A DNA stretch of 64,000 nt from an uncultured Armatimonadota bacterium (GCA_903910385.1 CAIVZM010000014.1:1-64000); one strand, 5' to 3'. Shown: positions 1 through 64,000, numbered from the stretch's first letter. Notes: generated by a model from the sequence alone, not told the origin. Numbers and translations: made by a program.

Positions 1-123
1 GCCGAAGCCACCGCCGCCGCCGCCGCCGAAGCCACCGCCGCCGCCACCACCGAAGCCACCGCCGCCGCCGCCGCCGAAGCCACCGCCGCCACCACCGAAG
101 CCACCGCCACCGCCGCCGCCACT
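1..123 (-). repeat. Gly/Phe-codon low-complexity tract
   Basis: The tract consists of GGC/GGT glycine codons broken at intervals of roughly 5-8 codons by a TTC phenylalanine codon, read on the minus strand in frame with the STN-domain protein. The interruptions occur at near-regular spacing, so this is a coding repeat prone to slippage, not an intergenic microsatellite. Confidence 0.85.
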
Positions 124-627
124 TGGTTGTCGTCCACGATGGGTGATAAAGACGATATTACCAAGAGCGCTGGCAAGGTCGATCGGGTCAATATAGATGA
201 GTGGAATTTGAGCGAATTCCTGATATTGGCGATTCGTGTTTGGCAGTTCGGGAGCCGGAGGGGGAGCAATGACATTATCATTGCTGAATCTTCGCGGCTC
301 GATAATATAAGTATTGTTCTCCTTCTTGTAGGTAAGGGGAACGCCAGAGGCACGCAGAATCAATCTCAGAGCCACCTCGAAAGGTTGATCCGTGATTTTC
401 AAGGTGGTGATAAACCCTCCCACCTGCGGGTCTATGATATAGTTGCTGACTTTCGCTGCATCAAAAATCTGTTTCAAAGCGGATTGAATCGGCGCATCGC
501 GCAATTCAATCGAAACCGGCGGTAGATCCTTCTCCTGCGCTTGGACTGCGCTCGGAGTTAGCATGACCACCGTACCCGCCATGACCATACAGGCCACGCC
601 AGCAAACAGGGAGAATGCTCTATTCAT
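1..627 (-). CDS. STN-domain (secretin N-terminal) pilus protein, 3' end outside window
   Basis: Reading from ATG at 627 gives at least 209 residues with no stop before the window edge. Residues 1-31 form a signal peptide ending at an AQA-like site. Residues about 36-110 look like an STN / secretin N0-type domain: a start like VSIELRDAPIQSALKQIF, then strands and helices ending in NNTYIIEPR. Residues from about 168 to the edge are almost pure Gly with periodic Phe. It is the last visible gene of a pilM-N-O-P-like operon, the place normally held by pilQ, so it may be an outer-membrane secretin or a periplasmic partner of one. The secretin barrel itself, if present, lies beyond the edge. Family placement is by motif; the PilQ assignment is inference. 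Confidence 0.75.
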   Translation of the reverse strand, partial: MNRAFSLFAGVACMVMAGTVVMLTPSAVQAQEKDLPPVSIELRDAPIQSALKQIFDAAKVSNYIIDPQVGGFITTLKITDQPFEVALRLILRASGVPLTYKKENNTYIIEPRRFSNDNVIAPPPAPELPNTNRQYQEFAQIPLIYIDPIDLASALGNIVFITHRGRQPSGGGGGGGFGGGGGGFGGGGGGGFGGGGGGGFGGGGGGGFG

Positions 628-729
628 CGTTCAGAATCCTGTTCTTCCTCAATCTGTCGGGCGGGTATTAACCCGCTCTAACAATACACGTTTCACAAAA
701 AGCGTCACTCGATAGGGAGAAGATCGAAA

Positions 730-1791
730 TTATTCTCCGTCATTGCCACCGCCACGACCACCGCCGAAACCACGACCTCCTCTGCCGCCGCCGCCCGGAA
801 AGCCGCCGCCGCCGGGGAACCCACCGCCGCCCGGGAATCCTCCCCCATTGAAGCCGCCGCCTTGCTGAGACAGTGCGGCGCCGGAGGCGCTCAAGGCGAC
901 TGGTACGGTACGACCATCCGGAGCTCGTAGCGTCAATTGGGTCGGCGTTATCGAAATCACCGTCAGTTTCGGAATACCCGGAATACCGCTCTCAACCAGT
1001 GATCCAGGCTTAACCACTTCAGTCAGACCGGAACCCGGACCGCCGGTTTCAAGAATTGCGGAAACCGCTGCACCATAGAGAATGCCAGCCACACGTCGTG
1101 GGACAAACGGCAGTGGACCAAATTCGATATTTGGGTCTGGATTCGGCTTGGGTTGGGGTGGTGACGGAATGCTTGCCAGACGCAACGGCGTAATGAAGTT
1201 ATACGCAGCAGGCTTCTGGTAAGCCGGGAATCGATAGGACACAAAGGGATCAGGACGCGCCGCCGTGGCGCGGACGCCACGTTGTATCGGAGCGAGATTC
1301 GCAAGAGGGTCGGCGCCGCCCGTCGCTGGAGGGGTGGTGGGCGCCGCTCCGCCAGGAGCGCCACCGCCCCCACCGGGGAAGCCACCGCCGCCCCCACCGC
1401 CGCCGGGGAAGCCACCGCCACCGCCGCCGGGTAATCCGCCCGGAGCGCCGCCTGAGCCACCCGGATAAGAAGGCGGGGCGCCTACAAAGGAGTTAGGCGG
1501 CAACGGCTTTGGCACAGGGTTCGTGACAGGTTGACCGGGCTTACCTGGCGCTCCGGGTTGAGCGGGTTTGCCGGGAGCTCCGGGTTGAGCAGGCGCTCCC
1601 GGAATTCCAGGAGCGCCTACTTGCGCCGTCATGACGCCTTGTCGAACCTGACCATCACTGTGCAGGGTGAATGCAAGCAATGCCCCTACGCCCAGCAGAC
1701 CGCCAACAGTGCTGCCAAGAACGATTTGTTTATAGTTCCGCATCTTGCGAAAATCCTCTGCATCCCTCGTTAGTAACTGTGAAGATGACAT
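730..1791 (-). CDS. PilP-like pilus assembly protein with collagen-like and Gly-rich segments
   Basis: This is a 353-aa protein with one membrane segment at about residues 23-42. A collagen-like stretch of GxP/GAPGKP triplets follows at about 59-88, then a Gly-rich stretch (about 111-148). A globular part at about 230-305 contains VAGILYGAAVSAILE, VVKPGSLVESG and TQLTLRAPDG; it resembles the PilP / secretin-docking fold of short strands in which a stored value, a location statement and an inner strand recur. The C-terminus is again Gly-rich (GGGGFPGGGG). The start ATG follows the pilO stop by 4 bases; an alternative ATG at 1743 has a better Shine-Dalgarno (AGAGGA). Its position after pilO supports a PilP role linking the inner-membrane complex to the outer-membrane pore. 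The PilP call rests on fold pattern and order, not strong motif identity. Confidence 0.65.
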   Translation of the reverse strand: MSSSQLLTRDAEDFRKMRNYKQIVLGSTVGGLLGVGALLAFTLHSDGQVRQGVMTAQVGAPGIPGAPAQPGAPGKPAQPGAPGKPGQPVTNPVPKPLPPNSFVGAPPSYPGGSGGAPGGLPGGGGGGFPGGGGGGGGFPGGGGGAPGGAAPTTPPATGGADPLANLAPIQRGVRATAARPDPFVSYRFPAYQKPAAYNFITPLRLASIPSPPQPKPNPDPNIEFGPLPFVPRRVAGILYGAAVSAILETGGPGSGLTEVVKPGSLVESGIPGIPKLTVISITPTQLTLRAPDGRTVPVALSASGAALSQQGGGFNGGGFPGGGGFPGGGGFPGGGGRGGRGFGGGRGGGNDGE

Positions 1792-1795
1792 TCAT

Positions 1796-2611
1796 CTAGT
1801 CCTCGGTCTTACCGCCCGCGGGTGCGGCTCCGCCCCCTGCTGCGGTAGGTCGTCCAGCGCTGAACGGTGCGCCGCCAGCGCCGCCGCCACCATAACCGCC
1901 GCCACCGCCGCCACCAGGGAAGCCGCCGCCGCCGCCAGGGAAACCGCCCCGAGCGCCGCCCACACCATTGCCACCTGCCGCCGATGGGAATTCCGGCCCA
2001 ATCGTGTCACTATGCGTAAAGACATAGCAGCTCAATGAGTAAGAGCCGACCAGACGGGGTGAATTGCCCTGAAGGGACAGATTATCCGCAACGACAAGAC
2101 GATCAAATTTGTTCCAACGTTCGACATGGTTCAGAACATCGTTGAAGCTTCCGACAACATCGATCTGACCGAAGTCGAATACGAATGCCTTACGAGCCAA
2201 CTGATTCGGGTCGGTCGGCGGTGCAGGCAATGCAATGCTTTCACGCGCCACTTGCACCTTTTTATCCGCATAGAGATAGTTGCGGACTTTCGGTCCCAGA
2301 GTGTTCAGTTGTTCCGCCCACAGTTGCGTCATCGCCGTGTAACGGTTGGTCGTATCGATATTCGGCATAAGCTGGCGATCATATACCCCCCACTTCGCCT
2401 TCGCTTCTGCGACTTCTTGCAAAGCCAGTTTCTTATCTTTTTCTTTAGCAGACCGCGTCAAGACTACTTGCTCATTATCCGAAAACTTTCTGTCCGCCTG
2501 CGCCAGCCGGTCTTGCGCCGGACGAATCAGCAGGAAGAAGATAAGCACTCCGGCAATCAGGCTCAAAACGATACTGATTATCCAGATTTGTAAAGGCGTT
2601 ATTTTTGCCAT
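1796..2611 (-). CDS. pilO: Type IV pilus inner-membrane protein PilO
   Basis: This 271-aa protein has one N-terminal membrane helix (about residues 8-29), then a long charged coiled-coil region (about 30-80) and a ferredoxin-like periplasmic domain (about 90-205), the standard PilO layout. The final 60 or so residues are an added tail rich in Gly (GGGGGFPGGGGGGGYGG), ending in GGKTED. PilO pairs with PilN and helps form the alignment complex that bridges the motor and the secretin. It lies 26 bases after pilN and 4 bases before the PilP-like gene, so it is surely cotranscribed with both. Ordinary PilO is about 200 residues; the excess is the Gly-rich tail. Confidence 0.87.
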   Translation of the reverse strand: MAKITPLQIWIISIVLSLIAGVLIFFLLIRPAQDRLAQADRKFSDNEQVVLTRSAKEKDKKLALQEVAEAKAKWGVYDRQLMPNIDTTNRYTAMTQLWAEQLNTLGPKVRNYLYADKKVQVARESIALPAPPTDPNQLARKAFVFDFGQIDVVGSFNDVLNHVERWNKFDRLVVADNLSLQGNSPRLVGSYSLSCYVFTHSDTIGPEFPSAAGGNGVGGARGGFPGGGGGFPGGGGGGGYGGGGAGGAPFSAGRPTAAGGGAAPAGGKTED

Positions 2612-2637
2612 AATTTGCGTTTATCCTGTAGTTCCTG

Positions 2638-3426
2638 TTACTCTTCACTACCGCCGCGCTTACCACCAGCAGGAGCCGCTGCTCCGCCAGGAGCGCCACC
2701 GCCGCCGCCATAACCGCCGCCACCGCCACCATAACCGCCACCACCGCCTCCACCGGGGAAGCCGCCACGACCGCCGCCTGCCCCACCACCACCGCTGATG
2801 CCGCCCGCTGCGATACTTGCTGGCAGCGGCGGAGTAATCACAGAACGTACGAGATTTGCTGTGACTTGAACAGGAAACCAGCCGCTCGTCTCCGGATTCG
2901 GCCCGGTAACCGGGACTCCGCCTGCCGGGAGCGCATTTTGCGGCCAACTGGGGATTCCCTGAATACTGACGGCCGTGATATCCGGGTTACCGAACATCGT
3001 AATATACAAACGTCCAACATCGGCTACCTTGCGAACGTAACCGTTGATCTGCAAGACATTGCCATTAACTGCCATCGAACCGTACTCAGCGTCACGAATC
3101 GTGTACTGAGCCGCATTTCGGAAAATCTTCTGCCGGATGGCATTGTGGAAACGAACCGCTTCCACATAATCCACTTTTTCTTTGATCGGAGCGACTTGAT
3201 CGCGAATGGTTTTCGTCTCCGCAACCAGTTGGTCAACAGCCTTTCGTTGTGTTTCCATGTCGTCCGCTTCCGTTTCACGAGCGACGACCTTTGGCATCAA
3301 GTACAAAAAGTGAAAGCCCAATGCGCCCGCCAGCACCGCCAGCAACAGCGCTAGCGCGCCAAGAATCGCCCAGTTTCGGCGCTTCCCCTCATTAATTGAG
3401 GCGGGGAGCAGGTTAATTCGTAACAT
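2638..3426 (-). CDS. pilN: Type IV pilus inner-membrane protein PilN
   Basis: This 262-aa protein begins MLRINLLP; the INLLP motif is the cytoplasmic peptide with which PilN binds the PilM groove. A membrane helix follows at about residues 20-42, then a coiled coil (about 48-85) and a small periplasmic ferredoxin-like domain up to about 205. The last 55 residues are Gly-rich (GGFPGGGGGGGYGGGGGGYG) and end GGKRGGSEE. Typical PilN has about 180-200 residues and no such tail. The gene lies between pilM and pilO on the same strand. The PilN identity is firm from the N-terminal motif, topology and order; the tail's function is unknown. Confidence 0.9.
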   Translation of the reverse strand: MLRINLLPASINEGKRRNWAILGALALLLAVLAGALGFHFLYLMPKVVARETEADDMETQRKAVDQLVAETKTIRDQVAPIKEKVDYVEAVRFHNAIRQKIFRNAAQYTIRDAEYGSMAVNGNVLQINGYVRKVADVGRLYITMFGNPDITAVSIQGIPSWPQNALPAGGVPVTGPNPETSGWFPVQVTANLVRSVITPPLPASIAAGGISGGGGAGGGRGGFPGGGGGGGYGGGGGGYGGGGGAPGGAAAPAGGKRGGSEE

Positions 3427-3595
3427 AGATTCGCGTCACCATTCTTGCCGACGACTTCCGCGCTCTCTCGCTTTTTAAGTGTTCGATTAGATCGCGTTTC
3501 TGCCTTACGGCTTCAATATACCTTACGGTTTTTCAGTGTTTTCCGTTGCAATAAGTGGGTCAGTCGTCCACTTTATCAAAGAAGACGATCGGTCG

Positions 3596-5080
3596 TCAAT
3601 CCTTCCCGATTACTGCATCTCGCACTGCAAGCCCCAACGCGACAGCGTATTCGGGTGAACCCCCCTGTGGTCGCCCCTGCTTGACAGGTACGCTCACATT
3701 GGCGAGTGGTTCCGCAACGGAGGAAGAAATACCCAGTTCGTATTCCATGTACTTATCGAGGTTACTGATCTTGGCGGAACCGCCGCACAGAATAATCTGG
3801 TCGATCAACTCATTGGGATACCTCGAACGGAAGTAATCCACCGACCGTCGCACCTCGACCGCGAACTCGCCCAGTACCGGCATCAGCGCGTCGAAAAGCT
3901 CCTTTCGACGGCGTTCACGCGGATCTTCGGGAGCGACAGCGGCAAGAGCAGTTTCGGACGCAGCCGAAGTCGTAACCACCGGTTGTTCAGTCGCAGCGCC
4001 TGCATTCGCGTAAGGATCGAACTCCGTCGCCGGTGTGGGAGTCGCTGGGATATCGAAAGGAGAACTTCCTGCCGGAATATCAAAGGGCGAACCGCTGGGA
4101 GAAGCGGGGATATCGAACGGCGATGCGCTTGCCGGAATATCAAAGGGCGAGGAACTCGCCGGGATATCGAACGGAGAACCTCCTGCAGGAGCGTCGAATC
4201 CGCCGAAGATGTCGTCGCTCGCAGGAGCGCCGCGACCGATCATATCCATCAGAATGACGGCGTCTTGCAACTTGTCGGCTTCCGCCGCTTCCATGCTGAT
4301 GCCCAGATGATCGGAGATCGCCCGTGTGAAGTTATCCCCTGCAATCGGGATTGTGCGTGGAAAACGCAAGACTCCGCTTTTGTAGACGCCGACATCGGTC
4401 ATCGAAGACCCAATATTCACAATGACGACATTTTTCTTCGCCAGTTCGGTTTTGCTCAAATCCAGTAAGGCGCGTCCTACGGCAAGCGGTTCAATATCAA
4501 CGGCGATCGGTTGCAGTCCTGCCGCCTGCAACGTCTGCAGGTGAGATGCGACCATGTCGTTACGGGCGACCGCCAGTAACACCTCCATTTGCGTCGGAGG
4601 CATATTCGGATCGAGCGGTTCGTCCGGTTCGATCGCGCTGTAGGACATCTCAATATCGCTGGCGGAGAAGGGAATATGACGCTCTACTTCATAGCGCATC
4701 ATGTCTTTCAGTTCTGTTGCTGACATCGGCGCGACCTCGATGACGCGTACAACAACGCCATCGGCTCCCGCCGCCGCAGAAACGGACTTATTCGTCCTTT
4801 GCCCTATCTTCTTCAGCAGAGCCTTGATTTCCACCGCAAGCCGTTTGGGATCGGAGATGATGCCGCTTTGTATCGTCCCGGCAGGCGTGGGAACCTGTCC
4901 ATAACCGGTCACTGCCAGGCCGGTTCCCGAACCCTTGACTTCAACAGCCTTAATGCTATGGGAACCAATATCAATGCCGACAAAAGACCCGCCGCTCGGT
5001 CGCGCCTTTGCGGCAGGTTTTACTTTCCCTGTATTGCTCGTTCCAGCAGTCTTATCCGCTTTCGCGCCGAGTCTCGCCAC
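3596..5080 (-). CDS. pilM: Type IV pilus actin-like ATPase PilM
   Basis: This 494-aa cytoplasmic protein uses a GTG start with GGAAGG just upstream. After a Pro/Lys/Ala-rich N-terminus, residues 33-50 give the phosphate-1 loop FVGIDIGSHSIKAVEV of the actin/FtsA fold. Residues 217-232 (NVVIVNIGSSMTDVGVY) form the phosphate-2 loop, and LCGGSAKISNL near 440 the adenosine motif. PilM docks PilN through its INLLP peptide and couples the cytoplasmic motor to PilNO. Between the two halves (about residues 275-390) sits a disordered insertion that includes five SPFDIPA repeats. Normal PilM is about 350-370 aa, so the added length is this insertion plus an N-terminal extension. It is the first gene of the pilMNOP-like operon, with a promoter at 5122-5151. 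Confidence 0.92.
   Translation of the reverse strand: MARLGAKADKTAGTSNTGKVKPAAKARPSGGSFVGIDIGSHSIKAVEVKGSGTGLAVTGYGQVPTPAGTIQSGIISDPKRLAVEIKALLKKIGQRTNKSVSAAAGADGVVVRVIEVAPMSATELKDMMRYEVERHIPFSASDIEMSYSAIEPDEPLDPNMPPTQMEVLLAVARNDMVASHLQTLQAAGLQPIAVDIEPLAVGRALLDLSKTELAKKNVVIVNIGSSMTDVGVYKSGVLRFPRTIPIAGDNFTRAISDHLGISMEAAEADKLQDAVILMDMIGRGAPASDDIFGGFDAPAGGSPFDIPASSSPFDIPASASPFDIPASPSGSPFDIPAGSSPFDIPATPTPATEFDPYANAGAATEQPVVTTSAASETALAAVAPEDPRERRRKELFDALMPVLGEFAVEVRRSVDYFRSRYPNELIDQIILCGGSAKISNLDKYMEYELGISSSVAEPLANVSVPVKQGRPQGGSPEYAVALGLAVRDAVIGKD
4040..4180 (-). repeat. Five SPFDIPA repeats inside pilM
   Basis: Residues 301-347 of PilM contain SPFDIPA five times, separated by 2-5 small residues (SS, SAS, SPSG, GSS). 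The DNA copies differ at third positions (for example gatatcgaa versus gaatatcaa on the plus strand), so the peptide repeat is kept while the DNA drifts. This suggests selection on the protein motif. Confidence 0.9.
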
Positions 5081-5121
5081 GATGCCTTCCTTCCCGTTCC
5101 CGTCTCATCCGTAAACGCGCC

Positions 5122-5151
5122 ATTTTAGCGCAAATCACGCTTCTGCGTCAA
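5122..5151 (-). promoter_or_regulatory. Sigma70-like promoter of the pilMNOP operon
   Basis: On the minus strand TTGACG (5151-5146) and TAAAAT (5127-5122) are separated by 18 bases and lie about 40 bases upstream of the pilM GTG. This gives the PilM operon its own transcription start, separate from the giant gene upstream. Confidence 0.7.
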
Positions 5152-5239
5152 GAGCGTTCATGAGACGTAATCTGCGCCTCTGTGCACGCCAGATTCGCCG
5201 TAGAGAGGCACGGTTCCTTCTTTCTCCGAATAGATTTTT

Positions 5240-5270
5240 GAGCGGCGGGAAATCAGGCTCCCCGCCGCTC
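5240..5270. other. GC-rich hairpin between giant gene and pilM
   Basis: GAGCGGCGGG at 5240-5249 pairs perfectly with CCCGCCGCTC at 5261-5270 around an 11-base loop, 29 bases past the giant gene's stop. The minus-strand transcript has no U-run after the stem (it reads CAAAAATC), so it is not a classical intrinsic terminator. It may still end or protect the long transcript. Confidence 0.5.
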
Positions 5271-5298
5271 GTTCTACCAACGTTCCGCTATCGTTTCA

Positions 5299-8200
5299 TT
5301 ATAGTGGCGGCAGCGGGCTGAGCGACTTCGGATCGAAGTTCGGAGCCAGCGTCTGCCAGTAGAGATCATAGGCGGTCGGGAACAGATCGGTCGCGTTCGG
5401 TTGAACTCCCTGGCGACCACGTGGGCTGGTCCAGAGTAGCCATACGCGACCCGGTTGCAATGTTGGATCGCCGCCCGGAGCCGGTTGATTGATATCAGAA
5501 GGACGACTGACCCCGCTGATAAAATCTGCCAGATCCAGGAAGGCGTATGGTTGCGTCTCATTGACACTGCGTTGCATGGGAACCTGTTGCGCTCCCCCGC
5601 TATCCGTCCCGAGTTCATCGATTTGCCGGGCGTAGATCGTGCCATTCAGTCCGATAGTCCGTTGCGTTTTCGTATTCGTCTTTTTATTGTAGGCGTAATA
5701 GCTGATCTGCAGAGGCAGACCTTCATATTGCGGATCAATATAGATTCGTCCGCTGGCATAGTCCACTTCGAAGCGGTTGACGAACTGGTTCAGATTCCCC
5801 CGAATCTGTACGTAATCGACAGCGGGAAGCTGGTTGCCGCGAGCGCTACGATCTCCCAGAGCGATGGATTCCGTATCGCCGGGAACCATGCCGCCCTGTG
5901 CGACCAGGACAGACTTGAGGTCAATCCCGACACGACGCACCGCATACTGAAGCGTCGTTGCGCCCTTCTGATAGAACAGCCAGGATCGACCTGCCGGAAG
6001 GTAGGCGTTCGCAGGCGTATCCGGGTAGAAGCGACGCAGTACCGTATTACGCGCCTGGTTCGCGGTAGTGAAGGTCGGCGCTAGGAGACGGTTGTCCCAC
6101 AGAGCGAAGACCCCGGTTCCGCTCCCCTTCCCATCCGACAGGCGTAACACCTGCGGCGTGTAATCCGCATAGACAGGCTCTGCATTCGTCGGCGCCGCAT
6201 CTCCCCGGAAGCGAACTGCCCCCGAGTCGGTATCGACATAAACGATTCCCTGTTGTGCGCCTCGCCGGAAAGTCTGGTAAAGCACTCCGGTTGCGGCGTC
6301 ATAGTTCCATGCGTTGTTGGCGCGGGTGGCGTTAGTGGTCGGGTTCGGTAGGGTAACCGCATTTCCGCCGATATAAATGACCGGCAATTGATCATAGTTT
6401 CCAGCGGAGTCCGGCGTCAGAGTCCGATTCCAGGAAATGTTTTTGGCGGCATAAGAAGCGCCTCTTCCTGCAGCAATCAGTTTCTCGCCCGTGATCCGGG
6501 GGAACGCCATCGGCGTCAGACGAACGTTACCGCCGCCGGTGATCCGATACCGTCCAACGAACGCTTCAGGAGTCTGCGTTGTTTTGAGGACCCCGGAGAA
6601 ATAGATATCCACTGCCTGTACCGACTGCGGAACCGCCGCAGGATTCGTTGCAGAGGGAAGGAAAATACTTCCCCGGAAGATCGGCGCAGGGTCAGATGCC
6701 GATGCGATAGACGCAGGAAGTGTCAGCGGGACTTCGCGTATCGGTTGTCCCACGGCAGTGGCATTGGGGACGTTTCCAACAGGAGTCCCATTCGCATCGC
6801 CGTTACGGACGCTATAGTACAAACCCCACCGTCCGCTGGAACCGCCGTAGTAGGTCACAATGACGCTACCGCCGTTCGTCTGAATCGCACGAGGCGAGAA
6901 CCGCTGGACAGCAGGATCGTAATTACTCAGGAACGACTGACCGTTGCCAGTGGGGTTACCGCTGGCATCCAGAGCGGAGAACATAATCTGGTTATACGTC
7001 CCACCCGCCGTCTGCGGTTGTGAATTTACCCAGAACAGCGTCGCTCCTGAACTGTACACCGGTTTCCCATTATTATCATAGGAAAACGGTTGAAGAACGA
7101 ACGGAGAGACGTTCGATTCGGTCGCCGTACCCGGATTGAGCCTTTTCATGGTCTCCGGTGTAGCGTCAGCAAACCACTTGCCCGCATTTTTGGTAGCGTC
7201 ATCAACCGGAGCGCCGATATTGCTGGCGGCGAATGTCCCGAGCGTTCGATCCCAGTTCAGGGTCGACTTGAATAACCGGTAAGGTTGACCGGGTTGCGCA
7301 AACCGTACGCTCGGGTCTCCCTGATAGTTACGACTGAAGAACAGATGCATCTTGCCGTCCGGGGTGCGGTACCCTGCGGGAGAAAGCGCCGCCGCCGAAC
7401 GTCGCGCTTGTCCGGTCGCATCGATCAATGGCTTGGCGTCCACTGCCGGGAGACGTCCGGCAGCGACATTCAACGGAATCTTGGCGTTCGAATTTTCCAG
7501 CCCTCTGTCTGCAACGTCCCCAGTCAAGGGAGTTTCTCCGACCGTGATCTTCAAGTTGATTCCCGGATCGGAAGCAGGGAGCGGTTCATACTGTCCCGCC
7601 GCATTGTACCGATAACGCCAGATGCCTTCGCCGTTGCTACCATTACCACGTGTCAGGATCGAGTTTTTACCCGGATGCACGACATTGCTTCCGCCATACA
7701 GCGGTCCAGCAGGACTCAGCGTCAGACTATTCTGCGACGATGAAGTCACAGTAGGAACCGGCAGGTACGGGGAATTCGTGTCGTGGTCTTCGAACACTAC
7801 AAAACGTTGACCGTACGCCGTAGAGGAATAGGTCCCCGACGGAGTTCCCAGCGGCACCGCGACGCTTACCACCGTGTTGACGCCCTGCGGTTGCGGGTCG
7901 CCCACCGGTCTCAGATACTGCGCCGAAGGCAAGTCGGGAATACTGCCCACTGCCGGAGCGTTGACTCCCACAACCGGCTTATGCAGGGTATGCCGTCCCT
8001 TGAACGCAGCATAGTACCGCTGGTAAGGCGTCGTCCCGTCCTCCAATGGCGCGATGAACGGCTGACTGAAGTTCGCCGGCCCGGTCTGCAAGTATTGATC
8101 CCAGGCGGTGTCATAGCGCTTATCCAGTGAAGTAATGATCTGAGGCATCAAATTATTGATGTCTTTATTCGGATCGGTTCCTACCGCAAGGATGCCAAAC

Positions 8201-11200
8201 GATGGGTCAACTGTCTCGGAAAGCAATCCCAGATAGCGGAAGGGGTCACCGCTTCCCGCTGTAGCGACGCTTGCCGGGCTTTCCAGCCGTTGCGCTGACC
8301 TAATGTTCCACAGGTTCACGTTGCCCATATTCTGGACAGTGAATTTCTTGAAGAACGAGTTGTAAGGCGCCGTTTGATTGTTCGGGAACAGACCGGTATT
8401 GAACAGCGGCGCCGGGAGAAGCCCGGTCGCAAAGGCGGGATCGCCCGCGCCGTATCCCAGCAGACCATTCTGAATACCGAACGAATGTCCGAAGGAGCCC
8501 AGATCGATGGTCTCTTCCGCCACCTTCATGCTGGCGTCCACCGGGACGCCGACCCCGATTTCAAACTCCCGGTACGGCGCGGCGCTTGCCCCGCTGACCA
8601 GTGTCAGACGGTTCAAAGGATCGCTGCCGGTAGCCGCTTGCTGGAAGCTGAGAGCGTTCACCGTGGAATTGATGTTGTTACCTACGGTGACCAGCATACG
8701 GGACGAGTACCCATAAGGGACAATGTCCCGGCTACCGCCGTATGTCGCTGAGCCAGAGCTGACGCTGGTATAGCGTTGCAGATTGCGGTTGTTGATTCCG
8801 CGCGGCAACTGGAGCGGCGCTGGATTACTGTCCGTAATCGCGTTATCGTCCACGGTCGGCGCAACATAAGATGAGGTCAGGCTGTGCGTCGCAACGAGGT
8901 TGGCAGGTTGGTACTTCGGAACTGTGACCGCCGCCGCCGTTGCGTAGATACCCGGCAGCGCCACTATCGGATTCTGAGCCGCTACCGCACTCCCGTTTCG
9001 CCAGTTCGCTTCCGCGTCCGTAGTATTAACATCCGCCGCAAGGCTACCCGGCGCAACAGTCAGGTTACCGCTTGCCGCACTGACCTTGATTGCCGTAGAG
9101 GCAGGTATGTCCGGGTAGTCCGGGCTACTGTTGCCAGGAGCAGTTGGGTTCCAGGGTTTCGCCTCATTGATTCCCGTCTCCCAGGGAAGCGGGTTGATAC
9201 GTCCCCCGATATCCATACCAGCAGGCGTAAAGCGCGGGTTATTGTTATTGACCGCAGGGTCTAACGCGTTAGCGGGCGTGTCCGCTTCCGCATTAGGAAC
9301 GCGACCCGGCCAGTAACGCCAGACCATGGCGCTGGCAGGAATAACGCGAACGTTCTTGAGCGACGGCAACAGACTACGGTTCATAATCCGAAGATTCTGT
9401 ACCGTGACGCCCGCCGTACCGGAGCTTACATCCGTAGTTCCTGTATCGCCGTGATTGACGTATCCGGCATTGGTCATGACCGGGAAGTAGAATTCCGGAT
9501 CATCGCCGCCATTGGAGTCTTTCAGGATCGAACTGAAACTCGGATTGAGACGGATGTTCGAGCCGCTGACCAGGAAGCGTCGCAAATCACGACGGCGCAC
9601 CCGGTTACCATTGGTCAATGCGGCAGCATAACGATAATCTTGCTTCTGTGGGTCGGTGGAGCCATCATTAGCCGTTTGCCCGAAGGAAATACGGCTCTTA
9701 GCGGCGCCAGCAGTGTATTGATCGGCGGCGGCCTCGAAGGGGCCAATGCCGTTATTGACATCGCCCGCCTGTGTGGAAGCGGGTCCGACGGTCGCGCCCG
9801 TGGTGCTGGTCAGGAAGCCCTGAACAGCGATCGGGTTTGCGATAGAGAAGAACCCGTCCGCATTTTCCAGTGTCGTTTGTGGCGACTGGACGACATTCAC
9901 CAGTTGTCCGGGGCGACGCACACCACTCTGGGTCGCGGTCACCTGAATGACATCGCCCGGAGTCTGCGGGAACTGGGAAGAGTTATCACCCAGAGTAAGT
10001 TTGAACAGGACGACACCCAGACGGGTGGCTTCCGGATCCTTGACGTTTTCTGCGGTATACGTGGCGACCGCACCATCCCCCCGGGTAACGAGCGCCTGCT
10101 GCGTTCCCCCAGAGCGAGTATTTTGCAGAGCGTTGACGAATTGCAACTGCACCTGCCCGCCACCGATGACATAGTAATCATCTTCGTTGCGCGGGACGGT
10201 ATTTCCCAGCAAATCGTAGACGACCACATAAACCGTTTCACCCCATTCGTAGAAGTTCTTGCCGCCTTTACGTGCGATAGAACCATTCAGGGCAAGCGTG
10301 CGGGGATCCTGCCCGGTGAGAACGGAATTGCGAATGGAGGCGAATGTCGTGGGATCGACAATCGCTACTTTCGACGTCGGCAGTCCAAAAGTTCGGTCAT
10401 TCGGGTTTGTCGCTACGTTGGGCGTTCCCGCCGCGCCGCCGCTGGTCTGTCCCGCAATCGCCGGGGTAAAGGCGTACAGCAATCCGCCCACGCCGCCCGA
10501 GTAGATCCAGGCGACATTTTGCCCTGCCGGGTTGATATCGTCGTTATCGTCGGCGATATTGTCCACCTGCCGAACGTTATTGACGAATCGAGCGTTCCGC
10601 CGCGCCCCATCCGGAACCTGATCGTTCGGATTGACTCCGTTCGGGAAATCGGCGGCGGTCAGCAGACCGCCGATATAGCTGTATCCGGGAACGCGTAACT
10701 TGACCGTATACGCCCCATTGGGATTCTGCGTGATAAGGGACGATTGCGCCTCGTTGGCGGGATGCGTGTCCTGAGCGTTATTGGGCAGGACGACCCCAAC
10801 CTTTCCGGCGAAACGTCGGTCGAAGAACAAGCCGTTCAAGTCCAGCGGGAATCCCGTCTGACCGGTGTTCGTATCGGCGGCGTTCGTCAGCGAATTAAGC
10901 GGACTCAACGACCGGGGACGGAAGTCTGTGCGCGGATCATCGTTATTGGCGATCGGTTCGACAGTCGTCGGCGCCCCGTCGGCGGATCGATAAGGCGTTG
11001 GTGACGTGGTATTCGGTTCGCCGTACGGATAATTCCGATACGCTCCGGTCGGATCGGCGGTAGCCCGCGCCGAGTTCACATAATTCGGGTCCAGCGAGGG
11101 GTAATACGTATTGGTAACGACAGCCACCCCGCCCGGCCCACCCGGCCCGAATTGCGAGAAGTGCAGAGTATGTCCCTGCTGGAACTGGTTCTCGATGTTT

Positions 11201-14200
11201 TCCGTCACGCCGAATAACGGCCAACCGACCGTGAAACTACGGTTAAAGTTGGCGTCATTGACGACAGAGCGGTCTTCGCCTTCTATATTGCTGCTTGCTG
11301 CATGCAGGTTACCCTCGGCATCTGTCACAAACAGCATCGGATACTGATATGCCAGATTCGGGATGCGGTTGACTGCGCTAGTGTCTGCGTTGCCGGTATC
11401 CGTCGCAAGCGCCCCTTCCGTCGTCGTCAGCGGATCATTGATATCCTGGGCGATGAAGTGAGTCAATCCACGTTGCGTTGTCGGGCTGTCAATGTTGAAG
11501 GGATCACTGAAATCGAAGGATTTCGGGCTGGCGCTTACCAGATCAGCCAGATCGAAGAAGAGCGGCCGCCAGTTTGGCGCATCGTTCGTCGGGAACAGCG
11601 GAGCCATCGGTTGGGAAGGTTGCGGTAAAGTCGCCGACACGGAGACGCTACGGTTTTGCATCGGTCCACCGCTGATGACGACGCTATTGACGCTCGAAGG
11701 CGATCCATACAGGGGAGTCACCCGGGCGAGAATCCTCAGGCGAGCGAAATTCTGTTCCGCGCCAACCGGGTCGAACCCGACACGAAGCGAGGGATCCAGC
11801 GGGTCCAGCAAATCCCTGGTGGCTTCTGGCTTATAGAAGAAGTTGCCCGAATCGGTGATATCGAACCCAAGCTGGTTCACGCCACCTTCCGGCAATGATG
11901 TCAGAGCGGAGGTCGCCGCATAACTGGGACGCCAGCGCATAAACAGACCGGTCTGCGGATCGATATCGATTCCGAACACTTTACCGACGCCGCCAATATA
12001 GACAGTCGGCGTCAAACGGCGAGACGGTACGCCCTGATTCGGGTTCGCCGTATAGTTCGAATCGGTCTTCGATAGAATCGGCGGAACGATAGGACTGTTT
12101 CGCCGCGACATATCCAGAGCGAAGTTCGTTCCGGTGTACGTGTCGTAGACATAGCGGTACGACCATGCGGGCGACGAATCGCCCAACACCTGTTTGGGCG
12201 AGAATCGGTCACGCGGATAAGCGGAGATTCGCTCGACGGAGCCGAACTTGCGGACGACAGGATTCGAGAGGAAGTTCGCACGATCCCCTACCTGATCTAA
12301 CAGGTAAACGCGGCTTTCCGTCGGTGGAGTTCCGTCCTGCGTAGAATCATGCGCCTGAAAAACAAGATAAGAACGCAATTCCCGCGTCGTTGGATCGCTG
12401 GCGACCTTCTGGAACGGGAAATCCATCAGGACAGGCGCCGTCGTAATCGCGCCGATGCTGCTACCGGGTTCGACCAGAGACTTGTCCGCAATGCCGCGAT
12501 CTTTCGCGCCATCCAGCAGAGTATTTCGGTACGCCTTATCAATCGGGCGATCAAAAGTCAGGGCATCGCCATCCCGAATCTGACGATACAGGTTCGGGTA
12601 AGTCCACCGGGGACGAATATCGCCCTGGGTGCGATCGGCGCGTCCGTTGATCGTCGGGGTCAGGTTATGGAAGCGATAGTCATCGTTCAGCTTTTCCGCC
12701 CGTTCCGCGAACGGAGACGCGCCATAGTTAGCGTTCAACGCCGGCGGGTTACTGAACGTGAGCGGGTTTACATAATCGATATTTTCCGTGTTGACCGCAG
12801 TGCTATGAAGCTGGCGAGTAACCGGGCCATCCCAGTCGATACAGTAGACGCGCCCTTCCTGCGAGGTGACATAAACCCCTTTGGTAATCAGGTCAGACTC
12901 GGAGGAACCCTGCACCTTGCCGGCGTTCTGGCGCATCACGGAGACGGCGGGCGTTGCATTGATGCCGCCTCGCGCCGCGAACCACCACTTCACGCCCGTA
13001 AAGTTGCGTTCGATCACCAGATTATTCTGAATGATGCGCTCTCGCCGTCCCTGCTCCTTACGGAAGGGCAGGCTATACAGACCGGAGTAGACATTTCCGT
13101 TTTGCGTGAATCCAGCATCCGCACTGGCGTCCAATGCATAGACATAACCGTTCAGGTTGCCAATAAAGAGACGTGGCTCATCCTTTGCCGGATCTAACGG
13201 CGAAGTCACCAAATCCTTCTCATCCTTACGGTATGCAATAACAGGAGCGGACTGTCCGAAAGAGGATGGAATGGGAATTTCCCGTTTCAGTCGCAGGTTG
13301 TACGCCGGAAGCGTTTCGTTATTTTGCCGTCCCAGCGTCAACGGGCCGGAGAACGTCCACAACGCATTAGTGGTGCCGGGGCGATACGTTCCGAAGTTAC
13401 GATAACCGTCTGGCGCTGCGTTCTTCGCTACAGGCAGATAGTCGTTATCATTGTTTCCATAGGCGTCCACTGCGTAAATCACGCCATTTGCGGCGGCGAT
13501 ATAAGCGACCCCGACCATAACGGGTTCATTACTGCCCTGCTTATAGTAACGTCCCGGCGGCGCAGCCATAGTCCGAGCGGTAATATTAGGAAGTTGTCCC
13601 GCATTGATTCGCGTCTGCCCGGTATTGGCGTCGCGGATATAGGTAGGAAGTCGGACAAGCCCGCGCACCGGAACCTTCGGCGCATAGCTCACACTGGCAA
13701 AGATACCGCCACTGGGATTATTGCCCTGACCGGCGATAAAGACTTCATCATCTTGAATCACATTGTCAAGATTTTTGTCGTTCACAACGACGCCAGGAAT
13801 CGTATATACAGCCCGACCGCGCGAATCGAATACCGGAAGGTTCGTGATTCGGTCGGTCAATTGCGGGTTGCGGATACTGCCGGGGGCGTAGGTGCGATCC
13901 GGGAAACGCCAGATCGGCGTTCCGGTCTGGGAATCGAGACACCAGACAGAACCGACTGCAATGGTGATAGTCCCATCCTTATTATTATCCGGGACGCCGT
14001 TTTCCGGGTCGAGGACATACTCGGTACGGGCCATAATGACCTGCTGATGCGAGAAATAAGGAACCACCGGATTGCTGTCCAGGTTCGTCGGATCGTACGC
14101 CTGCAAGCGGTCGGTACGGTAGATATTATGGTTGTTCGCATCCGTCGCACGTGCCGTGCGCTGAAGACCATAGGGTCTTTCCCCGGTGACAGGGTCAACA

Positions 14201-15714
14201 ATATCCACTTTGACTCGGTTCTGGGTTCCCGATCCTACCGGGTCGCCAATGAGATTAGGCAACGGGTAGTTGAGAAACTGACCGCCTGAAATCAGGCGAG
14301 GATCAGCAAGGGATTCCGGCCCCCGGAAGAGAGTGGTCGGGTTCGCTGTCCAATCCGGATCGCTGGCATCTATGGTGTTTGTATCAAACGGGTTATTGAT
14401 AAAGGTGGAGAGGTTGTTGTACCACTCGTCGGTTACATCGATGGTATTCGACGTGCTCAGATACGCATGCGCTTTTTGGTCACTGCTACGGTAGCGTTTA
14501 TTCACGGTGTCATAAACATAGTTCGGTCCGCTGAAGGGTTGTAACGGTTGCGTTCCTGCCGCGACCGCATCCACACGGCGTCCGCCATGCGGGCGTGTAA
14601 CTGTCGGGGTAGCGTATACCGAGTCAATCGACCCTACCAGATTCAGACGATCCGCCAGAACAAACAGGTTACTGCCATCATTCCCCGTCGTATCATCCAG
14701 CACTACTCCCTGAAAACGTCGCCCGATTCCCGGTTGCACCGGAAAGTCGGTGTTGTTCGCGATATTGCTGGCATTGGTATAGAAAGGGAAAAACGCCGGG
14801 ATGCCGTTTTCATTGACCAACGGACCTTCACCCGCCGCTGCCTGAGAAACGATAAAGGTCTTTTGCCGCGCCTGAATAGCGCCACTGGCGACTCGCAGAT
14901 AATAGAAGACCGTGTAGCGAGCGTCCGTAATCCGGTTTTCACCGACTCCGGGCGTCGGAAGGTTCACACGCACCTGATACCGTACTGCCTGACCGGCGGT
15001 AATTCCCGCGACCGCAATGTTGGTGAGGTTCCAGACAGCGGCACGCGGCTTATTGGCAGCGGGTGTGATGTAGGTGATCGATGTAGAATTTGGACGAGGG
15101 CGCGCCGCCGTTCGCAGATAAGTAGCGCCGGGAAAGGATCCCAGGGTGGAGGGAGCGCCAACCTGAACCCAGTTACCATTGGGCAATGTATTCAGGGCAG
15201 TGGCGTCTACCAACGTCCCCTGACCATCGCTATTGATAGCGGGAGAGCGCAATGCCGGGCGGGATAGAAATGCGCCATTCAAGCTGGCGCCGCGTGGAAA
15301 TCCCCAGCCATCCAGATCAAGAAGATTGGGGCGAGCGCCAGCATTTGGCACACGCGAAAGCGCGTTTCCGGAATACGTTTTTCCATTGAGGACACGCGGT
15401 CGCCCATTCAGGTAAACTCCGGCGGGCGTGTTAGCGTCCGTGACCCCCCAGTAATAATCCGCCGAAGCGCGACCCCTGTTTTGCGCATCTCCGTTGGGAA
15501 AGGGAAATGGATTGACCGGCGACTGTTTCTCCGTTGGCGCCGACTTTGGCGCTTCGGGAGGCGTTTGCGCCCCGGGAGGCGTTTGCGCCCCGGCGCTTTG
15601 CGCCAGAGACAGCGCAGCCAGAGCGGCGATGACGATGCCTACTCTGGTTATCGGAAACAAAAGACCGACGTTGCGAATATGCGCGTACCCCATTGATTTA
15701 ACTCGAAGCCTCAT
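5299..15714 (-). CDS. Giant secreted beta-propeller protein (PilY1-position), 3471 aa
   Basis: One uninterrupted frame of 3471 codons. Residues 1-43 look like a signal peptide (hydrophobic about 18-36, ending SAGAQ); translation may start at M1 or M8 (15693). A Pro-rich linker follows. PQQ-like propeller blades are visible at about residues 585-605 (VWCLDSQTGTPIWRF), 745-788 (VIYAVDAYG, ALWTF), 848-862 (GYVYALDAS) and 945-962 (GRVYCIDWDGP). Short Asp-rich loops such as DNNKDGTIT (576-584) could bind calcium. The rest is Asn/Thr/Pro-rich beta-structure with Ig-like pieces. It is the last gene of a prepilin operon, the place of PilY1, whose C-terminal domain is a quinoprotein-like propeller. 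A role as a surface or pilus-tip adhesin is inferred from position and fold, not from PilY1 sequence identity. A shorter paralog-like protein lies just upstream. Confidence 0.8.
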   Translation of the reverse strand: MRLRVKSMGYAHIRNVGLLFPITRVGIVIAALAALSLAQSAGAQTPPGAQTPPEAPKSAPTEKQSPVNPFPFPNGDAQNRGRASADYYWGVTDANTPAGVYLNGRPRVLNGKTYSGNALSRVPNAGARPNLLDLDGWGFPRGASLNGAFLSRPALRSPAINSDGQGTLVDATALNTLPNGNWVQVGAPSTLGSFPGATYLRTAARPRPNSTSITYITPAANKPRAAVWNLTNIAVAGITAGQAVRYQVRVNLPTPGVGENRITDARYTVFYYLRVASGAIQARQKTFIVSQAAAGEGPLVNENGIPAFFPFYTNASNIANNTDFPVQPGIGRRFQGVVLDDTTGNDGSNLFVLADRLNLVGSIDSVYATPTVTRPHGGRRVDAVAAGTQPLQPFSGPNYVYDTVNKRYRSSDQKAHAYLSTSNTIDVTDEWYNNLSTFINNPFDTNTIDASDPDWTANPTTLFRGPESLADPRLISGGQFLNYPLPNLIGDPVGSGTQNRVKVDIVDPVTGERPYGLQRTARATDANNHNIYRTDRLQAYDPTNLDSNPVVPYFSHQQVIMARTEYVLDPENGVPDNNKDGTITIAVGSVWCLDSQTGTPIWRFPDRTYAPGSIRNPQLTDRITNLPVFDSRGRAVYTIPGVVVNDKNLDNVIQDDEVFIAGQGNNPSGGIFASVSYAPKVPVRGLVRLPTYIRDANTGQTRINAGQLPNITARTMAAPPGRYYKQGSNEPVMVGVAYIAAANGVIYAVDAYGNNDNDYLPVAKNAAPDGYRNFGTYRPGTTNALWTFSGPLTLGRQNNETLPAYNLRLKREIPIPSSFGQSAPVIAYRKDEKDLVTSPLDPAKDEPRLFIGNLNGYVYALDASADAGFTQNGNVYSGLYSLPFRKEQGRRERIIQNNLVIERNFTGVKWWFAARGGINATPAVSVMRQNAGKVQGSSESDLITKGVYVTSQEGRVYCIDWDGPVTRQLHSTAVNTENIDYVNPLTFSNPPALNANYGASPFAERAEKLNDDYRFHNLTPTINGRADRTQGDIRPRWTYPNLYRQIRDGDALTFDRPIDKAYRNTLLDGAKDRGIADKSLVEPGSSIGAITTAPVLMDFPFQKVASDPTTRELRSYLVFQAHDSTQDGTPPTESRVYLLDQVGDRANFLSNPVVRKFGSVERISAYPRDRFSPKQVLGDSSPAWSYRYVYDTYTGTNFALDMSRRNSPIVPPILSKTDSNYTANPNQGVPSRRLTPTVYIGGVGKVFGIDIDPQTGLFMRWRPSYAATSALTSLPEGGVNQLGFDITDSGNFFYKPEATRDLLDPLDPSLRVGFDPVGAEQNFARLRILARVTPLYGSPSSVNSVVISGGPMQNRSVSVSATLPQPSQPMAPLFPTNDAPNWRPLFFDLADLVSASPKSFDFSDPFNIDSPTTQRGLTHFIAQDINDPLTTTEGALATDTGNADTSAVNRIPNLAYQYPMLFVTDAEGNLHAASSNIEGEDRSVVNDANFNRSFTVGWPLFGVTENIENQFQQGHTLHFSQFGPGGPGGVAVVTNTYYPSLDPNYVNSARATADPTGAYRNYPYGEPNTTSPTPYRSADGAPTTVEPIANNDDPRTDFRPRSLSPLNSLTNAADTNTGQTGFPLDLNGLFFDRRFAGKVGVVLPNNAQDTHPANEAQSSLITQNPNGAYTVKLRVPGYSYIGGLLTAADFPNGVNPNDQVPDGARRNARFVNNVRQVDNIADDNDDINPAGQNVAWIYSGGVGGLLYAFTPAIAGQTSGGAAGTPNVATNPNDRTFGLPTSKVAIVDPTTFASIRNSVLTGQDPRTLALNGSIARKGGKNFYEWGETVYVVVYDLLGNTVPRNEDDYYVIGGGQVQLQFVNALQNTRSGGTQQALVTRGDGAVATYTAENVKDPEATRLGVVLFKLTLGDNSSQFPQTPGDVIQVTATQSGVRRPGQLVNVVQSPQTTLENADGFFSIANPIAVQGFLTSTTGATVGPASTQAGDVNNGIGPFEAAADQYTAGAAKSRISFGQTANDGSTDPQKQDYRYAAALTNGNRVRRRDLRRFLVSGSNIRLNPSFSSILKDSNGGDDPEFYFPVMTNAGYVNHGDTGTTDVSSGTAGVTVQNLRIMNRSLLPSLKNVRVIPASAMVWRYWPGRVPNAEADTPANALDPAVNNNNPRFTPAGMDIGGRINPLPWETGINEAKPWNPTAPGNSSPDYPDIPASTAIKVSAASGNLTVAPGSLAADVNTTDAEANWRNGSAVAAQNPIVALPGIYATAAAVTVPKYQPANLVATHSLTSSYVAPTVDDNAITDSNPAPLQLPRGINNRNLQRYTSVSSGSATYGGSRDIVPYGYSSRMLVTVGNNINSTVNALSFQQAATGSDPLNRLTLVSGASAAPYREFEIGVGVPVDASMKVAEETIDLGSFGHSFGIQNGLLGYGAGDPAFATGLLPAPLFNTGLFPNNQTAPYNSFFKKFTVQNMGNVNLWNIRSAQRLESPASVATAGSGDPFRYLGLLSETVDPSFGILAVGTDPNKDINNLMPQIITSLDKRYDTAWDQYLQTGPANFSQPFIAPLEDGTTPYQRYYAAFKGRHTLHKPVVGVNAPAVGSIPDLPSAQYLRPVGDPQPQGVNTVVSVAVPLGTPSGTYSSTAYGQRFVVFEDHDTNSPYLPVPTVTSSSQNSLTLSPAGPLYGGSNVVHPGKNSILTRGNGSNGEGIWRYRYNAAGQYEPLPASDPGINLKITVGETPLTGDVADRGLENSNAKIPLNVAAGRLPAVDAKPLIDATGQARRSAAALSPAGYRTPDGKMHLFFSRNYQGDPSVRFAQPGQPYRLFKSTLNWDRTLGTFAASNIGAPVDDATKNAGKWFADATPETMKRLNPGTATESNVSPFVLQPFSYDNNGKPVYSSGATLFWVNSQPQTAGGTYNQIMFSALDASGNPTGNGQSFLSNYDPAVQRFSPRAIQTNGGSVIVTYYGGSSGRWGLYYSVRNGDANGTPVGNVPNATAVGQPIREVPLTLPASIASASDPAPIFRGSIFLPSATNPAAVPQSVQAVDIYFSGVLKTTQTPEAFVGRYRITGGGNVRLTPMAFPRITGEKLIAAGRGASYAAKNISWNRTLTPDSAGNYDQLPVIYIGGNAVTLPNPTTNATRANNAWNYDAATGVLYQTFRRGAQQGIVYVDTDSGAVRFRGDAAPTNAEPVYADYTPQVLRLSDGKGSGTGVFALWDNRLLAPTFTTANQARNTVLRRFYPDTPANAYLPAGRSWLFYQKGATTLQYAVRRVGIDLKSVLVAQGGMVPGDTESIALGDRSARGNQLPAVDYVQIRGNLNQFVNRFEVDYASGRIYIDPQYEGLPLQISYYAYNKKTNTKTQRTIGLNGTIYARQIDELGTDSGGAQQVPMQRSVNETQPYAFLDLADFISGVSRPSDINQPAPGGDPTLQPGRVWLLWTSPRGRQGVQPNATDLFPTAYDLYWQTLAPNFDPKSLSPLPPL

Positions 15715-15738
15715 GTGCGCTGTCGCGCTAACTGGTAA

Positions 15739-15782
15739 GGGCGTCGCCTATCGCTGTGGTTGCTCTGCGACCTGCGACGCCC
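15739..15782. other. Inverted repeat upstream of giant gene
   Basis: GGGCGTCGC (15739-15747) and GCGACGCCC (15774-15782) are perfect 9-base complements around a 26-base loop, in the leader between the two giant propeller genes. It could be an mRNA structure; no function can be assigned. Confidence 0.4.
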
Positions 15783-15809
15783 ACAAAAAATTCACTATGT
15801 ATTATATCG

Positions 15810-15828
15810 GGCGACGTTCAACGTCGCC
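15810..15828. terminator. Hairpin after the 1764-aa gene
   Basis: GGCGACGTT and AACGTCGCC flank a single base, a 19-base palindrome lying 11 bases past the stop of the 1764-aa gene. On the minus strand the U-rich stretch (ATTTTTTG) comes only about 16 bases after the stem, so it would be a weak or attenuating terminator at best. TATAAT also occurs just downstream on the minus strand without a convincing -35 partner. Confidence 0.35.
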
Positions 15829-15839
15829 TTGTATACGAA

Positions 15840-18800
15840 TTAGGGACGGATGGCGAATATAGGTTGTTCCAAAAGCCCGGTATTCCCATCGCCACTGCCC
15901 ATAATCTGGCGATTCAGTCCGATAGTGATGCCGCCATTCGTCGCTCCTGCATCAATACGCGGAACGGAGAAGTTAGCGAACGCCCCACCGAACGAAGTCT
16001 GCGTAAAGGGTACCGTCGCCAGAACGGGAGATCCGTTCGGCTTCACTTCAAACACATCACCCGTAAACTGCCCATTCTCGAACAGGGAGCTACGACCAGT
16101 CCATCCATTGGTGATGAGATAGTTGCCGTTCGCCAGCAGTTGCAGAGATACCGGTTGGAATTTAGGAGCTGCATCCAGAGGCAATGTCACTCCCACAGTC
16201 GATCCAACAACATTGAAGCGACTCGTATTCATCCTGTTATAATCGCTTTGCTTGAACGCCCACAGAGCATCCAGCGCCGTCTTTCCGTTTGCATCTGTAC
16301 GCGCTTGCAGAACATAGGCGCCATCCAGATCGCACAACAGATACAGGGTCTTCGCCGGGTTACCTGCATTCAGGTTGGCGGGAAGATTGAGTTGCTGAAA
16401 GAAAGTCGGGTTGTTGATGCGCTTGACAAGCCGGTTGGTCGTCCCGGGACCAACGGTCAGGGTATTGAATTCCGAGATAGCGATCAACGTCGCCCCGTTG
16501 CCCACAGGCTCGCTCTGACGAGCGGAACCGGCAGTGGTCGGAGGCAGCCATAGTTTCGCGGGTTTCTGCGTCCCGCCAGCATCACGGAAGGTCAATGCCG
16601 TATTGAAAGGCGCATAGCGCATGGTGACCAGAGAGCCGCCGACCGCGTCCGCCGAAGGCCCATCGATACCCAATCGGACATTACTCACGACCGCAGTCAG
16701 GTAGGGATATCCGTAAAGTCCTTCGTAGGGCGTCCCCGCCGGACCGAAGCCGACAGCGCGTTGAACGCTACGGAAGCGCAACGATTTGCCCTGCTCAGAA
16801 GCGACACGGCTTGACCAGACGACCACAGGAGACCCTGCGGTGTTGGATGTATTCGAACCCGGGGACACCGGAGCATCCACCGCGCCGCCCGTCTGATCGT
16901 AGTAGGTCGCTACTTCAATGATACGAGAGTTGCCCGAATCCGCGATGATGTAATGGACTTCATACCCGGTAACCGCGTTCAGACCGGCATTTAACGTCGG
17001 AGTGACATAATACAGCAAGTCAGTCGGTTCGCTCAGGGTCAGCGGATCGCCGCTGGCAAGAATACCATAGGGATCCGCCGCTTTGGTCATGCCCCACACC
17101 ACATTACCGCCACGATCCGTCCGGACGACCCGGTTATTTCCGGAATCCGCCATCAAGTAATCGGAACCGCCGATCCGTTGCAGGGAAGTCGGTCGCGCCA
17201 GACTGGTACGCGCCACATTGAACTGTCCCAGAGGCGCAGGGGTAGGATTGGTGATTTCACCCGTTGGCCCGTAGATGGGAATCGGACCGCCCGCAGAGGT
17301 GCGTGCGACAGTCGATTCCATACTCCACAATGCGGAGGCGTCCGCCGAAGTCTCCAGCAACCGTCGGCTGTCGGCAATCAGAGTGACGCCATTATTGAAG
17401 GCGAAAACGCCCGCAAGGGAGCCAGCAGCGCCGCTGCCCATAATTCCTGAGTTCACGACCAACGAACCTTCGCCGCCTACCGGCCCGCCTTCCGCAAAGG
17501 AGGGCGTCGTATTGGCGGGAGTCAGTCGAAGAATTCGAGCATGGTTGGATTTCGTATTCGCCGCCGCCGCAAGCGTGCCATCAGGGTTTTGGACGCGCAC
17601 TCTGTCGGTCACGTTCATTACCTGCTCGCTTAAACCGATCCGCACCTGAGGATCGTTGGAATACGGTCTCGCATCGACGGCGACGACAAAGCCGACGTTC
17701 GAAAAGGAAGCGCTATCCGGGTCCCGGCTGGCGACATTGTAGTAAATGTAATCGCCGACCAGTGATGGTTGGGAAAGCGGCATTCCCGGCAACACATAGT
17801 AGAAAAGAAGCGGCGAGAATCCGCCCGGATTGCTGGAAAGCCGTCCGGTCGCATCCACCTGTTCGCCCACAGTAGCGGTGGAACCCAGCGGCGTCGGCGG
17901 AATCACGATTTTACGCTCCGCTCGACCTTCCCGGCTGTAATAACGAACGACAAACGATTGCGAGGCGGAAAAACCGCTTCCACTGCCCCGGAAGTTCTTG
18001 ACAATCACCCGCCCCCTATCAGCATCTAATGTTAACTGCGGGCTATTCGACTGGTTACTCGAAGCCCGAACTACTGCCGCAGTTCCATTCGCCTGATCCG
18101 AGAGAATGTCGGCCTGCTGAATTGTGACGCCTGCATTCAAATCGAATGGTTCCGGCAGATTCAGAGTGATTTCCGGGTTCGTTTTGAACGCCATCAGCAA
18201 GGTTACCAGGCGACCCGCATTATACTGAGATACAGCGCTCGCCAGGAAATAGGTAAGGCCATCGTTGGTAGTGATCGGCGTGCCGATAACGCGGATGTCC
18301 GTCAGCGCTTCCGGTGTCCGTTGCCGAACGGCGCTACTGGTTTTCGGCCATGCCGCGTCGAAAGTCAGATAGTTCAGGAACGGCTTGATGTCCTGCACAT
18401 TGACATCATCCACCGTCCTATTGAACGCTGTTGAAGTCCCCTCAAGTTCGTTGGTGATCGGAAAACGCCAACGCAAACGACTATTGGACGGGTTCAGGAA
18501 GTCGCCATCCTGCTCGTTGACCGCGAAAATCGTCGTGATCGGCGGATTGTCGGACGACGGGTTGGTTGGCGTAAATGCCTGTATTGCCGCAAAGAACAAT
18601 GTATCGTCAGAGGATAATGCGGGCGTCGAGAACGAGCGCAGAGCGTAGCCTGAACCTACTCGCTGAAAAAGGCCACCAGTAACCGGATTGAAGTTGGCAT
18701 CCAAAGGCGTATCGGCCGCGGCCGCCCGGAAGATTCCATTTGTTCCCAGCGTCAACAACTGATTCGGACGCGCGCCGATCTGGGTCGGGTTGGAGGCATA

Positions 18801-21134
18801 GTTCGGCGGAACCGTGCCCGTCTTACCAGAGATGTACATGACATCGTAATCCGCCGCGACCAGCATATCGGTTCCCAGCGGCGGCGCTTTCCCGGCGCTG
18901 TCTAGGACAGTGATTCTGCCGTCTTCCACAATTTTGCCCGTATAGAGCGTGGTCGCTTTACCGGCATTGTAATTATCCTGCGCGGTGATCGGCGGGTTTG
19001 ACGTAGCGATAAAGATACGGATACGGGGCGCAATGAAGGCGCCCACATTCGCATTAGCGCCAGGAATAGCGACAAAGTACTGTCCTTCAGACGGACCTCC
19101 CGGCACTCCTCCCGCAATGCGTGTCTTTACGATTCCATTCTGCGATTCCGGGTCATTGCCAAAGCGTAAGACTTCATTTCGGGCGCCAAGCCAGTAAGCA
19201 AGAATACGGGGGCTGGCGGCGCCATTGTTAGTCCCTTCCACATAACGAGCCGGAATATACATCATCAGGTCATTGGTCTGACCGCCGCTGTTTCGTGAAA
19301 GAACGCTCAGTTCCGAATTCTGGCGAACGAAGCCGACCGCCGGGGAACCAGTCGGGCGTACCGAAATGTTTTGCGGCGCAGTATTGAAGGACTGGAACAG
19401 TATTGAGCCATCGCGAGCATCGATACAACGCACCATGCCGTTAGGCTCAACCTGATAAATCCGGTTTTCAAAAAACACTGGCGCAGGCGAGACGCTTCGG
19501 GGGATCACCTGTTGAGAAACGGTATTATAGGAGCCGCCTGTCCCGGCAACTGCCGCTATGACCGGCGTGGCAAGCAACGAGCCTCCCTGACGGGGAAACG
19601 CGGTCATGATTACCAGAGTCCCATCCGGCAAGGTGACAAAAATCCGGTCTTCCCGTGCATCGTTGCCATTGCTCGGAATCAGCTTGTTTGCGGTATTTGC
19701 GGTATAGACACTGGCAAACACCGGAGGAGAAGGCTGTGCGGTATCACTGGCATCGCCGCCTGTCCAGCGCCAGATCTCATCATAGGGGAGACCAAGTGAA
19801 AGATCGGGGCGTCCATCATCAATATTACCGTCGCCATCGAGATCACGAAGCGGGTTCAAATCGTAAGCGCGAACGGTAATCTTTCCGTTCTGCGTTCCGG
19901 TGACAAAGTAGGCGCCCTTGGCGATAACCCCCGCCGAGCGCGATTCGATGATATCGCCGCGTGAGTTCTGGACGGCTTTGGTCAGAGCGTTGTTGAAATC
20001 GAAGGTGGAGACCAGCGGAGCGCCGATGTTCTCAAAAGATGCAGCGGAACGTCGAGTATTTCGTCGGAAATCTCCCGTCGCGCTCCCCCAGGACACCATA
20101 TTATAGAGGAACTTCAGGTCTTCCGTATTGGCGGCATTGAAGTTCGATCCGGAATACGCCCCGGAGTTTCCGCCAGAACCGGCATTGACGCCACCGATAT
20201 AGTCGTTGATGTCACAACCACAGTCGCTGGCAGTAGCGATGACCGATCCACCACCGTAGTTTCCTGCCGCAATATAGGGAAGATTACTTCCCTGAACGCC
20301 GACGATATTGATCAGGACTTCCGGGTTCGGCGGTTGGGTCGTATCTTCGAGCGACACCATAAAGGAGGTGTATCGCTTGTCCCCAAGGCTGCCGATTTCA
20401 TCGAAAGTCAGTCGGTACGGCGTGTTCAACAAGGGATGATCCGGGTGGTTGACACTCGGTTTCCCGACCGGGCCACCGCCTTGAAACGATAGTTGCTCCA
20501 GAAAGAACGGGTTGGTTTTGGAGATATCCATCCCGCCGCAGTTCTCGATCCAGACAATGCCGCCCGCATCGACGACCTTCCGGAGTTTCTCACGATCCGC
20601 AGGCGAGAAAGACGTGGAGCGATGGTTCGTGATGAACAAAAGATCGAATTGCAACAAATCCTGAATGGATGCCTGACGCAAATACACTTCCCAGTAGGCC
20701 GCCATATTCTTGGTGACCTTCTGACCAACAGCGTAATCGCGCCGCTGACCGGCAGGCACTGTTACCCCGGTCATTCGCGCTTGCCAGCGGGCTTTTATCT
20801 CAGGAGTCACCGTGCCCGGCGCCAGCGGATTGATAAATTCCCACCCCGATGGCTTGATATCCGTTCGGGAATCCGCAACATGGAAGACATACGGATCCGG
20901 GTTTTCCGGACCTTTTGCCAACTGTGTGTCAAGCGTCGTGGATTCCAGTAACAGGATTCCCACCTTGAATTGGCGTTTGGACGAAGAATATGTCGTTCCG
21001 TCCGCAAGGGCGGGACGCGTGGCGACCACGGCAAGCGCCGCCGTCAATGCCATTGTTAGTGTGATTACCGTCCGCTTCGCCGCGTTGAGACGCGAAATCC
21101 AAAGGTTCATTTTTTTATTGCAATCAGCGTTCAT
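15840..21134 (-). CDS. Secreted DUF4159-like plus beta-propeller/NHL protein (PilY1-position), 1764 aa
   Basis: This 1764-aa protein has a signal peptide at residues 1-45 (hydrophobic 22-40, ending PALADG); M9 is an alternative start. Residues about 55-350 resemble DUF4159 / class-I glutamine-amidotransferase-like folds: LLQFDLLFITNH, a helix, DAGGIVWIENCGG, HPLLNTPY and NYGGGSVIATASDCG. Residues 431-444 (DLDGDGNIDDGRPD) match a dockerin/EF-hand-type calcium loop. Propeller-like strands follow (VRCIDARDGSILFQ, TIFAVNEQDG). Near the C-terminus are NHL-like repeats (LMADSGNNRVVRTD, YIIADSGNSRIIEV). PilY1 also joins an alpha/beta N-domain (vWA) to a calcium-binding propeller, so this could be an analogue with a different N-domain. 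It lies between the PilX-like gene and the 3471-aa gene. The pilus link is inferred from the operon. Confidence 0.75.
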   Translation of the reverse strand: MNADCNKKMNLWISRLNAAKRTVITLTMALTAALAVVATRPALADGTTYSSSKRQFKVGILLLESTTLDTQLAKGPENPDPYVFHVADSRTDIKPSGWEFINPLAPGTVTPEIKARWQARMTGVTVPAGQRRDYAVGQKVTKNMAAYWEVYLRQASIQDLLQFDLLFITNHRSTSFSPADREKLRKVVDAGGIVWIENCGGMDISKTNPFFLEQLSFQGGGPVGKPSVNHPDHPLLNTPYRLTFDEIGSLGDKRYTSFMVSLEDTTQPPNPEVLINIVGVQGSNLPYIAAGNYGGGSVIATASDCGCDINDYIGGVNAGSGGNSGAYSGSNFNAANTEDLKFLYNMVSWGSATGDFRRNTRRSAASFENIGAPLVSTFDFNNALTKAVQNSRGDIIESRSAGVIAKGAYFVTGTQNGKITVRAYDLNPLRDLDGDGNIDDGRPDLSLGLPYDEIWRWTGGDASDTAQPSPPVFASVYTANTANKLIPSNGNDAREDRIFVTLPDGTLVIMTAFPRQGGSLLATPVIAAVAGTGGSYNTVSQQVIPRSVSPAPVFFENRIYQVEPNGMVRCIDARDGSILFQSFNTAPQNISVRPTGSPAVGFVRQNSELSVLSRNSGGQTNDLMMYIPARYVEGTNNGAASPRILAYWLGARNEVLRFGNDPESQNGIVKTRIAGGVPGGPSEGQYFVAIPGANANVGAFIAPRIRIFIATSNPPITAQDNYNAGKATTLYTGKIVEDGRITVLDSAGKAPPLGTDMLVAADYDVMYISGKTGTVPPNYASNPTQIGARPNQLLTLGTNGIFRAAAADTPLDANFNPVTGGLFQRVGSGYALRSFSTPALSSDDTLFFAAIQAFTPTNPSSDNPPITTIFAVNEQDGDFLNPSNSRLRWRFPITNELEGTSTAFNRTVDDVNVQDIKPFLNYLTFDAAWPKTSSAVRQRTPEALTDIRVIGTPITTNDGLTYFLASAVSQYNAGRLVTLLMAFKTNPEITLNLPEPFDLNAGVTIQQADILSDQANGTAAVVRASSNQSNSPQLTLDADRGRVIVKNFRGSGSGFSASQSFVVRYYSREGRAERKIVIPPTPLGSTATVGEQVDATGRLSSNPGGFSPLLFYYVLPGMPLSQPSLVGDYIYYNVASRDPDSASFSNVGFVVAVDARPYSNDPQVRIGLSEQVMNVTDRVRVQNPDGTLAAAANTKSNHARILRLTPANTTPSFAEGGPVGGEGSLVVNSGIMGSGAAGSLAGVFAFNNGVTLIADSRRLLETSADASALWSMESTVARTSAGGPIPIYGPTGEITNPTPAPLGQFNVARTSLARPTSLQRIGGSDYLMADSGNNRVVRTDRGGNVVWGMTKAADPYGILASGDPLTLSEPTDLLYYVTPTLNAGLNAVTGYEVHYIIADSGNSRIIEVATYYDQTGGAVDAPVSPGSNTSNTAGSPVVVWSSRVASEQGKSLRFRSVQRAVGFGPAGTPYEGLYGYPYLTAVVSNVRLGIDGPSADAVGGSLVTMRYAPFNTALTFRDAGGTQKPAKLWLPPTTAGSARQSEPVGNGATLIAISEFNTLTVGPGTTNRLVKRINNPTFFQQLNLPANLNAGNPAKTLYLLCDLDGAYVLQARTDANGKTALDALWAFKQSDYNRMNTSRFNVVGSTVGVTLPLDAAPKFQPVSLQLLANGNYLITNGWTGRSSLFENGQFTGDVFEVKPNGSPVLATVPFTQTSFGGAFANFSVPRIDAGATNGGITIGLNRQIMGSGDGNTGLLEQPIFAIRP

Positions 21135-21175
21135 TATGCAGGACGCCTCACTCGAATCATCGTGTATGCAGACCG

Positions 21176-24100
21176 TTAACGGGTCGGCAGATTTGTCGTA
21201 TCACTTCCCGAATAAAGCAGTCCGGGCGCGACGGGAAGGCGCGGCGCGAATGGCAGCGGTTCCGTCGGATTATAAAGATTGGCACGCAGAGGCGTTCCTC
21301 GCGCCGCGCCATTGTACATCTGCGAGTAAGGCGAAATGGAGCGAGGGTCAAATTCAAAAATCAGACCATTTCCTGCGCCTTTTCCGTTGGCGTCACCGCC
21401 GGGATATGTTCCTACCGGACCGTGCGCCGTCCCCAGCAATGCCTGTTGTGAAGGATAGTTCGTGCGGTTCAGCAGTCCTGTTGAACCATAATAGCTCGGA
21501 ACCCAGCCCCACTTTTCCATCCAGGCGCCCTGATCCGCGATTTCCGCTGGACGGTTCTCGGTTATCGAACCGCAGAACGTGATCCGGACATCCATCGGCT
21601 CTCGATAGAACGGATAGCGTGGATCGATGCGCCGACGCTGAGCATTACCATTAGCGTCCAGAATCGGGACTTCGCCATCGCGGTAGAGTCGCGGCTTGTT
21701 GTCCGAGGGATCGTTTCGCAAAAATGCTTCGACCGTATCGTTCGGATTCGGATTGAACCAGGGGCCGGGAATAATGAAGAATGCGCCTTCCTGAGCGTAC
21801 ATCATCGCTTCGATACGAATATCCAGCGGAACCACTCCTACACGGGTAGCAAGATACGTACCGCCGGGCGTACTGCCGGGGACGTTCGCATTCGCATCGA
21901 AGTGCAGAGAAATACGGTTATCCAGTCCCAGAGTTGGCAGTCCTCCGGTAAACGGATACTGGTTCTGCGGATACAACGCCGCCAGTGGCAAAGTAAAGCG
22001 GTCATATGCAAAGGTGGAAGGCGAAAGACCTACCGCCGGCCCCAGCGTCAGGACGTTGGGTTCCGGTGAGACAATGTTGCCAGGAATCGCCGGGGAGAAC
22101 CCCAGTGGATTGTCACCCGCCGCCGTCTGGTTGACAAAAGCGTTCAGGTAAACGTCCCGCGTATTGCCGGACGTGTGCCGCAACATCAGGAAGGGCTGTC
22201 GATCAGGATCGCTGCCCGTCAGGTACGACGGCGTCAACAGACCGTTTGTTACCGGGTCGAAACCCGCTGGTCCAAAATTGGCGTTCAGGACGAACGTATC
22301 TTTCCCGAAATCCGGGGTCAGGGAAATTCCCGTCGCTGTGGGGTCAATGAACGTCTGACTGTCCTTGAAGTTCATGAACTGCGTGGTATTGATCGCGACA
22401 TTGTTCTTCGCCAGTAGCGCGATAGTCGAACGTCCTCGAACATTGCCAATCGTCTGAGCGTTCAGACCGGACGGCGGATTCGCAATCAATTCCGGCGTAA
22501 TGTTGTCGCGCAACAGGTTGCCGTCCACGTAGATGTTCTGATTCGAAACGATGGTCAGATGGCGGACGAAAAGCTTTTTCGTTTCCGGATCGACACCACC
22601 CGCCACTCCCCGCACCCGGACATTGCCTTCCGCATGGATCACGAAGTCTCCTTCGTAATATGTCCCGCCGGAAAACGTTTCCTTGACTTCCAGAGCCGGG
22701 TAACCCGCAAACTTGCGGTCATCCGGCATTCCGGCGATCGCTCCCAGACTCGCCGGTTTTCCGGCAACGTCGCGGAGCGGCGTGTAACGGTAGATTCGGG
22801 AGACGCCGCTACGCAGTCGCTGACCGCTTGCCGGGTCACGGAAGTAGTATGCTTGCCGTCCCTGAGTATAGGGGGAAAGCTCCATGACAAAGCCGCGCGG
22901 AGTCAGCGTGATCGTAATCGCCGGAGGAACATACTCGAAGTCGCCTCGCCAGTAGTTCTTGCGCGGAATGCCGAATGCGCCATCATCCGGAAGTCGGGGG
23001 TTCAACCAGTCATTGCGTAGCGAATACCCTCCGAACAGGGTCGAAGACGAGCTTTGCACATCGCTGTTATTGTCGATATACAGTCCCTGCCCGTAACCAT
23101 ACGTGCCGGCATTCGTCGCAACGCGATTGTTTACATCATCGCCCGTACCGAGCGAATATTCCAGGTTGCTCTTGTCCGTGATATAGGGCAAGGGTGCGCT
23201 ATCGCGGGTCAGGGCGCGGTAGCGGGTCAGCCCATCCGCGCTAATGGTAGCGTCAATAAGTGGCGGCGAGGTACGTCCTACCGAGCGCAAATTCTGGTAT
23301 TGATTACCAAATTTGTCCTGCTCGATTGGCAGCGAACCGGTTTCGCTACCGCGCGGGTTGTCCCGGATCAAGGCAAACCCTGCCGTATTGTTCAGTCGGG
23401 CGACTTCCGAACCGAGTGTGGTAAACAAGGGTGAGGCGCTTGGCAAAAGGTTCGGCGCGTTGCCGGGCGTCACATTCTGTCCCAGACCAATCGTAGAGAT
23501 AAAGACCTGTGTTGCATCCCCGGCGGACGTAATCTCCGTGGTATCGCTGACTTCGTTTAGAGTGATCGATCCTGCCACTTCTATGGCTTCGTTTCGTGAC
23601 GGGTTCAACTGAATCCGGTTGATCCCATAAAAGGTCAGCGGCGCGTTGACACGGATCGGTCCCTGAAGTATGTTCTCGATGTTTCGAACAATCGGGTTTC
23701 CGTTCTGATCACGGTCACGCACCGGGAATGGGGCGCCCAGCGCGACCGGCCCGGGCTTGTTGTCCTTATTGGTGATTTGACGAACGTACTCGTTCAAGCC
23801 AATCGCTTTATAGGCGACACGCTCCACCTTCTGGGCAATTCCCTGCGAGTTACCGTAAGTGGTTGGGTCACGAGGGTCGATCTGCCCGACACGTCCCACG
23901 GCATCCAGCCGAATATAGCGGCTGAGCGGATCGTTACCGGTCGGTCGATAGCTGACGCGCACCAGAGCGCGTCCGCCGACCGCCGGACCCCGTTCACGGC
24001 CCCCCGCAATATCGCTTCCGAAGTTGACACGGGTATAACCGCAGGGTTCGGCATCCGTGACCCCGTCCTTGTTAGCGTCCATACACGGGCGCAACCAGGT

Positions 24101-24475
24101 ATAGTCAGGATCGTTGGCGCTGAGCGTGGTACATGCCTGATTGAAGGCGCAGTCGGGAATGTTGCGCCAGTCCGCGCCTTCGGGCGAGTTTGTCAACTGG
24201 TCGTCCAAATAACGAACTCCGGCATCGGCGAACCGATCCGCCTGAGTCGCTCGAGCGGCGGCGCTTGTCCCACGGATATTGTTGGAAATAATGGCGATAA
24301 AGATGCCCGCCAGAAACAACAGGAGGAACAACACAATCACTGCGACGATTGCTGATTGTCCGGCCTGTCCGCGTCGTCGGCGCATTGCCGCCGTTGCAGG
24401 ACTGCGCCATCCGCTATCGTCCACTGCGCGGAATCGCTTTATGCTCATCCCTGTATTTTCTTGCCGCGTTATCAT
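21176..24475 (-). CDS. PilX-like minor pilin, greatly enlarged (1099 aa)
   Basis: This 1099-aa protein has a basic N-terminus (RRRRGQAG), one hydrophobic helix at about residues 41-63 (SAIVAVIVLFLLLFLAGIF), then NNIRGTSAAARATQADRFAD, the helix-plus-alignment region seen in PilX-type minor pilins. The Glu normally at position 5 of the mature pilin is absent (QSAIV after AG), as in many PilX N-termini. The rest is a large beta-rich domain full of Asn, Pro and Gly. Pseudomonas PilX is about 200 aa. It follows the PilW-like gene and precedes the propeller genes, matching pilV-W-X-Y1 order. The start may be M1 or M10 (24448). It is probably membrane-anchored, then part of the pilus priming complex. 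The family call is from N-terminus and context only. Confidence 0.65.
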   Translation of the reverse strand: MITRQENTGMSIKRFRAVDDSGWRSPATAAMRRRRGQAGQSAIVAVIVLFLLLFLAGIFIAIISNNIRGTSAAARATQADRFADAGVRYLDDQLTNSPEGADWRNIPDCAFNQACTTLSANDPDYTWLRPCMDANKDGVTDAEPCGYTRVNFGSDIAGGRERGPAVGGRALVRVSYRPTGNDPLSRYIRLDAVGRVGQIDPRDPTTYGNSQGIAQKVERVAYKAIGLNEYVRQITNKDNKPGPVALGAPFPVRDRDQNGNPIVRNIENILQGPIRVNAPLTFYGINRIQLNPSRNEAIEVAGSITLNEVSDTTEITSAGDATQVFISTIGLGQNVTPGNAPNLLPSASPLFTTLGSEVARLNNTAGFALIRDNPRGSETGSLPIEQDKFGNQYQNLRSVGRTSPPLIDATISADGLTRYRALTRDSAPLPYITDKSNLEYSLGTGDDVNNRVATNAGTYGYGQGLYIDNNSDVQSSSSTLFGGYSLRNDWLNPRLPDDGAFGIPRKNYWRGDFEYVPPAITITLTPRGFVMELSPYTQGRQAYYFRDPASGQRLRSGVSRIYRYTPLRDVAGKPASLGAIAGMPDDRKFAGYPALEVKETFSGGTYYEGDFVIHAEGNVRVRGVAGGVDPETKKLFVRHLTIVSNQNIYVDGNLLRDNITPELIANPPSGLNAQTIGNVRGRSTIALLAKNNVAINTTQFMNFKDSQTFIDPTATGISLTPDFGKDTFVLNANFGPAGFDPVTNGLLTPSYLTGSDPDRQPFLMLRHTSGNTRDVYLNAFVNQTAAGDNPLGFSPAIPGNIVSPEPNVLTLGPAVGLSPSTFAYDRFTLPLAALYPQNQYPFTGGLPTLGLDNRISLHFDANANVPGSTPGGTYLATRVGVVPLDIRIEAMMYAQEGAFFIIPGPWFNPNPNDTVEAFLRNDPSDNKPRLYRDGEVPILDANGNAQRRRIDPRYPFYREPMDVRITFCGSITENRPAEIADQGAWMEKWGWVPSYYGSTGLLNRTNYPSQQALLGTAHGPVGTYPGGDANGKGAGNGLIFEFDPRSISPYSQMYNGAARGTPLRANLYNPTEPLPFAPRLPVAPGLLYSGSDTTNLPTR

Positions 24476-24540
24476 TTTTATCTCTAGTTTACCTGCGTCT
24501 TTAGACGGCTCAATGCGCCTCTTATGTTCGGCGGATTTCA

Positions 24541-24583
24541 GAGCGGGGAAGGAAGGCGTCTTTTCCTTGCCTTTCCCTCGCTC
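24541..24583. other. Imperfect hairpin between PilW-like and PilX-like genes
   Basis: GAGCGGGGAAGG near 24541 and CCTTTCCCTCGCTC ending at 24583 can form an imperfect purine/pyrimidine-rich stem. It sits in the 134-base gap between the two prepilin genes and has no clear U-tract; it could tune relative expression. Confidence 0.25.
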
Positions 24584-24609
24584 CAGAATCTGAAACTCCG
24601 GTTACCGAC

Positions 24610-27021
24610 CTATCGCGATATATTTCCGACGGTGATTTTGTCGTTGACCTGCGCCGATTGCGGAAGTCCCGAGGAGACATCGTACACACGGGGAACCAGC
24701 ATCACATTTATGGAAGAACGGGTCGCATAGTCCAGCTTGATAACGTCCGCCTCAGGGCGAATGCCTTCCGCCGTTTTCTGAGCGTCTCCACTGGTGATCG
24801 GAACCCGTGATGTGTTCAATGGGTGCCCCTGCTGATCACGGGAGTAGTTGTTCTGCCATAGATAGCTGACGCGTACTTCGCCCTGCGGCCCGCTGTTGTC
24901 CTGAGACGACCGGGCGGGAAGACCCGCCGCCGTGTCCGGCGAAGAAATCGACGGCAATTCGTCGAAGAACAGAACCGGAGCCGGGTAATAGCTTTCGATG
25001 TCCTGCGCCAGCGTATAGTTGAGCGGGCCGGAGCGGATATAGCGGCGGTCGCCCGTATTCGCCGCGTTAGGCGTGTTGACGGTGGTCGGTTTCGCCAGCG
25101 CTTCGGTAACAGGAATACGGAAGTAGGTATTCATGATCAGCTTACCGGTGGCATCCAGCGTCAGATTGTTGTCGGGCGCAAGCACCGTCTCGGTTCCCGG
25201 CGCAATCAGAATGCCCCGGAAGTTGGTCACACCGGAATAACTGCCATCCGCATTAGAAACACCCAGCGTCACAAAAGGCGAAGCGAAGGAAGCTCCCGCC
25301 GAAGCGAAAGGAGCCATTGGCTTGGTCGCCGGATAGTAGGCGGGATAAGCCAGAGTCGTCCCCAGAATTCCCTGATTGGTCGGAATCACTACGGGTCCTG
25401 TCTCAGAAGCGATGCTCTGTCCCTGCGTATATCGGTTGAAGCGATCCGCGATATCCGCACGGGAGTTTTGCCGGAAGACCAATGGGAACAACGACCCGAC
25501 ATTCGGCGGATCAGTCGCATTGTCCGCGCCCGGCCCGGCTTCCATGTCTCTCAGGTTAATGGCGGTCGCGTCAAGCCCGTAAGGCACATACCGGGGAACC
25601 CCCGTCGGCGAAACCGGGAACGGCGCAAAAGCCGTCTCCACTCGCCCTCGGGACGCATCGAGTTGCAGCGTTATATTGCGGGTATGGATGAAAATCTTTC
25701 CGGTTGAAGGATCCAGTAACCACCAGTAGTTCGCAGGCGTCGCTGTCAGCGAACCGCTGCTATTCCCCAGGCGAACGCGCAGGCGGGTCGCCAGCGTACC
25801 CGGAATTTGCGCCTGCTCGACGATAAAGGAAATACTGCCGAACGGATCCGTGGCGTTAGCGGGACCATCTTTGTGTTGCGTCGCGCTACGATACACCGTC
25901 ACCGTGAAGGGATACGTCCATAATGCGCTCTGCGCCGTATAAAGGGTGGGAACGGCGCCCGGAGCGTCCGCGTTGACATTGGTCAGGAATCCGGGCGTCG
26001 CCGTATCGCTTAAAACCGTAGACGGCGCAAAAGTTGCGTTCAACTGGAATGGGCTCGCCGCCACCAGATTGCGTCCATTATCGCGTCGCCATCCGATCAA
26101 ATCAAGGTTCGGCGTTGACAGAACAGGGGCTGCAGCATTGCGCCAGTTTTCGGCGTAAGTGCGCCCATTGCCTCGTTTACCGACCTTATTGACGGTCGTC
26201 GCCTTGTTCACATTGTAAAAGAAGCTCGGGTCATTGAACCCGCCCGCCAGATTCGGGTAAGCCTGTGTCTGGTCGATCAGATCGGGATCGGACGGGTCAA
26301 ATTCCGCCCGGTAGAGAATAAACAGGTTTTGCGAAGCGCTGTCCGTGCGCGGGAATTCAAAGACATTGCGGTAATACTCCGGTTCGCCTTTAGCAGTCAG
26401 GTTACTTCGCAGACCGATAAAGTAGCGGATCACCCGATTGCCCGGAGAACCGGGAATAGCGACGGGAGAACCGCCCATCGTCTCACCTGTCCGAGGATCA
26501 ATTCCGACCAGTGGCTTGCCGGTAGTCGGGTCAATAGCCGTCTTGTCTCCGGCGCCGCGCGTTGCGGAAGGAACGAAATCGATCTTGCCGTAGAGCACTG
26601 TCGGGCGCGGGTTATTGTTGCCATTCTGTATCGGGTACATGATGGGGTCGCGGGCGTCATTGGCGTCCGGCTTTCCATCATTGTTGGCATCCGGCCCCAG
26701 AGGCAGGACAATGGGAGCGTTGGTATTGTCATAAACATAGGCGGCCTGAGAAAGCTCCGCCCGCAGTTGCTCGATGCCATAGCGCATCGCTTCCTGCGCC
26801 GCCGAATAAGCGCGGGCGCGGTTGGTCAACCGGAAGCCCTGCACCAGTGGCCCCAGCACCAAAGCAAGTAGCAGTCCTGTCAGAGCGATGACTACCAGAA
26901 TCTCAACGAGCGTAAACGCTCGCGCTTTCCGTATGGTTCGCCCCGTCCCTTTATTAATCGTGTGCCCGGTATTCGACATTTTTCTTCTCATCCGCTTCGC
27001 AGGCGCCCTTGCGCCCGGCAT
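24610..27021 (-). CDS. PilW-like prepilin, greatly enlarged (803 aa)
   Basis: This 803-aa protein carries a class III prepilin signal: leader RTIRKARA, cleavage before FTLVEILVVIALTGLLLALV, with Glu at mature position 5. The residue before cleavage is Ala (position 35), not the usual Gly. After the N-terminal helix, RAYSAAQEAMRYGIEQLRAEL fits PilW/PulJ-type minor pilins. The remaining 700 residues form an exposed domain with Asp/Asn-rich loops such as DANNDGKPDANDARD (about 134-148), which could bind calcium. Normal PilW is about 270-350 aa. M15 is an alternative start giving a shorter leader. It lies between PilV-like and PilX-like genes on one strand. Confidence 0.8.
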   Translation of the reverse strand: MPGARAPAKRMRRKMSNTGHTINKGTGRTIRKARAFTLVEILVVIALTGLLLALVLGPLVQGFRLTNRARAYSAAQEAMRYGIEQLRAELSQAAYVYDNTNAPIVLPLGPDANNDGKPDANDARDPIMYPIQNGNNNPRPTVLYGKIDFVPSATRGAGDKTAIDPTTGKPLVGIDPRTGETMGGSPVAIPGSPGNRVIRYFIGLRSNLTAKGEPEYYRNVFEFPRTDSASQNLFILYRAEFDPSDPDLIDQTQAYPNLAGGFNDPSFFYNVNKATTVNKVGKRGNGRTYAENWRNAAAPVLSTPNLDLIGWRRDNGRNLVAASPFQLNATFAPSTVLSDTATPGFLTNVNADAPGAVPTLYTAQSALWTYPFTVTVYRSATQHKDGPANATDPFGSISFIVEQAQIPGTLATRLRVRLGNSSGSLTATPANYWWLLDPSTGKIFIHTRNITLQLDASRGRVETAFAPFPVSPTGVPRYVPYGLDATAINLRDMEAGPGADNATDPPNVGSLFPLVFRQNSRADIADRFNRYTQGQSIASETGPVVIPTNQGILGTTLAYPAYYPATKPMAPFASAGASFASPFVTLGVSNADGSYSGVTNFRGILIAPGTETVLAPDNNLTLDATGKLIMNTYFRIPVTEALAKPTTVNTPNAANTGDRRYIRSGPLNYTLAQDIESYYPAPVLFFDELPSISSPDTAAGLPARSSQDNSGPQGEVRVSYLWQNNYSRDQQGHPLNTSRVPITSGDAQKTAEGIRPEADVIKLDYATRSSINVMLVPRVYDVSSGLPQSAQVNDKITVGNISR

Positions 27022-27089
27022 CGCCTCACCCGACGAGGCTTTTCACTCGCCGATTCGGAAACCTCACCGAAATCCTTTACAGATCGTCA

Positions 27090-29189
27090 CTATTGTCCCG
27101 GTGTCAGGTAAGCGTCCATATCCTGGAGTCGCCATCGGTTTTCCGTAGAATCATTATCACGCCAGATAGCTCGAGACTTGATCGAGACGCCAGAGATATT
27201 ACCCGCCACCTGCCAGTTCTGGGCGCTGGCGAACTCGGAACGGGAAGTGAGCGGCAGATAGTCCCTGACCTGAATCGCCGACCACCGGTCATCATAGCCA
27301 CCCTGCTTCACGCCTTTACTGCGCTTGTTCGCTGTCATCTGAATGGGAGGCAATCGACGGATACGACCATCCCGTGTCGTGTATTGCAACGTCACCACAA
27401 ACGATTTGTTGAAGTCCGCCAACGGGAAGCGAATCTCCGCCGTCGCCGCCGAGCCGGAAAGAGCGAAGCCATTGTAGCGACCCTCTTCCGGAAACTCCGC
27501 CGGAACATTCGGGTTATTCGGCAGTGTTGTCAGGCGGTAAGTTGTAAACGCCTTCTGTACGGCTACCGCCCAATCCCCTTCCGCTTTATACAGAATACGC
27601 AGTTTCGAACCAACGGGAACACGCGCCGGGTTGATATAGATCGTCCCGGTTCGGTAAGTCCCGCCGCGCTCATCGTCGTTGATATAGTAATCTTTATCTG
27701 TCGCGGAAAGAGTCGTATCCGTAATGCGTCCTGACGCCAGCGACGCGCCGTTGGTTTGGGAAAGATTGAAGACCTGGATATCATCACTGGCGCTACCATA
27801 GATACCGTTATAGGCTGTGGCATTTCCCTGATCGCTACCCCGCTTTTTGATCAAGGCAAGCGTCGTGCGAATCGGAATCAGGTTCACGCCGCCGATTTTG
27901 ACCGGAATCGCTGAGGGAACCTCGCGAGTGTCACGCAGAATGTGCCAGTCGAGCACCGCATAGTCCAGATACGCCCGGAAAGGTTGCTGACCATTCGGCC
28001 CGGTCTCGGTGTAATTCGCCCCGGACGGGTTGAATGCCAGAACCCCGGCATTGGCATAGGTAGGATAGCTATTGCCACCCGCTCCTTCAGAGGTCTGGTT
28101 CGTCAGAATATTGGGCGAGAGCAGTTTGTATTGATACGGATCGGTCACATCCCAGTCAGTGGTAGCGGCAAGACGGTTAAAATCTCGCGTTACAGTCTCG
28201 CTACCCGGCGCAGCGGACGTAATTGCCACCCCCTTGACAGTAACTGCCTTCCATCCTGCATCACCATCATTGATGGTGACAGGATCCGCATCTCCGGTTA
28301 CAACATCGTTACCGAGAACGTAAGTCAGGGTTATACTGAATGTTCGGTATGGAGTCGCTCGCCCGGCGGAACCGCGAGGCGGCAAGTAGATGAACACCCC
28401 ACCGCCATCATTGCCGTAATCGATCACGTAGGTTTGCTGATTGCGGATGAGCGAATTCGGATTCAAGTTTGCATCGCCAGAATCTCCATTGATACCAATC
28501 AAGGGAGCCCCGGTAACACGTAAATAACTGTTAAAAATTGCTCTCTCGGCGTCGGTTGTCGGAACATTTCCAGGTTCGCCGACCAGTTGATTCATGAACA
28601 TCGGACCGAATTTGGCGGCGTAAATCGATCCTGAACCATACGCTCCGATGGTCGGCAGCGGGACCTTGACTCCCTCGCCTTTGATGTAACGGAATTTGTT
28701 AACATCGGCAAAGTATGTATTTTTGAGCGCCGTTGTTGGTTTGCCACCTGGCTCTGGAACAATATCACGATCATCGCAGGGATTGAAATAGGAATCAGCC
28801 ACATCTGGCTTGTCACCGTTGAGAATCTGACGGCAAGGGCTCAGGTTATCCGTGTCTACATTGGAGGCGAAAATTAACGATCCATTCACTGGATCGACAG
28901 AAGTGGCTAGGACTCCCTGTGGCAGGCTTCCCCCATCGGCGCGGAGTTCGGCTAACTGTTGTTGCGCGAACTGGGTCGCTAATGTCCGGTTGCTGTTGGA
29001 ACGCAGGATACCGAAACCGCCGGGGAAGATTCGCACAGCAAGGAAAATGCCGACCAGCAGAATGACCAGCACCACCATGATTTCGATCAGCGATGTTCCG
29101 CGTTCATAACGCGCCCGTCGCGCTCGCCCCATCCGGTTGGCTAAATGAATTCCGCTGTATTCCGTTACCGCTATGTTCGCGCTCGTCAT
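27090..29189 (-). CDS. PilV-like prepilin, greatly enlarged (699 aa)
   Basis: This 699-aa protein has a 31-residue leader ending RYERG, cleaved before TSLIEIMVVLVILLVGIFLA with Glu at mature position 5. That LIEIMVVLVIL sequence is typical of PilV/GspI-type minor pilins. RTLATQFAQQQLAELRADGG follows, the usual amphipathic helix with small residues. The start ATG at 29189 is preceded by GGAGAGGCA, a good ribosome site, so the long leader seems real. The remainder is a large extracellular domain. Pseudomonas PilV is about 185 aa. The gene follows a 246-base leader that contains a likely terminator (29233-29267), so it may be expressed by read-through. Confidence 0.82.
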   Translation of the reverse strand: MTSANIAVTEYSGIHLANRMGRARRARYERGTSLIEIMVVLVILLVGIFLAVRIFPGGFGILRSNSNRTLATQFAQQQLAELRADGGSLPQGVLATSVDPVNGSLIFASNVDTDNLSPCRQILNGDKPDVADSYFNPCDDRDIVPEPGGKPTTALKNTYFADVNKFRYIKGEGVKVPLPTIGAYGSGSIYAAKFGPMFMNQLVGEPGNVPTTDAERAIFNSYLRVTGAPLIGINGDSGDANLNPNSLIRNQQTYVIDYGNDGGGVFIYLPPRGSAGRATPYRTFSITLTYVLGNDVVTGDADPVTINDGDAGWKAVTVKGVAITSAAPGSETVTRDFNRLAATTDWDVTDPYQYKLLSPNILTNQTSEGAGGNSYPTYANAGVLAFNPSGANYTETGPNGQQPFRAYLDYAVLDWHILRDTREVPSAIPVKIGGVNLIPIRTTLALIKKRGSDQGNATAYNGIYGSASDDIQVFNLSQTNGASLASGRITDTTLSATDKDYYINDDERGGTYRTGTIYINPARVPVGSKLRILYKAEGDWAVAVQKAFTTYRLTTLPNNPNVPAEFPEEGRYNGFALSGSAATAEIRFPLADFNKSFVVTLQYTTRDGRIRRLPPIQMTANKRSKGVKQGGYDDRWSAIQVRDYLPLTSRSEFASAQNWQVAGNISGVSIKSRAIWRDNDSTENRWRLQDMDAYLTPGQ

Positions 29190-29232
29190 TGCCTCTCCAC
29201 ATCACTCGTCCCGAAATTTGTCTGTTCGGGTC

Positions 29233-29267
29233 AATAAGAAAGCCTGCCCGATAACCACCGTGCAGGC
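29233..29267 (-). terminator. Intrinsic terminator or attenuator ahead of the PilV-like gene
   Basis: On the minus strand GCCTGC-A-CGGT-GGTT-ATCG-G-GCAGGC folds into a 6+4 bp stem with a GGTT loop and is followed by TTTCTTATT. It lies 169 bases after the 311-aa prepilin stop and 44 bases before the PilV-like start. It could therefore end the prepilin transcript or act as an attenuator in a structured leader. Confidence 0.6.
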
Positions 29268-29435
29268 CAGTCGCAATCTCAGAAATCGTCGTTCGGGGGA
29301 ATCGTCTCTTTGCGGTTCCGCCCTCTCGGTTGGTCACTAACTGACGCCTTTGTGTGACGCGACCAACGGGACGATTGTTCCGATGACAGACGGTATCGCA
29401 CGCCCTTTTGCCTTATTATTTGCTAATTCGTTACC

Positions 29436-30371
29436 TTAGTTTTTGGTAGGCGTCATCTGGAACAGATTGAAATCACGTCCATCCGTGCCGGGAAAATTGT
29501 TCAGTTTTCCGGTATCCAATACCTTGGCGGAACCGCTGAGCCAGAGCACAAGAACTTTGCTATTGGGCACATGATAAGAAGTGGCGGTCAGGTACGCATC
29601 GTCGCCGGGCGTCTTGAACGTTAACTGCCGCTTGTAGGCAGCCAGTTGCTCGGCGGTCAGACTGTCCTGCTCCTGCTGATTGAGCAATTTGCTCGCCCAT
29701 ACACGGGAGTACCGCACCTGATATTGAGCCCCCGCCGCATCGATCTTCGTCGGTCCCGTGATGCTCGGGCTGACATCGTAGGAATCGTACTTGTAGTACG
29801 CTTGCGTCACCGGCGTGGAAACGAATTCGTTCGTGTTGGCGTCGACATCCTGAAAAAATCGCGTAGCGACCACCACATCATTCGAGTTCGTTGTGGCGAC
29901 CGGGTTATCCGGGCAACCGTAAACGCTCAAATCATTGATATAGGTCGGGTAAAGCGAGTTTTTATAGACAGCCTGCGCCGCCTTGATCTTTGCGGCATCC
30001 GCCGCCGCCGTACCGCCGGTCACCTGTTGCTTGAGTAGAGCGGCGGTCTGCTCCATCGTGAGACCAACCTCCGCCGCCGTCTTCGCAACGGTACCATCCG
30101 CCTTTAGCGCAGGACCGAACAGATACTCAGGGTACGCCTGATTATCGAGCTGGTACTGGCGCACGGCGGAATACAGCTTTTGCATATTGCTGATCGTCGC
30201 TCCCCGACGGGCGCTTTCACGCGCCATCGCAAAAGCGGGGAAAATGATAGCGGCAAGCACAGCAATGATCGCAATGACCGTGAGCAGTTCGACGAGTGTA
30301 AAACCCGTGCGCCTGGATGAAGGGCAAACAACTTCAGTTTCAGTTTTGGCAAACATTTTAGTAGCGTTCAT
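29436..30371 (-). CDS. Type IV prepilin (FimU/PilE/GspG-type), 311 aa
   Basis: The start at 30371 is chosen because GAGGAG precedes it and it gives a sensible 22-residue leader (MNATKMFAKTETEVV...RRTG); the frame is open further upstream to 30518 but lacks a ribosome site. Cleavage occurs after Gly, before FTLVELLTVIAIIAVLAAII, with Glu at position 5. ARESARRGATISNMQKLYSAVRQYQLDNQAYPEYL follows, typical of the pseudopilin/major pilin GspG-like family and of DUF1559-like prepilins. The C-terminal domain is about 250 aa. It is the first gene of the minor-pilin series and has its own promoter at 30533-30562. It could be the major pilin or a FimU-like minor pilin; the sequence alone does not decide. 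Confidence 0.88.
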   Translation of the reverse strand: MNATKMFAKTETEVVCPSSRRTGFTLVELLTVIAIIAVLAAIIFPAFAMARESARRGATISNMQKLYSAVRQYQLDNQAYPEYLFGPALKADGTVAKTAAEVGLTMEQTAALLKQQVTGGTAAADAAKIKAAQAVYKNSLYPTYINDLSVYGCPDNPVATTNSNDVVVATRFFQDVDANTNEFVSTPVTQAYYKYDSYDVSPSITGPTKIDAAGAQYQVRYSRVWASKLLNQQEQDSLTAEQLAAYKRQLTFKTPGDDAYLTATSYHVPNSKVLVLWLSGSAKVLDTGKLNNFPGTDGRDFNLFQMTPTKN

Positions 30372-30532
30372 GGACGCGAAAACTCCTCGTCGCAACAGGG
30401 AAACGGCGCACCCGACTTTCTTCTTTGCGTTACGTCCTCGCCATCCATCACGAACGGAGAGCGTCGTATCGGGCCGGGGTTTCCCCCGCTTGCAGCGCGC
30501 CACGCCGCACGCAGACATTTTGACCTGCGTTT

Positions 30533-30562
30533 ATTATACTATCCTCTAACGGGACGATGCAA
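30533..30562 (-). promoter_or_regulatory. Sigma70-like promoter of the prepilin operon
   Basis: On the minus strand TTGCAT (30562-30557) and a perfect TATAAT (30538-30533) are 18 bases apart. Transcription would start near 30526, leaving a leader of about 155 bases before the prepilin ATG. That leader holds a GAAA-tetraloop hairpin (CGGGG-GAAA-CCCCG). Confidence 0.65.
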
Positions 30563-30632
30563 TCCCCCCCGGTGTTCCGAAGCGACAGTTACGGATGTCC
30601 GGGCAGGCAGTCATACAACGAGGAAAAAACCG

Positions 30633-32021
30633 TCACTTTACGTTCTGCGCCGAGATTCGCTTCTCAAATCGTTCGGAAGAGAGCGCGGAAAACGTTACAG
30701 AGGAACCTGCAATGACAGATCGGGCGTCCCGCCGGGCGAGCATTTCGTGCCACCTCTCCGGCTTTTGCAGATGCAGGTCGGGAACCACGCCGTCCCGTCC
30801 CAGTTCGTTCAGGGCGTCCTCAATGGTCGCAAGGAATTCTGACAGGCGCTTTTGAGGAATTTCCAGAGAAGCCAGATTCAATAAATCGGGCAGGGAAATA
30901 CGCCGTAGCCGCCCATCGTCATCACGGTGCAGGCGATCATAACAGGCGATACTGAAACCGAGCAATATCTGGTATTTCTGACGCACCGGATGATACGTCA
31001 ACAATTTACCGGAAATCTGCGCGTGATTCGCGTGATCGTCCCCGACCCAGTTCTGCACCGTTTTCCCCAGATGATATTGAAAACGCACCACACTGGAAGA
31101 CTGCGTGATCGTTCCCTCTTTGTCCCGATCCGTCGTTTCCGCAATTTCCAGCGATTCCAGTGACAATAATCGCCCCAGCGATGTCAGACGGATATCTCGT
31201 GTCCCGCCGTCCGCATTTGTCGCGGTGTGAGTGGCTGCTAGTGGAACGCTGATTCGGCTCAAAAGATAAATCTCGCGCCCTTTCGCCAGGATATCCTCTT
31301 TATGGTAGCCCCCGTTCCTGGTCTGACGGCGTCCCTGATAGCGCAATAGATCGGAAGCGTAGATAGTCAGGTACGTCTCGTAGGGCTTCCCCATATTCCG
31401 CTCCTGCCATAATCCGATAAGCGCAAAAAATGTTTGCGCCACAGACGCTCCCTGTCGGGCGATTTGTTTCAATGTCGCTTCGGCGCTCAGACCCGCGAGT
31501 TCATCCGAATCCACACGGACGCTGGCATCCTGACGGGTCGCCATCACCGCATCGCCGGTAACCTGGGTGCGCCAGAGATGCGGCGCGAAAAACAAAGACA
31601 TCAAGTCACGAGCGGGAGCGGAAGCGGGGATACGCAATGAGTCCGGCAAATTTGCACGAACACGCTGTCCTGTGCGAACGGGAAGTGACGGAAGGGAAAC
31701 CCTGCGGAAAAACCGCTCTACCTGCTCATCCCAGTTTCGCCGCGCCTGAATCCATCGGTTGATCGGTTGCGTGACCGTATCCGGCAAAGCGGAGGAGCCA
31801 TCGCCGTTCGGCGCGGACAGGTAAAAAGCGGCGAACGCTTCCCGTGAAGCCCTTTCGGCGGATCTCAGCTCGTTCAGAGCGTCATAAATCGCTTTTTCGC
31901 TTTCCGAAAGCGTTTCGCCAATCAGGTTTTTGGCATCAATCGTCCCAATCAGCCATTCTAACTGGTCTATTTCGGCGGGCGTTAATTCCTTTTCCGCAGA
32001 CGGCGGTTTGACTTCGTCCAT
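30633..32021 (-). CDS. Uncharacterised 462-aa cytoplasmic protein
   Basis: I do not recognise this protein. It has no signal peptide or membrane segment. The first 90 residues are helical and charged (ELTPAEIDQLEWLI, then helices rich in Glu and Ala). Residues about 190-300 contain LIGLWQERNMGKPYETYLTIYASDLLRYQGRR and ILAKGREIYLLSRISVPL, which faintly recall the winged-helix layout of plasmid-type replication initiators. FQYHLGKTVQNWVGDD and YHPVRQKYQILLGFSIACYDRLH are further distinctive segments. It lies downstream of the small 99-aa gene and three secretin genes on the same strand. A DNA-binding role is a weak guess only. Confidence 0.6.
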   Translation of the reverse strand: MDEVKPPSAEKELTPAEIDQLEWLIGTIDAKNLIGETLSESEKAIYDALNELRSAERASREAFAAFYLSAPNGDGSSALPDTVTQPINRWIQARRNWDEQVERFFRRVSLPSLPVRTGQRVRANLPDSLRIPASAPARDLMSLFFAPHLWRTQVTGDAVMATRQDASVRVDSDELAGLSAEATLKQIARQGASVAQTFFALIGLWQERNMGKPYETYLTIYASDLLRYQGRRQTRNGGYHKEDILAKGREIYLLSRISVPLAATHTATNADGGTRDIRLTSLGRLLSLESLEIAETTDRDKEGTITQSSSVVRFQYHLGKTVQNWVGDDHANHAQISGKLLTYHPVRQKYQILLGFSIACYDRLHRDDDGRLRRISLPDLLNLASLEIPQKRLSEFLATIEDALNELGRDGVVPDLHLQKPERWHEMLARRDARSVIAGSSVTFSALSSERFEKRISAQNVK

Positions 32022-32067
32022 GTTTAATACGCTTTACTCACCATTTCCCCTCGGGGAGAGCCGGAAT

Positions 32068-32367
32068 TCAGGCAAGCGGCGGTTTTCCCGCGTCGGGATC
32101 ATCCGCTTTGCGGATAATTCCGACATGCCCTTCGAGTTCCAGTTCGGTGATACCGTCGAGCGGCAGGTTCTGATCGCGGCACCATCCGACAATCGCGTCA
32201 CGGTTCTCCGCTTCCAGTAGCCAAACGATCCGCCCTTCAGAAAGACTATGAAACGACCGATAGCCGCTCACCCTTCCATCTGTTTGAAAGGTCTGTACGA
32301 TTTCCTCGATCCGCTCCGACGTGAGCGCGCCCGCCGGAAATGTGTGAATAGTCATAAACTTTCGCAT
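32068..32367 (-). CDS. Small DUF4242-like ferredoxin-fold protein
   Basis: This 99-aa protein has an alternating strand/helix pattern: MTIHTFPAG, SERIEEIVQTFQTDG, YRSFHSLSEGRIVWLLEAEN, RDAIVGWCRDQNLPLDGITEL. The middle (signal strand, then a helix after a residue pair like AEN, then a Pro-x-Asp/Glu strand) resembles the DUF4242/SCO4226-type alpha-beta barrel. M5 at 32355 could also be the start. It lies 167 bases after the third secretin gene and 46 bases before the 462-aa gene. Function unknown; family call tentative. Confidence 0.55.
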   Translation of the reverse strand: MRKFMTIHTFPAGALTSERIEEIVQTFQTDGRVSGYRSFHSLSEGRIVWLLEAENRDAIVGWCRDQNLPLDGITELELEGHVGIIRKADDPDAGKPPLA

Positions 32368-32534
32368 GATGATTCAATTCTATCAGGCTAAAGCCCAGAC
32401 CTTTTCGCAGTCAGCGGCGTTTGCTCCTCTTCATCAGAAGGCGGCGTTCCCCGCTCTATACGCTGCTTGATTTCCTCGATGATCAGCTCCGGTTTTTAGC
32501 GTTCCGAAAGGCAAATCGTTTCAGGAAAGAATTC

Positions 32535-34220
32535 CTATTGCTTTTTGGGGGGAGCCGCCTCTTCGGTCAGTTTCACCGGGACAACGCCATTGGTAATACG
32601 TGGGGTGACGAAAACCACCAGTTCCGTCTTGACATTGCTTTTCGATTGCGAGCGGAATAAAGTTCCCAGTATGGGAATATCGCCCAGTAACGGAACTTTA
32701 CGATTGATAACCTGCGCCTGATCCAGCGTCAGACCTCCGATGACAATGGTTTCGCCATCGCGGACGCGCACTGTGGTATTGGCATTGCGCGTCGAGAGGA
32801 CCGGCAACCCGGTCAGCGGATCCTGCTCCGTGATGTTGGACACTTCCGGAGCGATCGTCGTCGTCACCTCACCATTGCCCCCGGTGAGCGGCGTCACCGC
32901 CAGTTTGACCCCAACGTCCACCGGTTGAATCCTTACCTGTGTCTGCCCGAACGAATTGTACTGCGTTTGAATAAAACGTTGGGCTCCGATAAAGATATTC
33001 GCGGACTTCCCATTGACTACCGCCATCTGCGGGCGGGCGCGTACCCGCGCTTTCCCTGTCTTTTCCAGTGCATTGAGAGTCAGGTTGAAGGATTGAGGAA
33101 GGACGCCCACCGTGTCATACGAAAACGACCCTGTGTTCGTGTTCGCGGTCGAAACGGACGTTGAACGCACATTTTTCAACAATAGCCCGAGGTCCCGATC
33201 CGCATTATCGGTGAATTCCACGATAATCGCCTCGATCAGAATCTGCGGGGACGGCAAATCGACCTTGTTCAAATCCTGACCGATCTTTGCCAGCATCTGT
33301 GATGGCGCGGAAACCACGACCGCATTCTGCTCCGGGTTCACCTTCACATACGAGTACAGAAAGTTCGGCAACAGACCGGAAGCCGTATCCGCTTTCAGGT
33401 TCTGCATGCGGTATGATTGCGTCCCCGAGACCCTATAGGTCGCCAGATCATTGGGCACGCCCTCGGAAAGGACAAAGAGCGACCCGACTCGCGATAACGC
33501 CAGCCCATTGGCGGTAGCGATAGATTGTACGGCGATCTCCGGCGCGATATTTCGCAGGTTTACCGTCACCTTGCGATCAACCGCGTCGTCCACCGCCCCA
33601 GTAATGCCTGTTTTCTCGGCTATCAACCCTACCAGCGCATGAATATCCGCTTTTACCGCCCGGACAGAAAGACGCCCATCTTTGAACGTGACTTCCGTCG
33701 AGGTGTCTGGTTTGTCAGACAGAGTCGCCGCCGCGCCCGCCTCTGCGGCGCGTTTCCCCTCTATCGTTCGGTCAGAGAGCACGGTGATCAATACTCCCTG
33801 ACGATCCGGCGTCGCCGAAATGCGCGAGTTCGCTTCGGTGAAGTTGTTGATGGTCAGGTTCAGACCGATACCATTGGCTGCCCCCTGAGGCGTCGTCAAT
33901 GCGATATGAGAGACCGGATAACGGTTGACATTGAAAAAATTCTTGCCCGTTCCGTTACGCGCCGCCGGAAACGATAGCATGATCGCCTTTTGCGATTCGC
34001 CGTAGTTGCGCCGGTAATCCAGAATGCCATCTGCGGCAATCGTGATCTGCACTCCATTGGAAAGCGGAGTCACTTTCACCGAATTGACCGTCGTGTAAGA
34101 CAGCGGAGCTTTCACGCTTCCGTCCGAAGGGACGAAGTCCTCCTGTCCCCACGCGCCTCCCGCCGAACATGACAATAACGCAAGGCAGACAAGCGCCGTA
34201 AGAGCGGAGATGATTTTCAT
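32535..34220 (-). CDS. Secretin-type protein 3 (AMIN-STN-secretin)
   Basis: This 561-aa protein has a signal peptide at 1-25 (ending GGAWGQ), an AMIN-like domain (about 40-150: VNSVKVTPLSNGVQITIAADG), a STN/N0-like domain (about 175-250: ALVGLIAEKTGITGAVDD, VTVNLRNIAPEIAVQSIA), an N1 segment, and a secretin core to residue 545. The core ends with GETIVIGGLTL, KVPLLGDIPILGTLF and TELVVFVTPRI, the canonical secretin signature. It would form an outer-membrane ring used by type IV pili or type II secretion. Its ATG overlaps the TGA of the preceding secretin gene (ATGA). Compared with PilQ (about 700 aa) it is compact. Confidence 0.85.
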   Translation of the reverse strand: MKIISALTALVCLALLSCSAGGAWGQEDFVPSDGSVKAPLSYTTVNSVKVTPLSNGVQITIAADGILDYRRNYGESQKAIMLSFPAARNGTGKNFFNVNRYPVSHIALTTPQGAANGIGLNLTINNFTEANSRISATPDRQGVLITVLSDRTIEGKRAAEAGAAATLSDKPDTSTEVTFKDGRLSVRAVKADIHALVGLIAEKTGITGAVDDAVDRKVTVNLRNIAPEIAVQSIATANGLALSRVGSLFVLSEGVPNDLATYRVSGTQSYRMQNLKADTASGLLPNFLYSYVKVNPEQNAVVVSAPSQMLAKIGQDLNKVDLPSPQILIEAIIVEFTDNADRDLGLLLKNVRSTSVSTANTNTGSFSYDTVGVLPQSFNLTLNALEKTGKARVRARPQMAVVNGKSANIFIGAQRFIQTQYNSFGQTQVRIQPVDVGVKLAVTPLTGGNGEVTTTIAPEVSNITEQDPLTGLPVLSTRNANTTVRVRDGETIVIGGLTLDQAQVINRKVPLLGDIPILGTLFRSQSKSNVKTELVVFVTPRITNGVVPVKLTEEAAPPKKQ

Positions 34221-36067
34221 TGTTTTGGCAGGCTTTCGTTACTCACTCGCGCTGTCACGAGCACCAGGAGAGAAGTGCGTCCTTTCGAGGAACGACGGGA
34301 AGATGTAAGGTCATTGAGCAAAGGAACCGGGCGAAATGGCGCAAAGTTTCGGCGCTCACCGAATTCCGACTCTGACTCCAGACCGCCGACCAGCACCGTG
34401 TCGCCAGGACGGACACGCACATAGGAACTGATCTCACGCGTCCCGATCACGGGCAGACCGGTTTCCGCTTCGATAGAGTCCACCGTCGAAAATTTCGGCT
34501 TCAGGTTCAAAAGAATGTCCGCATCGCCGCCACTTGTCGTCGGTTGTACAGATAAAGTAACCCCCACAGGCAAGGGCAAAATACTGATTTGCTGACTGCC
34601 GGAATAATCCGCGGTGAGAACCGGCAAGAACCGCGTCTGCCCCAAAAATAGCGTTGCCTGCTCCCCCGATAGCGCCGTGACCGAAGGACGCGCCGCCAGA
34701 CGCGCCCTGCCCTGCGTAATGAGAGCCTGCAAACGCGCCTGAATCGTCGCCTGCTGACCGGGCAAAAGATTGACGGTCACCGCGCCAGCGTCCGTATCGT
34801 AAGCGACCCGCCCCTGATTGACGACCCCGGAAAGTACATAAATCTGATCTTCTGGCATCTGAAACTCGTATGCCTGCGCCTCTACCGTCACCTGAGGACG
34901 CGGACGGTCGAGAAGCGAGACATCACGCTTCAGTCGCTCCAGCAAGGCGGGCGAGCCAGAAGCGATCAATGCATTGTTGTCCATATCCGCACGAAGCGAC
35001 GGTAACAAAAAGTCCGGAAACAGCAACCGCGCCCGCTCTGGAGACAGATTTTGCAACGGCAGACGTTCGGAAGGCAAGCCTGCGCCGCCTCGACCGACGG
35101 TAAATCCACCGCCTTGCTCCGGCGGCAAGGCGATCAGATTCAGTCCCAATCCACCGATCAACGCTTTCAGATTGGTCTTAGTATCTCTTTCCGGCAGAAA
35201 TGCGGTCACATCCGCTTCCGCAGCGTCCGGTTGTGACTGCAGGTTCACCTCAGCGATTCGTCCGATCTCGTTGAGCGCTTCAGCAAGCGGCGTGTGTAAG
35301 ATATCCGCCTTGAATCGTCCTGCACCGCCTGTGATCGCCAGTCGATGCTTCCAGCTTTCGGGAGGAGAACGGCGTATCCTTTCCGGATTACGGTATGCCT
35401 CCACCCGATCCGTTATCACGGTAATGATCACCGATCTTCGATCCGGTCCCACAACGATGCTTGCCTGCAACGGTTGCAGAACAGCGGGATAACCGGCGAA
35501 CGACCATCCGTAATAACCATCGAAACGCAACGTGAAATACGAGATACGAACCGGCACATAGAAGCGTAGTTCGACATCGATCCCTGCCTCGACCGGCGCC
35601 CCCGGAATCGGTGGCCCGAAGTTATCTTCCGAAAGCGAAAAAGCGAACGGGTCACGGCTCAAGGTCAGCGAAACCGCATCGAAAGGATACGCCCCCACTT
35701 CCACAAATGCCGGAATCCGGGATTTCGCTCCCGTAAAACGAAGCCGGAACTTCCGTTTGAGCAACGCTTCCTTGAAATCAAAATTGCTACCCCCCAGATC
35801 GGTCAACGTGACAAATTCTCGGGCGTCGATGTTTAACTTCACATCGCCATCGGTCTGGATGGTCACCCGAACGGCATTGGGAAGCACATCGGTCTTCACC
35901 CCGGTAATGTTGTAGAACGACTGCGCCAGTTGCGCGATTGCAGGTGAGGGCATCAGGCAAAAGAGAAAGACGATAAGGCAAAAGGCGAAAGCGCGCGGGA
36001 GATTATTCCGGCATACCATCGCTCTCTTACCCTTCCTCGTATTTCTTTCGTCCGTCATTACCCTCAC
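34217..36067 (-). CDS. Secretin-type protein 2, divergent core (AMIN-STN-secretin)
   Basis: This 616-aa protein starts at GTG 36067 overlapping the previous stop (GTGA); the ATG at 36058 is an alternative. The signal peptide ends about residue 46 (PSPAIAQ). An AMIN-like domain (ITGVKTDVLPNAVRVTIQTDG) follows, then a further beta-rich region, an STN-like region (NLKALIGGLGLNLIAL) and a secretin core. The core keeps GDTVLVGGLESE but the usual PLLGDIPxLGxLF motif is altered to PVPLLNDLTSSRRSS, and the end reads LLVLVTARV. This divergence suggests it may not form a normal gated pore and could instead be a partner subunit. It is translationally coupled to both neighbouring secretin genes. Confidence 0.8.
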   Translation of the reverse strand: MRVMTDERNTRKGKRAMVCRNNLPRAFAFCLIVFLFCLMPSPAIAQLAQSFYNITGVKTDVLPNAVRVTIQTDGDVKLNIDAREFVTLTDLGGSNFDFKEALLKRKFRLRFTGAKSRIPAFVEVGAYPFDAVSLTLSRDPFAFSLSEDNFGPPIPGAPVEAGIDVELRFYVPVRISYFTLRFDGYYGWSFAGYPAVLQPLQASIVVGPDRRSVIITVITDRVEAYRNPERIRRSPPESWKHRLAITGGAGRFKADILHTPLAEALNEIGRIAEVNLQSQPDAAEADVTAFLPERDTKTNLKALIGGLGLNLIALPPEQGGGFTVGRGGAGLPSERLPLQNLSPERARLLFPDFLLPSLRADMDNNALIASGSPALLERLKRDVSLLDRPRPQVTVEAQAYEFQMPEDQIYVLSGVVNQGRVAYDTDAGAVTVNLLPGQQATIQARLQALITQGRARLAARPSVTALSGEQATLFLGQTRFLPVLTADYSGSQQISILPLPVGVTLSVQPTTSGGDADILLNLKPKFSTVDSIEAETGLPVIGTREISSYVRVRPGDTVLVGGLESESEFGERRNFAPFRPVPLLNDLTSSRRSSKGRTSLLVLVTARVSNESLPKQ

Positions 36068-37536
36068 GGTTTGCTCCCGGTAATGGGGACATCACTTTTC
36101 GGCGCCTCGCCACGGGGCAAGCGCAGAGACGGTGGAAACTCCGGGTTAACAGCAGGCGGGGCGGGCGGAGCGGGCTTGTTGATATCGGAATTCAGGAATC
36201 GCGCTTTCAATGCGTTCTCCTCCGCTTCCGGCAGGTGACCGGTATTGGAAAGAATACGTGGCGTAATGAACAGCGCCAGTTCCGTCTCCGTCGTCTCGGT
36301 GTTTTTACTCTGAAAGAAAAGCGGTCCCAGAAAGGGAATGTCACCCAGAAGGGGGATTTTATTGCGGACGGAGCGCGACTCCTGCTGCGTTAACCCACCG
36401 ATGACGATGGTCTTTCCATCCAGAACGCGAACGGTGGTCGTTGCGGTGCGCGTGGATTTTTCCGGCAGTTTGGTAATCGGGTCAAGAGCGGAAAGCGTCG
36501 ATACTTCCGCATTCACATCGACCAGAATCTCTCCCTTACCGCCGGTATACGGCGTGATAGAGAGACGGACTCCCGCAGAGATATTATTGGTCGATCCGCC
36601 ATAACCTCCGGCGCTCGAATCGATGGGCGTAGCGATATAGCGTTGAAGACCCACGAAAATGCTTGCCGGACGACCGGATACCGTCGCAATACGCGGATTT
36701 GCGCGAACGCGCGCCTTCCCCTTCTGCACCAGAGCCGTCAGAGCGACGGAAAACTGCCGGGAGTTCGGTTGGAATCCGAGCCAGGAAACGATACCGCTGG
36801 CAGGATCGATAAAAGGTCCCTGTCCGCCATTGAGGTATTTTGTCTTTAACGCAAATTCATCCAGGCTGGTATCCGTCAGTTCCACCAGCAGCAAATCAAG
36901 AACGATCTGTGAAGCGGGAATATCGAATTGCGCGATATCGTCCCGGAACTTGGAAAGGACCTCAGTGGGAGCGGAAAGCACGAGCGCGTTCTGTTCCGCA
37001 TTGAACTTCACATAATCCTGCAAAAAGACCGGTAACAGGTTACGGGCATTCGAAGCAGTGACATATTTCGTGGGAATCGCGGCGATATCGGAGAGCAGAT
37101 ACGACGAGGGAGAACGCGGAATGCCTTCGGAGATCATCGTAATCCCCTCGACATCCGCAACCGAAAGACCATAGGCGGAGCAAATATCCGTGATTGCCTG
37201 TCGCGCCGGTCGGTCTTTCAAATTGATGGTGATTCGTCGCGACACCTGATCGTCCACCAGTAGCGGGAGATTGGTCTTGGAGGCGATGGCGGTAAAGAGT
37301 TCAGGAGCATCGACGGAAACCGCAAAAATCGAAAGTTTTTTATCATCCCCGGTGATACGGTAAGTTCCACGCGCCGGAAGGGGCGAAGCGGGGGTCTTCA
37401 CCGCTACCGTAGCGGGCGCCGCCGAGGACGGGTTCGGCGAAGGCGGAACATCCTGCGCTCTGCACAGGCAAGCAAGGCAAAGCGAAACCGCAACCGCAAC
37501 CGTGACACGAAAAGAGCCCCGAAAAAGAATAGGCAC
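36064..37536 (-). CDS. Secretin-type protein 1 (STN-secretin, no AMIN)
   Basis: The start is taken as GTG at 37536 because AGGAGGT lies 4-5 bases upstream; the frame is open to 37581 but has no better site. This gives a 490-aa protein whose signal peptide (PILFRGSFRVTVAVAVSLCL) ends near ACLCRAQD, possibly a lipobox-like context. An STN-like domain follows (ISVDAPELFTAIASKTNL, ITINLKDRPARQAITDICSAYGL). The secretin core ends GKTIVIGGLTQQ, KIPLLGDIPFLGPLFF and LALFITPRIL. Unlike the two downstream secretins it lacks an AMIN domain. It lies 80 bases after a methyltransferase gene and overlaps the next secretin by 4 bases. Confidence 0.85.
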   Translation of the reverse strand: MPILFRGSFRVTVAVAVSLCLACLCRAQDVPPSPNPSSAAPATVAVKTPASPLPARGTYRITGDDKKLSIFAVSVDAPELFTAIASKTNLPLLVDDQVSRRITINLKDRPARQAITDICSAYGLSVADVEGITMISEGIPRSPSSYLLSDIAAIPTKYVTASNARNLLPVFLQDYVKFNAEQNALVLSAPTEVLSKFRDDIAQFDIPASQIVLDLLLVELTDTSLDEFALKTKYLNGGQGPFIDPASGIVSWLGFQPNSRQFSVALTALVQKGKARVRANPRIATVSGRPASIFVGLQRYIATPIDSSAGGYGGSTNNISAGVRLSITPYTGGKGEILVDVNAEVSTLSALDPITKLPEKSTRTATTTVRVLDGKTIVIGGLTQQESRSVRNKIPLLGDIPFLGPLFFQSKNTETTETELALFITPRILSNTGHLPEAEENALKARFLNSDINKPAPPAPPAVNPEFPPSLRLPRGEAPKSDVPITGSKP

Positions 37537-37540
37537 AATG

Positions 37541-37547
37541 ACCTCCT
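37541..37547 (-). promoter_or_regulatory. Strong Shine-Dalgarno fixing the first secretin start
   Basis: AGGAGGT on the minus strand, followed by CATT and GTG at 37536-37534. It decides the start over the upstream ATG at 37581, which lacks such a site, and gives a normal signal peptide. Confidence 0.75.
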
Positions 37548-37616
37548 GCGCAAGAATCCCGCACAGTGAGACGTTCGTCACCAGCTAAACGTTACGGGAA
37601 GAACGAAAAGAATTTT

Positions 37617-38279
37617 TCATCCCTTGCGAGCGACGATATGAAAAGCGTGCCAGTGTTTGGGAGAACCATCAGCGACTGTGCCGTCGCGCTCTTCCTCCTC
37701 GAATTTCTCAATGATCAGCGAACTCAGTAAGGCTTTCGCTTCCGCCTGTGTGTAATGAAGGGTTCGCCCCCCGCCCGCCCATTCATCATGATCCCCGAAA
37801 AGTTGTCCGCAGAACCGACCTCCGGGAACCAGCGACGTGACGATTTGTTCCCACAACGACGGAAATACGGCTTTCGCGCAAAATGGCAGAGAATAAGAAG
37901 CGTTTATCAGGGTCGCCGGACGAAGCGTCATACTCTCGAATCCGACAACGTGCGTTTCCAGTTCCGTTCCGGCGGGAATATCGGAGCGCTCCCGCAATCG
38001 ACGGATCGCTTCCGGTTGAGCGTCCATCGCCAGAACGCTCCAGCCGCGTCGGAGCAGTTCCGCTGTATCGGGTCCATCGCCACAGCCCAGATCGAGCGCA
38101 AAACGCGAAACGGTAGGCGCAGGATCAGAATCGAAGCGGGCTAATGCATCCAGAAGCGTCGGGCGAGGAGGGGCTTGTTTACGAAGTTCGTAGTACTCCC
38201 GCCAGCGTTCCGCCTCAGCGTCCGGGGAGACAACGTCAGAGGTTTCAGATTTAAGCGAGTTAAAAGGCGTATCGTCCAT
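37617..38279 (-). CDS. Class I SAM-dependent methyltransferase (TehB-like)
   Basis: Start taken at ATG 38279 (220 aa); a longer frame opens at 38330 but would overlap lpxK by 71 bases. Motif I FALDLGCGDGPDTAELLRRG binds S-adenosylmethionine. Motif II is VLAMDAQPEAIRRLRER with the acidic residue at the second strand end. NASYSLPFCAKAVFPSLWEQIV and PGGRFCGQLFGDHDEW give the later motifs. The pattern of motif plus LPF and HTL-free C-terminus resembles TehB/tellurite-type and small-molecule methyltransferases. The substrate is unknown. It overlaps the end of lpxK by 20 bases, so it is probably cotranscribed with waaA-lpxK. Confidence 0.78.
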   Translation of the reverse strand: MDDTPFNSLKSETSDVVSPDAEAERWREYYELRKQAPPRPTLLDALARFDSDPAPTVSRFALDLGCGDGPDTAELLRRGWSVLAMDAQPEAIRRLRERSDIPAGTELETHVVGFESMTLRPATLINASYSLPFCAKAVFPSLWEQIVTSLVPGGRFCGQLFGDHDEWAGGGRTLHYTQAEAKALLSSLIIEKFEEEERDGTVADGSPKHWHAFHIVARKG

Positions 38280-39408
38280 CAGCAATGGACATAATGTTGT
38301 CGATCGCCTGGAAAAATCCTGCCTCATCATCCATCTTCATCCGGATACGCAGAGCGTACAACGGCTTTCCCCCGACAGGCCAGAGCGGCGCCGCTTTGAC
38401 CGCATCTTTCTCGGTAGTGATGACCACGGAAGCTGATTCCGTCTGTCGCGCCAGAGATTGCACATCCTCCGCCGTATAAGCGAAATGATCGCCAAAAGTG
38501 CGCTCTCCGACCACTGACACTCCCTGATCCCGCAAGACCTGTAAAAACGCCTCACCATCAGCGATACCCGAAAACGCGAACGCCGATGCGCCCCGTAGCG
38601 CTTCCAGAGGGGCGATGTTATTGTCAACATTTTCTGCCGGGTTGCCTCCGAGGCGTATCCAGTTGGTCGGAGCATGACGGGCGGTAAACGTCGGCGTTTG
38701 CGGCGCATACCGGGCGATCAGGGATAGCGAACGTTCCAATTCTTCCGGGGTAGCCCGATCCGCACGGGTCAACGCAATGATTCCCGCACGAGAAAGATGG
38801 GAAGGCGGTTCTCGTAGCAGACCTCGCGGCAATACATGACCGTTGTCGAACGGACGGCGGGCATCGAGCAGAATAATATTCAAATTCCGCGCCAGTTGCC
38901 AGTATTGCAGTGCGTCATCACAGAGGATAACTTCTGGCGCAAACCGCTCTACTGCCAGAGACCCGGAACGCCGTCTGTCACGCCCTACCACCACCGGGAC
39001 GCCCGGTAACAATTTTGCCAGCAAGACCGGTTCATCGCCCGCTTCCGCAGGAGAAAGTAAAATCTCTGCGCCATCGCTGACCACACGCGGCGTTTTACCG
39101 GATTCTCCGCTACCGCCGTGTCCCCGGGAGATCACGGCGACACGCTTCCCGGAATCCCGTATCCGCTCCGCGATCAGCGCTGTCATAGGCGTTTTACCAG
39201 CGCCTCCCGAAGTCAGGTTACCAATCACAATCACGGGAACCGGCAGTTCATACCGGCGTCGGATTCCCGTCCGGAATGGCGCCAGGTAGACTTCCAATCC
39301 CAGATGATGTAGCCAGGACAACGGGGTCAACGCGCCCCGTAGCAGGACGGCTACCGGACTTTTATCCGCTCCGCTCAAAACATCCTGAACGAACGTTCCC
39401 CTGTTCAC
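38260..39408 (-). CDS. lpxK: Tetraacyldisaccharide 4'-kinase LpxK
   Basis: This 382-aa protein phosphorylates the 4' position of the lipid A disaccharide at the inner membrane. The P-loop is GNLTSGGAGKTPMTALIAERI (GGAGKTP). Next come ISRGHGGSG, the DEP motif GDEPVLLAKLL, VVVGRDRRR, VILCDDALQYWQLARNLNIILLD (the DD(G/A)LQ motif) and LPRGLLREPPSHL. All are LpxK signatures; the family is usually 330-360 aa. The start overlaps the waaA stop (ATGA), so the two are coupled. Presence of LpxK and WaaA implies that the cell makes lipid A with Kdo. Confidence 0.93.
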   Translation of the reverse strand: MNRGTFVQDVLSGADKSPVAVLLRGALTPLSWLHHLGLEVYLAPFRTGIRRRYELPVPVIVIGNLTSGGAGKTPMTALIAERIRDSGKRVAVISRGHGGSGESGKTPRVVSDGAEILLSPAEAGDEPVLLAKLLPGVPVVVGRDRRRSGSLAVERFAPEVILCDDALQYWQLARNLNIILLDARRPFDNGHVLPRGLLREPPSHLSRAGIIALTRADRATPEELERSLSLIARYAPQTPTFTARHAPTNWIRLGGNPAENVDNNIAPLEALRGASAFAFSGIADGEAFLQVLRDQGVSVVGERTFGDHFAYTAEDVQSLARQTESASVVITTEKDAVKAAPLWPVGGKPLYALRIRMKMDDEAGFFQAIDNIMSIADGRYAF

Positions 39409-40712
39409 CTCGCACCGTCCGATTTTCCCGACAGTAATCGCGCCGCCTCATCGACGCAACGGACTGACACGCCCTGATTCCGCTCGATCAAATGCCGGGC
39501 TTTCTCAGATAAGCGGCTCTTTTCCTCCGGAGTAAGCGAGATCAATCGGATTACTTCGGAAGCCAGCATTCGGGCGTCACTCACTTCGAATGCTACTCCG
39601 TCCGCTTTCGACAGCGATGAGATATCCCGTTGATTGTTCATGTACGACCCGAAGACGACCGGGACGCCCTGTGCCAGAGGTTGGAAGACGCTTTGCCCCC
39701 CGAACGGCGCAAGAGAACCGCCGACAAAAGCGCAATCCGCGACGGCATACACGCGGGCGAGTTCGCCAAAGGTATCCAGCAGAAGGACTTCATCCGAAAT
39801 GGCTTCCGTCAGCAGAGAAGACCGGCGCCGCACCGTAAACCCTCGCTCGGTAAACGCCTTTGTCACCTCCTCGGCGCGTTCCAGATGGCGCGGCGCGATA
39901 ATAAGCGCCACACCGGGGATCCGTTCCCGCACCGCAGCCAGAGCCTCCGCAATAATTGCCTCTTCGCCGGGACGTGTCGAACCACAGACCCAGACGGGCG
40001 CATTTTGCGGAATCTTCAAATCCCTGCGGAGCGCCAGTCTTTCGTCGAGGGTCGGCATCGTCGCGGACTCATCGAATTTGGTATTGCCGGCATCACGAAT
40101 TTTTTCGGGGGAGACGCCCACAAGAGCGGCGCGACGAGCATCTTCGGCGGACTGCATCAGGAAAACATCCACCGCATCCAGACCCGGACGCGTAAAGAAA
40201 CCGCTTTTGCGACCACGCCGAAGCCCCTTATCAGAAATGCGCCCGTTCAAGACAGCGATCCGTGCGCCGCGCTTGTGGGCGCAGTTCAGAAAATTGGGCC
40301 ATATCTCCCATTCCATCAGGAGAACGATATCTGGACGCACGACCGACAACGCCCGGTTGACTGTCGAGGCGAAATCCAGCGGATAACCGGTCACATAATC
40401 CGCCGGAGGACATTGCTTCAGCGCAACTTCACGCCCGCCCGCCGTGGTCGTGGAAAGCAGGATCAGGGCGTCCGGCCAGCGCCGCCGTAGCTCCTTGAGC
40501 ACAGAGACCGCCGCCATCACTTCCCCCACGGAAACCGCATGCACCCAGATACGCAACCGTCGGGGGTCATTGGCGATAGCGTCGGAATAATCGCCCCACC
40601 GCTCCTGCCAGGAGGCTTCGCTTTCCTTGCCCCGTGACCGACGCCATACCATCAACAGATAAATCAACGGCGACAGTAATATCAGGAGCAAGTTATAAAC
40701 GAAAAGAGACAT
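39405..40712 (-). CDS. waaA: 3-deoxy-D-manno-octulosonic acid (Kdo) transferase WaaA
   Basis: The start is taken at ATG 40712 (435 aa), where homologs begin with a short membrane anchor (MSLFVYNLLLILLSPLIYLL); the frame is open a further 104 codons upstream but those residues do not look like WaaA. Key segments: QERWGDYS, WVHAVSVGEVMAAV, LSTTTAGGREVA, PLDFASTVNRALSVVRPD, LMEWEIWPNF, GNTKFDESAT, CGSTRPGEE, RHLERAEEV and FVGGSLAPFGGQSVFQPLA. These are the GT30 donor and acceptor motifs. It adds Kdo to lipid IVA at the inner membrane. It is divergent from nadC, with a 199-base gap. Confidence 0.93.
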   Translation of the reverse strand: MSLFVYNLLLILLSPLIYLLMVWRRSRGKESEASWQERWGDYSDAIANDPRRLRIWVHAVSVGEVMAAVSVLKELRRRWPDALILLSTTTAGGREVALKQCPPADYVTGYPLDFASTVNRALSVVRPDIVLLMEWEIWPNFLNCAHKRGARIAVLNGRISDKGLRRGRKSGFFTRPGLDAVDVFLMQSAEDARRAALVGVSPEKIRDAGNTKFDESATMPTLDERLALRRDLKIPQNAPVWVCGSTRPGEEAIIAEALAAVRERIPGVALIIAPRHLERAEEVTKAFTERGFTVRRRSSLLTEAISDEVLLLDTFGELARVYAVADCAFVGGSLAPFGGQSVFQPLAQGVPVVFGSYMNNQRDISSLSKADGVAFEVSDARMLASEVIRLISLTPEEKSRLSEKARHLIERNQGVSVRCVDEAARLLSGKSDGAR

Positions 40713-40879
40713 AAAACGCCAGTAACAATAACCCGGGCGAAAGGAAACGCCGCAAAATCGGCGCCCCTGCCCGTCACTCTGAAGAATGTTACCACGACCT
40801 CGAAGAGTGAATTTCGAGGAGGATTCGCCAAAAATCGCCAGAAAATGGCATAATGTACTGGCATCATAAAAATGTTGAC

Positions 40880-40896
40880 GCAATATGCGATATTGC
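40880..40896. promoter_or_regulatory. Palindrome upstream of nadC, possible operator
   Basis: GCAATAT-GCG-ATATTGC is a perfect 7-base inverted repeat with a 3-base centre, 15 bases before the nadC ATG and just after TTGACG. Its position between promoter region and ribosome site suits a repressor site. No regulator is identified here; the role is inference. Confidence 0.4.
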
Positions 40897-40911
40897 AAGA
40901 GAGGGTATTTC

Positions 40912-41769
40912 ATGGCGGATAATGTGAATGCGCCCCTGCCGGAAGCGTATGAACCGATTCTCAGAGCGGCGCTGACAGAAGATATCGGGACGGGTGATAT
41001 CACAAGCGAGTTGACCATTCCCACGGAAAAATCTGGTCATGCCTCAATGATAGCGAAAGCGGACGGCGTTATCGCCAGTCTCGCAATCGCCTGTCGGACG
41101 TTTACGCTGGTAGATGAAAGCGTTCATGTGACCCTTCTGGTCGGCGAAGGCGAACAGGTAAAGCCCGGAACTATGCTTGCGAATATCAACGGCCCGGCGC
41201 GCAGTCTGCTGGCGGCGGAACGAGTGGCGCTCAATCTGGTGCAACGCATGAGCGGAATCGCGACTCTCACCCGACGTTTCGTCAACGAGACTGTCGGAAC
41301 CTCCGCAAAAATCCTCGACACGAGAAAGACGACCCCCAATCTGCGCATTCTGGAAAAGTATGCGGTACAGGTCGGCGGCGGCATCAATCATCGCATGGGA
41401 CTGTATGACGCCATTCTCATCAAGGACAACCATATTGCGGCGGGCGGCGGCGTCACTGCCGTACTCCAGCGCGTAAAAACCGCTATGACCAATCCATTGC
41501 CCATCGAAATCGAGTGTAAAACTCTGGAAGAAGTGGACGAAGCGGTCGCAGTCGGCGTCGATATTATCCTGCTCGATAATATGGGATTTGAGCAAATGGG
41601 CGAAGCAGTGCGGAGAATCGCTTCCAGAGCGCAAACCGAAGCGTCCGGCGGCGTCAATTTGAACACCGTCGGCATCATCGCCAAACTGGGCGTCAACCGA
41701 ATCTCTGTGGGGGCATTGACCCACTCCGCCCCTGCTCTGGATATTTCGCTGGACCTCGATATCACGTGA
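40912..41769 (+). CDS. nadC: Nicotinate-nucleotide pyrophosphorylase NadC
   Basis: A 285-aa protein starting at ATG 40912 after GAGAGGG. It makes nicotinate mononucleotide from quinolinate and PRPP with loss of CO2 in NAD synthesis. Visible motifs: LTEDIGTGDITSELT, NLVQRMSGIATLTRRFV, ILDTRKTTPNLRILEKYAVQVGGG (the T-R-K-T/P segment), HRMGLYDAILIKDNHI, IEIECKTLEEVDEA, IILLDNMG and ASGGVNLNTVG plus ISVGALTHSAPALDISLD. Length and motifs are typical. Its stop overlaps the birA start (GTGA), so the pair is coupled. No nadA or nadB is nearby. Confidence 0.96.
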   Translation: MADNVNAPLPEAYEPILRAALTEDIGTGDITSELTIPTEKSGHASMIAKADGVIASLAIACRTFTLVDESVHVTLLVGEGEQVKPGTMLANINGPARSLLAAERVALNLVQRMSGIATLTRRFVNETVGTSAKILDTRKTTPNLRILEKYAVQVGGGINHRMGLYDAILIKDNHIAAGGGVTAVLQRVKTAMTNPLPIEIECKTLEEVDEAVAVGVDIILLDNMGFEQMGEAVRRIASRAQTEASGGVNLNTVGIIAKLGVNRISVGALTHSAPALDISLDLDIT

Positions 41770-42527
41770 ACGCGCCCGCTCATTTCCGATTCGGTGATCC
41801 GATCTACCGCTATGACGCTCTGGCATCGACCCAGGATGTCGCTCGTGAATGGGCGTGTAAAGGAGCGTTGCCCGGAACCGTCGTCACCGCCCGCTCGATG
41901 ACAGCGGGACGGGGCAGGCATGGCAGAAAGTGGGAAGTCCCCACGGGGGCGAATGTCTGCCTGACAGCGCTTTGCCCCCCGGTTGCGCCGGAGGAAGCAT
42001 GGAAGGTCGCCCTTGTCGCAGGGATCGCTGTCACCGAAGCGGTACGCACTATCGTCCCGTCAGCGGAGGCAAAAACGCGCTTTCCTAACGATATCTACGC
42101 CAAAAACCGCAAGCTGGGCGGCATTCTGGTCGAAACGATGCTTCTTCCGGACGGAAAACTGGCGCCATTACTGGGAATCGGCGTCAATGTCCTCAAGGCG
42201 CCTCTCTCTCCCGAAATCGCTACACGGGCGATCTCTATGGAAGAAGCATCCGGTTTTCCCTGTCAGGTCTCTGTGACCGAGGAAACAATCCTCGTTTTGC
42301 TGACCGCCCTATGGCGTCGCTGGCGCGAGGAAGGGTTCGATTCCGTACTGGCATTATGGCGCAGCGGAACCAATATGACCTTGAGTCGGAATTTCATCCT
42401 CAATGGGATTGCGACCGAATGCCTGGTCACCGATCTTTCGCCCGAAGGTATCGTCTCTATCGTCAGCAGGGACGGTAAACGGTACGATCTGCCCGCCGCA
42501 CACATCATCCTCGGCGAGGAGCGCTGA
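41766..42527 (+). CDS. birA: Biotin-[acetyl-CoA-carboxylase] ligase BirA (no DNA-binding domain)
   Basis: A 253-aa monofunctional biotin protein ligase with GTG start overlapping the nadC stop. ASTQDVAREW, the biotinyl-AMP loop GRGRHGRKW (residues 48-56), RFPNDIYAKNRKLGGILVE (KWPNDI-type motif with Arg-Phe) and LGIGVNVLKAP are the core BPL features. A short C-terminal SH3-like domain ends it (LVTDLSPEGIVSIVSRDGKRYDLPAAHIILG). It has no N-terminal winged helix, so it should not repress transcription. It attaches biotin to carboxylase carrier proteins in the cytoplasm. Confidence 0.93.
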   Translation: MNAPAHFRFGDPIYRYDALASTQDVAREWACKGALPGTVVTARSMTAGRGRHGRKWEVPTGANVCLTALCPPVAPEEAWKVALVAGIAVTEAVRTIVPSAEAKTRFPNDIYAKNRKLGGILVETMLLPDGKLAPLLGIGVNVLKAPLSPEIATRAISMEEASGFPCQVSVTEETILVLLTALWRRWREEGFDSVLALWRSGTNMTLSRNFILNGIATECLVTDLSPEGIVSIVSRDGKRYDLPAAHIILGEER

Positions 42528-42551
42528 AACTGCGCGTTCCCGGTGGCGGCG

Positions 42552-43346
42552 CTAACGGTTCCGGTATCGGATGCGCTCGCGGATGAAATTCAGACGAGTG
42601 GCGGGAGCGGTCAGCAGAATATCCTGCGGGCGTTTGCCCTCAAAAGCCATCGCCAGGGCCGACCACTCGTCCCCGGAAAACCAGGCCGTTTCCGCGCCGA
42701 CTTCCTGCGCGATCAAAATACCGGCGGCCACATCATAAAGCGAAGTTCCGATACTTTGCGCCCCGACCAATCGCCCTGCCCCAACCCAGCAGAGTTCCAG
42801 CGCCGCAGAGCCGTGGATACGGAGACGCACCGGCAACCCCGCGAAATCGACATCCCGGACGCTGACCGAACAGATGGCGTACGTGTCGTCCCAGGTCGTT
42901 TCGTGCAGGAGAGGCAACATCGGAAGCGGAACGCCGTTCAGGGTTGCGCCTTCCCCCTTCGCGGCGGCGAAAATCTCACCCAGTAGCGGGAACGCGACCA
43001 CACCGACCACCGGTTCGCCGTCAGCGATCAATGCCACGGAAACGCCCCAACCGGGCAAATTATTCGCCAGATTTACTGTTCCGTCAATCGGATCAATCGC
43101 CCAGAGCGGCGCTCCGGCATCCCGCGCTTCATACCCATACTCTTCGCCCAGAATGGCATGATCCGGGAAACGAGCGGTGATCGACTCCCGCAGAAAACGC
43201 TCGATAGCGGTATCGATATTGGTGACGACCGTACCATCCGCTTTATGGGACGCTTCCGCGCCCTGCTTCAGCATCTGCGCCGCCCGTTGTCCCGCTTCTC
43301 CCGCTAATTCCGCTGTCCAGTCACGGATCGCCGCCCATTCACTCAT
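42552..43346 (-). CDS. Inositol monophosphatase family protein
   Basis: A 264-aa Mg-dependent phosphatase of the IMPase/SuhB/CysQ family. Metal ligands are visible: ILGEEYGYE (Glu68/Glu69), LWAIDPIDGTVNLANN (Asp85, Asp88 of the DPxDGTxN motif), and a C-terminal TSLYDVAAGILIAQEVGAE with Asp before AAG. The normal W in WDxAAG is Tyr here. It probably removes a phosphate from inositol-1-phosphate or a related sugar phosphate; the exact substrate is unknown. It converges on birA and is divergent from the following methyltransferase gene. Confidence 0.9.
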   Translation of the reverse strand: MSEWAAIRDWTAELAGEAGQRAAQMLKQGAEASHKADGTVVTNIDTAIERFLRESITARFPDHAILGEEYGYEARDAGAPLWAIDPIDGTVNLANNLPGWGVSVALIADGEPVVGVVAFPLLGEIFAAAKGEGATLNGVPLPMLPLLHETTWDDTYAICSVSVRDVDFAGLPVRLRIHGSAALELCWVGAGRLVGAQSIGTSLYDVAAGILIAQEVGAETAWFSGDEWSALAMAFEGKRPQDILLTAPATRLNFIRERIRYRNR

Positions 43347-43410
43347 AACGCCCCCAACTCAGCAAATCGCAAAGCGAATCGCCGTGCTTAACGCCGATAT
43401 ACTGATTTCT

Positions 43411-44220
43411 ATGAACTTGGTATCACGACCGGAGTTACTTGTCACGACAGCCCAAACCAATACGGAAACGCTGGAGCCAAAAGCGCGCGCCTATGCCGCA
43501 GAACTCAACGCTGAATTTGTTGAGCGGCAGGAACGCCCTATCCCCGCGTTATTCGCCGGGCGAAAGGACGACTGCCGGTTGATGATCGTGCAGTCGGAGC
43601 GTATTCTGCTTCTGGACAGGGAAGGCAATGAGTTCTTCTATCACCCGAATATGGCATATCCCCGTCTGCGTAATCTGTTGCGAGGACAACGAGACCTGCT
43701 GATCGAAGCCGGGCGACTGGAGAAAGGCGATTCCGTACTGGATGCCACTCTGGGATTCGCTTCGGAAGCGGCTCTCTGCGCTCATATCGTCGGCGATACT
43801 GGTGAAGTACATGGAATCGAAGCAGTCCCCGAAATCGGTTTGATGGCGCGGGAAGGGTTAAAAACGCTCACTACGGAAAGCGTGGAATTGAACGCCGCTC
43901 TGCGCCGTATTCGCGTCGTGCATCTGGGCGACCATCTGGAGTATTTACGCTCCTGTCCGGATCGGCGCTACGATGTCGTCTGCTTCGACCCCTTTTTCGA
44001 GCAAGAACCGGGCGGTTCCGAGCAGTTCGGCGCACTGCGACACTTTGGAGACCATGCCCCCCTTACTCTCGATGCCGTAAAAGAAGCGCAACGGGTCGCA
44101 CGCCGCCGGGTGCTCATCAAGACTCTGCGATGGTCGTCCCTGCTGGAAGAAATGGGAGTGATGGAACGCCTGACAACCCGGAGCGGTATTGTGATGTACG
44201 GAGTACTGCCACCGCTTTGA
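43411..44220 (+). CDS. RsmJ-like SAM-dependent methyltransferase
   Basis: Start taken at ATG 43411 (269 aa), because the upstream open frame lies over the phosphatase gene and is low in family-like sequence. LVTTAQTNTETLEPKARAYA, LLLDREGNEFFYHPNMAYPRLRNLL and GDSVLDATLGFASEA (SAM motif I with DATLGFA) match the PF04445 / RsmJ-like family, which in E. coli methylates 16S rRNA G1516. RYDVVCFDPFFE gives a DPPF-like DPFF motif near the active site. VLIKTLRWS ends the core. An rRNA target is inferred, and the Firmicutes YpiP-type branch is closer in outline. Confidence 0.8.
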   Translation: MNLVSRPELLVTTAQTNTETLEPKARAYAAELNAEFVERQERPIPALFAGRKDDCRLMIVQSERILLLDREGNEFFYHPNMAYPRLRNLLRGQRDLLIEAGRLEKGDSVLDATLGFASEAALCAHIVGDTGEVHGIEAVPEIGLMAREGLKTLTTESVELNAALRRIRVVHLGDHLEYLRSCPDRRYDVVCFDPFFEQEPGGSEQFGALRHFGDHAPLTLDAVKEAQRVARRRVLIKTLRWSSLLEEMGVMERLTTRSGIVMYGVLPPL

Positions 44221-44273
44221 ACCGGTTTACAAGGCTGGTGGCGTTTTCACTCAATGCTCAGGAAGAGAAATCT

Positions 44274-45002
44274 GTGATTACCACTCGTTATGCGACCCTT
44301 CCATTTCTGCTGTTCGCGATGATGGGCGTCCTCCTGCCCGCCGAGGCTCAGACAGGCAAATGGAGCGCAAACGGGACGTTGCTGGAAGCATGCACCTGCG
44401 CCGTTCCCTGCACCTGCAACTTCGGCGAAGGGCCGTCGCCGCATTCTTATTGCCACCCGGTCTATGGCTATCGGTTGGACAAAGCGGACTGGAACGGCGT
44501 CGATCTATCCGGGCTTATCGTCGCCGGAGCCGATGGCCCCAACGGCATCAGCGGATTTCTGGACTCACGGGCGACTGCGACGCAAAAATCCGCGTTGGAA
44601 GCGCTGGCGAAATCGCTGTTCGCTCAGGGAGGACCGAATTCCGGTGACCGCAAATTTACGTCACTGCTCCTGACACACGAAGTCAAAGGAAACGACTTAC
44701 GTCTCAACATCGAGGGTCGTGGCGGATTTACCGCAAAGGTCATTATCGGTAGGGATGGAAAATCGCCGGTCGTGGTCGAAAACAATACGGTCTGGCCCAT
44801 CGCCCGCGCCACGAAAGCGAAGACATCCTCCCTCTCCTACTCCGACCCGGTCACGGGAACGATCAAGGAAACCAGTTCCAACGCCAACTACGGCGCCTTC
44901 GCTTTCAAAGGAAGCATCCTCAAGGGAAATTCCGCTGCCCTGACGACTCCAGCCACGGATAAATCCTGTTGTAACGGAACCAGAGCCAAAACGAAGCGTT
45001 AA
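44274..45002 (+). CDS. Secreted DUF1326 protein
   Basis: Start at GTG 44274 with AGGAAGAG 8 bases upstream, giving 242 aa. A signal peptide (residues 1-26, LPFLLFAMMGVLLPAEAQ) is followed by GTLLEACTCAVPCTCNFGEGP, the CTCxxPCxC cysteine motif of DUF1326. YCHPVYGYRLDKADWNGVDLSG and later strands VSLL... complete the domain; a C-terminal CCNG adds two cysteines. DUF1326 proteins are of unknown function, and the four clustered cysteines suggest metal binding. It follows the methyltransferase by 53 bases on the same strand. Confidence 0.85.
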   Translation: MITTRYATLPFLLFAMMGVLLPAEAQTGKWSANGTLLEACTCAVPCTCNFGEGPSPHSYCHPVYGYRLDKADWNGVDLSGLIVAGADGPNGISGFLDSRATATQKSALEALAKSLFAQGGPNSGDRKFTSLLLTHEVKGNDLRLNIEGRGGFTAKVIIGRDGKSPVVVENNTVWPIARATKAKTSSLSYSDPVTGTIKETSSNANYGAFAFKGSILKGNSAALTTPATDKSCCNGTRAKTKR

Positions 45003-45017
45003 GAGATAAAGCGGATT

Positions 45018-45038
45018 CGCCCAACAACGAAGTTGGCG
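45018..45038. terminator. Hairpin between convergent DUF1326 and MarR genes
   Basis: CGCCCAAC and GTTGGCG form a short stem with one bulged C, between two genes that point at each other (stops 45002 and 45054). No strong U-tract; a shared bidirectional terminator is plausible. Confidence 0.35.
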
Positions 45039-45053
45039 TTAACTCGATAGCTG

Positions 45054-45503
45054 TTATCGCTGTTGCTTGCCAACCATTCTCAAAAGGCGTTCCAGTTCGT
45101 CCCTATCTTCCGGTTCAAGAATACGGAATTCTTCCTCCACCCGTGCGACATGTGCGGGAAATAGGGAGACAATCCGTTCGCGGCCCGCTTCCGTGAGATG
45201 CACAATAATCTGCCGACGATCTTTCTCGTTGCGTTCTCGCCGCACCAGTCCATCCCTTTCCAGATTGTCCACGATGACGGTCAGGTTGTTCGGACTGCGC
45301 AGATGCTTTCGCGCCAGTTCGCCAACCGTCAGCGACCCCAGATGCAATAACGCTTCCAGAACCCCGAACTGCCCTACCGTCAGCCCGGAACGGTCGATAG
45401 GCTCCTGCGTGCGCTGTGCGACAGACTCCGCCGCACGCAAAAGTTTGATATACAAATCAAGGGCTCGTTTCTCGTCCGGTTCCCCATTATAGTGTGTTGG
45501 CAT
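45054..45503 (-). CDS. MarR-family transcriptional regulator
   Basis: A 149-aa winged-helix repressor. DLYIKLLRAAESVAQRT forms the dimerisation helix. LTVGQFGVLEALLHLGSLTVGELARKHLRSPNNLTVIVDNLERDGLVRRE is the helix-turn-helix and DEKDRR-like wing (here NEKDRRQIIVHLTEAGRE). The C-terminal helix completes the dimer. MarR proteins often sense phenolics, quinones or oxidants and repress a divergent gene. The divergent gene here is a truncated WrbA-like quinone reductase (45643-45753), and a palindrome at 45570-45588 could be the operator. Confidence 0.93.
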   Translation of the reverse strand: MPTHYNGEPDEKRALDLYIKLLRAAESVAQRTQEPIDRSGLTVGQFGVLEALLHLGSLTVGELARKHLRSPNNLTVIVDNLERDGLVRRERNEKDRRQIIVHLTEAGRERIVSLFPAHVARVEEEFRILEPEDRDELERLLRMVGKQQR

Positions 45504-45569
45504 TTCATTTTCCCCACATCAAAAATATCGCCAATTCATATAATCACAATTGGAACTATACTATCCGAA

Positions 45570-45588
45570 TTCAAGTTTGATGCTTGAA
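45570..45588. promoter_or_regulatory. Putative MarR operator in the divergent promoter
   Basis: TTCAAG-TTTGATG-CTTGAA is a perfect 6-base inverted repeat with a 7-base centre, the size MarR dimers bind. TATACT (45557-45562) is a candidate -10 beside it. CCAATT...AATTGG at 45530-45552 is a second, looser dyad. The link to the MarR protein is inferred from position. Confidence 0.5.
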
Positions 45589-45642
45589 ACTATTCCCATG
45601 CTTGATACCGACCCGTAGCGAGCAAAGTCGAAAGGAAAGATC

Positions 45643-45753
45643 ATGTCCGACGCTCCTGTTAAAACCCTGATCGCTTTCTATTCACGTAATGGCTCCACCG
45701 AGGCGCTTGCCAACGCCGTCGCGGAAGGCGCTCGGCTGAAAGCCGCCCGATAA
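45643..45753 (+). pseudogene. Truncated WrbA-like flavodoxin/quinone reductase N-terminus
   Basis: ATG at 45643 with AGGA upstream gives only 36 residues: MSDAPVKTLIAFYSRNGSTE, then ALANAVAEGARLKAAR and a stop. KTLIAFYSRNGSTEALANAVAEGA is the first strand, FMN phosphate loop (SRNGSTE) and first helix of WrbA-type NAD(P)H:quinone oxidoreductases, which are normally about 200 aa. The rest is absent from the window. An inverted repeat begins 9 bases after the stop, then the 3' end of the ceramidase-like gene. This looks like a deletion or rearrangement that removed the gene body but left its promoter and start. Confidence 0.8.
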
Positions 45754-45761
45754 GAGGCAGT

Positions 45762-45830
45762 CTTGATTCCGTTCAAAGGAGGCTTGGCGCGTCCGACATT
45801 ACTGCCAAACCTCCTCCCAACGGAATCAAG
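45762..45830. repeat. 69-bp imperfect inverted repeat with 27-base arms
   Basis: Arms 45762-45788 and 45804-45830 match at 23 of 27 positions when one is reverse-complemented, around a 15-base loop. The outer 12 bases (CTTGATTCCGTT / AACGGAATCAAG) are perfect. The right arm overlaps the last bases of the ceramidase-like gene. Neither side has a U-run, so it is not a simple terminator. It could be the relic of a palindromic mobile unit. Confidence 0.75.
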
Positions 45831-47301
45831 GCGTATCGCTTCTGCGCTCATTAGAAGCGCTGCGCATCTTATCTATTTCCTCTTTGCAACGTGCGATCAG
45901 GATTTCCAGAGCGCCTTTATCGAATGGCGTCTGCCAGACGCTATAGCGATCCGTTCCATAGCAGTCGGCGGGAGGCAGATAACCGTACCATCCGTTGGTG
46001 ATGTTCATCACGACGATAGCGGTATCTGGAAAAGCGGCGCGTAATTCGATTTGCAGTTGCGAGTACGCCTCGTTCGGATGCCCTACCAGAAAAGCGTCGC
46101 CGATCTGCCATATCCAGACAGGTATCTTCGCCGTTGCGCCGCCGTCGCTCGCTTCTGTCAGCGCAATCCTCGTTCTTCTTCGTCGTCGTAAGCGTTCCAG
46201 CGACGCCGCATCGCCCGCCGCCGCCCACTGCCGCTCTTGCTCCGTCTCCCCCCGCCATTCCGGTTTCAGCAGCAGTTCGACATCCACACAGAAGGCTTTC
46301 AGGGTGGAAGGATAGGCATACGGTTCATAATCCCAGATCGCCAGAGGGGCGCCGGATTCGACGACTCCCTGAAAACGCAAACGACTTCCCACAGGAATAC
46401 CATCCATTGCTCTCAGGGTAGCCTCGATACTCGCCGCCAGCATGGAACCATTGACATCCACGAACTCTGTCGGAGTTCCCGTCCGTGGGGCGATATACCC
46501 CAGACGAGGTGCGAGTTCGCCGGACGCGCCCTGAAGAAACAGGCAGGGTTTTCTTGCGCCTTCTTCCCCCTCTACTGTCTGACGGATCATTCCGACAAAG
46601 TCCGGAGAAATCAGGCGATTCTCGAAGGCGAGCGTCGTGGGATGGCAGGCGTAGTTTGCAAGGCTGGCAACCCTTCCGCCGTTCGCATCGGAGATGCGCC
46701 CTATCAGTAATGTGTCATCCGCAGGCGCATTCGGGTTGTAACCACAGATATATCTATTTTCCTGCACCGAGAAAAAATCACGATTGGTCGCCAGACCACA
46801 CTTCCCGTATCCGAAATCCAGAGAGCACGGTTCCGCTTCCGCAAGAGCGCGTTGCGCCGCTCGCGCCACCGAATCCCGCAACTGATCCAGATACGGCGCG
46901 ATCAGATGCCCCCCCGGTTTATCGGCGTCATCCCGGCAGAGAGCGGGGCCGGCGTGGGTATGGGAAAAGTTCAGCACGAACTGCGCCGCATCCAGACCGA
47001 GGAGGTCCAGAATCGATTGGCGGAACGCCTTTTCATCCTTTGGATCACGCCACCAGCCCAGATCAGCGGCGGCGAGAATTAGCGGCGGCGCGTCCGCATT
47101 GGTTTGCAGGGTCATCACCGTCAATGTCAACGGCGCATGGATGCCTTCCACCACTTCGTGAGTCGCCGCTCCCCAGTTTCGATGGTAAATGCCAGGCGGC
47201 GGCGTAATATCTTCGCGAGCGATCCCGATATGACCGAAAAAGCCGGGAGGGGCGTATGTCACAGGCATCGGAGCAGGAGTGTCCGTCGCGGATTCGTTCA
47301 T
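45826..47301 (-). CDS. Neutral/alkaline ceramidase-like protein (PF04734-type N-domain)
   Basis: Start taken at ATG 47301 (491 aa), where GAGAG precedes it; the frame is open to 47349. GHIGIAREDITPPPG opens the domain, followed by LILAAADLGWW, the metal-binding FSHTHAGP, RISDANGGRVASLANYACHPTTL and FLQGASGELAPRLGY (in place of the NxGDVSPN of true ceramidases). AIVVMNITNGWYGYLPP ends the core. These match the broad family annotated neutral/alkaline non-lysosomal ceramidase. No signal peptide is clear, so a ceramide substrate is doubtful; it may be a hydrolase of another amide or ester. It converges on the WrbA remnant. Confidence 0.82.
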   Translation of the reverse strand: MNESATDTPAPMPVTYAPPGFFGHIGIAREDITPPPGIYHRNWGAATHEVVEGIHAPLTLTVMTLQTNADAPPLILAAADLGWWRDPKDEKAFRQSILDLLGLDAAQFVLNFSHTHAGPALCRDDADKPGGHLIAPYLDQLRDSVARAAQRALAEAEPCSLDFGYGKCGLATNRDFFSVQENRYICGYNPNAPADDTLLIGRISDANGGRVASLANYACHPTTLAFENRLISPDFVGMIRQTVEGEEGARKPCLFLQGASGELAPRLGYIAPRTGTPTEFVDVNGSMLAASIEATLRAMDGIPVGSRLRFQGVVESGAPLAIWDYEPYAYPSTLKAFCVDVELLLKPEWRGETEQERQWAAAGDAASLERLRRRRRTRIALTEASDGGATAKIPVWIWQIGDAFLVGHPNEAYSQLQIELRAAFPDTAIVVMNITNGWYGYLPPADCYGTDRYSVWQTPFDKGALEILIARCKEEIDKMRSASNERRSDTP

Positions 47302-47374
47302 GAGTTCACTCTCGCTTTTCGCTCCCCATAGACACCATACCGATGCCATATCGACACTGGCGGGAAGCGTGATT

Positions 47375-48166
47375 TTAGTTTTTCCGGAATTCCGAGTGTG
47401 ACGCCGCCGTCACCAGAGACAACCCGCCGTCCATCACGAGCGTCTCGCCGATCATGTGACGATTTTCTGGATCGCAGAGGTGGGCGACCTGCACAGCAAC
47501 TTCCTCCGCGTGGATCAACTCCCCACCGGGGACGCGTGCGACGGCTGCTGCGCGGGCGCCGGGGTTATCCTCGAAGATACGGCCTGAAAGTCCCGCATCC
47601 ACATAGCCGGGAGCGACTTCGTTGACGATAACCCCGTGCGGAGCGAGTTCAAGGGCAAGGCATCGCATCAACATGCGTAGTCCCGCTTTCGCTACAGAGT
47701 AAGCCACGATATTCGGGTGCGGGGCGTGCGCCGCCCACGAACCAACAAACACAATTCGACCCGATAGCCCTGCCTTCACCAGACACCGCGCCGCCGTCTG
47801 CGCCAGATAGAACCCTCCGGAGAGATTGATAGCGAGTTCTCGCGTCCACTCTTCCGGCGTCACTTCGTTCCAATTCTTAAGAGTGACAATCGCCGCATTG
47901 GGAATAATCAGATCGGGTATAGCGGAGCGTCTCTCGACTTCCGCCACCCACCCGGCGACGGCGGCGGCGTCTGCCACATCAACCTGATCATAACAGGTAA
48001 AAATTCGGTGTGCGGTCAATTCCGCCAGCAAGTCTTCTGCATCCTTTGCCGGGCGTATATCCCCTATCGCCACATTCGCGCCGTATCGCGCCAGACGACG
48101 CGCAATCGCCGCCCCAATGTCGCCAAGCCCTCCGCTGATCATTGCAGTCCGACCTGAAAGATCCAT
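47375..48166 (-). CDS. Short-chain dehydrogenase/reductase
   Basis: A 263-aa classical SDR. The NAD(P) loop is ISGGLGDIGAAIARRLARYG (GGxGxIG) with a following acidic GDI that favours NAD. PNAAI corresponds to NNAG. The catalytic Ser is in FVGSWAAH, with Tyr and Lys in YSVAKAG. A C-terminal NEVAPGYVDAGL shapes the substrate pocket. Substrate unknown; in this cluster (second SDR, FAH-family hydrolase, isomerase-like barrels) a sugar-acid or sugar alcohol is plausible. It lies 18 bases downstream of the next SDR gene on the same strand. Confidence 0.9.
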   Translation of the reverse strand: MDLSGRTAMISGGLGDIGAAIARRLARYGANVAIGDIRPAKDAEDLLAELTAHRIFTCYDQVDVADAAAVAGWVAEVERRSAIPDLIIPNAAIVTLKNWNEVTPEEWTRELAINLSGGFYLAQTAARCLVKAGLSGRIVFVGSWAAHAPHPNIVAYSVAKAGLRMLMRCLALELAPHGVIVNEVAPGYVDAGLSGRIFEDNPGARAAAVARVPGGELIHAEEVAVQVAHLCDPENRHMIGETLVMDGGLSLVTAASHSEFRKN

Positions 48167-48183
48167 GACTTGCGCTCCTGTGA

Positions 48184-49041
48184 CTAATTGCCGGTGGCGT
48201 TGGGCTTCCAGTCATCGCTATCCGGCGTTGCGGTCGGCGTCCCCCCATCGAACAGCGCCGCAGTTCGGAAGATCGCTTCTTCCGGGTTCAGAATACCGCC
48301 TCCCCCATCGACGGCAAGACAGTGCCCGGTAATGAACGAAGCCTCTTCGGAAGCCAGAAACACGGCGGCGCGGGCGACTTCCCGGGGATGCCCGACACGG
48401 TACAGAGCGTAGGTGGTCGGGAATATCTTCTGATCGCGCTCCGAAATACGCTCTTTCCAAACCTCCTCCCCGACCGACATGATATGCCCCGGCAAAATAG
48501 CGTTGGCGCGAATATTGCGCGGTCCCAGTTCTACCGCCAGAGCGCGGGTCAGACCAATAATTGCGGTTTTCGAGGTATTGTACGCCAGCCGTCCCGGCAA
48601 AGCGACATTCCCGGTCAGAGAGGACATATTCACAATCGCAGCCCCGGACTTCAAATGGGGTTCCGCCGCTCGCGCCAATCGCATCATCGCCGTCACATTG
48701 ACCGTGATGACCCGCTCCCAGTGCTCATCCGTCTCTCGCGCCAGCGTAGCGACCGTTTGATCGGCGGCGTTATTCACCAGAATATCCACTCGCCCCGACT
48801 CCGAAAGGCAGAGTTCCACCAGATGCAAAGCCAATCCGGCATCCAGTAGATCCCCTGACAGGACGCAGACACGGGCATCGGGAACTTCAGTCCTCACCAG
48901 ATGCGCCGTCTCCTCTACTCCCGGTTGATTTCGGTCTGTGATTACAATAAACGCGCCTTCACGGGCGAACTCCACCGCAACGGCTCGCCCGATACCGAAT
49001 CCTGCGCCGGTGATAATCGCCGACTTTCCTGACAACTGCAT
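48184..49041 (-). CDS. Short-chain dehydrogenase/reductase
   Basis: A 285-aa classical SDR: cofactor loop IITGAGFGIGRAVAVEFAREG, acidic ITDRN after the second strand (NAD-type), VDILVNNAADQTVATLA, catalytic Ser in IVNMSSLTG and Tyr/Lys in YNTSKTAIIGL, then NAILPGHI. The C-terminus (ITGHCLAVDGGGGILNPEE) is a normal SDR end with a short extension. It is cotranscribed with the 263-aa SDR, and 49 bases downstream of the 342-aa isomerase-like gene. Substrate unknown. Confidence 0.9.
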   Translation of the reverse strand: MQLSGKSAIITGAGFGIGRAVAVEFAREGAFIVITDRNQPGVEETAHLVRTEVPDARVCVLSGDLLDAGLALHLVELCLSESGRVDILVNNAADQTVATLARETDEHWERVITVNVTAMMRLARAAEPHLKSGAAIVNMSSLTGNVALPGRLAYNTSKTAIIGLTRALAVELGPRNIRANAILPGHIMSVGEEVWKERISERDQKIFPTTYALYRVGHPREVARAAVFLASEEASFITGHCLAVDGGGGILNPEEAIFRTAALFDGGTPTATPDSDDWKPNATGN

Positions 49042-49090
49042 GATAAACGATTTGCTTCCCCTCGAGATTTAACGGCTTCTGATGATTTTC

Positions 49091-50119
49091 TTATAGTTGG
49101 GAAAAATAGTGGACGCTCTCTTTGACCAGTCGCCATTCTTCGGCGCTGACAGCGGCGGAATCTTCACCACGCTCCCAGACGGACGAGTAAGGAGCGTCAG
49201 CGGGAATGCCTTTCGACCAGAGAACCCGTAACGCCTCTGGTAGAAAACGCGCCTGCTCCTGTGGGAATTCCGCCCACCACGAATCTTCCAGCAGCGAAAT
49301 GGTGCGCGTCGGCTGTGCGGCTACCTCTATACCGGGGAGAAGCGCCGCATATCCGCTTTCGGCGTATGCGATCTCCAGAATTCGGCGAAAGTCCACGCAC
49401 CCCGTTCCCGCCGCACAACGCACCAATCGATACCCGTCCGGGGCAAAATGGATCGTATAATCCTTCAGGTGCAGGTGACGAATGAGCGGCGCCACACGAC
49501 CCGCAAATTCTACTGGTCCCTCCCCTACCGCAAGCGGGTTACCGGTATCCAGACAAACCCCATAGGCAGGGGATTGCCCCGTCTTTTCGTATAACCAGAG
49601 CAGGTCATCGCTGGTGGAATCCTGATGATTCTCTATCGCCAGCGCAATACCATGCGCTTCGGCAATCGGTAGAATTTCCCGCAGACGTTGCGCCACCCGA
49701 TCCCGGTACTCCCCCCAGCCACCGGACACTTTGAGAGGTCGCCGGTCGCCGCACAATAAGCCGGAACAGATAGCGCGCGCCGTTTTTGCGCCAACGAACG
49801 CCGCCGTTTCGATATAATTGCGCCAATCCGCTACTTCGCCGTTCAAAAGAATCATACCCTCCGCAACGATACGAAGACGATGTTCTTCCAGAGCGTCTTT
49901 CATCCGCTCTCTGGGCAAAGACCCGATAACCGGAATATCCACCCCGGCGAGATTCAGTGACGCCGCCGTTTCGATCACCCCGAGAGCGTCCAGAGGAGCG
50001 GGATGCTTCTCGCCTGCCAGCGTCGGCAGATATCCCATAACATGGGGTAGCCCATAGGCATTCAATGCCATTAGCAAGGGTTCCGACAAAGAATTTTTCG
50101 CGTTCAAACTTGTTTCCAT
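49091..50119 (-). CDS. Sugar phosphate isomerase/epimerase-type TIM barrel
   Basis: A 342-aa member of the xylose-isomerase-like barrel superfamily (AP endonuclease family 2 fold). Metal ligands appear in order: Glu in IALAIENHQD, Asp in GVCLDTGNPLA, His in IRHLHLKDY and Glu in ALLPGIEVAA. This Glu-Asp-His-Glu set is the mark of the fold. The physiological substrate is unknown, probably a ketose or inositol-like compound. It lies upstream of the two SDR genes on the same strand. Confidence 0.85.
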   Translation of the reverse strand: METSLNAKNSLSEPLLMALNAYGLPHVMGYLPTLAGEKHPAPLDALGVIETAASLNLAGVDIPVIGSLPRERMKDALEEHRLRIVAEGMILLNGEVADWRNYIETAAFVGAKTARAICSGLLCGDRRPLKVSGGWGEYRDRVAQRLREILPIAEAHGIALAIENHQDSTSDDLLWLYEKTGQSPAYGVCLDTGNPLAVGEGPVEFAGRVAPLIRHLHLKDYTIHFAPDGYRLVRCAAGTGCVDFRRILEIAYAESGYAALLPGIEVAAQPTRTISLLEDSWWAEFPQEQARFLPEALRVLWSKGIPADAPYSSVWERGEDSAAVSAEEWRLVKESVHYFSQL

Positions 50120-50321
50120 ACCAGTGTTTTTCCCGATGGCTTCCCTTCAGTGTAAACTCGTCCCTCACCGAATGTCAAATCAATCCTGTCGAACGTCCGT
50201 TAAAATTTAAGCGTCAGGAATGAATATCGACATCCCGTAAAAGAAAGAAGGCTTTCACGAAATTTTGTCTCTCTGCCATGAAGTCAGTCATACGGCAAAA
50301 GAGTATAGCCCCACGCCCAGG

Positions 50322-50700
50322 AAGCAGAAGTATCCGCTCGAATTAAGACGCAAAACAGTCCAAATATATCAAGCGACTATCACAGCGATCACCGATACGG
50401 TTCCGCCGTACTTGAGTTTAGCATTTGGATGGCGTCGTGGTATCCGGGCTAGTACGAAGCGTTGCCCGAAAAGAGCCAGACCTACAGCGTGGAAGGCGAC
50501 AACATTGAGTTACGTCATTATCTGGCCCGGTTAGAGTGGAGTAACCGCTGTTTTTCGCGGTGTATCCATGCGCTAACAAGGGTTGTTGACCTGTTTGTGC
50601 GGGCATGGGACGCACGTTTGTGCGGGCATGGGACGCACGGCAGGAGGTCAAACGGCAATATCCCAAACTGTCCACCCCATGTTATGAATTTTTCATCACC
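50322..50700 (+). pseudogene. Decayed IS1-type transposase
   Basis: KQKYPLELRRKTVQIY (50322-50369) resembles the N-terminal helix-turn-helix of IS1-like transposases. From about 50444, YEALPEKSQTYSVEGDNIEL then RHYLARLEWSNRCFSR and CIHALTRVVDLFVRAWDAR match the C-terminal part (the ..E..N..LR..LARL....CFS segment). It continues as QEVKRQYPKLSTPCYEFF only after a frame change caused by the 23-bp duplication at 50594-50639. The DDE middle is missing or scrambled and a stop (TAG) lies at about 50441. The element is therefore dead. The rest of the 780-base gap between 50119 and 50900 shows no gene; terminal repeats were not found. Confidence 0.7.
50594..50639. repeat. Perfect 23-bp tandem duplication
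   Basis: Two identical adjacent copies (50594-50616 and 50617-50639), each beginning TTTGTGCGGGC and ending GGGACGCACG. Length 23 is not a multiple of three, so the duplication shifts the transposase frame; removing one copy restores it. Confidence 0.95.
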
Positions 50701-50856
50701 GATAAATTAGACACTCCCGCCGCCCTGCTCGCGACTGCCTCCTTCTTTCTGGCTCTCTATTATCGTTCGCCAGTTAAAGCGGTCGCCGCTCAGGGAGCCC
50801 AAAATACCGATCATCGGGGACAGCCTTCGTCCCGGATACAATAACCCCATTGGCAC

Positions 50857-50885
50857 GTCGGGCGACAGGAATGTCGCCCGCCGAC
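50857..50885. terminator. Hairpin after the FAH-family gene, REP-like
   Basis: GTCG-GGCGACA and TGTCGCC-CGCCGAC pair around a GGAA loop with a 3-base bulge. It lies 15 bases past the stop (50900) of the minus-strand gene. There is no U-tract. The core GGGCGAC...GTCGCC is shared with the hairpin at 15810-15828. Confidence 0.4.
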
Positions 50886-50899
50886 TGTCGCCACAAGGG

Positions 50900-51712
50900 C
50901 TACGCGGTGAGAGATTCTTCGATCACCGGGTTACTGAGCGTCCCAATTCCATCTATTTCGATTTCGACGGTATCCCCTGCCTTTAGCCAGAGCGGGGGTT
51001 TTCGCGCCATGCCGACCCCGTGCGGCGTTCCAGTCAGGATGACGGTGCCAGGAAGCAGGGTACAACTGCCGGACAAGAACGAAATTAGGTGCGGAACATC
51101 AAAAATCATGTCGTTCGTGTTCCAGTCCTGCACCGTTTCACCGTTTAGCCGGGTGCGGATTCCGAGTGCATTCGGGTCAGGAATCGTTTCTCTGGTCGCC
51201 AGAATCGGTCCGAGTGGGCAGAAGGTATCGAAAAATTTCCCCCGGCACCACTGCCCGCCGCCACGGGCGATTTGCCAGTCACGCGCCGAAACATCGTTCG
51301 CGCAGGTATAGCCGAGGACATAGTCCAACGCATTTTCCGGCGAGACATTCTTGCACGGCTTTTCAATAACGACCGCCAGTTCGCACTCGTAATCCACTTC
51401 ATCGGACTGCATGAACCGGGGCAGGACAATCGGGTCGCCCGGATTTTGCAGAGCGTTCAGACCCTTCACGAACAGGATCGGATATTCCGGCGTTTTCGCG
51501 TTGGACTCTTCCGCATGGCGCTTGTAGTTCAGTCCGATACACAGGATTGCCGTCGGTACAATAGGCGCAAGGATTTTTTGCACATCCGCTTCCTGATTGG
51601 AAACTAAACAATCACCATAGATATCTCCCTCGATCACAAAAGCCACATCATTTATTCCAAGCGCGGCATAGCCGGATTCACCAGCGGAGTTCTGATAACG
51701 AATAATTCTCAC
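50900..51712 (-). CDS. Fumarylacetoacetate hydrolase (FAH) family protein
   Basis: A 270-aa protein with GTG start overlapping the upstream stop. CIGLNYKRHAEE, PILFVKGLNALQNPGDPIVLP, the metal ligands in DEVDYECELAVVIEKP (Glu, Glu) and CANDVSARDWQ (Asp), GPILATRETIPDPN, and ILTGTPHGVGMAR are FAH-family motifs. Enzymes of this size hydrolyse or decarboxylate 2-keto acids, for example 2,4-diketo-3-deoxy-L-fuconate or ureidoglycolate-like substrates. Coupling to a sugar isomerase-like gene suggests a sugar-acid substrate; this is inference. Confidence 0.9.
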   Translation of the reverse strand: MRIIRYQNSAGESGYAALGINDVAFVIEGDIYGDCLVSNQEADVQKILAPIVPTAILCIGLNYKRHAEESNAKTPEYPILFVKGLNALQNPGDPIVLPRFMQSDEVDYECELAVVIEKPCKNVSPENALDYVLGYTCANDVSARDWQIARGGGQWCRGKFFDTFCPLGPILATRETIPDPNALGIRTRLNGETVQDWNTNDMIFDVPHLISFLSGSCTLLPGTVILTGTPHGVGMARKPPLWLKAGDTVEIEIDGIGTLSNPVIEESLTA

Positions 51713-52551
51713 AGTTCGATTCCTTCTTCGTGGGCGACCTTCCGAATATACGCCGCCGCGCCCGCATACTCCTCCGACGTTTGTAAATGCTCCAGAATCA
51801 GACCGACTTTCGGGTCAGCCAATCGGTCGAGTTCCTTCAAAAACGTGCGATAATCCAGCGCTCCCATACCCGGCGCCACTTCATCCAGATGCACCGTCAA
51901 CCGGGGATGCAAAGTGATATCTTTGGCGTGGCAGTTCTTGATCCAGGGACCCAGTAACCGGAAGCATTCTTGAAGGAAGGCAGTATTGTTGAAATAGCGT
52001 TCCGGGGAGGAAATCATATTCACCGGGTCCAGATGGACGCCGAACGCCGGTCGGTCTATCGCTTTGATCAGTTCCAGATACGATTCCGGTCCTGTCGGAT
52101 AGATGTAAGGCATCGCTTCGAGCGTGTAAAACGTGCGGGTTGGCTGGACGGCATCGATAATATCACGGGTCGTTTCAACAATCCGGTCAAAGGTTTCCCG
52201 GGTCAAATTCGCCGCGTAGGGACCGTCCCAGATCGGCCCGCATGCCCCGGCAATATTGACACAACAGTTCGCACCTATTTTTTCCGCCAGATCAAGGCGG
52301 CGAACGCACTTCTCGCGAGCTAGGATTCGCTCCTTCTCATCCGCGCTCATCGGGTTACTCCACGCGCCGACCTCCGCAATGATGATGTCGGCTTTTTGCG
52401 CGGCGAGGGCGTAGCGGGCGATAGTATCATCGTCCTCGTCCTCGGAAAGGGGGCAGACGGCGGCGCGGTATCCCAGAGCGCGAATTGCCGCCGCCCATTC
52501 GTCCGGGTCACTGGTTCGGGTAAAGACAGGGCCACCTAATCGAATGCTCAT
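51709..52551 (-). CDS. Sugar phosphate isomerase/epimerase-type TIM barrel
   Basis: A 280-aa barrel of the same superfamily as the 342-aa protein but not closely similar. Ligand candidates are Glu in FYTLEAMPY, Asp in GVHLDPVNM, His in KNCHAKDI and Glu in LILEHLQ. It is cotranscribed with the FAH-family gene (4-base overlap, GTGA). Substrate unknown. Confidence 0.85.
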   Translation of the reverse strand: MSIRLGGPVFTRTSDPDEWAAAIRALGYRAAVCPLSEDEDDDTIARYALAAQKADIIIAEVGAWSNPMSADEKERILAREKCVRRLDLAEKIGANCCVNIAGACGPIWDGPYAANLTRETFDRIVETTRDIIDAVQPTRTFYTLEAMPYIYPTGPESYLELIKAIDRPAFGVHLDPVNMISSPERYFNNTAFLQECFRLLGPWIKNCHAKDITLHPRLTVHLDEVAPGMGALDYRTFLKELDRLADPKVGLILEHLQTSEEYAGAAAYIRKVAHEEGIEL

Positions 52552-52599
52552 GCAGGTTTCTTCGTCGTTCCTGCTCGCGCTTCCTCCTCATACCTTTCG

Positions 52600-52983
52600 T
52601 TATGATTTCAAAGGCGCATCCTCGGGGTTATGGCACATCAGGTAAGAAAGGAAAGCCGCAACCAGAGAGTAAGGCAACCAGAGAGCGATTTCGCTGGCAT
52701 CAGGTTTCCAATCAGGTTGATGTAACACGGAAAAGATCATCGCCATGAGTAATGAAACGAAATATCCCAGAACAGGGACAAAAAGTAAATCCCGTCGTAA
52801 ATGGCGCGGGGAGGCTTTCCGTCCGACAACCCAACCGGCGAACAGCGGCATCGTAAACGAAAAGACGGCGGCGATCCTTCCGATATTGGCGAGATAGTCT
52901 TCTCCGCCATTCATTCCGAAGAGCGCCGCTACAACGCCCAGAGTCAAAAAACCCGGAAAAACTGCCATCATATAGCGGAGCAT
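52600..52983 (-). CDS. Small four-helix membrane protein, unknown
   Basis: This 127-aa protein has four hydrophobic segments: about residues 5-23 (AVFPGFLTLGVVAALFG), 35-53 (IAAVFSFTMPLFAGWVV), 67-86 (LLFVPVLGYFVSLLMAMIF) and 100-116 (LWLPYSLVAAFLSYLM). RKASPRHLRRD between helices 2 and 3 is likely cytoplasmic. I do not recognise a family. It is divergent from the 197-aa gene. Confidence 0.6.
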   Translation of the reverse strand: MLRYMMAVFPGFLTLGVVAALFGMNGGEDYLANIGRIAAVFSFTMPLFAGWVVGRKASPRHLRRDLLFVPVLGYFVSLLMAMIFSVLHQPDWKPDASEIALWLPYSLVAAFLSYLMCHNPEDAPLKS

Positions 52984-53048
52984 TCCCTGTAATACCGGAT
53001 GGGCGGAACGGAACCGGATATTCCCTCAGGAAAGATTTTTGATAAACC

Positions 53049-53642
53049 ATGAACAATTCGGCGCAAGGAGGAGGTTGGCAGCGCGGCATAGCTCTGCCGA
53101 CTACCGGACCGGAAGCGAACACACTTTATCATTTTAGTGAGGAAAGCGATATATCCGTCTTTGCTCCCCGCCCCGTGAAAGCGAATCCAGACTCCGAGCC
53201 GCTGGTTTTCACCATTGATGCAGAACACGCTCCCCTGTATTTCTTGCCGCGTGACTGCCCCCGCGCCGCCTGGTGGGCGCTACCTACCACCACTCCCAAA
53301 GACCAGGAGAAATGGCTTTCGAAGACGGATGCCCGCATGATCATTGCCGTGGAAAGCGGCTGGCTTCAGCGCATTCAGGATTGCAAACTCTTCGCCTACC
53401 GCTTTGCGCCTCATGGATTCGTTTCGTTGCAGGATCACGGCGTCCACGTCTCACAGGAAACGCAAACGCCGCTTTCGGTGGAACCCGTGGGCGACCTGAT
53501 CGAGCGCATTCTGACGGCGGGAGTCGAATTGCGCTTTACGCCGTCCCTCTGGCCGCTTCAACGCGCCTTGATGCCGACCACCTTACACTGGAGCTTTATC
53601 CGAATGCGAAATGCGACTCCGGAAACGCCCAGACGCGCTTAG
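53049..53642 (+). CDS. DUF6886-like protein
   Basis: A 197-aa protein with LYHFSEESDISVFAPRP, VFTIDAEHAPLYFLPRDCPRAA and WSFIRMRN. These match the layout of the DUF6886 family, also called RES/ADP-ribose-like small domains by some. It lacks a signal peptide or membrane segment. AGGAAAG lies somewhat far (about 15 bases) from the start. Function unknown. It converges on the GH2-GNAT gene, with stops 17 bases apart. Confidence 0.65.
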   Translation: MNNSAQGGGWQRGIALPTTGPEANTLYHFSEESDISVFAPRPVKANPDSEPLVFTIDAEHAPLYFLPRDCPRAAWWALPTTTPKDQEKWLSKTDARMIIAVESGWLQRIQDCKLFAYRFAPHGFVSLQDHGVHVSQETQTPLSVEPVGDLIERILTAGVELRFTPSLWPLQRALMPTTLHWSFIRMRNATPETPRRA

Positions 53643-53659
53643 CGAACCAAAGCGCGACG

Positions 53660-55918
53660 TTAAAGCCGTTCCCCCAGAACATGACGCAGTCGCCCCCAGC
53701 GTGAGGGATGCGTCGCATGCCAGTTATCCGGTCGGAAGCCCAGAGCGAGATACACTTTGATCGCCGGTATTCGGGGGTCGTCCGTGTGCAAAACGGCATC
53801 CTGACAGCCAAGCCTAACGAATTCTTGCAAGGTAGCAAGTGATGCAAGATACCCCAGCCGCTTTCCGCGATGTTCCGGGTCTCCGCCGACCCAGTGAATG
53901 TACCCTGAACCGGGAAATTCCTCCGGCAGAAGTCGCGCCGAAGCGGTAGCGACAATTTGAGTATCGTGTTCGATAACGAACACTGTTTTTACCGAGGGTT
54001 CCGTCAGAAGCCAGTTGGTGGCGTTTTCCGGCGTCCATGTCATTTCCGGGAACGCCTTTTGCAGACAGGACGCCAATCCCTCCGCATCCTCCGGGACTCC
54101 GACCCGAAGCGTATACCCCTCTGGCAGGGACAACGCGGGCAGATCGTTCAAGTCCGGGCGACGTAACAACAGCGACGGACGTCTGCCCAGAACCGTCTTC
54201 AAAGCCTCATGACCCTTTTTACTTTTGCGATCACGCGAGACAACGCCAAAGGGGGAGGTGGTCAGGTAACGCAGCCAGTTGTCCTCCGCCCAGGGATGAT
54301 CCGCCCAGCACCAGACCGTCGCGCCGCTCATGAACGTCCCGGCATCCAGAATGTCTGTCAATTCGGCGCTCAGCGCTTGCGCCTGCGCTTCCTCACCGAT
54401 TCCCCCCTGAGCGATTCCTGCAATCGCCGGATAGCCGAATTCCGCCACCACTATGGGCTTATCAGGATATTGCTCGTGCAATTTCGCCAGATTCACCCGC
54501 CAGCGCTTCGATGCCTCCTCTGCGCTCAGCGAGGGATTCCCACCCCACTGCCGCCCTCCCCATGTCGGGTAATCGTTCACGCACAGGACATCATCTTCCT
54601 CAAAGTGCGGCGTTCGCGTCCACCGGTTGGAAACATGAGTCGCGAGTCGGGTAGGATCGAGGGATTTCGCCAATCGGATCAGTTCCGCATTCCCCTGCCA
54701 GACCGCATCCAGACTTTCATTCGTCTCGTTGCTCACGCTCCAGAACAGGACGGAGGGATGATTGAAATCGCGTTCGATCAGTCGTGTCAACTGCCGCTTC
54801 GCGTTTTCCCGTTTCACGTCGTGGTCTTCGTCGCGGTCGCCCCACCAGTACAGCGGAATCTCACACATCGCCAGCAGACCGATTTCATCGCAGATATCCA
54901 GCGTCCCCGCATCATGCGGATAATGGCACAGGCGCACGAAATTGACGCCTCCCTGCGGCGCCGTCGCTTTCATCCGTAGGAGGTCTTGCCGCGCCAGTTC
55001 CGGGTTCGCGCACATATCGTGCGTCAGGGAATCCTCATGCCGATTGAACCCGATCAAAAGGACAGGGTCACCATTGAGCATGACATGTCCGTTTTCCACC
55101 CCAATAGTGCGGAAACCGAAAGTCACTTCCCGGCGGTCGATGACGCCGACCTGATCTTCATGGAGTTCGACAATCACCCGGTACAGGGTCGGCGAATCCG
55201 GCGACCAGAGAGCGGGATTTTCCATTTGACCGTCCAGCGTCAGACGGGAACGCTTTCCCGGAGCCATTGGTCGTTCCCCGAATCCCTGACCGTTGGGCAT
55301 CGCCATCGAATCCCCCGCCCCGCGCAGGAATACCCAGGTCTGCGTGATCGCCTCCGTCTCACGCTCATTGAGGACTTCGACTTTGATCTTATAGGCGCCG
55401 TCCGCCCCGGCAGTCACCGCGATTCGCCCCAGGTGTAAAGCGTCCGACGCGACCAGCGTCACCGGGCGGATAATGCCGCCGAAGGGACGCCAGCCGCGCA
55501 ACAGACCGGGAACATCCCCTGCCCGGCGCGTATTGTCCGCTCGGACAACAATACTATTTCGGGAACCGGGACGAAGATATTTTGAGATATCGAGAGAGAA
55601 AGGAAGGAAACCGTCCACGTTTTCCCCGATTTGTTCGCCATTGACCCAGACGGTCGCATGGTGGTTGACCGCGCCGAAGTTCAGCAGGATTCGCTTGCCG
55701 CTCCAATCCGCAGGAATGAAGTTTACGATCCGGCGGAACCATCCCGCGCCCTCATAGCCCTGCATCCCCTCGCCGCAACGGTCGAAAACGCAGGGAACCA
55801 TCGCCTCGCGCCAGCGCGAGTCATCGAAATCGGAAGCGACGTATCCGAACGCTTCGCCTTCTCCAAAGGGGTCCGGTTGGAATCGCCACACCCCATCCAA
55901 CATTATCTCAGTCTTCAT
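53660..55918 (-). CDS. GH2 glycosidase fused to a C-terminal GNAT acetyltransferase
   Basis: A 752-aa cytoplasmic-looking protein. Residues 1-160 form the jelly-roll domain (GMQGYEGAGWFRR, HHATVWVNGEQIG), about 170-275 the Ig-like domain, and 276-590 the GH2 barrel. The acid/base Glu398 is in FWSVSNETNE and the nucleophile Glu493 in VVAEFGYPA. Residues 601-752 are an N-acetyltransferase of the GNAT fold: GYTLRVGVPEDAEGLASCL, the acetyl-CoA motif DPEHRGKRLGY (680-690) and YLALGFRPD. The frame is continuous with no stop between the two. The GH2 part resembles beta-glucuronidase or beta-galactosidase. No signal peptide is seen. The GNAT acceptor is unknown. Confidence 0.9.
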   Translation of the reverse strand: MKTEIMLDGVWRFQPDPFGEGEAFGYVASDFDDSRWREAMVPCVFDRCGEGMQGYEGAGWFRRIVNFIPADWSGKRILLNFGAVNHHATVWVNGEQIGENVDGFLPFSLDISKYLRPGSRNSIVVRADNTRRAGDVPGLLRGWRPFGGIIRPVTLVASDALHLGRIAVTAGADGAYKIKVEVLNERETEAITQTWVFLRGAGDSMAMPNGQGFGERPMAPGKRSRLTLDGQMENPALWSPDSPTLYRVIVELHEDQVGVIDRREVTFGFRTIGVENGHVMLNGDPVLLIGFNRHEDSLTHDMCANPELARQDLLRMKATAPQGGVNFVRLCHYPHDAGTLDICDEIGLLAMCEIPLYWWGDRDEDHDVKRENAKRQLTRLIERDFNHPSVLFWSVSNETNESLDAVWQGNAELIRLAKSLDPTRLATHVSNRWTRTPHFEEDDVLCVNDYPTWGGRQWGGNPSLSAEEASKRWRVNLAKLHEQYPDKPIVVAEFGYPAIAGIAQGGIGEEAQAQALSAELTDILDAGTFMSGATVWCWADHPWAEDNWLRYLTTSPFGVVSRDRKSKKGHEALKTVLGRRPSLLLRRPDLNDLPALSLPEGYTLRVGVPEDAEGLASCLQKAFPEMTWTPENATNWLLTEPSVKTVFVIEHDTQIVATASARLLPEEFPGSGYIHWVGGDPEHRGKRLGYLASLATLQEFVRLGCQDAVLHTDDPRIPAIKVYLALGFRPDNWHATHPSRWGRLRHVLGERL

Positions 55919-56009
55919 TGCGATTCAATTCGAGACCAGTCACGATTTCGCCTTCCCAAACCCTTTGAAAGCGCCCCCAGAACCGGTTCCGAAAACCTCC
56001 GAGCGGAAT

Positions 56010-56330
56010 CTATCGATGTCGAAAGCGAGAAAAGATTCGCAAATAGCCGTCGATAGCCAGTCCCCAGATCATACTATTCGCGGCGAACAACGTCAGGGCG
56101 AGAAGACCTGAAATACCATCCGGAAAATACGCCAGAATTGCGCCCGCGTTTTCTTCCCGGAGCGTCGTAATCAGCGGCAGAGAAAGAACCCCATAAATCT
56201 GTTGCGGCGCCTGCATCATGGAGTCGCCCACCCCTAACTCGATGGTGGCGAAGGCGGCGAAGGCGCCAAAAACCATAAAATGCGTCACGGCGACCATCAC
56301 CGCTCGCCCCGTCCAGAATCGTTCTGTCAT
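56010..56330 (-). CDS. Small membrane protein, unknown
   Basis: This 106-aa protein has hydrophobic segments at about residues 8-28 (GRAVMVAVTHFMVFGAFAAF), 44-55 (weaker) and 73-94 (GISGLLALTLFAANSMIWGLAI), with a basic C-terminus (FSRFRHR). I do not recognise it. It lies 91 bases after the GH2-GNAT start side on the same strand. Confidence 0.55.
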   Translation of the reverse strand: MTERFWTGRAVMVAVTHFMVFGAFAAFATIELGVGDSMMQAPQQIYGVLSLPLITTLREENAGAILAYFPDGISGLLALTLFAANSMIWGLAIDGYLRIFSRFRHR

Positions 56331-56393
56331 GATTGGTTCTCCGCGGAATAGAGTAGACGGGCGGCTTTCCTGAACGCCTCTCCCTTTCCTCTG

Positions 56394-56885
56394 TTATTCC
56401 TCAATCGCATCTCGTAGCCAGTCGGGCAGGTCGTTTTCGTCATCCTCGGCGTTTTCAATATCCTTGAAATTTCCGCCTTCGTATTCCGGAATCGCCCCAC
56501 CTTCCCGATGGAATGTACTATTGCCGGAAATATACGAGGCTAAATCACGGACATCCGGCGCCGCGACACTGAAGACAGCGCTGGCATCCGCCCAGGCGAA
56601 ATGGCGTTGACGCAACGTTTCGCGCAGGTAGCGCATCGTCGCCCGTTGCAGTTCAGCAGTGATCTCATCGGACGTTTTGCCGGAAGGCAGTTCATACAGC
56701 AGATGCAGATGGTCTTCCGCGCCACCGACAGCGAGTACGGAGACTCCGAGCGTCTGCGCATAGCGAGTGATATAAGGTCGCAGGCTATCTATCGTCGCTT
56801 CGTCAAGCGATGTTTCGCTATCCGCCCACCAGAGCTCATGAACAAAAATCTGACTGCCGGGCGTGCGTAGAACGGAGTTTGACAT
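56394..56885 (-). CDS. REP-associated tyrosine (Y1/IS200-type) transposase-like protein
   Basis: Start taken at ATG 56885 (163 aa) with AGGGA upstream; an open frame runs further to 57314 but is not family-like. IFVHELWWADSET opens the fold, VLAVGGAEDHLHLLYELP carries the HUH metal motif (HLH), and DLASYISGNSTFHREGG has the putative catalytic Tyr in YI. These match RAYT-type single-strand transposases that act on REP palindromes. Flanking left and right element ends typical of IS200 were not seen. It is a solitary domesticated-like copy. Confidence 0.8.
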   Translation of the reverse strand: MSNSVLRTPGSQIFVHELWWADSETSLDEATIDSLRPYITRYAQTLGVSVLAVGGAEDHLHLLYELPSGKTSDEITAELQRATMRYLRETLRQRHFAWADASAVFSVAAPDVRDLASYISGNSTFHREGGAIPEYEGGNFKDIENAEDDENDLPDWLRDAIEE

Positions 56886-57120
56886 AGGATACGGCTTTTC
56901 CCTGCATCTGTTATATCGCAGACCGGCGTGGTAACCGCCACTACCGGACTTTATAAATCCACCGACTGCCCGTGCCACCTTACAACGGCGTCTCGGAATG
57001 TCTTTCATGTTCCGCAAAAACGATGCACCGGATGAAAAGACGCGCTGGATGAGCTTGATGACAGGGTGGGATTGCCGGTACAGGAGAATACAGCATCCGA
57101 TTAAACTAAAGCGCGAGACT

Positions 57121-57639
57121 TCACTCGCCGCGCCCGGTAGGGGGCGATACTTCCCAGCGGAGGCGCATACAGAGGTTACTAATCGCTTCCGCCAGATCCG
57201 TTCCGCGCGATTCATTGGGGCCAAGCGGGACGTGTGGGGGTAAGGCGCGACCACGTTCGGCATCCACCCGTTCAGCAATCGCGACGGCGTTTTCCAGAGC
57301 ATCCAGCAACTCACGGGCGGTCGAGGTATTCAGGGTCGCCAGTGAGCGAAGATTGTGCCGTTTCCGTTCACGATTAGGCGCATCCCCCACATTCCCACCT
57401 GCCTGCATGATTGTAGTCAACGCTTCCAGAATGGCGCATTGCGATTTGAATACCGCCTCATGTAGTTCTGGTGTAGTCGCCAGTTCCAGCGCAAGCGCGG
57501 TCAGATCAGCCGCATCCTGACATTTCTCGGCAGCAATGTCGAGACGGCCTTGGTCTTTCATCGATTGGGGCGTTAAATCGCTCATGAGTGCATTGCAGGA
57601 ATTGAGCAGGGGTCCAAGGGACTTCACGTCAATTTCCAC
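57121..57639 (-). CDS. Uncharacterised 172-aa helical protein
   Basis: This protein starts with GTG (57639) or possibly at an internal ATG (57585). It looks entirely helical, with LDIAAEKCQDAADLTALALELATTP and LLDALENAVAIAERVDAERG as long amphipathic helices. No signal peptide, membrane segment or known family is seen. A Cys pair (residues 15 and 40) and one in AISNLCMRLRW are present. It is divergent from a small Cys-rich frame at 57838. Function unknown. Confidence 0.5.
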   Translation of the reverse strand: MEIDVKSLGPLLNSCNALMSDLTPQSMKDQGRLDIAAEKCQDAADLTALALELATTPELHEAVFKSQCAILEALTTIMQAGGNVGDAPNRERKRHNLRSLATLNTSTARELLDALENAVAIAERVDAERGRALPPHVPLGPNESRGTDLAEAISNLCMRLRWEVSPPTGRGE

Positions 57640-57837
57640 TAATCAATTCAGACATCTTCGCCTGAAAATCCTTCAGTATTATCGTGTCAATTCACCTGCC
57701 TTCCCTGCCGCGATTGAGGATAGCGCTGGTAACGATTCCCCGATTTGACGCAACCACTGCAACAATTATGAGCCAAATAGACCGCAATCGTGATGAGGAG
57801 ACACGATAAAGGGCAGTATGAAAGGAAAACAATCTGA

Positions 57838-58029
57838 ATGAACAATCTCAAAGTGGAATGCTATCAGGAAGATGATGTTAACCCCTTCGTGGATTTAGGG
57901 GCGAATCGGTTGGAGAAATGCGAAGCGGCGCGGAGATGCATCCAGTGCGGAGAATGCGGGTTTCCGCGTGGATCTGGTCACGCACCAGACTGCCGTCTGG
58001 TTTTTGTTCCTGTGATGGAAGGTGAATAA
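57838..58029 (+). CDS. Possible small Cys-rich protein
   Basis: ATG at 57838 follows AAGGAAAA and gives 63 residues. RRCIQCGECGFPRGSG and APDCRLVFV place four cysteines in a row-like arrangement (CxxCxxC..C) that might bind zinc. There is no family match I can name. It converges on tRNA-His. The ribosome site supports it, but it could be a chance frame. Confidence 0.4.
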   Translation: MNNLKVECYQEDDVNPFVDLGANRLEKCEAARRCIQCGECGFPRGSGHAPDCRLVFVPVMEGE

Positions 58030-58030
58030 G

Positions 58031-58105
58031 GGAGGATGACGGGTCTCGAACCCGCGACCTTCGGCGCCACAAGCCGACGCTCTAACCGACTGAGCTACAA
58101 CCTCC
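58031..58105 (-). tRNA. tRNA-His (GTG)
   Basis: The minus strand reads GGAGGTTGTAGCTCAG..., with D-arm GCTC...GAGC, anticodon arm TCGGC-TTGTGGC-GCCGA (anticodon GTG) and T-arm GCGGG-TTCGAGA-CCCGT. The extra 5' G and C73 give the G-1:C73 pair that marks bacterial tRNA-His. CCA is not encoded. The acceptor stem has one T-T mismatch (position 5:68). Confidence 0.95.
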
Positions 58106-58116
58106 GCGAACGCCGT

Positions 58117-58145
58117 ATTTTACCTCTGCGGGTAAAGGTTGTCAA
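58117..58145 (-). promoter_or_regulatory. Sigma70-like promoter of tRNA-His
   Basis: On the minus strand a perfect TTGACA (58145-58140), 17-base spacer and TAAAAT (58122-58117) lie just upstream of the tRNA. Confidence 0.8.
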
Positions 58146-58186
58146 GACAGCTTTGAAGAGATAAGCGAGAGCGCCTTATCCCGGTA

Positions 58187-58217
58187 TTGACAACCGAGCC
58201 TGTGGCGAGCCTATAAT
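58187..58217 (+). promoter_or_regulatory. Candidate promoter of the 440-aa enolase-superfamily gene
   Basis: TTGACA (58187-58192) and TATAAT (58212-58217) are both perfect, but the spacer is 19 bases, longer than ideal. The start codon follows at 58289. Confidence 0.55.
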
Positions 58218-58288
58218 AATGCTCCTCCGGGTGTAAATGCCTCGGCGGTGAATAAGCGAACCGTGCGCTCATAGATGAGATATCGACC

Positions 58289-59611
58289 ATGAAGACCGAA
58301 TTAAAAGTCACCGGGGCGGAACGTATCACCCTCCATGTCCCCTTCCGACCACGTATTGCGGACTGGAACGAACTTCTGGTGCATCAGTGGCAGGTCGTCG
58401 AACTGATTCGCCTGACCACCGAAGACCCGGAAATCATTGGTTGGGGCGAGACCCTACCGTATTACACCTGGGGACGCGTCACCGATGACGCTATCGCTCG
58501 CGCCACCGGCGCACGGCTTTTCGACCTGCTCGGTGATGACTCCCTCGGTTCCGGTCTTCAGATGGCAATCTATGATGCGGCAGGGAAAAGCGTCGGCGCC
58601 CCGATTCACAAACTGCTGAACTTGCCCGTCGTGCGCCGCGCCTGCCCTATCGCGTGGTGGAACCATGATATGGCGGCGGAGATTTTAGGCGATGAAGCCA
58701 GAGACGCCATCACGGAAGGCTACATCGCGCACAAAATGAAGGCGCGTCCGTGGATCGACCTTTTTGAACAGGTGGACGCCATCAGCGCCGCGACACCCGC
58801 GCATTACCGAATCGATATGGACTGGAACGATACCCTGCAAGGAGTGGGCAATGCGACACGTATTCTGAGCGAACTGGATGGTTATGAACGTGTCGCCCTG
58901 TACGAAGGGCCGATTCCGCAACGAGATATCGAAGGATACCAGCAACTGCGCCGCAAGATTGAAAAGCCCATCGCCATCCATTTCGGCAATCCCCCTTTCG
59001 CAACCTCCGTCCGAACGGAAATGTGCGATGGGTTCGTTGTCGGCGGCGGGATATCGTCTATCTTGAATCAGGGACTGCTGGCGACGGCATTCGATAAGGC
59101 GATCTTCTTGCAAATGGTAGGAACAGGGTTGACGACAGCGCTAATGACGCAACTGGGCGCGGTCTTACCTTCGGCGCGATGGCCCGCCGTCACCTGCCTG
59201 AACAACTACAGCGATGACTTGCTGGCAACTCCTCTGGTCATGGCGGGGGGCTATGTCCGCGTCCCAGAGGCGCCGGGTCTGGGCGTCACCATAGATGAGG
59301 AAGCTATTGCTCGTTTTCAGGTTCCGGGCAATCCGGTTGCGCCCTCGTTCCGGTTGCCCCGTCGCTCCTCTATTCTGTCGGTCGTCCGTCCCGGTGACCG
59401 CGTGACACACTACGCCTCCATGTGGCGCTCGACCCTGTTAGACGACGAAAAACGCAACGCCGCCGATGTCGGCCCGCAACTCTGGGACGATTTCCTCGCC
59501 GGAAATCAGCCGGTGGACGAACGTGGAGTTCATCTCCAGTTCCGCTTCGATGATGGCTCCGCCGAATGGCGCGATCTCTACGATAAAGCCGTTCGCGGCC
59601 CGGTACTATAG
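58289..59611 (+). CDS. Enolase-superfamily (mandelate racemase/muconate lactonizing) protein, atypical
   Basis: A 440-aa protein of the MR/MLE type. The N-terminal capping part includes IIGWGETLPYYTWGRV; ALQ...MAIYDAAGKSVGAP leads into the barrel. AHKMKARPW (Lys149, Lys151) is the KxK pair, IDMDWN (Asp176) and ALYEGPIP (Glu206) are metal ligands. The third ligand position reads IAIHFG (His231) instead of Glu or Asp. The C-terminal 70 residues (RLPRRSSILSVVRPGD...) are an added domain. It likely acts on a sugar acid, but the ligand change leaves its catalysis uncertain. It converges on the creatininase gene. Confidence 0.8.
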   Translation: MKTELKVTGAERITLHVPFRPRIADWNELLVHQWQVVELIRLTTEDPEIIGWGETLPYYTWGRVTDDAIARATGARLFDLLGDDSLGSGLQMAIYDAAGKSVGAPIHKLLNLPVVRRACPIAWWNHDMAAEILGDEARDAITEGYIAHKMKARPWIDLFEQVDAISAATPAHYRIDMDWNDTLQGVGNATRILSELDGYERVALYEGPIPQRDIEGYQQLRRKIEKPIAIHFGNPPFATSVRTEMCDGFVVGGGISSILNQGLLATAFDKAIFLQMVGTGLTTALMTQLGAVLPSARWPAVTCLNNYSDDLLATPLVMAGGYVRVPEAPGLGVTIDEEAIARFQVPGNPVAPSFRLPRRSSILSVVRPGDRVTHYASMWRSTLLDDEKRNAADVGPQLWDDFLAGNQPVDERGVHLQFRFDDGSAEWRDLYDKAVRGPVL

Positions 59612-59642
59612 CGAATCGCTTAACTCCAGCGTAGGATTCCGT

Positions 59643-60515
59643 TCAGGTCGATTCCGGGTACGTCGGCGTTGTCGGGCGAAGGGCGCGATGGTCGATGCGC
59701 TCCGCTTTTTGCAGATTGCGGAACTCCCGCACGAACTCCGCGAGATTATCAGATGCCGCCTCGATGATCGTCTTTCCCTTTTCCGGAGTCGCCAGCGTCG
59801 GAGCGCCGGAAACCCCGGTTGGGGTTGCGCCGCTGGTCCACTGAATGACTTTCATCGGTCCCCAACCCCGTGACAGATCGACATGCAGAAAGCGCGACCC
59901 TTCTTTGCCCGCCGCGCCGCCATAGTGATCTGAGGCAAGTTCCATTTTGACGCGAGAGGGTTCCAGATGCAGGTACGCCGACGTTTCCAGTTCGCAAGCA
60001 TGGGCCGCACCGCCATCCCCCGATTCGCGTACCGCTTCGAAGGCGTCTTTCGCCAGATGCGTCCAAATGGTGGACGCCACCAGAGCGTCCGTCTCCAGCG
60101 TCCCCCGTCGCGCGATAAATTCGCATAGATGCTCGTTGGAACCGTGTCCGTCGATCAGGATAATGCGATCAAAACCAGCATGCGCGGCGCTCTTTACCAC
60201 CGCAAGACAATAGGAGATAAAGACTTCATACGGAATGTGAATCGTGCCGGGAAAGTCCAGGGCATGCTCATTATAGCCATAGGGAATCGTTGGCATGACC
60301 AGCGCTTCACGAGGAATCTTCTTTGCCGTTTCCAGACAGACGCTCCGCGCCAGGAAGTTATCGACATCCAGCGGAAGATGATGCCCGTGTTGCTCCGTAC
60401 TGCCTATAGGCAGTAACAGCGTTTTTCCCGCCTGCGCCGCCGCATTGATTTCCGGCCATGTCAGTTCATCGTACAGATACTTATCCAGCGAATCCATCGG
60501 GGGAGATGCCATCAT
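59643..60515 (-). CDS. Creatininase family amidohydrolase
   Basis: A 290-aa protein. LLLPIGSTEQHGHHLPLDVDNFLA holds the metal ligands Glu41, His43 and Asp50/52; ILIDGHGSNEHLC is the GHGxN motif and AHACELETSAYLHLEP the AGxxETS-like segment. The family includes creatinine amidohydrolase and formamide hydrolases of riboflavin synthesis; members linked to sugar genes are common and of unknown substrate. It is 21 bases downstream of the next enolase-superfamily gene and probably cotranscribed with it. Confidence 0.9.
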   Translation of the reverse strand: MMASPPMDSLDKYLYDELTWPEINAAAQAGKTLLLPIGSTEQHGHHLPLDVDNFLARSVCLETAKKIPREALVMPTIPYGYNEHALDFPGTIHIPYEVFISYCLAVVKSAAHAGFDRIILIDGHGSNEHLCEFIARRGTLETDALVASTIWTHLAKDAFEAVRESGDGGAAHACELETSAYLHLEPSRVKMELASDHYGGAAGKEGSRFLHVDLSRGWGPMKVIQWTSGATPTGVSGAPTLATPEKGKTIIEAASDNLAEFVREFRNLQKAERIDHRALRPTTPTYPEST

Positions 60516-60536
60516 CGTCCTTTCAAATCAGGTTTT

Positions 60537-61667
60537 TCACCGGGAGAGACTACCGCCCGCCAGATGGGCGATACGCTCAAGGTCTAATGTCACCCCGAGA
60601 CCCGGACTCGTCGGGATCGCCAGCATACCGTCTGTATCCAGAACAAAAGGTTCCGCGACAATATCGTCGATATAAGGCGAGGGCGTTATGTACTCCACAT
60701 AAAGCGCGACCGGCATAGCGGCAGCCAGTTGCAAATCCGCCGCAAGACCGACTGCGGTATTCCAGCCATGCGAGACCATCTGGATATTATGGTCATATGC
60801 CATCCAAGCGATCCGTCGCGCCTCGGAAAGTCCGCCGCATTTGGTCGTATCTGGTTGGATGATGTCCAGAGCGCCACGCTCGATCCATGGCAGGAACGAT
60901 TGCCGCCGCGTCAATACCTCGCCGCCGGAAATCGGCAAAGGCGCATTTTCTCGCAGGCGGATATACCCCTCGATATCATCGGGCGGAAGCGCTTCCTCGA
61001 ACCAGGCGACATGGTAATCCGCCAGCATCTTCGCGGTTTCCAGCGCCCACTTGTAACCATGAGGCCAGAACTGTTCCGAACCGCCCGCATCCACCATGAT
61101 TTCCACATCCGCGCCTACGGTCGCCCGCGCCGTTCGGACCAGCAGTTCGTCATAGGCGCGATTGACGCGCCCGAAGCCGTTCCAACCCAGTTTCAACGCG
61201 CGAAAACCACGAGCGACTGCCGACTCCAAACGGGGACGCAGAATCTCCGGTTCCGCAAAAAGCAGGGAGCCATACGGCTTGATTCGATCCCGATAGCGAC
61301 CGCCGAGTAATCGGCTTACCGGTTGCCCGGTCGCCTGCCCCATAATGTCCCAGAGAGCGATATCGATACCGGAAATCGCATGAGTGATCGAACCGCCCCG
61401 TCCCTGCCAGAAGGTGAACTGATGCAGTTTTTCCGAAACGCGTTCCGGTTCCACCGCACTCTCGCCGAGGAGAAAGGGGCGTAGAACTTCCAGCGCTCCC
61501 TCCACCAGCGCCTGACTGGTAAAACAACTGCCGTACCCCACCACGCCATCGTCGGTGCGGATTTCGATCAGCGTGTGCAAATCTTCGTTCGGATCATACC
61601 CCTGCGCCCACCCGCCATCGGGAGTCGCGCCACGCAAGGGGATCGTTCGCGCCTCGGTAACTTTCAT
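60537..61667 (-). CDS. Enolase-superfamily (mandelate racemase subgroup) dehydratase/racemase
   Basis: A 376-aa protein of canonical MR/MLE length. GFRALKLGWNGFGR carries the strand-2 Lys159; metal ligands are MVDAGG (Asp193), AWFEEALPPDD (Glu224) and LPISGGEVLTRR (Glu250). The general base pair QPDTTKCGG (Asp273) and VSHGWNTAVG (His300) form the His-Asp dyad of the mandelate racemase subgroup. It probably dehydrates or epimerises an acid sugar. It is the first gene of a pair with the creatininase gene. Confidence 0.9.
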   Translation of the reverse strand: MKVTEARTIPLRGATPDGGWAQGYDPNEDLHTLIEIRTDDGVVGYGSCFTSQALVEGALEVLRPFLLGESAVEPERVSEKLHQFTFWQGRGGSITHAISGIDIALWDIMGQATGQPVSRLLGGRYRDRIKPYGSLLFAEPEILRPRLESAVARGFRALKLGWNGFGRVNRAYDELLVRTARATVGADVEIMVDAGGSEQFWPHGYKWALETAKMLADYHVAWFEEALPPDDIEGYIRLRENAPLPISGGEVLTRRQSFLPWIERGALDIIQPDTTKCGGLSEARRIAWMAYDHNIQMVSHGWNTAVGLAADLQLAAAMPVALYVEYITPSPYIDDIVAEPFVLDTDGMLAIPTSPGLGVTLDLERIAHLAGGSLSR

Positions 61668-61739
61668 TCATTCCTCACGCGGCAGATTGACCAAATATAG
61701 CAAGGATTCCTGCCTCAGGGGCGCGAACGATGCGATTCT

Positions 61740-64000
61740 CTATATGCCGCCTACACGCTCCACAATCGCCGCGCCGCCTTCTTCGGCGGGGGCGAAGCCA
61801 CGACGCATCACGGACTCGGTGATGGTGCGTCCGTGGACAAATTGAATGAGGTAATCGGGCCCGCCCGCTTTGCTGCCGACGCCAGACATCCGCGCCCCGC
61901 CAAAGGGGTGACGATCCACCATCGCTCCCGTAATCTTGCGGTTGATATACAGATTCCCGACCCGGTACTCCCGGCGCACCCGCTCGATATTGCGCGGCGA
62001 ACGGGAATACAGGCCCCCAGTCAATGCATAAGGCACATCATCGGCAATCGAAAGCGCTTCATCCATATTTTTGGCGCGAATCACGCCCAGAATCGGCGCA
62101 AAGATCTCATCCTGACAGATACGCCCGCCGGGGGGACAGTCCGCAAGCACGAGGGCAGGAACATAGTTTCCCTTGCCCTGCAACTCCTCCGGAACTTTCG
62201 CCTCCGCCACAATCCGTCCTTCCGCAACGCCAATTTCGCGATAGCGGGCGACACGTTCCACAGACCCTTCATCCACAATCGGGCAAAGGGTGGTCGCAGG
62301 GTCGTCCGCCGGTCCGATACGGATACTTTTCACCGCTTCCGCCAATCGTGCCAGAAACGGTTCATACGCCGACCCAATGACAATAGCGCGGGAACAGGCG
62401 GAACATTTCTGACCGGCGAAACCGATAGCGGACTGCAAAACTCCCAGCACCGCTTCGTCCAGATCGGCGTCCTCATCGATAATAATCGCATTCTTGCCGC
62501 CCAGTTCCGCCACCACGCGCTTGATTTCCCGTTGACCGGGACGGACGACGGCGGCATTCTCCATGATGGACAAACCGACATTCTTACTGCCGGTGAACGC
62601 GATCAAAGCGATACGCGGATCATTGACCAGAATCGGGCCGATCTCCTCGCCATCGCCGGGCAGGAAGTTCGCGACTCCCGGCGGGCATCCCGCCGAAACC
62701 AGCGCCTCCATCAAGAAATATCCGACACGGGACGATTGCTCGGCGGGCTTCAGGATAACCGTGTTACCCGCGACCAGCGCAGCCACCGCCATACCGGTCA
62801 GAATCGCCAGCGGAAAATTCCACGGCGCAATAATCGCGGCGGGTCCGCGCGGTTCGTAAAGGTATTCGTTCCGTTCGCCGGGAATATTGCGGCGGCGCGG
62901 GACGCTCAACCGCTCCATTTCCTCCGCATAGAAACGGCAGAAGTCAATCGCTTCTGCAACGTCGCCATCCGCTTCCCGCCACGGTTTTCCTACCTCGTAG
63001 GTCATCCAGGCGGCAATCTCAAACCGTCGCCGCTCGAATTCATCGGCTGTCCGATGCAGAAGAATGGCTCGCTCCGCCACCGGGGTGTCGCGCCAACGGG
63101 GGAACGCCTTCGCCGCCGCCGCTACCGCACGTTCCGCCTGTTCCTTCGTCGCGTAATGCACCCGCGAAGCGACCCGTGAAGCGACGGACGGATCGTGTCG
63201 CTCAACCACCTTCTCCGATGTTTCCGCCTTATGGTCGATGACTGCCCACACCTCGGCGCCCAGATGGGAACGCACCATCGCCAGCGCTTCCTGCATCTCC
63301 TTTTGATGGCGTGGCTCCGCGAAATCGGTCTCCGGTTCGTTGTGGAAGCGGTCGCGTTCTCCGGTTCCGTTTGTTCTGTTTGTGGAAGGGGCAAGAGCAG
63401 AGACCGTCTCCGGCGATGCAAGAAGGGTCTCGTCCGCGACATGTTCTCCCGCCTTGCGGATGAACGAATCATTCGATGAGTTTTCCAGCAGACGGCGCAC
63501 CAGATACGCCATACCGGGCAGGAGCTCCCCGAAGGGCACATATACTCGTACCCGCTCTCCCTGTGCGGCGAGGGCGCGTCCGATAGGTTCGCCCATACCG
63601 TACAGGACCTGAAATTCGATGGCGCGTTGCGGCAGTCCCTGTGCGGTGGCAAGCGCCTGTGCACGGGCGGCGGAACGGACATTATGCGTGGCGATAGCGG
63701 GACGTAAAATCCGCCAGTTCTCAATCAGGAACGCTTCGCACCGTTCATAGCAGGCATCCGTGTCCGCCTTGGTCTGCCATACCGGGACGGAATGTCCTCG
63801 TTGCGCCGAGACAATGGTCTCATAATCCCAGTACGCCCCCTTCACTAACCGCACCCAGACCGGGGTCTTGCGCTCCGTCTCCGCCCAGTCTCGCAGGGAA
63901 ACGAGGTCGTCATAAGCGTCCCGGAGGTATGCCTGCGACACGATTCCCACATCCGACCAATCGATAAATTCCGGTTCGGTGAAGATTTCTCGGAAAATGC
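61740..64000 (-). CDS. putA: Bifunctional proline dehydrogenase/P5C dehydrogenase, N-terminus outside window
   Basis: The frame enters from the right edge (IFREIFTEPEFIDWSDVGIV) and ends at 61740. The proline dehydrogenase end shows WVRLVKGAYWDYE, ATHNVRSAARA, EFQVLYGMGEPI and VRVYVPFGELLPGMAYLVRRLLEN. A linker of about 60 residues follows, then an aldehyde dehydrogenase: IIAPWNFPLAIL, ILKPAEQSS, AFTGSKNVG, VAELGGKNAIIID (catalytic Glu) and FAGQKCSACSRA (catalytic Cys, about 62395-62415). Together they oxidise proline to glutamate, using FAD then NAD. No N-terminal DNA-binding domain can be judged. It is the usual non-enterobacterial PutA form. Confidence 0.93.
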   Translation of the reverse strand, partial: IFREIFTEPEFIDWSDVGIVSQAYLRDAYDDLVSLRDWAETERKTPVWVRLVKGAYWDYETIVSAQRGHSVPVWQTKADTDACYERCEAFLIENWRILRPAIATHNVRSAARAQALATAQGLPQRAIEFQVLYGMGEPIGRALAAQGERVRVYVPFGELLPGMAYLVRRLLENSSNDSFIRKAGEHVADETLLASPETVSALAPSTNRTNGTGERDRFHNEPETDFAEPRHQKEMQEALAMVRSHLGAEVWAVIDHKAETSEKVVERHDPSVASRVASRVHYATKEQAERAVAAAAKAFPRWRDTPVAERAILLHRTADEFERRRFEIAAWMTYEVGKPWREADGDVAEAIDFCRFYAEEMERLSVPRRRNIPGERNEYLYEPRGPAAIIAPWNFPLAILTGMAVAALVAGNTVILKPAEQSSRVGYFLMEALVSAGCPPGVANFLPGDGEEIGPILVNDPRIALIAFTGSKNVGLSIMENAAVVRPGQREIKRVVAELGGKNAIIIDEDADLDEAVLGVLQSAIGFAGQKCSACSRAIVIGSAYEPFLARLAEAVKSIRIGPADDPATTLCPIVDEGSVERVARYREIGVAEGRIVAEAKVPEELQGKGNYVPALVLADCPPGGRICQDEIFAPILGVIRAKNMDEALSIADDVPYALTGGLYSRSPRNIERVRREYRVGNLYINRKITGAMVDRHPFGGARMSGVGSKAGGPDYLIQFVHGRTITESVMRRGFAPAEEGGAAIVERVGGI

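What the first reader, a model, noticed from the sequence alone, without database searches (positions are those of the whole stretch)
32535..37536. Three consecutive overlapping secretin genes
Three secretin-type genes overlap by 4 bases each and so must be made together. Two keep the PLLGDIPxLGxLF and GGL motifs; the middle one has lost the first. Normally one secretin gene serves one machine. A hetero-oligomeric or multi-gate pore is possible, and a fourth STN protein occurs at the left edge.
Basis: partly seen in the sequence, partly recalled or inferred. Interest (0 to 1): 0.7.

Follow-up and report, generated by a model that had tools for sequence, protein, structure and literature searches.

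The report
Conserved three-secretin operon in Armatimonadota
Three different genes for the ring protein that normally makes a gated outer-membrane pore sit back to back, and this exact trio has been inherited as one block across the bacterial phylum Armatimonadota, while its middle member has repeatedly lost the piece such proteins use to enter the membrane; this suggests a pore built from several kinds of subunit, where known secretin rings are built from one.

Summary
S1 (36064-37581), S2 (34217-36067) and S3 (32535-34220), all on the minus strand, are full-length secretins (Pfam E 4e-39, 8e-25, 1e-43). The S2/S3 overlap is firm (ATGA). The S1/S2 overlap (GTGA) depends on the start codon chosen. 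The arrangement is not local. S1-S2-S3 recurs in this order in at least 43 of 151 sampled Armatimonadota genomes, across 17 families. S1, S2 and S3 each form one clade (bootstrap 100/99/97), so one old triplication has been passed on as a block. In a scan of 84,980 species' genomes, 43 of 54 S1 loci carry the whole trio; ten are cut by contig ends and one is damaged. No pilus or type II secretion gene is conserved beside it. S1 and S3 always keep the membrane-contacting amphipathic loop (VPLLGDIPxLGxLF). S2 has lost it in 19 of 39 genomes, in several lineages, while staying under purifying selection. Best reading: the three act as one unit, probably a composite outer-membrane channel with S1 and S3 as inserting subunits and S2 as a non- or weakly inserting one. 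Co-assembly is inferred, not shown. The 'fourth STN protein' belongs to the separate type IV pilus operon, cut by the contig end.

The parts
36064..37581 (-). S1: 505-aa secretin; signal peptide, N0/STN, N1 (Secretin_N), secretin barrel; no AMIN-like module
   Evidence: ORF; PF00263 E 3.7e-39; S1 clade, bootstrap 100
34217..36067 (-). S2: 616-aa divergent secretin (600 aa if it starts at ATG 36019)
   Evidence: ORF; PF00263 E 8.1e-25, Secretin_N E 9.6e-7; AlphaFold pLDDT 78.6; Foldseek best hits all secretins; S2 clade, bootstrap 99
32535..34220 (-). S3: 561-aa secretin with an N-terminal AMIN-like module
   Evidence: ORF; PF00263 E 1.4e-43; S3 clade, bootstrap 97
36064..36067 (-). S1/S2 junction GTGA (start of S2 uncertain; alternative ATG at 36019)
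   Evidence: sequence; start candidates; alternative start
34217..34220 (-). S2/S3 junction ATGA, 4-base overlap
   Evidence: sequence; ATG at -4 is also common in relatives
36313..36360 (-). S1 amphipathic-loop motif KIPLLGDIPFLGPLFF, intact
32655..32699 (-). S3 amphipathic-loop motif KVPLLGDIPILGTLF, intact
34304..34348 (-). S2 degenerate counterpart NFAPFRPVPLLNDLT
   Evidence: matrix score -20.1; residues 571-590 fall in blocks of mean pLDDT 52-56 in the model
35414..35914 (-). S2 N-terminal beta module (residues about 52-218), AMIN-like, counterpart of the S3 N-terminal module
   Evidence: alignments; AlphaFold strands; only a sub-threshold Pfam AMIN match in an S3 ortholog, E 0.005
34244..34726 (-). 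S2 secretin domain PF00263 (residues 448-608)

Best explanation
S1, S2 and S3 are three ancient paralogous secretins that act as one unit. Shown: they are inherited as an ordered block; S1 and S3 keep every sequence hallmark of membrane-inserting secretins that was tested; S2 keeps the secretin fold and is under purifying selection, but has repeatedly lost the amphipathic helical loop. Inferred: they co-assemble into one composite outer-membrane channel in which S1 and S3 protomers make bilayer contact and the gate, and S2 is a non- or weakly inserting subunit, placed in or under the ring, whose AMIN-like module may tether the assembly to peptidoglycan. Also inferred: the channel serves a type-IV-filament (T2SS- or pilus-like) inner-membrane machine encoded elsewhere. 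The N0/N1 domains on all three are the usual docking parts. This genome has only two PilB/GspE-type assembly ATPases for five secretins, and the type IV pilus already has its own PilQ.
For: Fixed order S1-S2-S3 in at least 43 of 151 genomes, 17 families, confirmed in 37 fetched relatives, mostly with overlapping or closely spaced starts. Monophyly of each paralog. All but one of the S1 loci with enough downstream sequence carry S2 and S3. The trio is the only conserved synteny, with no pilus or T2SS genes adjacent in more than 90 loci apart from one damaged locus and one distant ATPase. In 38 genomes without the trio, no two secretins are adjacent. Distance matrices of the three genes correlate at r 0.88-0.91 (permutation maximum 0.32), and in G146 all three differ from other members of its family in the same direction, as if moved as a unit. 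S2 omega 0.08-0.38, higher than S1/S3 in every pair but below 1, also where the loop is lost. S2 loop scores are bimodal while every intact S1 and S3 is high. The loop is present in all structurally characterised secretins and is thought to make first bilayer contact (PMC6532946). AMIN domains bind peptidoglycan (PMC10653833). Five secretins against two assembly ATPases. Nine of 25 trio genomes have only two such ATPases, against 0 of 22 without the trio (Fisher p 0.002, not corrected for relatedness). Full-length and truncated PulD can form mixed multimers (PMC4604470).
Against: Conserved operons can encode separate rings. In about half the sampled genomes S2 keeps the loop and could form its own ring. 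S2 is relaxed along its whole length, not only at the loop, which fits any loosely constrained role. Distance correlation mostly reflects shared inheritance. The partner machine was not identified.
Confidence: 0.47

Rival explanations
1. Three separate homo-oligomeric secretin rings, co-expressed but each serving its own filament or secretion machine or cargo.
For: The solved secretin rings found here by sequence and fold search are recorded as rings of one secretin. The three are only 25-41% identical over the secretin region within this genome. Armatimonadota genomes carry many pseudopilins (79 PulG-like genes in Fimbriimonas, PMC4072686).
Against: No dedicated machine genes beside the trio. 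Only two assembly ATPases here for five secretins. Loop-less S2 in 19 of 39 genomes is a poor candidate for its own membrane ring. Genes for independent machines would be expected to scatter or be lost singly, which is not seen.
Confidence: 0.28
2. S2 is an accessory factor (assembly aid, adaptor or peptidoglycan anchor) evolved from a secretin; S1 and S3 form the channel or channels, and S2 is not a stable ring member.
For: Faster evolution and repeated loop loss of S2 with retained N-terminal modules; AMIN-like N-terminus as in peptidoglycan-binding PilQ (PMC10653833).
Against: S2 keeps the complete barrel and lip strands in the model and the lip in alignments even where the loop is gone, which a mere adaptor would not need.
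Confidence: 0.18
3. S2 is a decaying, non-functional paralog between two working secretins.
For: Long branches and motif loss.
Against: Open full-length frame in nearly every genome, omega 0.08-0.38 on 14 close pairs, never missing from an intact trio locus.
Confidence: 0.03

Closest known systems
Type II secretion secretin GspD (TIGR02517; E. coli GspD 5wq7, Aeromonas ExeD 6i1x)
   Same: N0, N1 and secretin barrel with GGL; S1 and S3 keep the amphipathic loop; best sequence and fold matches
   Different: Three paralogs in one operon; one N1-type domain where GspD has several N domains; all far below the GspD cut-off (140, 75, 170 versus 351 bits); no linked gspC-M genes
Type IV pilus secretin PilQ (TIGR02515)
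   Same: AMIN-like module plus N0/N1/secretin in S2 and S3 (AMIN is typical of polar PilQ); second-best family match
   Different: Below the cut-off (139, 69, 157 versus 284 bits); not in a pilMNOP operon; the organism has a separate PilQ at C39 followed by aro genes
Mixed PulD multimers (PMC4604470)
   Same: Shows that unlike secretin chains can enter one ring
   Different: An artificial mix of full-length and truncated forms of one protein, not natural paralogs
Filamentous-phage secretin pIV (7ofh)
   Same: Shares N1 and secretin barrel; highest target-normalised TM-score (0.64) to the S2 model
   Different: Single gene, phage-encoded; ring of one protein

Membership tests
Secretin superfamily (PF00263) | Secretin domain above the Pfam cut-off | tested here: met
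   134.5, 87.8, 148.8 bits against 27.5
Secretin superfamily (PF00263) | Secretin_N (N1-type) domain N-terminal to the barrel | tested here: met
   All three match at E below 1e-3; only S2 exceeds the model's own cut-off of 28.2 bits
Secretin superfamily (PF00263) | Amphipathic helical loop (VPxLGDIPxLGxLF) | tested here: inconclusive
   Met by S1 and S3; not met by the window S2 and by 18 other S2 orthologs
Secretin superfamily (PF00263) | Secretin fold | tested here: met
   S2 model matches GspD, InvG, PulD and PilQ, E to 7e-17, probability 1.0; full-length TM-scores are low (0.15-0.28), so domain arrangement differs or is unsure. The S3 model was low confidence and S1 was not modelled
Secretin superfamily (PF00263) | Ring of 12-16 identical subunits in the outer membrane | not testable with these tools
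   Needs biochemistry or cryo-EM
T2SS GspD (TIGR02517 equivalog) | Score above the equivalog cut-off of 351 bits | tested here: not met
   139.7, 75.4, 170.1 bits
T2SS GspD (TIGR02517 equivalog) | Linked gspE/F/G-K genes | tested here: not met
   None conserved beside the trio; the single exception, G116, has a T2SS with its own GspD next to a truncated S2
T4aP PilQ (TIGR02515 subfamily) | Score above the cut-off of 284 bits | tested here: not met
   139.4, 68.7, 156.6 bits
T4aP PilQ (TIGR02515 subfamily) | Position at the end of pilMNOP | tested here: not met
   That position is held by the C39 secretin and the STN protein, by comparison with G005

The most novel reading that the evidence does not exclude
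A natural, obligate hetero-oligomeric secretin: one outer-membrane ring or stacked double ring built from three dedicated paralogs, with one paralog that cannot insert by itself and shapes, plugs or anchors the pore.
Probability: 0.4. Interest if true: 0.85.

Novelty: new variant of a known kind. Interest (0 to 1): 0.7.

Why it matters
The secretin rings matched here in the Protein Data Bank are rings of one secretin. A phylum-wide, ancient operon of three distinct secretins, one of which repeatedly sheds the membrane-contact loop while staying under selection, points to division of labour inside a secretin channel. It also gives a natural experiment on what the highly conserved amphipathic loop is for, since it can be lost as long as two sister subunits keep it. 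The trio occurs in at least one genome assembled as a single contig (G014), in the order of Capsulimonas, a genus that to my knowledge has a cultured member, so the question may be testable. No paper describing tandem or hetero-oligomeric secretins turned up in the open-access library searched.

Tried and rejected
1) A dedicated machine next to the trio: neighbour clustering over 40 loci and tblastn with GspE, GspF, PilC and PilM over 94 loci found none conserved. 2) G116 (bin117), where S1 and a truncated S2 lie beside a T2SS operon: rejected as evidence, because the S2 is only 322 aa, it is the only such case, and that T2SS has its own GspD. 3) A tandem GspF pair (own C39) as the partner platform: present in genomes with and without the trio and missing from several with it, so not a specific partner. 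4) The left-edge STN protein as a fourth trio member: rejected. 5) S2 as a pseudogene: rejected by dN/dS. 6) First genome-collection scan with S2 alone: its patterns were too specific and found nothing. 7) Promoter and terminator scans: no more matches than in shuffled sequence. 8) The AlphaFold model of S3 was low confidence (pLDDT 69) and was not used. 9) Literature: searches for tandem, paralogous or heteromeric secretins gave nothing on point; earlier work notes T2SS in Armatimonadetes (PMC6668835) and four PulD-like genes in Fimbriimonas (PMC4072686).

Full report
OBSERVATION. The three genes are on the minus strand, in the order S1 (36064-37581), S2 (34217-36067), S3 (32535-34220). All three carry a full secretin domain by profile search, and all match Secretin_N. 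S1 and S3 hold KIPLLGDIPFLGPLF and KVPLLGDIPILGTLF; S2 holds NFAPFRPVPLLNDLT at the same place; all three keep GGL. The S2/S3 junction is ATGA. The S1/S2 junction can be GTGA, but ATG at 36019 gives S2 a more ordinary signal peptide, so the overlap there is not certain. A cotranscribed unit is likely but was not measured.

WHERE IT IS. The window is the start of contig C14 (79.7 kb) of a 4.47-Mb genome in 84 contigs. Related contigs carry Armatimonadota names (Capsulimonas, Abditibacterium, Chthonomonas, Zipacnadia, Hebobacteria). G018, in the same order as this genome, has a trio contig (C3, 11506 bases) of the same length as the Capsulimonas sp. RYN_270 record found in the named collection. 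Five secretins were found in the whole genome: the trio, one on C39 followed by aroC, aroK and aroB (aro names from sequence resemblance, not profile-tested), and an orphan on C76. The left edge of the window carries pilM (3596-5080), proteins in the places of pilN, pilO and pilP, and the start of an STN protein that ends at the contig end in a glycine repeat. In G005, of the same family, the order pilM ... pilP, STN protein (232 aa), PilQ (548 aa), aroK is contiguous. So the fourth STN protein and the C39 secretin are the type IV pilus alignment operon, and the trio is a separate thing.

HOW WIDESPREAD. A search with S2 over 151 genomes of the phylum gave at least 43 genomes, in 17 families, with two or three adjacent hits, plus several fragmentary cases (my count from the listed places, and the list was cut at weak E-values, so this is a lower bound). 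Forty relatives' loci were fetched: 37 or more hold three consecutive secretins in the same order and strand, mostly with start codons overlapping or within 60 bases of the previous stop. A scan of 84,980 species' genomes with an S1 profile gave 54 loci: 43 show S1-S2-S3 (two of them with S3 cut by the contig end), ten end before S2 or S3 can be seen, and one (L155) has a truncated S2. By title all are Armatimonadota or unnamed bacteria, apart from single MAGs labelled WS1 and Bacillota; the scan uses short peptide patterns, so absence elsewhere is not proven. In 38 well-sampled genomes without the trio, no two secretins are adjacent.

ONE TRIPLICATION. A tree of 144 secretin domains puts S1, S2 and S3 each on one branch, separate from other secretins. 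A careful tree of 53 gives bootstrap 100, 99 and 97. S2 rows have long branches, so details inside S2 are unsure, but its constant middle position supports its unity independently. Pairwise distances of S1, S2 and S3 among 35 genomes correlate at 0.88-0.91 (permuted maximum 0.32). G146 belongs to family f24, but all three of its genes are closest to those of f2/f6 and this genome, unlike the other f24 members, as expected if the block moved as a unit.

WHAT IS DIFFERENT ABOUT S2. Mean identity over the secretin region is 0.59 for S1, 0.56 for S3 and 0.31 for S2. On 14 close pairs S2 has the highest dN/dS every time, yet only 0.08-0.38. On a loop-motif matrix built only from non-trio secretins, S1 never falls below 23 and S3 never below 27 (leaving out one truncated S3), while S2 splits: 19 of 39 at or below about 0 and 20 at 12 to 48. 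Intact and lost forms are interleaved on the tree (five losses as drawn; three is a cautious minimum given the long branches). The relaxation is spread over all S2 domains, but the S2 model still has the complete barrel with lip strands and its best fold matches are all secretins. [quoted passage not shown] PMC10653833). S2 and S3 share an N-terminal AMIN-like module that S1 lacks (only a sub-threshold Pfam match).

NO RESIDENT MACHINE. Around the trio nothing else is conserved, and pilus or T2SS genes are not conserved next to it. This genome has two PilB/GspE-type ATPases (C33, C67) for five secretins. Nine of 25 trio genomes but none of 22 others have only two (Fisher p 0.002, uncorrected for relatedness). 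One of the two here is presumably the pilus PilB, so the trio most likely works with the other machine or shares one. This is inference. A tandem GspF pair on C39 is not a specific partner.

MECHANISM. Shown: three secretins, an ancient block, retained together; S2 selected but free to lose the loop. Inferred: the three act in one assembly, with S1 and S3 as the inserting subunits and S2 as a subunit that relies on them, possibly anchoring the ring to peptidoglycan. I give this 0.47. Separate rings get 0.28 and an accessory role for S2 outside the ring 0.18. The strongest argument for the first is that an S2 without the loop should be a poor maker of its own membrane ring, yet it is kept in every intact trio. 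The strongest argument against is the lack of any direct interaction evidence and the fact that S2 keeps the loop in about half the sampled genomes.

NOVELTY. The proteins are secretins, a known kind, but they fall far below the GspD and PilQ cut-offs and lie outside those operon types. I found no description of tandem or naturally hetero-oligomeric secretins in the library searched, which holds open-access papers only. I class it as a new variant of a known kind.

Noticed in passing
window 1-780 (minus strand) and L006 (C39) 3-1898: The type IV pilus alignment operon is split by the contig ends inside glycine-rich repeats: C14 ends in an STN protein and C39 begins just before PilQ-aroC-aroK-aroB. 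A same-family genome shows the contiguous order.
   Followed up: yes
window 5299-30518 (minus strand): Pilin-like cluster downstream of the trio with unusually large members: 360, 699, 803, 1099, 1764 and 3471 aa. The first and third pass the N-methylation model; the 1764-aa protein has DUF4159 and a weak PQQ match; the 3471-aa one matches no Pfam or NCBIfam family.
   Followed up: partly
window 730-3426 (minus strand): The proteins in the places of PilN, PilO and PilP end in long glycine-rich tails (GGGG/FPGGGG repeats), and the adjacent STN protein has such a stretch too.
   Followed up: no
L121 (own contig C39) 5652-8660 (minus strand): Two different GspF/PilC-type platform proteins encoded next to each other with a small unknown protein between; a similar tandem pair occurs in other Armatimonadota, with or without the trio.
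   Followed up: partly
L007 6807-8018 (own contig C76): Orphan 403-aa secretin without an obvious N0 domain, directly after what looks like a mechanosensitive-channel / cyclic-nucleotide-binding fusion gene.
   Followed up: no
window 37617-41024 (minus strand): kdtA, lpxK and a methyltransferase gene lie directly upstream of S1 on the same strand (lipid A pathway genes, so an LPS outer membrane is likely); this neighbourhood is not conserved in relatives.
   Followed up: partly
L182 5172-19756 (G116): S1 and a 322-aa S2 fragment sit beside a T2SS operon with its own GspD; this may be a deletion or an assembly join in this single-contig MAG.
   Followed up: partly
L185 13657-15200 (G014): Two nearly identical neighbouring genes for ATPase-like proteins (MKKARPxQGPFIxEVLLNRDRVPSF...), a recent tandem duplication.
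   Followed up: no
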